A program made the translations under genes and the position numbers. The notes below the pieces were generated by a model, which saw only the letters and a list, made by a program, of their open reading frames with translations, did not search any database and was not told where the DNA came from. 17,746 bases of DNA from an uncultured Catenibacterium sp. (lineage in GTDB: Bacteria > Bacillota_I > Bacilli_A > Erysipelotrichales > Coprobacillaceae): assembly GCA_900764725.1 (NCBI GenBank), contig CAAFPB010000537.1, positions 1 to 17,746 of the forward strand, in the 5' to 3' direction. Each line of letters begins with the position of its first letter. The first letter of the stretch is position 1. Below are positions 1 through 17,746 of the stretch, piece after piece.

Positions 1-97
1 CCTCGTATTGGGGTGCGTGGATTGAAATGTGTAATCCCTTGATAGCATGAGGATTGCCATCAGGTCGCACCCCACTTGGGGTGTGACAATTTGGGAT
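1..97 (+). CRISPR. Trailer end of a type I-C-like CRISPR array
   Basis: Bases 1-28 are the 3' part of a repeat ending GTGCGTGGATTGAAAT, the classic end of type I-C (Cas5d-processed) repeats. Bases 29-63 are a 35-nt spacer. A degenerate last repeat follows at 64-97: it keeps GTCGCACCCC and the hairpin GCACCCC/GGGGTGT, but the GTGGATTGAAAT tail has decayed to GTGACAATTTGGGAT. Tail decay marks the leader-distal end, so the leader, older repeats and any cas genes should lie to the left, outside the window, with transcription left to right. Only one complete spacer is visible, so subtype assignment rests on the repeat alone. Confidence 0.85.
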
Positions 98-100
98 TTT

Positions 101-128
101 ACAGTACAGCTAACTGTACTGTTTTTTT
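101..128 (+). terminator. Intrinsic terminator of the CRISPR array
   Basis: A perfect 9-bp stem ACAGTACAG/CTGTACTGT with loop CTAA is followed by seven T. It lies 3 nt after the degenerate last repeat and would end the pre-crRNA. Confidence 0.85.
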
Positions 129-216
129 GATGTAATGTTTAATGTTAAAAGAATAGTTATAGTATCTATATTCATAATTATTTAATCTGTATTATTACCT
201 GTTATCTATACACTTT

Positions 217-252
217 TTGATTTCTTGAAATCAATAAATCAATCAGTATAAT
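217..252 (+). promoter_or_regulatory. Promoter with overlapping palindromic operator
   Basis: TTGAAA (225-230), a 16-nt spacer and TATAAT (247-252) form a near-consensus SigA promoter 26 nt before the next start codon. The perfect palindrome TTGATTTCTTGAAATCAA (217-234) covers the -35, and further AATCAA/AATCA half-sites run into the spacer. This looks like a repressor operator; the regulator is unknown. The rest of 129-278 shows nothing I can name. Confidence 0.6.
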
Positions 253-278
253 AAATATTGAAAAGGGGGTAAACAACT

Positions 279-851
279 ATGAAACTATCAGAATTCCACG
301 CATTTAAACGCAAACTCAATGAACTTTATATTAATGTAAAAGACAGTAGTATGTACAAACAACTCTTCAACGGTATTAAGGCGTTAGACTGCTTTGAGAC
401 TTACTGTTTAGGAATAAGTTATCAAATCGTTTCTCACAGTACACTTTCTAGAGAGCATCAAATAAAATTATTAGATGAATTCTATGGAGAGGCACACATA
501 CCCTTTGATCCAGAAGAAGTATATACTATGATGGAAAACGGACCATACACAATAGAAGAAAATCCTGTTTGGTATGGTATAGATGCTATGACATCTAATC
601 GTCCTGGTTCTGTTAACTTTTGCTTATACTATTCTTTAATGACAGGAATGCTCGATGAGCAGTCTGGGATTAAATACTACAATGATCTTACAAAACTTCT
701 AAGTGGTTTCTTACATTCCTTTAATCATCATACAGATGTATATGTTGATGAATATATCGCTGAAACAGAACACTATACAACTACTATGGCTGCCCAATTC
801 GTGCAGAACTTCCAGCAAGAATACATGCAGGCATCAAAAAAAGTAAACTAA
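279..851 (+). CDS. Hypothetical protein, 190 aa
   Basis: I do not recognise this family. The ATG follows a GGGGG ribosome site (265-269) and a good promoter, and the gene ends at a strong terminator, so it is a complete single-gene transcription unit. There is no signal peptide and no membrane segment. The sequence is rich in Tyr, Phe, Met and Glu, with helical stretches in the N-terminal third and a run of His around FNHHTD (about 148-153), consistent with a soluble helical cytoplasmic protein. The palindromic operator over its -35 suggests tight repression or autoregulation. It lies directly beyond the trailer of a CRISPR array, but a terminator separates them and nothing in the protein resembles Cas, so proximity alone does not link it to CRISPR function. 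Confidence 0.75.
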   Translation: MKLSEFHAFKRKLNELYINVKDSSMYKQLFNGIKALDCFETYCLGISYQIVSHSTLSREHQIKLLDEFYGEAHIPFDPEEVYTMMENGPYTIEENPVWYGIDAMTSNRPGSVNFCLYYSLMTGMLDEQSGIKYYNDLTKLLSGFLHSFNHHTDVYVDEYIAETEHYTTTMAAQFVQNFQQEYMQASKKVN

Positions 852-859
852 AATGCAAA

Positions 860-895
860 AAAAGACTTGAATGGGGGAATATTCAAGTCTTTTTT
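860..895 (+). terminator. Intrinsic terminator
   Basis: Stem AAAGACTTGAAT/ATTCAAGTCTTT with an 8-nt G-rich loop (GGGGGAAT), followed by a U-tract. It ends the 190-aa gene. Confidence 0.9.
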
Positions 896-1011
896 CTGCT
901 TTTCTTTTCATCTACTAGTATAGCACAAACTGTAATCGCTATCAATAATTATTTTACATATACCCATACAGTAGAATAAATGTTACAGTATTGGTATGGA
1001 GGATTAAACAT

Positions 1012-1665
1012 ATGTTAGAAAATAAAAAGAATGTATTATTTGATATGGATGGATTACTCATTGATAGCGAAGCTTTAGGAATCAAGATGTGGGAAAAGGT
1101 ATTCGCAAGTCATAATGAACCATTTAATCCAGAAGCTGCCTATAAAACTATTGGTTCAAATGGACTTGCATCACAAGAGATGTTAGAAAAGATTACAGGT
1201 AATAGATATTATTTTACTCGTTTTAGAGATGATAAAATTAAAGAAACAAGAAAATATTTAGAAACAAACCCTATGCCAGTTAAAAAAGGCGCACATGAAC
1301 TATTAACTTATCTAAAAGATCATGGTTATACACTTGTTCTTACAAGTTCTACTTTTGAACCAGATGTACTATTCTCATTAAAGTCTGCTGGTTTAGACAA
1401 GTATTTTGATAAGTTTGTATGTGGTGACCATGTCACTCGTGCTAAACCAAACCCAGAAATATTCAACAAGGCAATAGAGTTATATAACCTAAATAAGGAA
1501 GAAACATTTATTCTAGAAGATTCTAGAAATGGTATTATTGCGGCAGATGCTGCAGGTATAGATGTTATTGGAGTACCTGATTTAGTAGATATCAGTGATA
1601 TGACACAATCTCACTTGTTATGTATCAAAGAAAATCTTCTGAAAGTACTAGATTTAATAAAATAA
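1012..1665 (+). CDS. HAD-superfamily hydrolase, beta-phosphoglucomutase-like
   Basis: A 217-aa cytoplasmic HAD subfamily IA enzyme. Motif I is FDMDGLLIDSE near the N-terminus, with the first Asp as nucleophile and the second as general acid/base. Motif II is LTSST, motif III is the Lys in RAKPNPEIF, and motif IV is EDSRNGIIAADAAG, whose acidic residues bind Mg2+. The helical cap after motif I is of the type seen in beta-phosphoglucomutases and sugar-phosphate phosphatases (YcjU/YniC/PgmB-like). I cannot tell mutase from phosphatase from sequence. I chose ATG 1012 because GGAGG (998-1002) lies 9 nt upstream; an in-frame TTG at 991 sits upstream of that site and is not needed. No sugar transport or catabolic genes surround it, so a housekeeping phosphatase is as likely as a sugar mutase. 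Confidence 0.9.
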   Translation: MLENKKNVLFDMDGLLIDSEALGIKMWEKVFASHNEPFNPEAAYKTIGSNGLASQEMLEKITGNRYYFTRFRDDKIKETRKYLETNPMPVKKGAHELLTYLKDHGYTLVLTSSTFEPDVLFSLKSAGLDKYFDKFVCGDHVTRAKPNPEIFNKAIELYNLNKEETFILEDSRNGIIAADAAGIDVIGVPDLVDISDMTQSHLLCIKENLLKVLDLIK

Positions 1666-1676
1666 TTTAAGAATAC

Positions 1677-1725
1677 AAACCTCTTATCACCTCTATCATG
1701 GTACAATAGAGAAGGAAGGAGGTTT
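1677..1725 (+). promoter_or_regulatory. Leader hairpin and extended -10 before the SseB operon
   Basis: AAACCTC (1677-1683) pairs with GAGGTTT (1719-1725), and an inner CTCTAT/ATAGAG stem (1691-1696, 1706-1711) stacks below an internal loop. The outer arm contains the Shine-Dalgarno (AAGGAGG) of the next gene and is followed by six T, so it can act as a weak terminator for the HAD gene and can mask the ribosome site on read-through RNA. An extended -10, TGGTACAAT (1699-1707), lies inside the loop. Starting there would give a leader of about 15 nt without the 5' arm of the hairpin and leave the ribosome site open. Confidence 0.5.
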
Positions 1726-1728
1726 TTT

Positions 1729-2688
1729 ATGGATTATAATGGTTTAAGTATTGTATCACCACAATATTATCCTGATGATACAGAATGGAATAATCTCTTT
1801 AACTTATGGATTCAGGATTATGATATTAATACAGATATTACAGAACGTTTTCATTATTTGATATCTCATTCTGATTATCTTGTTATGGTTCAAAGATCAC
1901 TTGATGATAGTTCTGATTATGAGATCATTTCTGTATCTAATGAACAACAACAATCCTATTTACCTGCTTTCACTAGTATAAAGGAGATTACAGACTATAT
2001 AGACCTTCCTGAACCACAATTAGGTTACCAGGTAGAAGTAATGGTAGCTTCTTATAAACGTCTCTTAGAAGAGATATATATGCATACAGAAGGGTTAAGT
2101 GGTTTAGTGATTAATCCTTTTTCACAAAAGCTAGTTGCTGATGAGAAAACATTAAATAGTATAGGACACAATACAACTACAGGTATTAATCATCAAGAAG
2201 ATTTACCTAGTCTTGTACCTGCTAATTTAAAGTTTAGAAAGAATATGAAGATCTATTACTCTCATGGTAAAGATCCTCATGCGAAAGAATTATTAAAAGA
2301 AAGTGTAGAAGACCTTATGGAGGATGGGGTCTTTGCTTGTCCTGTACTTGTAAATAAGAAAGATTTATATACAAATAAGACAGGAGAACTATCATTACAT
2401 ACAGGTGCTGATATTTATATCAAACCACTTATGTGTTCTCATGCTGATCCTAATAAACTCTATATTAGTTTATTTACTGGATTAGAAGATGTAAAAAGAG
2501 TAGATATGACACACAATGAACCAGATATGGAAATGATTATTACATGTCAATCATTTGAATCATATAAGGATGTGCTCTTTTCTAGTAATGCATTCTGTGG
2601 TATTCTCATTAATCCTTTTACAGATCATCTAGGGTTTTCTAAAGACATGCTAGATGAAATGTTTTATAATAAAGAAACAATCAACTAA
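1729..2688 (+). CDS. SseB-family protein, copy 1 of 3
   Basis: A 319-aa soluble protein, first of three tandem paralogues. It has two SseB-type half domains. Each has an F-T-S-like segment (PAFTSIKEI, about 79-87; SLFTGLEDV, about 247-255) and, roughly 45 residues later, the signature I-N-P-F followed by a Leu/Phe-rich strand and helix (residues 128-131 and 294-297). A linker motif G-I-N-H-x-E followed by VPANLKF joins the halves. SseB was named for enhanced serine sensitivity in E. coli; its molecular role in Firmicutes is not established. ATG 1729 follows AAGGAGG. The next gene starts 13 nt after this stop, so the three genes and mscL probably form one transcript. This copy is the most diverged and is less acidic than the other two. 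Confidence 0.75.
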   Translation: MDYNGLSIVSPQYYPDDTEWNNLFNLWIQDYDINTDITERFHYLISHSDYLVMVQRSLDDSSDYEIISVSNEQQQSYLPAFTSIKEITDYIDLPEPQLGYQVEVMVASYKRLLEEIYMHTEGLSGLVINPFSQKLVADEKTLNSIGHNTTTGINHQEDLPSLVPANLKFRKNMKIYYSHGKDPHAKELLKESVEDLMEDGVFACPVLVNKKDLYTNKTGELSLHTGADIYIKPLMCSHADPNKLYISLFTGLEDVKRVDMTHNEPDMEMIITCQSFESYKDVLFSSNAFCGILINPFTDHLGFSKDMLDEMFYNKETIN

Positions 2689-2701
2689 GGAGGAAAACAA
2701 G

Positions 2702-3667
2702 TTGAATTACAAACCTTTAAAAGATGCTCAAGCATTTAATGCATCAAGATGGACTGAATCTCTTGATGCATGGAAGAAAGCTCAGGATGACAAAGAAGTA
2801 GCTTACAAAGCATTCCTTAAGAATCTAACAAAATCACATTATTATGGTTATATGAATCTACCAGAAAATGGTGAAAACATTGATTATGATCATTCATTCT
2901 TTACTATCTCACCACAGGATGGAAGTAAGAACTTTATTTCTGTCTATACTTCAATGAAAGAATTAGAAAGCAGTCTTGCGAAACCTGAAACATCTATGCC
3001 AGGTAGAAAAGTAGTTGCAGTAGAAGTCGACTATGGTTTCCTAGCAAGAGAATTAACACTTGCAGACACCCAACAAATTGATGGTATTGTGATTAACCCA
3101 TTTAGTGATGACTATATTCTTACAAGAGAAGAATTAGTACAGATCTCTAAACGTTTATGTGTTGGTTTAAACCATTCAGAAAATATAGGAAACTACACTC
3201 CTGCAAACATCTTTATTAAAGAAATATGGAAGGTTTTCCAGAATGAAGAAGATGATGATAAGAGAGCAGAAATCTTTAGTCATATGATGGAAGCATTTGA
3301 TGATGCTTTATTCGCTTTACCTATGATGGTAAGAAAAGAAGATTTAGAAGAAGATAATGGTAATATATATATTACTAGATCAGACGCTGATCTTGCGATT
3401 AGAATGTTATCAAGTGAAGATCATGGTGATCATGCTAATATTGTTCCTCTATTTACATCACAGGAAGATATTGAAACATTAGAAGGCTGGAATGCAGAAG
3501 ATGAAGAAAGAAAAGCTATCCTAATGACTGCTGATCTTGATACACATCTTGGAGGACTTAATAATGGTGAAGCATTTGATGCACTTGCTATTAATCCATT
3601 TACTGATAATATCGTACTTACAAAAGAAATCCTAACTACAATGGGATATATTGATGAGGAGGAGTAA
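2702..3667 (+). CDS. SseB-family protein, copy 2 of 3
   Basis: A 321-aa paralogue of its neighbours with the same two-repeat build: ISVYTSMKEL (79-88) and INPF (131-134) in the first half, VPLFTSQEDI (248-257) and INPF (297-300) in the second, with the linker G-L-N-H-S-E and TPANIFI between. It has no signal peptide or membrane segment and an acidic C-terminus. I assign a TTG start at 2702 because GGAGG (2689-2693) is 8 nt upstream; the longer in-frame reading from ATG 2654 would overlap the previous gene by 35 nt and has no ribosome site. Its stop is 4 nt before the next start, which implies translational coupling. Function is unknown beyond the family; two pseudo-symmetric halves may bind one ligand or a partner protein. 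Confidence 0.8.
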   Translation: MNYKPLKDAQAFNASRWTESLDAWKKAQDDKEVAYKAFLKNLTKSHYYGYMNLPENGENIDYDHSFFTISPQDGSKNFISVYTSMKELESSLAKPETSMPGRKVVAVEVDYGFLARELTLADTQQIDGIVINPFSDDYILTREELVQISKRLCVGLNHSENIGNYTPANIFIKEIWKVFQNEEDDDKRAEIFSHMMEAFDDALFALPMMVRKEDLEEDNGNIYITRSDADLAIRMLSSEDHGDHANIVPLFTSQEDIETLEGWNAEDEERKAILMTADLDTHLGGLNNGEAFDALAINPFTDNIVLTKEILTTMGYIDEEE

Positions 3668-3671
3668 AAGA

Positions 3672-4655
3672 ATGAGTAAACCATTATTAAACACAACACC
3701 AGTAGAAACAACTACTGATAAAGATTGGAAAGAAAGCTGTGGTAAATATGGAGAAGCTTCTTTTACTGCTACTAAACTAGAAGATGACTTAATGCATACA
3801 TTAAAATCTTCTACATTCTTAACATATATTTCTGTAGAAGATGATGATGAAGAATCATTCTTCTTACAGACAGTATATGATGATGACGGAGATGAATGGT
3901 ATGCCATTTATACTACTGTAGAAAATGCTCAGGATTCTTCTATTTTAGAAGATGCTGATTTCCCAGATCGTCATAATGTATTAGTAGAAGTAGACTATGA
4001 ATTCTTATTAAATGAATTATTTAATACAGGTGATGATGAAATCTATGGTGTTGTCATTGATCCAGAAACAGAAGCATTTACTCTAAGTAGAGATACATTA
4101 AGTCATATGGGTGCAGAAGAAAATGAAGGTGTAGACCATCATGAAACTATTGGTCATAGAGTACCAGGTAATATGGAATTTGCTTGGTTATATTCTGAAT
4201 ATATGGAAGCTGAAGGCGATGATGAAAAAGACAAATTCCAATTACTTATGGAAGATGTAGTTGAACGTTCATGTCTTGCATTAATGACTATTGTGAATGA
4301 AACAGATTTAGTTACTTTACCAGATGGTACATATGAATTAAAACAGGATGCTTCTATGATTATTCCTTCATTATCTGCAGAAGATGAAGAAGGTAATGAT
4401 TTAAGCTATTTACCACTCTTTACATCTAATGAACAGATTGATAAATGGGGTATCAAAGAGAATGTTGAATTAAAGGAAGGACAGGTATTAATCAGTCAGT
4501 GTCGTCCATTTAATCAACATGTCTCTACATTCTTAGGTGCTGGAGAATATGATGCTTTATTAATTAACCCATTTGATCAGGCATTTATTATTAGCAAGGA
4601 GTTCATTAAAGCTGTAAATGGTCAACAGGAAGAAGACGAAACACCTGCTGCATAA
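3672..4655 (+). CDS. SseB-family protein, copy 3 of 3, strongly acidic
   Basis: A 327-aa third paralogue. The first half carries AIYTTVENA (about 78-86) and a drifted V-I-D-P (128-131) in place of I-N-P-F. The second half carries LPLFTSNEQI (about 247-256) and a canonical I-N-P-F (298-301). The linker reads G-V-D-H-H-E then VPGNMEF. It is very rich in Asp and Glu, including D-D-D-E runs, and ends in an acidic tail. I start at ATG 3672 because AGGAGG (3657-3662) is 9 nt upstream; the in-frame TTG at 3651 lies before that site. The mscL start is 23 nt downstream with no terminator between, so the two are co-transcribed. Its shared ancestry with the two preceding genes is seen directly; the biochemical role is not. 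Confidence 0.8.
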   Translation: MSKPLLNTTPVETTTDKDWKESCGKYGEASFTATKLEDDLMHTLKSSTFLTYISVEDDDEESFFLQTVYDDDGDEWYAIYTTVENAQDSSILEDADFPDRHNVLVEVDYEFLLNELFNTGDDEIYGVVIDPETEAFTLSRDTLSHMGAEENEGVDHHETIGHRVPGNMEFAWLYSEYMEAEGDDEKDKFQLLMEDVVERSCLALMTIVNETDLVTLPDGTYELKQDASMIIPSLSAEDEEGNDLSYLPLFTSNEQIDKWGIKENVELKEGQVLISQCRPFNQHVSTFLGAGEYDALLINPFDQAFIISKEFIKAVNGQQEEDETPAA

Positions 4656-4678
4656 ACTAAATATAGGGGAGACACAAC

Positions 4679-5074
4679 ATGAAAAAACTATGGAATGAAT
4701 TCAAAGAATTCGCATTTAAAGGCAATGTCATTGATATGGCTGTCGGTGTTATTCTAGGTACTGCTATTACTGCTGTTGTCACATCTCTTGTACAGGACAT
4801 TATTATGCCTGTACTATCCGCAATTATTAAGATCCCATCTGATATTACAGAATTAACTCTTAAAATCAATAATATTAATATCAAGTATGGGTCATTCCTT
4901 TCTAACCTCATTAACTTCTTATTAATGGCTTTCTGTATCTTTATCTGCATTAAAGCGATTAATAAGGTCATGAGTTTCCGTAAGAAGGAAGAAGAAAAAG
5001 CAGCACCTGCACCAAAGCCTGCAGACATTGTATTATTAGAAGAAATCAGAGATCTTTTAAAAGAAAAAAAATAA
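4679..5074 (+). CDS. mscL: Large-conductance mechanosensitive channel MscL
   Basis: 131 aa, a normal length for MscL, the homopentameric membrane channel that opens under membrane tension to release solutes during hypo-osmotic shock. The N-terminal amphipathic helix and first membrane helix show the family signature FKGNVIDMAVGVILG followed by VTSLVQDIIMPVL. The periplasmic loop (about 48-70) carries I-N-N-I-N-I-K-Y-G, and the second helix spans about 73-95. The end is the charged cytoplasmic helix with EIRDLLK, preceded by an Ala-Pro-Lys linker. A GGGGAG ribosome site precedes ATG 4679. It is the last gene of the SseB operon, so the SseB paralogues may be expressed under the same osmotic or envelope conditions, which is an inference from position only. 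Confidence 0.95.
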   Translation: MKKLWNEFKEFAFKGNVIDMAVGVILGTAITAVVTSLVQDIIMPVLSAIIKIPSDITELTLKINNINIKYGSFLSNLINFLLMAFCIFICIKAINKVMSFRKKEEEKAAPAPKPADIVLLEEIRDLLKEKK

Positions 5075-5090
5075 GCACCTAAGTGCTTAT
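5063..5090 (-). terminator. Minus-strand terminator after the 65-aa ORF
   Basis: The perfect 8-bp stem ATAAGCAC/GTGCTTAT (5071-5078, 5083-5090) is preceded on the plus strand by eight A, which read as a U-tract on the minus strand. It overlaps the stop codons of both convergent genes. Confidence 0.7.
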
Positions 5091-5284
5091 AAAGAAGGAT
5101 CTTCAAGATCATCATTAAGATAAGTCGTTCTCTTAGACTTATCTTTTTTTATTTGATCTGTACTAAAAGTAACTGTTTCTTTTGTATTAGTAGGTGCTGT
5201 ATTGACAAGATTTACACCTAATGACCATTCTTCTAGTTCTTCCTCTAGAGTATCTGCATCCTTTGCTTTTACTTTAATAGCCAT
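5087..5284 (-). CDS. Small hypothetical protein, 65 aa
   Basis: Unrecognised small acidic protein. The minus-strand ATG at 5284 has a clear GAGGTG ribosome site just upstream and a terminator right after its stop, which argues for a real gene although it is short. A longer reading from 5317 lies upstream of that ribosome site. The N-terminal third is charged and helical (EEELEEW), the C-terminal third basic then acidic; there is no membrane segment. It converges on mscL with a 12-nt gap. Its 3' part contains the plus-strand mscL terminator hairpin, so that the codons for roughly residues 46-56 must also encode that RNA structure. Alternatively it is a chance open frame over an A/T-rich terminator region. 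Confidence 0.55.
   Translation of the reverse strand: MAIKVKAKDADTLEEELEEWSLGVNLVNTAPTNTKETVTFSTDQIKKDKSKRTTYLNDDLEDPSL
5117..5150 (+). terminator. Terminator of the SseB-mscL operon
   Basis: A 10-bp stem AAGATAAGTC/GACTTATCTT with a 9-nt loop and seven T. It is 43 nt after the mscL stop and lies inside the opposing 65-aa ORF. Confidence 0.85.
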
Positions 5285-5346
5285 AAACTTCACCTCTTTC
5301 GAATTAATTATATACATAATGAACTCTTTTTAAAAGCGAATAATAA

Positions 5347-5355
5347 TGTTAAAAT
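5347..5355 (+). promoter_or_regulatory. Extended -10 promoter
   Basis: TGTTAAAAT is an extended -10; no convincing -35 is seen. The start would fall near 5362, right at the AAAGGAG ribosome site, giving a leader of about 16 nt. Confidence 0.5.
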
Positions 5356-5377
5356 ATGGGAAAGGAGTGAATTCGTT

Positions 5378-5986
5378 ATGATAATAGACTTAAACCAAAT
5401 CCTATCCACTTTTAATATAGATTATGAAATCGCAAAAGGAAACAATAAACTTGGTGGAGCATCTCTACCTAAACAATTTAATCAGGGAGGAGAAATAGAA
5501 GCTAACTTTCTCTCACGTAAATTTAAACTGATCTATGATCCAGACAAAATAAAACCTGAATGGGATAAAGTAGGACATAAGAAATATGGAATGTTATTTG
5601 AAGAAGAAAGCCTAGGTGTAATCTATCAGAAATCAGGCTTTACATCTCACTCAGGTTATTTTGTATTAAAGTATGATGGTGTAAAATACAAGATGTATAG
5701 AGTAGGATTAGAAACAGGTTATGTATATCCTATCTATGAAGGTTCTAAACTAGTTGCCTGCATTATGGCAGATAAATCTATCTTCAATGATTTAAACCTC
5801 TATCATATTTATGCATTAAGTAAGTCATACAGCTATATTGCTTCAGTCTTTGGCTTATATCTAGATGCCTGCATCCAGTTAAAGTATGGCCCTCTAGTAA
5901 CTACACCACACTTTATTGCTGGAAAGAGTTTAAAAAAGAAATATGATCCTGACTTTATTGAAAAAATAAAGGAAATGGAGAAATAA
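5378..5986 (+). CDS. Hypothetical protein, 202 aa
   Basis: I do not recognise this family with confidence. It is a soluble protein with no signal peptide or membrane helix. The middle is rich in aromatic beta-strand-like segments (YFVLKYDGVKYKMYRVGLE and YPIYEGSKLVACI, about 109-152), followed by a more helical Tyr-rich part and a basic C-terminus. The alternation of short strands with Y-x-I/V-Y and a 'G-x-x-V/I-A-x-I' turn is loosely reminiscent of tubby/LURP-one-like beta barrels, but this is only a resemblance. ATG 5378 follows AAAGGAG and an extended -10 promoter, so it is its own transcription unit. Its only nearby downstream terminator is at about 6073-6106, so the G-loop hairpins at 6025-6106 may be its 3' UTR. 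Confidence 0.75.
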   Translation: MIIDLNQILSTFNIDYEIAKGNNKLGGASLPKQFNQGGEIEANFLSRKFKLIYDPDKIKPEWDKVGHKKYGMLFEEESLGVIYQKSGFTSHSGYFVLKYDGVKYKMYRVGLETGYVYPIYEGSKLVACIMADKSIFNDLNLYHIYALSKSYSYIASVFGLYLDACIQLKYGPLVTTPHFIAGKSLKKKYDPDFIEKIKEMEK

Positions 5987-6001
5987 AGAGTAATTAATAT
6001 A

Positions 6002-6106
6002 TTGTTGTTATAGAAAAAGTATGCTAATATGACTTTGGGAGTCGTATTACGATTAGAATAGCTCTTGGAAAGGTCTGAAATAGGGAGTCAGATCTTTTTT
6101 TTATTT
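6002..6106 (+). ncRNA. Possible short RNA or 3' UTR with two GGGAGU hairpins
   Basis: TTGTTG (6002-6007), 17 nt and extended TGCTAATAT (6022-6030) make a plausible promoter. Hairpin 1 is TAATATGACT/AGTCGTATTA (6025-6034, 6040-6049) with loop TTGGG. Hairpin 2 is AGGTCTGA/TCAGATCT with loop AATAGGGAG (about 6071-6095), followed by eight T and hence an intrinsic terminator. Both loops run into the stem as GGGAGUC. Two readings remain: the 3' UTR of the 202-aa gene, or a separate RNA of about 70 nt. Hairpin 1 overlaps the -10, so it would be RNA only in the first case and a DNA operator in the second. No coding frame with a ribosome site is seen. Confidence 0.45.
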
Positions 6107-6107
6107 T

Positions 6108-6140
6108 GTTCATACTTAGTTCATATACTAAGATTATAGT
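6108..6140 (+). promoter_or_regulatory. Activator-type promoter of small RNA A
   Basis: Direct repeats GTTCATA (6108-6114) and GTTCATA (6119-6125) are 11 bp apart, one helical turn. They sit where a -35 should be, and 9 nt later comes TATAGT (6135-6140). No consensus -35 exists. Direct repeats on one face of the helix next to a -10 are typical of OmpR/PhoB-type response regulators. The same box at the same distance occurs at 16348-16380 on the minus strand. Confidence 0.55.
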
Positions 6141-6146
6141 AATAAC

Positions 6147-6266
6147 TGTAAAGAGGGCCACTCCCTAATAATAAAAGCGTCCTGTTTACGATTCATAAAT
6201 AAAAACTCCCTTCTAATTGTATTAAAATGTTTTTTAGAACCACTGGCTCTCCTCCAGTGGTTTTTA
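6147..6266 (+). ncRNA. Candidate small RNA A with anti-Shine-Dalgarno motifs
   Basis: A predicted RNA of about 120 nt. It begins near CTGTAAAGAG (6146-6155), carries ACUCCCU at 6160-6166 and ACUCCCUUC at 6205-6213 in A/U-rich, probably unpaired sequence, and ends in an intrinsic terminator: stem AACCACTGG/CCAGTGGTT (6238-6246, 6254-6262), loop CUCUCCU, then a U-tract. ACUCCC and the loop sequence CUCCUCC are complementary to Shine-Dalgarno sequences. A homologous element with the same order of motifs is found at 16205-16380 on the minus strand. No start codon with a ribosome site is present, so it is not a small gene. The presence of an RNA is inferred from promoter, terminator and paralogy. 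Confidence 0.6.
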
Positions 6267-6267
6267 C

Positions 6268-6295
6268 TTGTTTGAAAATAATAGAGGATTATAAT
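6268..6295 (+). promoter_or_regulatory. tRNA promoter
   Basis: TTGTTT (6268-6273), a 16-nt spacer and TATAAT (6290-6295) lie 10 nt before the mature tRNA 5' end. Confidence 0.7.
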
Positions 6296-6305
6296 ATACC
6301 TAGAT

Positions 6306-6381
6306 GCCGACTTAGCTCAGTAGGTAGAGCAACGCCCTCGTAACGCGTAGGTCACAGGTTCGATTCCTGCAGTCGGCACCA
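6306..6381 (+). tRNA. tRNA-Thr(CGT), CCA encoded
   Basis: 76 nt with a perfect 7-bp acceptor stem (GCCGACT/AGTCGGC), D arm GCTC/GAGC, anticodon loop CTCGTAA (anticodon CGT at 6339-6341, reading ACG), T loop TTCGATT and a genomic CCA. Two pairs are broken: position 31-39 is C-C in the anticodon stem (ACGCC/CGCGT), and 49-65 is A-C in the T stem (ACAGG/CCTGC). ACG can be read by a UGU tRNA through wobble, so this tRNA may be under weak selection. It stands alone with its own promoter and terminator. Confidence 0.9.
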
Positions 6382-6384
6382 TTT

Positions 6385-6412
6385 ACTTTGGTAGTTTCTA
6401 TCAAAGTTTTTT
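6385..6412 (+). terminator. tRNA terminator
   Basis: Stem ACTTTGGTAG/CTATCAAAGT with one G-U pair and loop TTT, followed by six T; it begins 3 nt after CCA. Confidence 0.85.
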
Positions 6413-6439
6413 ATTTAGACAACACATATATTTTGTCCA

Positions 6440-6468
6440 TTGTGGAAGATTAACCAGTATTTTATAAT
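6440..6468 (+). promoter_or_regulatory. Promoter of the mgtA riboswitch leader
   Basis: TTGTGG (6440-6445), 17 nt and TATAAT (6463-6468). Transcription would start near 6475, just before the aptamer. Confidence 0.65.
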
Positions 6469-6475
6469 ATATATG

Positions 6476-6663
6476 ACAACGATAAGTGAGGTTACTTCAG
6501 GGATACGGACTGCTGCCGCAAAATGATGGAGACATCATTCGCTGGTTTGAACAGTCTATGTCGTTAAGGCATAGACTAATGTAGTTACATTGCCCTTTAG
6601 AACTAAAGCCCAAACGGAACATAAGACACATGACCATATATCCGATTGGGTATATGGTTTTTT
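6476..6663 (+). promoter_or_regulatory. M-box (ykoK-type) Mg2+ riboswitch with terminator
   Basis: The leader of mgtA carries the M-box hallmarks in order: AAGTGAGG (about 6483-6490), GGGATACG, CTGCTGCCGCAAAATG (about 6511-6526), a helix of TAGTCTATG type with GTTAAGG, a TAATG segment, and AAAGCCCAAACGGA near 6605-6618. An intrinsic terminator follows: ACCATATA/TATATGGT (6633-6640, 6651-6658) with a U-tract to 6663, 22 nt before the start codon. In the known family, Mg2+ compacts the aptamer and favours the terminator; low Mg2+ permits read-through. The downstream Mg2+ transporter fits exactly. I did not trace the antiterminator pairing. Confidence 0.9.
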
Positions 6664-6684
6664 GTTTGAAAGGAGGAAAGACCA

Positions 6685-9339
6685 ATGAAGAACATCAAAG
6701 AAAGACTTATTTATGTAAGCCAGTCAGATTTAGACACAGTATTACATACATTTAACTCTACTTATGAAGGCCTCACTTACAAACAGGTAGAAGAATCATT
6801 AGACAAGTATGGTAAAAACATCGTTACAACAGATCGTCATAATACCTTACTTAAGAAGCTCTATGGTGCTTTTATCAACCCGTTTACTCTTGTCTTAATC
6901 ATACTTGCAATCGTTTCTGCATTTACTGATATTATTTATGCACCAGTAGGTGAAAAGAATCCTATTACAGTGATTATTATTACTGTTATGGTGCTTATTT
7001 CTGGATTCTTACGCTTTATACAAGAAGCAAGAAGTGAACGTGCTTCAGAAAAACTCAATGAGATGATTGAAACAACAAGCTGTATTAAGCGTTATAACGA
7101 ATCTAAGAAGGAAATTCCTGTAGATGAGATTGTCGTAGGGGATATTGTTTATCTTTCTGCAGGTGATCTGATTCCAGCTGATATTAGACTGCTGAATACG
7201 AAAGATTTATTTATCAATCAATCTGCACTCACAGGTGAAAGTGAACCAGTAGAAAAGACTACAGATGCATTGATTGTGAGTAAACCAATAGAGAGTACTA
7301 ATCTAGCCTTTATGGGCAGTACAGTAGTAAGTGGCAGTGGTAAAGCTATAGTTATAGCTGTAGGGGATGACACATTATTAGGTGAAACTGCTCAGACACT
7401 TAACGCAGATCCTACACCTACTACATTTGAAAAAGGTGTAAATTCAGTTTCATGGGTATTGATTCGTTTTATGCTTGTGATGGTACCTATTGTATTATTC
7501 ATTAATGGATTTACTAAAGGAAACTGGTTAGAAGCTGTATTATTTGCTATTAGTGTGGCAGTAGGTCTTACACCTGAAATGCTGCCAATGATTGTCACAA
7601 CATGTCTTGCGAGAGGTGCTGTGAATATGAGTAAGAAGAAAGTTATTATTAAGAAGTTGAACTCTATCCAGAATCTTGGTTCTATTGATATTCTCTGTAC
7701 GGATAAAACAGGTACTTTGACACAAAACAAAGTTGTATTAGAAAAGCATTTGGATCTTATGGGCAATGAAGATGAACGTGTATTACGTCATGCTTTCTTA
7801 AATAGTCATTATCAGACAGGCTTAAAGAACCTTATGGATATTGCGATTATTGAAAAGACAGAATATCTTCAGGAACACTCAGATAAACTAAGAGGATTAG
7901 ATGAAATATATACAAAGATTGATGAAATCCCATTTGAATTTGAACGTAGAAGAATGAGTGTTGTAGTACAGGATCATAATGGTAAAACAGAAATGATCAC
8001 AAAAGGGGCTGTTGAAGAAATGTTGTCTATTTCTGCTTTTGTAGATTACAACAATCAAGTTATTCCTTTAAGTGATGAGATGCGTTCTATTGTGACAGAA
8101 AAAGTTAATAAGCTGAATAATGAAGGTATGAGAGTATTAGGAGTAGCGCATAAGACAAATCCTAGACCAGTAGGGCAATTCTCAGTACAGGATGAAAAGG
8201 ACATGGTTTTGATTGGTTATCTTGCATTCTTAGATCCACCAAAAGAAACAACTCAATCTGCTATCCAAGCCCTTCATGAAAATGGTGTAGATGTTAAAGT
8301 ATTGACTGGAGATAATGAAAAAGTCACATCAAGCATCTGCAGACAAATTGGTTTACCTATGAATGATATTATTCTAGGAACTGACTTAGATGATATGAGT
8401 GATGAAGAATTAAGAAGACGTGCTGAAAATACAACAATATTTGCTAAACTCTCTCCTGCAGAAAAAGCAAGAGTTGTCACTGCACTTCGTGATAATGGAC
8501 ATACAGTAGGTTATATGGGTGATGGTATCAATGATGCCCCTGCTATGAAAGTCAGTGATGTAGGTATTAGTGTGGATTCAGCTGTTGATATTGCGAAAGA
8601 AAGTGCAGATGTTATTTTATTAGAAAAAGATTTGACAGTACTACGTGATGGTATTATTGAAGGTAGAAAGACTTATGCGAATATGATCAAGTATATCAAG
8701 ATGACAGCCTCATCTAACTTCGGTAATATGTTTTCAGTACTTGCTGCCAGTGCATTCCTACCATTCCTTCCAATGGAATCTATTCACCTTATTCTCTTGA
8801 ATCTTATCTATGATATCTCATGTATCACAATCCCTTGGGATAATGTAGATGAGGAATTCTTAAAAGAACCACGTAAGTGGGATGCCTCAAGTATTGGTAA
8901 GTTCATGCTCTGGATTGGACCAACAAGTTCTATCTTTGATATTGTGACTTATTCACTTATGTATTTCACAATCTGTCCACGTATCTGTGGAGGACCTTAT
9001 AAAACATTAGATCCTGCCACACAGATGGTCTTTATGGCACTCTTCCAGACAGGATGGTTTGTAGAATCAATGTGGAGCCAGACACTTGTTATTCACATGA
9101 TCAGAACGCCTAAGATTCCATTTGTACAAAGTAAAGCATCCATCCCAGTCACTTCACTCACATTCATGGGAAGTATCGTATTAACACTTATTCCTTTCAC
9201 ACCACTAGGCAGAGATATTGGACTCACATCTTTACCTACAATTTATTTCTTCTATCTTGTGCTTATTGTACTCGCTTATATGTGTTTAGTGACTATTGTG
9301 AAGAATATCTATATTAAACATAACGGTGAATTACTTTGA
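6685..9339 (+). CDS. mgtA: Mg2+-importing P-type ATPase MgtA
   Basis: 884 aa, full length for the P3B Mg2+ transport ATPases of the cytoplasmic membrane. An N-terminal cation-ATPase domain (about 10-75) precedes the first membrane pair. The actuator domain holds [12 protein letters not shown] (about 190-201). The membrane segment [19 protein letters not shown] leads to the phosphorylation site [10 protein letters not shown] with Asp340. The nucleotide domain has [10 protein letters not shown], the hinge has LTGDNEKV, and the P-domain has [12 protein letters not shown]. The C-terminal membrane part with [14 protein letters not shown] and four or more hydrophobic helices is typical of MgtA/MgtB. 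AAAGGAGG lies just upstream of ATG 6685. The M-box leader gives control by intracellular Mg2+. I see no clear terminator after the stop, so some read-through into the toxin-antitoxin unit is possible. Confidence 0.97.
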
Positions 9340-9371
9340 ATTATAAAGTAGATACATGTGAGAAATAGCAG

Positions 9372-9400
9372 TTGAAATGTAACGACAAATGCGTTACAAT
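9372..9400 (+). promoter_or_regulatory. Toxin-antitoxin promoter with embedded operator
   Basis: TTGAAA (9372-9377), 17 nt and TACAAT (9395-9400) form the promoter. The inverted repeat TGTAACG-N7-CGTTACA (9378-9384, 9392-9398) fills the spacer and runs over the -10. An antitoxin bound there would block polymerase, the usual autoregulation of RelB/DinJ systems. Confidence 0.75.
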
Positions 9401-9423
9401 ATAAGAAATAAGGAGGTGTGATT

Positions 9424-9726
9424 ATGGGAAAATCAGCAACATTAAACTTAAGAGTAAACCCAGCCGTCAAAGAGAGGGCAGAAGAAGTATTGTCTCAGTT
9501 AGGTGTTCCTATGTCAACAGCGATTGATATGTATTTGAATCAAATTTCTCTTACAGGTGGAATTCCATTTTCTGTTTCTTTACCAAAAGCACCAGTATCG
9601 ATTCATGCAGATGGCATGACAACAGAAGAAATTCATCAGAAATTGGAAAAAGGTTACAATGATATAGCTGCAGGAAGAGTGCAAAATGCAACTGAAGCGT
9701 TCGCAAAATTCAGGGATAATCATTGA
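9424..9726 (+). CDS. RelB/DinJ-family antitoxin
   Basis: 100 aa. The N-terminus (ATLNLRVNPAVKERAEEVLSQLG) is a ribbon-helix-helix DNA-binding domain, with the strand T-L-N-L-R-V making the dimer sheet, followed by the DinJ-type helix S-T-A-I-D-M-Y-L-N-Q-I and the conserved G-G-I-P-F. The C-terminal half (about 55-100) is the segment that wraps the toxin. ATG 9424 is chosen because AGGAGG (9411-9416) is 7 nt upstream; the in-frame GTG at 9418 is too close to it. The toxin start follows the stop after one nucleotide, so the pair is translationally coupled. The upstream inverted repeat is its probable own operator. Confidence 0.92.
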   Translation: MGKSATLNLRVNPAVKERAEEVLSQLGVPMSTAIDMYLNQISLTGGIPFSVSLPKAPVSIHADGMTTEEIHQKLEKGYNDIAAGRVQNATEAFAKFRDNH

Positions 9727-9727
9727 T

Positions 9728-10042
9728 ATGAAACACTATACGGTTGAGATTACAAATGAAGCATTGGCTGATATGGAGCAGTTGTATAATCATATCGCTT
9801 ATGTTCTTCAAGCGCCGGAAAATGCGATGGATCAATATAACCGGATTGCAGACGCTATTTTAACATTGGATACTATGGCTGAGAGAATCTGCATTATGGA
9901 ATCAGAGCCGGAACGAAGCAAAGAGATGAGAAGATTGTTGGTAGACAATTACTCTGTCTTTTTTGTGATCCAGGGAGATAATGTGATTGTAACAGATGTG
10001 TTATATTGTGCATCAGATATTGAAAGCCGATTAAAAGGTTAG
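9728..10042 (+). CDS. RelE/ParE-family toxin
   Basis: 104 aa, standard length for the family. It starts with the typical strand Y-T-V-E-I-T, then helices A-L-A-D-M-E-Q-L-Y-N-H-I and A-M-D-Q-Y-N-R-I-A-D-A-I, then the strands R-R-L-L-V-D-N-Y-S-V-F-F-V-I and V-I-V-T-D-V-L-Y-C-A-S-D with the C-terminal R-L. Whether it cuts mRNA on the ribosome (RelE type) or poisons gyrase (ParE type) cannot be settled: the D-N-Y-x-V-F-F core is common to both. I start at ATG 9728, right after the antitoxin stop, not at the GTG inside the antitoxin gene. Codons such as CGG, CCG, GCC and GAG are commoner here than in neighbouring genes, which suggests acquisition by transfer. Confidence 0.92.
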   Translation: MKHYTVEITNEALADMEQLYNHIAYVLQAPENAMDQYNRIADAILTLDTMAERICIMESEPERSKEMRRLLVDNYSVFFVIQGDNVIVTDVLYCASDIESRLKG

Positions 10043-10111
10043 ATGATAAAATACTATCTATTCGTTACAGCCCTTTCTCTTGCATAAAAGAAGAATATCA
10101 CATATAATAAA

Positions 10112-10182
10112 AACGCAATAATATTCGTCTAGTCGCGGAAATATATTGCGTTCAGACCAGGTGGCAGTGCACTTGGTTTTTT
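10112..10182 (+). terminator. Double-hairpin terminator of the toxin-antitoxin unit
   Basis: The first hairpin pairs AACGCAATA with TATTGCGTT (about 10112-10120 and 10144-10152). The second is ACCAGGTG/CACTTGGT (10156-10163, 10170-10177), with one G-U pair and loop GCAGTG, followed by six T. Confidence 0.75.
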
Positions 10183-10193
10183 ATTTATCCTAA

Positions 10194-10300
10194 TTGACAA
10201 CGCTTACATTATAAGTTAAACTTTATATAGAAAGAAGTGATCCTGGCGGTATGATCTTATTATGTATTGTATATATATAATAAGTATCATAACTAGGGTC
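10194..10300 (+). promoter_or_regulatory. Promoter and long leader hairpin before the ChbG-like gene
   Basis: TTGACA (10194-10199) with a 17-nt spacer to TAAACT (10217-10222) is a plausible promoter. The transcript then folds into a hairpin of about 21 bp: GATCCTGG/CTAGGGTC (10239-10246, 10293-10300, two G-U pairs), TATGAT/ATCATA (10250-10255, 10286-10291) and TTATTAT/ATAATAA (10257-10263, 10277-10283), with small internal loops and a 13-nt loop. Only a weak U-rich tail (ATTTTTATTT) follows, so it may be a leaky attenuator, an RNase target, or a DNA operator. Confidence 0.5.
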
Positions 10301-10322
10301 ATTTTTATTTGGAGGTAGAGTT

Positions 10323-11075
10323 ATGAAGATAATGGTACGTGCTGATGATTTAGGTTACAGCAAAGGTGTGAATTATGGTATCTATGATACAGTAAAGAAA
10401 GGTGTTATTAAGAATATTGGCTTTATGGTAAATATGCCTGATTCAGTAGAAGGTTATGAACTTATAAAGGATTTAGATGTCTGTTTAGGACAACATACCA
10501 ATGTATGTATAGGTACTCCTATTAGTGATCCAAAGCTTATTCCTAGTCTTGTAGATGAGAATGGACAATTCAAATCAAGTAGAACTTATAGACAAAGTAA
10601 AGAAGACTTTGTAGTACTAGAAGAAGCAATCATAGAAATAGAAGCACAATATGAAAGATTTAAAGAGATCACTCATCAAGAACCTTCTTATTTTGAAGCC
10701 CATGCAGTAGCGAGTGATAACTTGTTGAAGGGTATTGAAATTGTTGCGAAAAGACACAATCTAAAGTTCAATGATATTTCTTTTGATGGTACACCTGTTA
10801 ACTTGTCAGGAGAAAAACTCTATATGCATATGGAAAGTATGAATGAAGGTTATGATCCTTTTAAATCATTTAAAGAAATGGTAGAACATGCCCATGATGA
10901 TGGCTGTGACTTATTAGTATGTCATCCAGGATATCTAGATGCACAAATACTACGTACTTCTTCTTTGACTATTGATCGTACAAAAGAAGCAGAAATGTTG
11001 TGTTCAAAAGAACTCAAAGACTATCTTAAAGAACATGATATACACTTATATACATATGATGAAATAGGAAACTAA
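10323..11075 (+). CDS. ChbG/YdjC-like carbohydrate deacetylase
   Basis: 250 aa, normal for the ChbG/HpnK (YdjC) family, metal-dependent enzymes that remove acetyl groups from N-acetylated oligosaccharides such as diacetylchitobiose. The N-terminal strand M-V-R-A-D-D-L-G contains the metal-binding Asp pair (8-9). G-Q-H-T-N-V holds His58, at the place of the family's G-L-H-x-N. F-E-A-H-A-V-A holds His127, where typical members have a D-S-H-x-H-x-H cluster, so the second and third His are missing. C-H-P-G-Y (His201) and D-R-T-K-E follow as usual. GGAGG lies 8 nt before ATG 10323. It is a single gene behind a long leader hairpin. No chitobiose PTS genes are adjacent, so the substrate is open. Confidence 0.85.
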   Translation: MKIMVRADDLGYSKGVNYGIYDTVKKGVIKNIGFMVNMPDSVEGYELIKDLDVCLGQHTNVCIGTPISDPKLIPSLVDENGQFKSSRTYRQSKEDFVVLEEAIIEIEAQYERFKEITHQEPSYFEAHAVASDNLLKGIEIVAKRHNLKFNDISFDGTPVNLSGEKLYMHMESMNEGYDPFKSFKEMVEHAHDDGCDLLVCHPGYLDAQILRTSSLTIDRTKEAEMLCSKELKDYLKEHDIHLYTYDEIGN

Positions 11076-11098
11076 AAGCTGCCAAATCGGCAGCTTTT
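11074..11098. terminator. Bidirectional terminator
   Basis: A perfect 10-bp stem AAAAGCTGCC/GGCAGCTTTT with a 5-nt loop between convergent genes; its A and T flanks serve both directions. Confidence 0.85.
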
Positions 11099-11099
11099 A

Positions 11100-12356
11100 T
11101 TATTCACACATAATTTTAATAATTTCCTGGTCAGTAGAAGCCATACCTTGACTTCCTAATACACCGATATTGTGGATTGTATTTTCTATACCCTTAGAAA
11201 TAATACCATCTCCACCATAGAACTGCTGACCATTCATATACATATCATAACCTAGAATACCAGCTTCTACACTTACTGCAATCTTTGCAGCACAACTTGC
11301 TTTTGCGCCATCACAAATAATACCGGAAGTAATAGCTAAGGCATTTACGATTGTATGATTCATCACTTCTTCACTTGCGTCCTTTAAATAAGCAAGTCCT
11401 GCACCACATGCAGCACCTGCACTTACAGCTCCACAAAAAGCAGATAAACGACCAATCTCTGTCTTTAAATGAATCGCTGTTAAGTTAGAAATTATTAAAG
11501 CACGATATAACTTCTCTTTGTCTAGATGTTCTCTTTCTGCATAAATAATTAAAGGTACAGATACTGTTAATCCCTGGTTACCACTACCAGAATTAATCAC
11601 TACAGGTAATTCACAACCATTCATTCTTGCATCACTACCAGCAGCTGCATAAGCCTTTAATAAGCTAGGTAAATCTTTTCTAATCGCAATCACCTTACCA
11701 ATATTAGCCCCATAATCACCATGCATTCCTTCCTGCGCAATGGCGGTATTACATTCAATCATCTGATCTAATAACTCTTTTACATCATTAATATTTACTT
11801 CTTTCGCAAAAGTATAAATATCATGCATAGTAAGAGTGAGATAATCTTCATCAATAGTCTGTTTGAGAGCTTCTCCACATACAATTGTTTCATTATCTTT
11901 TGTCATTTCTACAATATGTGTATGTGTTCCTGCAATATGTACCATGGCTTCATGTTCATCATTAGATACAGTTAAACGAATATCTAAAGAATAAGGGGAT
12001 TCTAAAGGTTGTACCTTAATAGAAGCACTCTTCATAAGTTCAGTCATGGCAGTAATATCTTCTTCCTCTACATGACTAATAACCTCTAATTCTGCTTCTG
12101 CATCTCCACCTGTAATCCCAATACAGGCAGCTGTTTCAATACCTTTGTTTCCATGAGTATGAGGCACAATAACACTCTTGACATTCTTGATGATATTACC
12201 ACTCACTTCAATCAATATTTTGTTTGGCATACCACCTAATGTCTTTCTTGCGAGACTTCCTGCATACGCAATTGCGATAGGTTCTGTACATCCCATAGCA
12301 GTTACGAGTTCCTTATTTAAGATTCTTACATAAGTCTCATAAAGTTCTTTATCCAT
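11100..12356 (-). CDS. L-cysteine desulfidase family protein (UPF0597/CyuA)
   Basis: 418 aa, similar to CyuA/YhaM, Fe-S enzymes that break L-cysteine down to pyruvate, ammonia and sulfide. The catalytic motif M-G-C-T-E-P (Cys23) is near the N-terminus. Cys308, Cys348 and Cys355, the last two in C-D-G-A-K-A-S-C, match the [4Fe-4S] ligand pattern of the family. The S-G-S-G-N-Q-G segment (256-262) is another hallmark shared with the serine dehydratase alpha fold. The start is ATG 12356 with AAGGAG just upstream; the longer frame to 12425 overlaps the preceding gene and is rejected. It follows the O-antigen-ligase-type gene after 37 nt that include a terminator, so expression may be partly read-through. 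Activity on cysteine rather than serine is inferred from the family. Confidence 0.9.
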   Translation of the reverse strand: MDKELYETYVRILNKELVTAMGCTEPIAIAYAGSLARKTLGGMPNKILIEVSGNIIKNVKSVIVPHTHGNKGIETAACIGITGGDAEAELEVISHVEEEDITAMTELMKSASIKVQPLESPYSLDIRLTVSNDEHEAMVHIAGTHTHIVEMTKDNETIVCGEALKQTIDEDYLTLTMHDIYTFAKEVNINDVKELLDQMIECNTAIAQEGMHGDYGANIGKVIAIRKDLPSLLKAYAAAGSDARMNGCELPVVINSGSGNQGLTVSVPLIIYAEREHLDKEKLYRALIISNLTAIHLKTEIGRLSAFCGAVSAGAACGAGLAYLKDASEEVMNHTIVNALAITSGIICDGAKASCAAKIAVSVEAGILGYDMYMNGQQFYGGDGIISKGIENTIHNIGVLGSQGMASTDQEIIKIMCE

Positions 12357-12371
12357 TTTTTTCTCCTTTAT

Positions 12372-12395
12372 AAAAAGGCAATGAATCATTGCCTT
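12372..12395 (-). terminator. Minus-strand terminator between ligase and desulfidase genes
   Basis: Stem AAGGCAATG/CATTGCCTT with a 3-nt loop, then TTTTTAT on the minus strand. It shares two bases with the stop codon of the upstream gene. Confidence 0.75.
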
Positions 12396-13590
12396 ATTGA
12401 TCAATTTCTTTTCTATAAATGTCAAAGCTGCTTACTATCATCGCAAATAAGAATCCAGTTGATACAAAGAAGATTGTGTAATCTAGTAATCCATGAATAT
12501 AGATCATCACAATATAACCTATTATTAAAGCTACTAGAGTAGGATTACTCTTTAATCTTAATAAGCGATATAAGCGTTTAATGTTTTCAATGAAGAACGG
12601 TGCAATCACTAATAACCCAATAATCCCAAAACATAAAACAGGATCAATAAAGATATTATGTGAATGCTGTGTAGGATGCCCATTATATTGTGCATAAATA
12701 TGCCAATATGTCATAGGTCCTTCACCAAATAAGAAATGTGTCTTAATGTTCTGGATAGCGACTTCCCAGATATGTTTTCTTACACCTAAGTATTTCACAA
12801 TATTGCTCATACGTGGAATATATTGAGGTTTTGCGATAAAGAAACCAACACCAGCTGCACCTACAGCACAAATACCACCAAAACTCTTATAATTACGATT
12901 AAACAACAACATAATCGCAAGACCACCTGCAAGTGCAGGCCATGCAGTACGACATCCTGTTAAATAAAGACAGAATAAATTAAGTAATGTGATTAAACCA
13001 ATAATTACTATTTCTTTAATATGATTCATAAGTCCATGATTATGTGTATACTTCAAGAACTTATAGAAACAAATAGCTACAAAGAACTCAATCATCATCG
13101 CATAGTAGTTCGCATTAAAGAACATCGCATTCGTACGATACTGTGGCGCATTAAATACAACCAAATACCATCCCTCAAGATCAAACTGTCTTAAGATAAA
13201 GATATATTCAATAATAGCCCATACAGCCGCAAATACACTTAAACCAATCACTAAATTCAACATAGTATCAAATAGTTCTTCACTTGCATGACGTCTATAA
13301 ACAAGAGTCATACTATATAACATGAAATAACCTAATGATACACCAGCTCCTGGCCAGTTCTGATAAAAGACACTTGTTAGGAAAATAAGTGCTGAAAAGA
13401 AAATAATATATTTACTGCGTTTTGTTTCTTCATAACCTTTCTTTACTTCACCCTGTTTGATCCATTTAAAGAATATAATTGCATGAATCACTACAGTAAC
13501 ATAGAAAGGAAGGAATATTGCGGCAATCGTAATAAGAAAATCACATTGTACAGAATCAAAACGTGATCTTAAGTTTTTAATAATATCCAT
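12394..13590 (-). CDS. O-antigen ligase/polymerase (Wzy_C-type) membrane protein
   Basis: 398 aa, almost entirely hydrophobic, with about ten membrane helices. The large external loop carries F-G-E-G-P-M-T-Y-W near 290 and H-P-T-Q-H-S-H-N-I-F-I-D followed by G-I-I-G-L-L, the conserved pattern of O-antigen ligases (WaaL) and related polymerases, whose His-Asn is near the glycan-lipid active site. An upstream loop has F-F-N-A-N-Y-Y-A, another family feature. In a Gram-positive there is no lipopolysaccharide, so a role in joining or polymerising undecaprenyl-linked cell-surface glycans is likely. ATG 13590 follows a GGGGG site. No glycosyltransferases are beside it, unlike the usual capsule cluster, so it is an orphan here. 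TATAAT on the minus strand at 13617-13622 is a likely -10. Confidence 0.85.
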   Translation of the reverse strand: MDIIKNLRSRFDSVQCDFLITIAAIFLPFYVTVVIHAIIFFKWIKQGEVKKGYEETKRSKYIIFFSALIFLTSVFYQNWPGAGVSLGYFMLYSMTLVYRRHASEELFDTMLNLVIGLSVFAAVWAIIEYIFILRQFDLEGWYLVVFNAPQYRTNAMFFNANYYAMMIEFFVAICFYKFLKYTHNHGLMNHIKEIVIIGLITLLNLFCLYLTGCRTAWPALAGGLAIMLLFNRNYKSFGGICAVGAAGVGFFIAKPQYIPRMSNIVKYLGVRKHIWEVAIQNIKTHFLFGEGPMTYWHIYAQYNGHPTQHSHNIFIDPVLCFGIIGLLVIAPFFIENIKRLYRLLRLKSNPTLVALIIGYIVMIYIHGLLDYTIFFVSTGFLFAMIVSSFDIYRKEIDQ

Positions 13591-13643
13591 GAGAACCCCC
13601 TTTAATTACATTTTATATTATACACGAAAAATCAAAAAAAATA

Positions 13644-13671
13644 TTGTTTACTCACGAAATATTGGTAGAAT
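13644..13671 (+). promoter_or_regulatory. Promoter with extended -10
   Basis: TTGTTT (13644-13649), 16 nt, then TGGTAGAAT with TAGAAT at 13666-13671. The start near 13678 leaves about 14 nt of leader, holding only the GGAGG site. Confidence 0.65.
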
Positions 13672-13691
13672 ACTCTTTGGAGGTAGAAAAT

Positions 13692-14108
13692 ATGAACATT
13701 AACACTTCATTTTTCTCTTTAAAGTCAGGATCTCCATTCATGATTATCTTATCTATTATTTTAGGTACACTACTCATGGCTTATGGAATCTATGAAATTT
13801 TCTTTAAGAAAGATAAAAGAGAAATTAAAGGAATTTACCATGGTTATAAGAAAGTCAATAATTTGTATTGTCGTCCTATCTTCCAGTATTCTTATGGTAC
13901 AAAGAAGTATAACCAGGCATCTATCCAGGAATTTAAAGTAGAAAAGATTGAAAAAGATTATGTAAAAGGTCAGGAATACCCTATCTATTTAGGTGAACAA
14001 GCAAATACATTCTATTTAAAGAAAAAAAGCACTTGGTCTAACTATTTATTAATCGTTGCAGGTATCTTATTCTATGTCAGTGCTATTCTAGGTTATCTAG
14101 GATTTTAA
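13692..14108 (+). CDS. DUF3592-like membrane protein
   Basis: 138 aa. A membrane helix at about 14-33 and another at about 115-136 flank a soluble middle. The middle has G-I-Y-H-G-Y-K-K, then P-I-F-Q-Y-S-Y-G-T-K-K-Y and Y-V-K-G-Q-E-Y-P-I-Y-L-G, the pattern of DUF3592 proteins, a beta-rich domain of unknown function between two helices. ATG 13692 is chosen because GGAGG (13679-13683) is 8 nt upstream and the promoter's -10 is at 13666-13671; a longer frame from 13644 would start inside the promoter. It is a single gene, divergent from the O-antigen-ligase-type gene and convergent with the LysR gene. Confidence 0.8.
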   Translation: MNINTSFFSLKSGSPFMIILSIILGTLLMAYGIYEIFFKKDKREIKGIYHGYKKVNNLYCRPIFQYSYGTKKYNQASIQEFKVEKIEKDYVKGQEYPIYLGEQANTFYLKKKSTWSNYLLIVAGILFYVSAILGYLGF

Positions 14109-14138
14109 AAGAAGTAGTTTTAGTTAACTACTTCTTTT
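14107..14138. terminator. Bidirectional terminator
   Basis: Stem AAAAGAAGTAGTT/AACTACTTCTTTT with a 6-nt loop. It contains the stop codon of the minus-strand LysR gene and follows the plus-strand stop directly. Confidence 0.85.
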
Positions 14139-14997
14139 TCTTTTCTAATCTTTTTTCTACAGCACGATAAAGTGGTTCTAATAGTTTCTTATTCTTTTTC
14201 TTACATACAAGATAGAAAGTATTTGTTGCTTCCTTATCAAAGATAGGAATAATCTTACGATTATCTGGCTTACCATCTCTTTCTATAGATAAATCAGAGA
14301 TGAATGCAGGAAGAGTAGAGTTGTATGTTAAATCCATAAATACTTCTCTATTATCCTGAAGAATAAAATGAGTATGCGGTTGTGTTTCTAAATGCATGGG
14401 ATACCATACACCAATTCTTGAATACAACAACATTGTCTGACCATCTAAATTCTTAAAGAATAAAGCTTTACTATCTGCAAGAGGATGATCAGGTGCTAAT
14501 GAGAAATACAATGTTTCTGTATCATATAACTCATAATATAATTCTTTATTATCAGGAATCTCATTTAATACAACAGCTGTATATAAATCACTCTCTAATC
14601 CAGATAATAATATATCTGGCATTTTTATTTCTGAAGAAACAGCCATATCTTCATATATCTGACTCGCATAAGGAACTAAGTCCCATAAAGGAGCAGGCGC
14701 ACACGAACCAATACGAATCGTATGAGTCATACGATCATATTCACGTACACGAGCAATCATATCATTCGCAGAAAATAATACCTTCTGTGCATAATCAACA
14801 GCCACTTTACCAGTCGCATTTAAAGTAATACGATTCTTTTCACGGTCAAAAATAGGAACCTGTAGTTCTTCTTCAAGCTTCTGCATGGCACGAGAAAGAG
14901 CTGGCTGAGAGATATGTAATGCTTCTGCCGCTTTAGATAATGTACCATATTTAGAAACAGCTAATAATTGTTCAACTTGTCCAATTTCAATCATCAT
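14128..14997 (-). CDS. LysR-family transcriptional regulator
   Basis: 289 aa, standard LTTR length. The N-terminal winged helix-turn-helix (about 3-62) shows F/L-L-A-V-S-K-Y-G-T-L-S-K-A-A-E-A-L-H and S-Q-P-A-L-S-R-A-M-Q-K-L-E, then the wing with F-D-R-E-K-N-R-I-T-L-N. A linker helix and the type 2 periplasmic-binding-like effector domain (about 90-285) follow; the end is highly basic. Minus-strand GAGG lies 7 nt before ATG 14997. It is divergent from the CMD-like/cupin pair, with a T-N11-A box between them, so it very likely controls that pair and itself. The effector is unknown. Confidence 0.93.
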   Translation of the reverse strand: MMIEIGQVEQLLAVSKYGTLSKAAEALHISQPALSRAMQKLEEELQVPIFDREKNRITLNATGKVAVDYAQKVLFSANDMIARVREYDRMTHTIRIGSCAPAPLWDLVPYASQIYEDMAVSSEIKMPDILLSGLESDLYTAVVLNEIPDNKELYYELYDTETLYFSLAPDHPLADSKALFFKNLDGQTMLLYSRIGVWYPMHLETQPHTHFILQDNREVFMDLTYNSTLPAFISDLSIERDGKPDNRKIIPIFDKEATNTFYLVCKKKNKKLLEPLYRAVEKRLEKKKK

Positions 14998-15021
14998 TTA
15001 TACACCTCACTATGCATCCAC

Positions 15022-15076
15022 ATTATAACACAATACAAAACTGGCATTGTACTTTTCTGCTTATTGTTTATAGAAT
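15022..15076. promoter_or_regulatory. Divergent promoters with LysR box
   Basis: The dyad ACAAT-N11-ATTGT (15030-15034, 15046-15050) is an exact T-N11-A LysR box. It overlaps the plus-strand -35 TTGTAC (15047-15052), which is followed after 16-18 nt by TATAGA/TAGAAT (15069-15076). The minus-strand -10 TATAAT (15022-15027) for the LysR gene lies just beyond its other arm. Confidence 0.65.
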
Positions 15077-15095
15077 AGTTGTAGAGGTGATGATT

Positions 15096-15788
15096 ATGCA
15101 ATATTCATTTATGGAAAGCTTTAAAGATAAAGATCCAGAATTTTATGATTTTTATTCACATTTTATAAGTGAAGAAGTGATTGATGATACCACTCTTGAT
15201 GATAAGAGTCGTTATTTATCTATTACTGCTGTACTTGTAGGAACAAAGTCTCATGATTTATTTGAAGATATGTTAGAAGATTTATTGAAATATCTTACTC
15301 CTGATGAAATCCAGGAAACACTTTATCAGGCAGTGGCATATCTTGGTATTGGGATGGTTTATCCATTCTTAAATAGTATGAATAAACATGTGAATAAACC
15401 ATTAAAGAGTGCTTCTACCACAAATAGAGATAATCGTATAGAACTTGGTAACGTTAAACAATGTGAACTCTTTGGAGAACATATGAGAGGATTCCAGACA
15501 AGTGGTCCTGAAGAAGAACGTCATATCAAGAGATGGCTGGCAGGTAACTGCTTTGGTGATAATTATACAAGAATAGGGCTCACAGGTGCCCAAAGAGAAA
15601 TGATTACATTCTGCTTCTTATCAGCACTCGGTACAGAACCTCAATTAAAAGCACATATTGGTGGAAACTTCCATGTCGGTAATGATGCACATTATCTTAT
15701 TAATGTGATTTCTAACTGTATGCCTTATATTGGTTATCCAAGTACTTTAAATGCAATCAGATGTATACATGAAATGGAGGAAAAATAA
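15096..15788 (+). CDS. Carboxymuconolactone decarboxylase-family protein
   Basis: 230 aa with two CMD/AhpD-like helical domains. The first is about 10-95, with Y-L-S-I-T-A-V-L-V-G-T and P-D-E-I-Q-E-T-L-Y-Q-A-V-A-Y-L-G. The second is about 140-230, with G-L-T-G-A-Q-R-E-M-I-T-F and L-K-A-H-I-G-G-N. Neither has the redox CxxC of AhpD peroxidases, so this is nearer the gamma-carboxymuconolactone decarboxylase side or a non-peroxidase relative. I start at ATG 15096, 8 nt after GAGG (15084-15087); ATG 15090 is only 2 nt from it and longer frames run through the promoter. The next gene begins one nucleotide after the stop. CMD protein plus cupin under a divergent LysR is a recurring arrangement whose substrate is mostly unknown. 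Confidence 0.85.
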   Translation: MQYSFMESFKDKDPEFYDFYSHFISEEVIDDTTLDDKSRYLSITAVLVGTKSHDLFEDMLEDLLKYLTPDEIQETLYQAVAYLGIGMVYPFLNSMNKHVNKPLKSASTTNRDNRIELGNVKQCELFGEHMRGFQTSGPEEERHIKRWLAGNCFGDNYTRIGLTGAQREMITFCFLSALGTEPQLKAHIGGNFHVGNDAHYLINVISNCMPYIGYPSTLNAIRCIHEMEEK

Positions 15789-15789
15789 T

Positions 15790-16206
15790 ATGAATTATAC
15801 TTTAGAAGATATCAAAAAACAGAGTCCTTATCCTATTGGTGAATTAAATACTGCATATGCTAAGTATTTTGTAGGTAATAGTTACCTCTATCCTATTAAT
15901 AATCAAGAAGTACATATTTCTAATGTCACATTTGAACCAGGATGTAGAAATAACTGGCATATTCATCATGGTGCAGGACAGATTCTATTATGTACGGCTG
16001 GAAGAGGATATTATCAGGAATGGGGAAAGCCTGCTCAGGAACTTAATGTAGGTGATACAGTCTATATTGCGCCAGAAATCAAACATTGGCATGGTGCTGC
16101 ACCAGAAAGTTATTTTGTCCATATCGCGGAAAGTGTACCAAATAAAAATGCTTCAAGCGAATGGCTTGAAGCAGTGAATGAAGAAGAATATCTAAAACTT
16201 AAATAA
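15790..16206 (+). CDS. Cupin-domain protein
   Basis: 138 aa small one-domain cupin. Motif 1 is W-H-I-H-H-G-A-G-Q-I-L-L-C-T-A-G-R-G, giving two or three metal-binding His and the Gln in place of the usual Glu. Motif 2 is G-D-T-V-Y-I-A-P-E-I-K-H-W-H-G-A, giving the last His. Small cupins with this W-H-x-H-H pattern often bind a metal and act on quinone or lactone-type compounds, but no reaction can be read from sequence. ATG 15790 follows GGAGG (15776-15780), which lies within the end of the preceding gene, so translation of the two is coupled. The pair is under the divergent LysR regulator. Confidence 0.9.
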   Translation: MNYTLEDIKKQSPYPIGELNTAYAKYFVGNSYLYPINNQEVHISNVTFEPGCRNNWHIHHGAGQILLCTAGRGYYQEWGKPAQELNVGDTVYIAPEIKHWHGAAPESYFVHIAESVPNKNASSEWLEAVNEEEYLKLK

Positions 16207-16341
16207 AACAAAACGATCAGGAAGGGATACCTGATCGCTTTTTATTTCAAGAGTTATTTTGAAGGGAGTTTGGGAAATTTTAGGGATCACTCTTGGTAAA
16301 AAGAAGCTTTAATTATTATAGGGAGTTGCTTTCTCTTTACA
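16205..16341 (-). ncRNA. Candidate small RNA B, paralogue of small RNA A
   Basis: A minus-strand RNA of about 135 nt. It begins near CTGTAAAGAG (16342-16333) and carries ACUCCCU (16326-16320), AUCCCUA (16087-based equivalent at 16287-16281) and ACUCCCUUC (16269-16261). It ends at the terminator 16237-16214, whose loop reads UAUCCCUU. Motif order, promoter spacing and sequence blocks match small RNA A, with a 12-nt longer middle and a different terminator stem. It is convergent with the cupin gene and divergent from the flavodoxin gene. No ribosome site plus start codon is seen inside. Confidence 0.6.
16214..16243. terminator. Bidirectional terminator (cupin operon and small RNA B)
   Basis: A perfect stem CGATCAGG/CCTGATCG with an 8-nt loop. 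On the plus strand CTTTTTATTT follows; on the minus strand TTTTGTTTTATTT follows, so it also ends candidate small RNA B. Confidence 0.85.
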
Positions 16342-16347
16342 GGTACT

Positions 16348-16380
16348 ATTATGCTTATTATCTATGAACACATTGTGAAC
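16348..16380 (-). promoter_or_regulatory. Activator-type promoter of small RNA B
   Basis: On the minus strand GTTCACA (16380-16374) and GTTCATA (16369-16363) repeat at 11 bp. CATAAT (16353-16348) follows after exactly 9 nt, the same geometry as at 6108-6140. The box is 28 nt from the flavodoxin -10 on the other strand and could act on both. Confidence 0.55.
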
Positions 16381-16404
16381 TCATTATTTTTTTTCTAGGA
16401 AATA

Positions 16405-16413
16405 TGTTATAAT
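16405..16413 (+). promoter_or_regulatory. Extended -10 promoter of the flavodoxin gene
   Basis: TGTTATAAT is a perfect extended -10, and no good -35 is present. The start would be near 16420, just before GAGGAGG. Confidence 0.65.
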
Positions 16414-16433
16414 GGTGTCCGAGGAGGATTTTT

Positions 16434-17081
16434 ATGAAAAAATCAATCATTACATTCTTATGTTTGATGTTGATCACATTATCAGGATGTACTTATAATA
16501 CCAAATATTCAGAAAGTGATGCCCCCTTAACTATTACAGGTGGTCTCAGTGATACATTGATTGTATATTATTCATTCAATGGAGAAGAACGTGAACTCGC
16601 AAAACAAGTACAGTCATATACAGAAGGGGACTTGCTTTGTTTACAGACTTCTAAAGAATACTCTACAGACTTTAAGAAGAGAATTAAAGAACATAGAGAA
16701 GAAAGAGAAGCATACGCAAAAGCACTTAAAGAAAATAAACATGATTATAAGAATAAACATGTATTAGATACATTACCTACTCTTAAGAATCAAGTAAATG
16801 ATATTGATCAATACAAGACTGTATATCTTATTTATCCATGCTGGGAAAAGGATGAACCTTTAATTATTGATTCATTCTGTATGGATTATGACTTATCAGG
16901 CAAAACAATTGTACCTATGTGTACAAGTGAAAAGAACTGGCGTGGCCATGTAAAATATTCCAGCAAGAAGAGCGTTGCTCACTTTAATAAGATGATACCA
17001 AATGCGAACTTTAAACGTGCTAAGACATTTACTGATGTCGAAGGCGTTAAAGAATGGTTAGAAACGATTGATATGATCTAG
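16434..17081 (+). CDS. Lipoprotein flavodoxin-like protein
   Basis: 215 aa. A lipoprotein signal with lipobox L-S-G-C puts the mature N-terminus at Cys19, so the protein should be lipid-anchored outside the membrane. After a short linker comes a flavodoxin fold: T-L-I-V-Y-Y-S-F-N-G-E-E-R-E-L-A (about 41-56) is the FMN phosphate-binding loop, and V-Y-L-I-Y-P-C-W (about 129-136) is the second flavin-contact region, of the FldB/flavodoxin_4 kind. GAGGAGG precedes ATG 16434. An extracytoplasmic flavodoxin may take part in surface electron transfer or reduction, but no partner reductase is in view. It is a single gene with a strong terminator. Confidence 0.88.
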   Translation: MKKSIITFLCLMLITLSGCTYNTKYSESDAPLTITGGLSDTLIVYYSFNGEERELAKQVQSYTEGDLLCLQTSKEYSTDFKKRIKEHREEREAYAKALKENKHDYKNKHVLDTLPTLKNQVNDIDQYKTVYLIYPCWEKDEPLIIDSFCMDYDLSGKTIVPMCTSEKNWRGHVKYSSKKSVAHFNKMIPNANFKRAKTFTDVEGVKEWLETIDMI

Positions 17082-17107
17082 ACTGGATATTCATCCAGTC
17101 TTTTTTT
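17080..17107 (+). terminator. Terminator of the flavodoxin gene
   Basis: A perfect 9-bp stem AGACTGGAT/ATCCAGTCT with loop ATTC and seven T, starting in the stop codon. Confidence 0.9.
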
Positions 17108-17119
17108 AGGAGGATTGTA

Positions 17120-17746
17120 ATGAGACATATATTTTTACTTAAACCAGTGAATGATGATTATGATCATCATCCATTTATAGAAACAATTAGAGACGTCATG
17201 CAGGGTTATGATTATGATATATTCATGAGTACTTATCCTGATCATGCTAAGAAGATTATTAAACATTATAAAGAACCAACACGTTTTTATAGTGTAGGCG
17301 GGGATGGTATGTTGAATCAGGTAATTCAGGGACTTGTTGGCACATCCCATGAATTAGTCGTAATTCCTTATGGTACAGGTAATGATTTCTTTAAGATGAT
17401 TTCTAAAAATAATGATTCTAAAGAAGTATTAAAAGCTTCTTTAAAGGGGCATGCTGTTCCTATAGATACAGTTTTAATGAATGATCGTTACTTTATTAAT
17501 AATGCTTGTTTTGGATGTGATAGTGTGATTGCGAATCATGTTCATGATGATGTGAAGATTCCTCAAATGTTTAAAGGACATCAATATGAATATTCTATTT
17601 TAAGAAACTTTATCCAATATCCATTCTATAACATTAAAATGACAAGCCATGGGTCACTATTATATGAAGGTCCTGTGACTTTATGTGCCTGTGCCAATGC
17701 CAAGTATTATGGGGGAGCTTATAAGATTGCCCCTCATGCTTCATTA
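17120..17746 (+). CDS. Diacylglycerol kinase-family lipid kinase (partial, runs off the end)
   Basis: An open frame of 209 codons with no stop before the window end. It has the DAGK catalytic-domain hallmarks: the N-terminal strand I-F-L-L-K-P-V-N, where N-P is more usual, V-G-G-D-G-M-L-N-Q-V (about 58-67) for ATP binding, P-Y-G-T-G-N-D-F-F (about 83-91), and N-A-C-F-G-C-D as the start of the second domain. Members phosphorylate diacylglycerol or related lipids at the membrane to recycle them into phospholipid synthesis (DgkB/YegS-like). AGGAGG lies 6 nt before ATG 17120. About 90-100 C-terminal residues should be missing. Confidence 0.92.
   Translation, partial: MRHIFLLKPVNDDYDHHPFIETIRDVMQGYDYDIFMSTYPDHAKKIIKHYKEPTRFYSVGGDGMLNQVIQGLVGTSHELVVIPYGTGNDFFKMISKNNDSKEVLKASLKGHAVPIDTVLMNDRYFINNACFGCDSVIANHVHDDVKIPQMFKGHQYEYSILRNFIQYPFYNIKMTSHGSLLYEGPVTLCACANAKYYGGAYKIAPHASL

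Follow-up and report, generated by a model that had tools for sequence, protein, structure and literature searches.

The window analysed here, a 17,746-nt stretch of DNA from an uncultured Catenibacterium sp., contains two similar intergenic elements on opposite strands, at 6108–6266 (+; copy A) and 16205–16380 (−; copy B), raising the question of whether these are genes for regulatory RNAs and, if so, what controls them. The sequence-only reading had taken the two for homologues, and their local alignment bears this out with a score of 71, whereas 2000 dinucleotide shuffles of B aligned to A gave a mean of 20 and a maximum of 40, none reaching 71. The geometry is identical in A and B as described there: the repeats of a box, a gap of 9 nt to the −10 element and 27 nt between the beginning of the second repeat and CTGTAAAGAG. 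The motifs ACTCCCTA and AACTCCCTTC and C-rich terminator loops likewise recur in both copies. We consider it probable, at roughly three chances in four, that the two copies are genes belonging to a multicopy regulon resembling that of the streptococcal csRNAs, in which an OmpR-type regulator of envelope stress would drive RNAs that block the translation of their targets.

In copy A the putative regulator box, the direct repeat GTTCATA-N4-GTTCATA (6108–6125, +), is followed after 9 nt by the −10 sequence TATAGT (6135–6140, +), from which we place the start of a predicted sRNA of about 122 nt with three hairpins (6145–6266, +; fold z −3.2, with 1 of 200 shuffles as good). The loop of its 5′ hairpin (6147–6190, +) holds ACUCCCUA (6160–6167), the stretch AACUCCCUUC (6204–6213, +) is predicted to be unpaired and is preceded by CAU, a possible anti-start codon, and the intrinsic terminator (6236–6264, +) has the C-rich loop CUCUCCUCC at 6247–6255. 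Copy B has the box GTTCACA-N4-GTTCATA (16363–16380, −) and, 9 nt from it, the −10 sequence CATAAT (16348–16353, −), again used to place the start of a predicted three-hairpin sRNA, here of about 130 nt (16213–16342, −; fold z −6.8, with 0 of 200 shuffles as good). Its 5′ hairpin (16296–16340, −) carries ACUCCCUA in the loop, AACUCCCUUC (16261–16270, −) lies in the loop of the middle hairpin, and the terminator hairpin (16213–16238, −) has the loop UAUCCCUUCC. In both copies CTGTAAAGAG forms the 5′ side of the predicted first hairpin, and folding combined with alignment indicates that the upper stem of this hairpin differs in sequence between A and B with its pairing retained. Three CU-rich sites, in the 5′ loop, the middle stretch and the terminator loop, are present in each RNA. 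A and B are the only exact box-plus-−10 sites in the window, which at up to three mismatches holds 5 sites against 3.5 expected.

The protein encoded beside copy A (5378–5986) is 85% identical to proteins of Catenibacterium mitsuokai and Catenibacterium sp. AM22-15 and 92–93% identical to others. Among 196 genomes of the order, the pattern CTGTAAAGAGN{2,9}ACTCCCT matched in a single one, that of a Catenibacterium relative (G034), three times within 7 kb. Here copy A is near-identical and again followed by a tRNA, and copy B lies next to the same neighbour genes as in the window, in two tandem copies accompanied by fragments of the adjoining genes. Upstream of the syntenic region G034 has a CRISPR-like array (L114, 48–1196) with a 36-nt repeat and a 66-nt period. 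The window itself also contains an M-box magnesium riboswitch (6471–6626, +; Rfam, 83.8 bits) upstream of a P-type cation ATPase gene (6685–9339), whose nearest relatives among the genomes compared are from Clostridia, at no more than 69% identity, and two small overlapping genes (9418–10042, +), of which the first matches RelB antitoxins and the second may encode its toxin partner.

If the box and the −10 element define a regulon, they should lead to further RNAs of this kind; the sequence-only reading had proposed a search for copies with the same box-to-−10 geometry. We queried G034 with TTCAYA-N5-TTCAYA-N10-ATANT, a pattern that includes none of the sRNA sequence. Of the five exact sites, three belong to A and the tandem pair of B, and the other two (L087 and L088) are additional intergenic loci; allowing one mismatch added four, giving 9 sites against 1 in the control. 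One of the four (L089) runs into a C-rich terminated RNA, one (L090) is upstream of a flavodoxin-like open reading frame and two (L091, L092) are inside open reading frames. The search thus yielded three more intergenic C-rich RNAs in this genome, one of them with a single mismatch. Two mismatches brought in largely noise, with a total of 65 sites against 44 in the control, and this level was left out of the results.

Across the family, the exact repeat TTCAYA-N5-TTCAYA with a −10 (TATAAT) at 9–11 nt has 112 sites, which fall in 34 of 43 genomes, compared with 9 sites for the reversed pattern. We read the records of 111 of the 112, leaving out one (contig C66 of G085) because it looked coding. 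With repeats removed and the window's two loci included, a script sorted 111 records into 42 sRNA loci, in which the box precedes an intergenic terminated RNA and the terminator is a selection criterion, 56 gene loci and 13 others. The spacing from box to −10 is 9 nt at 40 of the 42 sRNA sites. Correction by hand added three loci whose orthologues are sRNAs (L168, L197 and L204), dropped two as doubtful (L202 and L210) and re-set one terminator (L151), giving 43 RNAs of 73–139 nt: the window's two and 41 from 29 of the 43 family genomes. A further likely sRNA (L183, at the end of contig C146 of G081) is truncated after the box and RNA start by what we take to be sequencing-adapter sequence. 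The three further RNAs in G034, the occurrence of such RNAs in 29 of the 43 family genomes and the response-regulator, protein-quality and envelope genes that share the box (below) strongly support the earlier suggestion of an undescribed regulon of translation-repressing RNAs. An alternative is that the window's two loci derive from a mobile or decayed repeat, or are attenuator leaders, and regulate nothing; origin from a decayed mobile repeat had been named in the sequence-only reading as grounds for refuting the regulon. Local duplication does happen, as the tandem copies of B with their gene fragments in G034 show. The family loci, however, were recovered by the box and −10 alone and share their box, spacing, C-rich loops and terminator, a common layout of promoter and motifs without common overall sequence, and since A ends in a terminator of its own, with a tRNA beyond it, it does not lead into a protein gene. 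We regard this possibility as very improbable.

YCCC occurs in all 43 of the corrected set (40 of 42 transcripts as cut by the script), in total 108 times against 52.9 (s.d. 6.0) in shuffles. Its predicted probability of being unpaired averages 0.96, with 107 of the 108 above 0.5, compared with 0.76 for YCCC in shuffled RNAs. Counted over the same 90-nt stretch, there are 92 YCCC in the 42 raw sRNA loci and 3 in 53 gene-class loci. Selection on the promoter and on the C-rich motifs had been proposed from A and B; its C-rich part could not be demonstrated from two copies and is now backed by the wider family. CAU followed by YCCC is found in 24 of the 43 RNAs against 4.3 (s.d. 1.7) in shuffles, and in A and not in B; as partial controls, the opposite order, YCCC and then CAU, is seen in 10 of 43 and YCCC ahead of ATG in 19 of 43. 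We count these controls, and the lack of the combination in B, against our explanation, along with weak covariation: among nine orthologous RNAs of one group, 10 of 21 pairs show two-sided change and several are broken, and the covariation term is only −0.69, most of the signal lying in the terminator and little elsewhere. The fold energy is below that of shuffles in all 43 RNAs (mean z −4.9), a result that is not independent since the terminator served to select them. Neither A, B nor any of 20 related loci matched an Rfam family.

What would such motifs pair with? Target prediction by pairing of the Shine-Dalgarno complement, as the sequence-only reading had suggested, did not succeed in Catenibacterium, where it gave 21 sites against 11 in the control in G034 and 16 against 12 in a second genome (G053), near background; one match in each genome is the antisense of an sRNA itself, and no target was picked out in either. 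This too we set against the proposed mechanism. Elsewhere in the family, the ribosome site of a box-driven polysaccharide deacetylase gene pairs with the sRNA of the same genome at −29.8 (G024), −28.7 (G014) and −22.2 kcal/mol (G049), ranking first among 21, 15 and 15 sites, respectively, all taken from fetched loci, with a lead in G049 of 0.1 kcal/mol. These pairings speak against a different function for the C-rich loops, in which they would bind a protein and not mRNAs, the RNAs acting as protein decoys. The repetition of identical CU motifs in three loops would also suit a protein-binding RNA, and for the Listeria RNA LhrC protein binding was raised by its authors (PMC4132741). The order CAU-then-CUCCC, however, is the reverse image of a Shine-Dalgarno sequence and AUG, and a protein would have no need of it in its binding site; we consider the decoy function improbable.

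A possible partner RNA lies just upstream of A (6031–6099, +). This segment has two GGGAGUC motifs, an extended −10-like start (by eye) and a hairpin with a U-run that is absent from the list of the terminator scan, and G034 has a nearly identical copy. Pairing of the segment with B is stronger than for 495 of 500 shuffled versions and for all 483 window segments, and its pairing with A, equalled by 223 of 500 shuffles, does not stand out; net co-folding of the segment is reached by 9 of 200 shuffles with B and 13 of 200 with A. GGGAG within 150 nt upstream is a feature of just two of the 42 raw sRNA loci, copy A in the window and copy A in G034. The complementarity of GGGAGUC to the C-rich loops hints that the segment could encode a sponge for the sRNAs.

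The genes that share the box give some indication of its signal. In the family, gene-class sites precede groES (12 loci), YugP-like zinc peptidases (6), a response regulator that we call X (6), RodZ-like HTH proteins (4), P-type ATPases (4), polysaccharide deacetylases (3) and DUF6465 proteins (2), with one member of each gene family scanned against Pfam. The YugP-type peptidases were counted by eye (L134, L138, L185, L186, L187 and L231), L185 being the one scanned. The groES leaders under the box carry a CIRCE-like repeat in addition. In five genomes (L157, L163, L167, L170 and L150) the box precedes a protein family starting ...DSKLRHIV..P.CIY(D/E)VSGI, whose sole scanned member (L157) had no Pfam match and weak NCBIfam matches only. 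In the order outside the family the site is present in 88 of 272 genomes. Twenty of these sites, chosen by hand, comprised five before Trypsin_2 (HtrA-like) proteases, four before a response regulator, here called Z, one before a PBP and one before CotH; one more (L311) resembles a C-rich terminated RNA, and the rest are before other genes or unclear. From these genes, and by comparison with CiaRH and LisRK, we infer that the signal of the regulon is envelope stress. The box resembles Pho boxes, and the Pho regulon was considered and rejected: no box accompanies the PhoB-like regulator behind pstB-phoU, and the open reading frames identified at the box sites read included none recognised as pst or pho.

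Outside the order we found 18 sites in 18 genomes against 3 in the control, at a density of about 0.26 per Mb compared with about 1.0 per Mb in the family (hand sums of genome sizes). The box is therefore enriched in the family and not confined to it, and the excess outside the order is a further point against our explanation. In five Lachnospiraceae loci (L350, L351, L352, L354 and L358) the box and −10 are followed by a shared, conserved intergenic segment that contains a GCCCCGG...CCGGGGC hairpin as well as CUCCUCAUUUU and has no Rfam match.

Which protein would bind the box? Among response regulators identified by phmmer, the leading candidate is X, an OmpR-type regulator that falls below every NCBIfam equivalog cut-off and whose kinase has HAMP, HisKA and HATPase domains after a long N-terminal region. 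Upstream DNA is available for 12 close orthologues of X, and in 11 of them, all but that of G064, the promoter carries the box at a constant register with no more than one mismatch. In genomes that have X, it is likely the box regulator. A competing view accepts the RNAs as real and controlled by the box and has another OmpR-type regulator bind it, be it Y1, a Z-like protein or one unlisted, with X merely a target. Close X (E 1e-50 or better) is absent from 13 of the 34 box-bearing genomes, and the OmpR-type regulators of G034, among them the X orthologue (54%; C1:2451341–2451991), all lack a box in the 300 nt upstream; both observations favour this view and count against our explanation as a whole. 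Outside the family, moreover, the box precedes Z at its promoter in four loci, and Z is about 43–46% identical to Y1 sequences; at E 1e-58, a strict cut-off, Z had no match in the 43 family genomes. Against this view, Y1, a universal OmpR-type regulator, also occurs in box-negative genomes and its own promoter lacks the box; it is apparently absent from one genome with box sites (G085), which may reflect incompleteness. In more distant regulators of the X group, furthermore, a related repeat stands at the same promoter position and changes along with the subgroup. Binding by a regulator other than X has, in our estimate, not far short of an even chance, and in Catenibacterium the regulator would be a protein of the OmpR type.

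Taken as a mechanism, an OmpR-family regulator, most likely of a two-component system for cell-envelope stress, would bind TTCAYA-N5-TTCAYA where a −35 element would otherwise stand, switching the promoter on rather than off. The resulting RNA of 120–130 nt would present an unpaired CU-rich motif in each of its 5′ hairpin, middle region and terminator hairpin. These motifs would pair with Shine-Dalgarno regions, and in many members the upstream CAU would pair with the start codon as well, so that pairing over the ribosome-binding site would block translation of the target mRNAs.

The likeness in design to streptococcal csRNAs and to UCCC-type RNAs, with a box and sequence of their own, was part of the sequence-only reading and agrees with what we find. 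The CiaR-controlled csRNAs of Streptococcus (PMC3091779, PMC8186281) have the box NTTAAG-N5-TTTAAG, 10 nt before the −10, and are intergenic terminated RNAs of 51–202 nt with an unpaired anti-Shine-Dalgarno sequence, usually with the anti-start codon CAU. Here, too, a hexamer direct repeat with N5 lies about 10 nt before the −10 of intergenic, terminated RNAs, several per genome and, at about 122 nt (A), about 130 nt (B) and 73–139 nt (the set of 43), within the same range of length. Unpaired anti-Shine-Dalgarno motifs, often with CAU as an anti-AUG, are shared as well, and the candidate regulators are of the OmpR type, as is CiaR; the recognition helix of X (IVDTYVKKLRKKL/I) has 7–8 of 13 residues in common with that of CiaR (VVEVYVSKVRKKL), a comparison that concerns this helix alone. 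Unlike in the csRNAs, the box is TTCAYA-N5-TTCAYA with 9 nt to the −10, which is not a CiaR box, and the RNAs occur in another bacterial order with no match to a sequence family.

The second comparison is with LhrC1-5 of Listeria monocytogenes, controlled by LisRK, which has three redundant CUCCC sites, one each in the loop of a 5′ hairpin, in the terminator loop and in a stretch between them, and binds a G-rich site before the lapB start codon (PMC4132741). A and B resemble it as multicopy RNAs with three CU-rich sites in the same layout and, on our reading, probably under an envelope-stress two-component system; they differ in having no Rfam match and in belonging to a family whose members vary in sequence and structure. 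RsaE, SprD, RNAIII and FsrA are named in the same paper as UCCC-motif sRNAs of staphylococci and bacilli (PMC4132741). With these the present RNAs share a C-rich motif able to pair with Shine-Dalgarno sequences. To our knowledge, the UCCC-motif sRNAs are not RNA families behind one direct-repeat regulator box. A surface-level search of the open-access literature found no reports of such RNAs in Catenibacterium or Erysipelotrichia.

More speculatively, and in our view with the odds leaning clearly against it, the RNAs could be an independent third lineage of two-component-controlled multicopy anti-Shine-Dalgarno sRNAs that spread across a gut family of the Erysipelotrichales from an older, order-wide box for HtrA and envelope stress. 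This scenario would include a loop in which an sRNA and the cell-wall deacetylase mRNA repressed by it are driven by one regulator, together with, for Catenibacterium, an adjoining GGGAGU-loop RNA that titrates the sRNAs. With the box, the list of loci and candidate regulators in hand, convergence and common descent can be tested against each other. The system of A and B appears to work like the CiaR csRNAs and LisRK-LhrC; we assign it to neither, and it is probably a separate and undescribed version. If so, the solution of the csRNAs and LhrC, in which one envelope-stress sensor governs several sRNAs with anti-Shine-Dalgarno loops, reaches well beyond streptococci and Listeria, and in common, little-studied gut bacteria it is built with another box and with no detected shared sequence.
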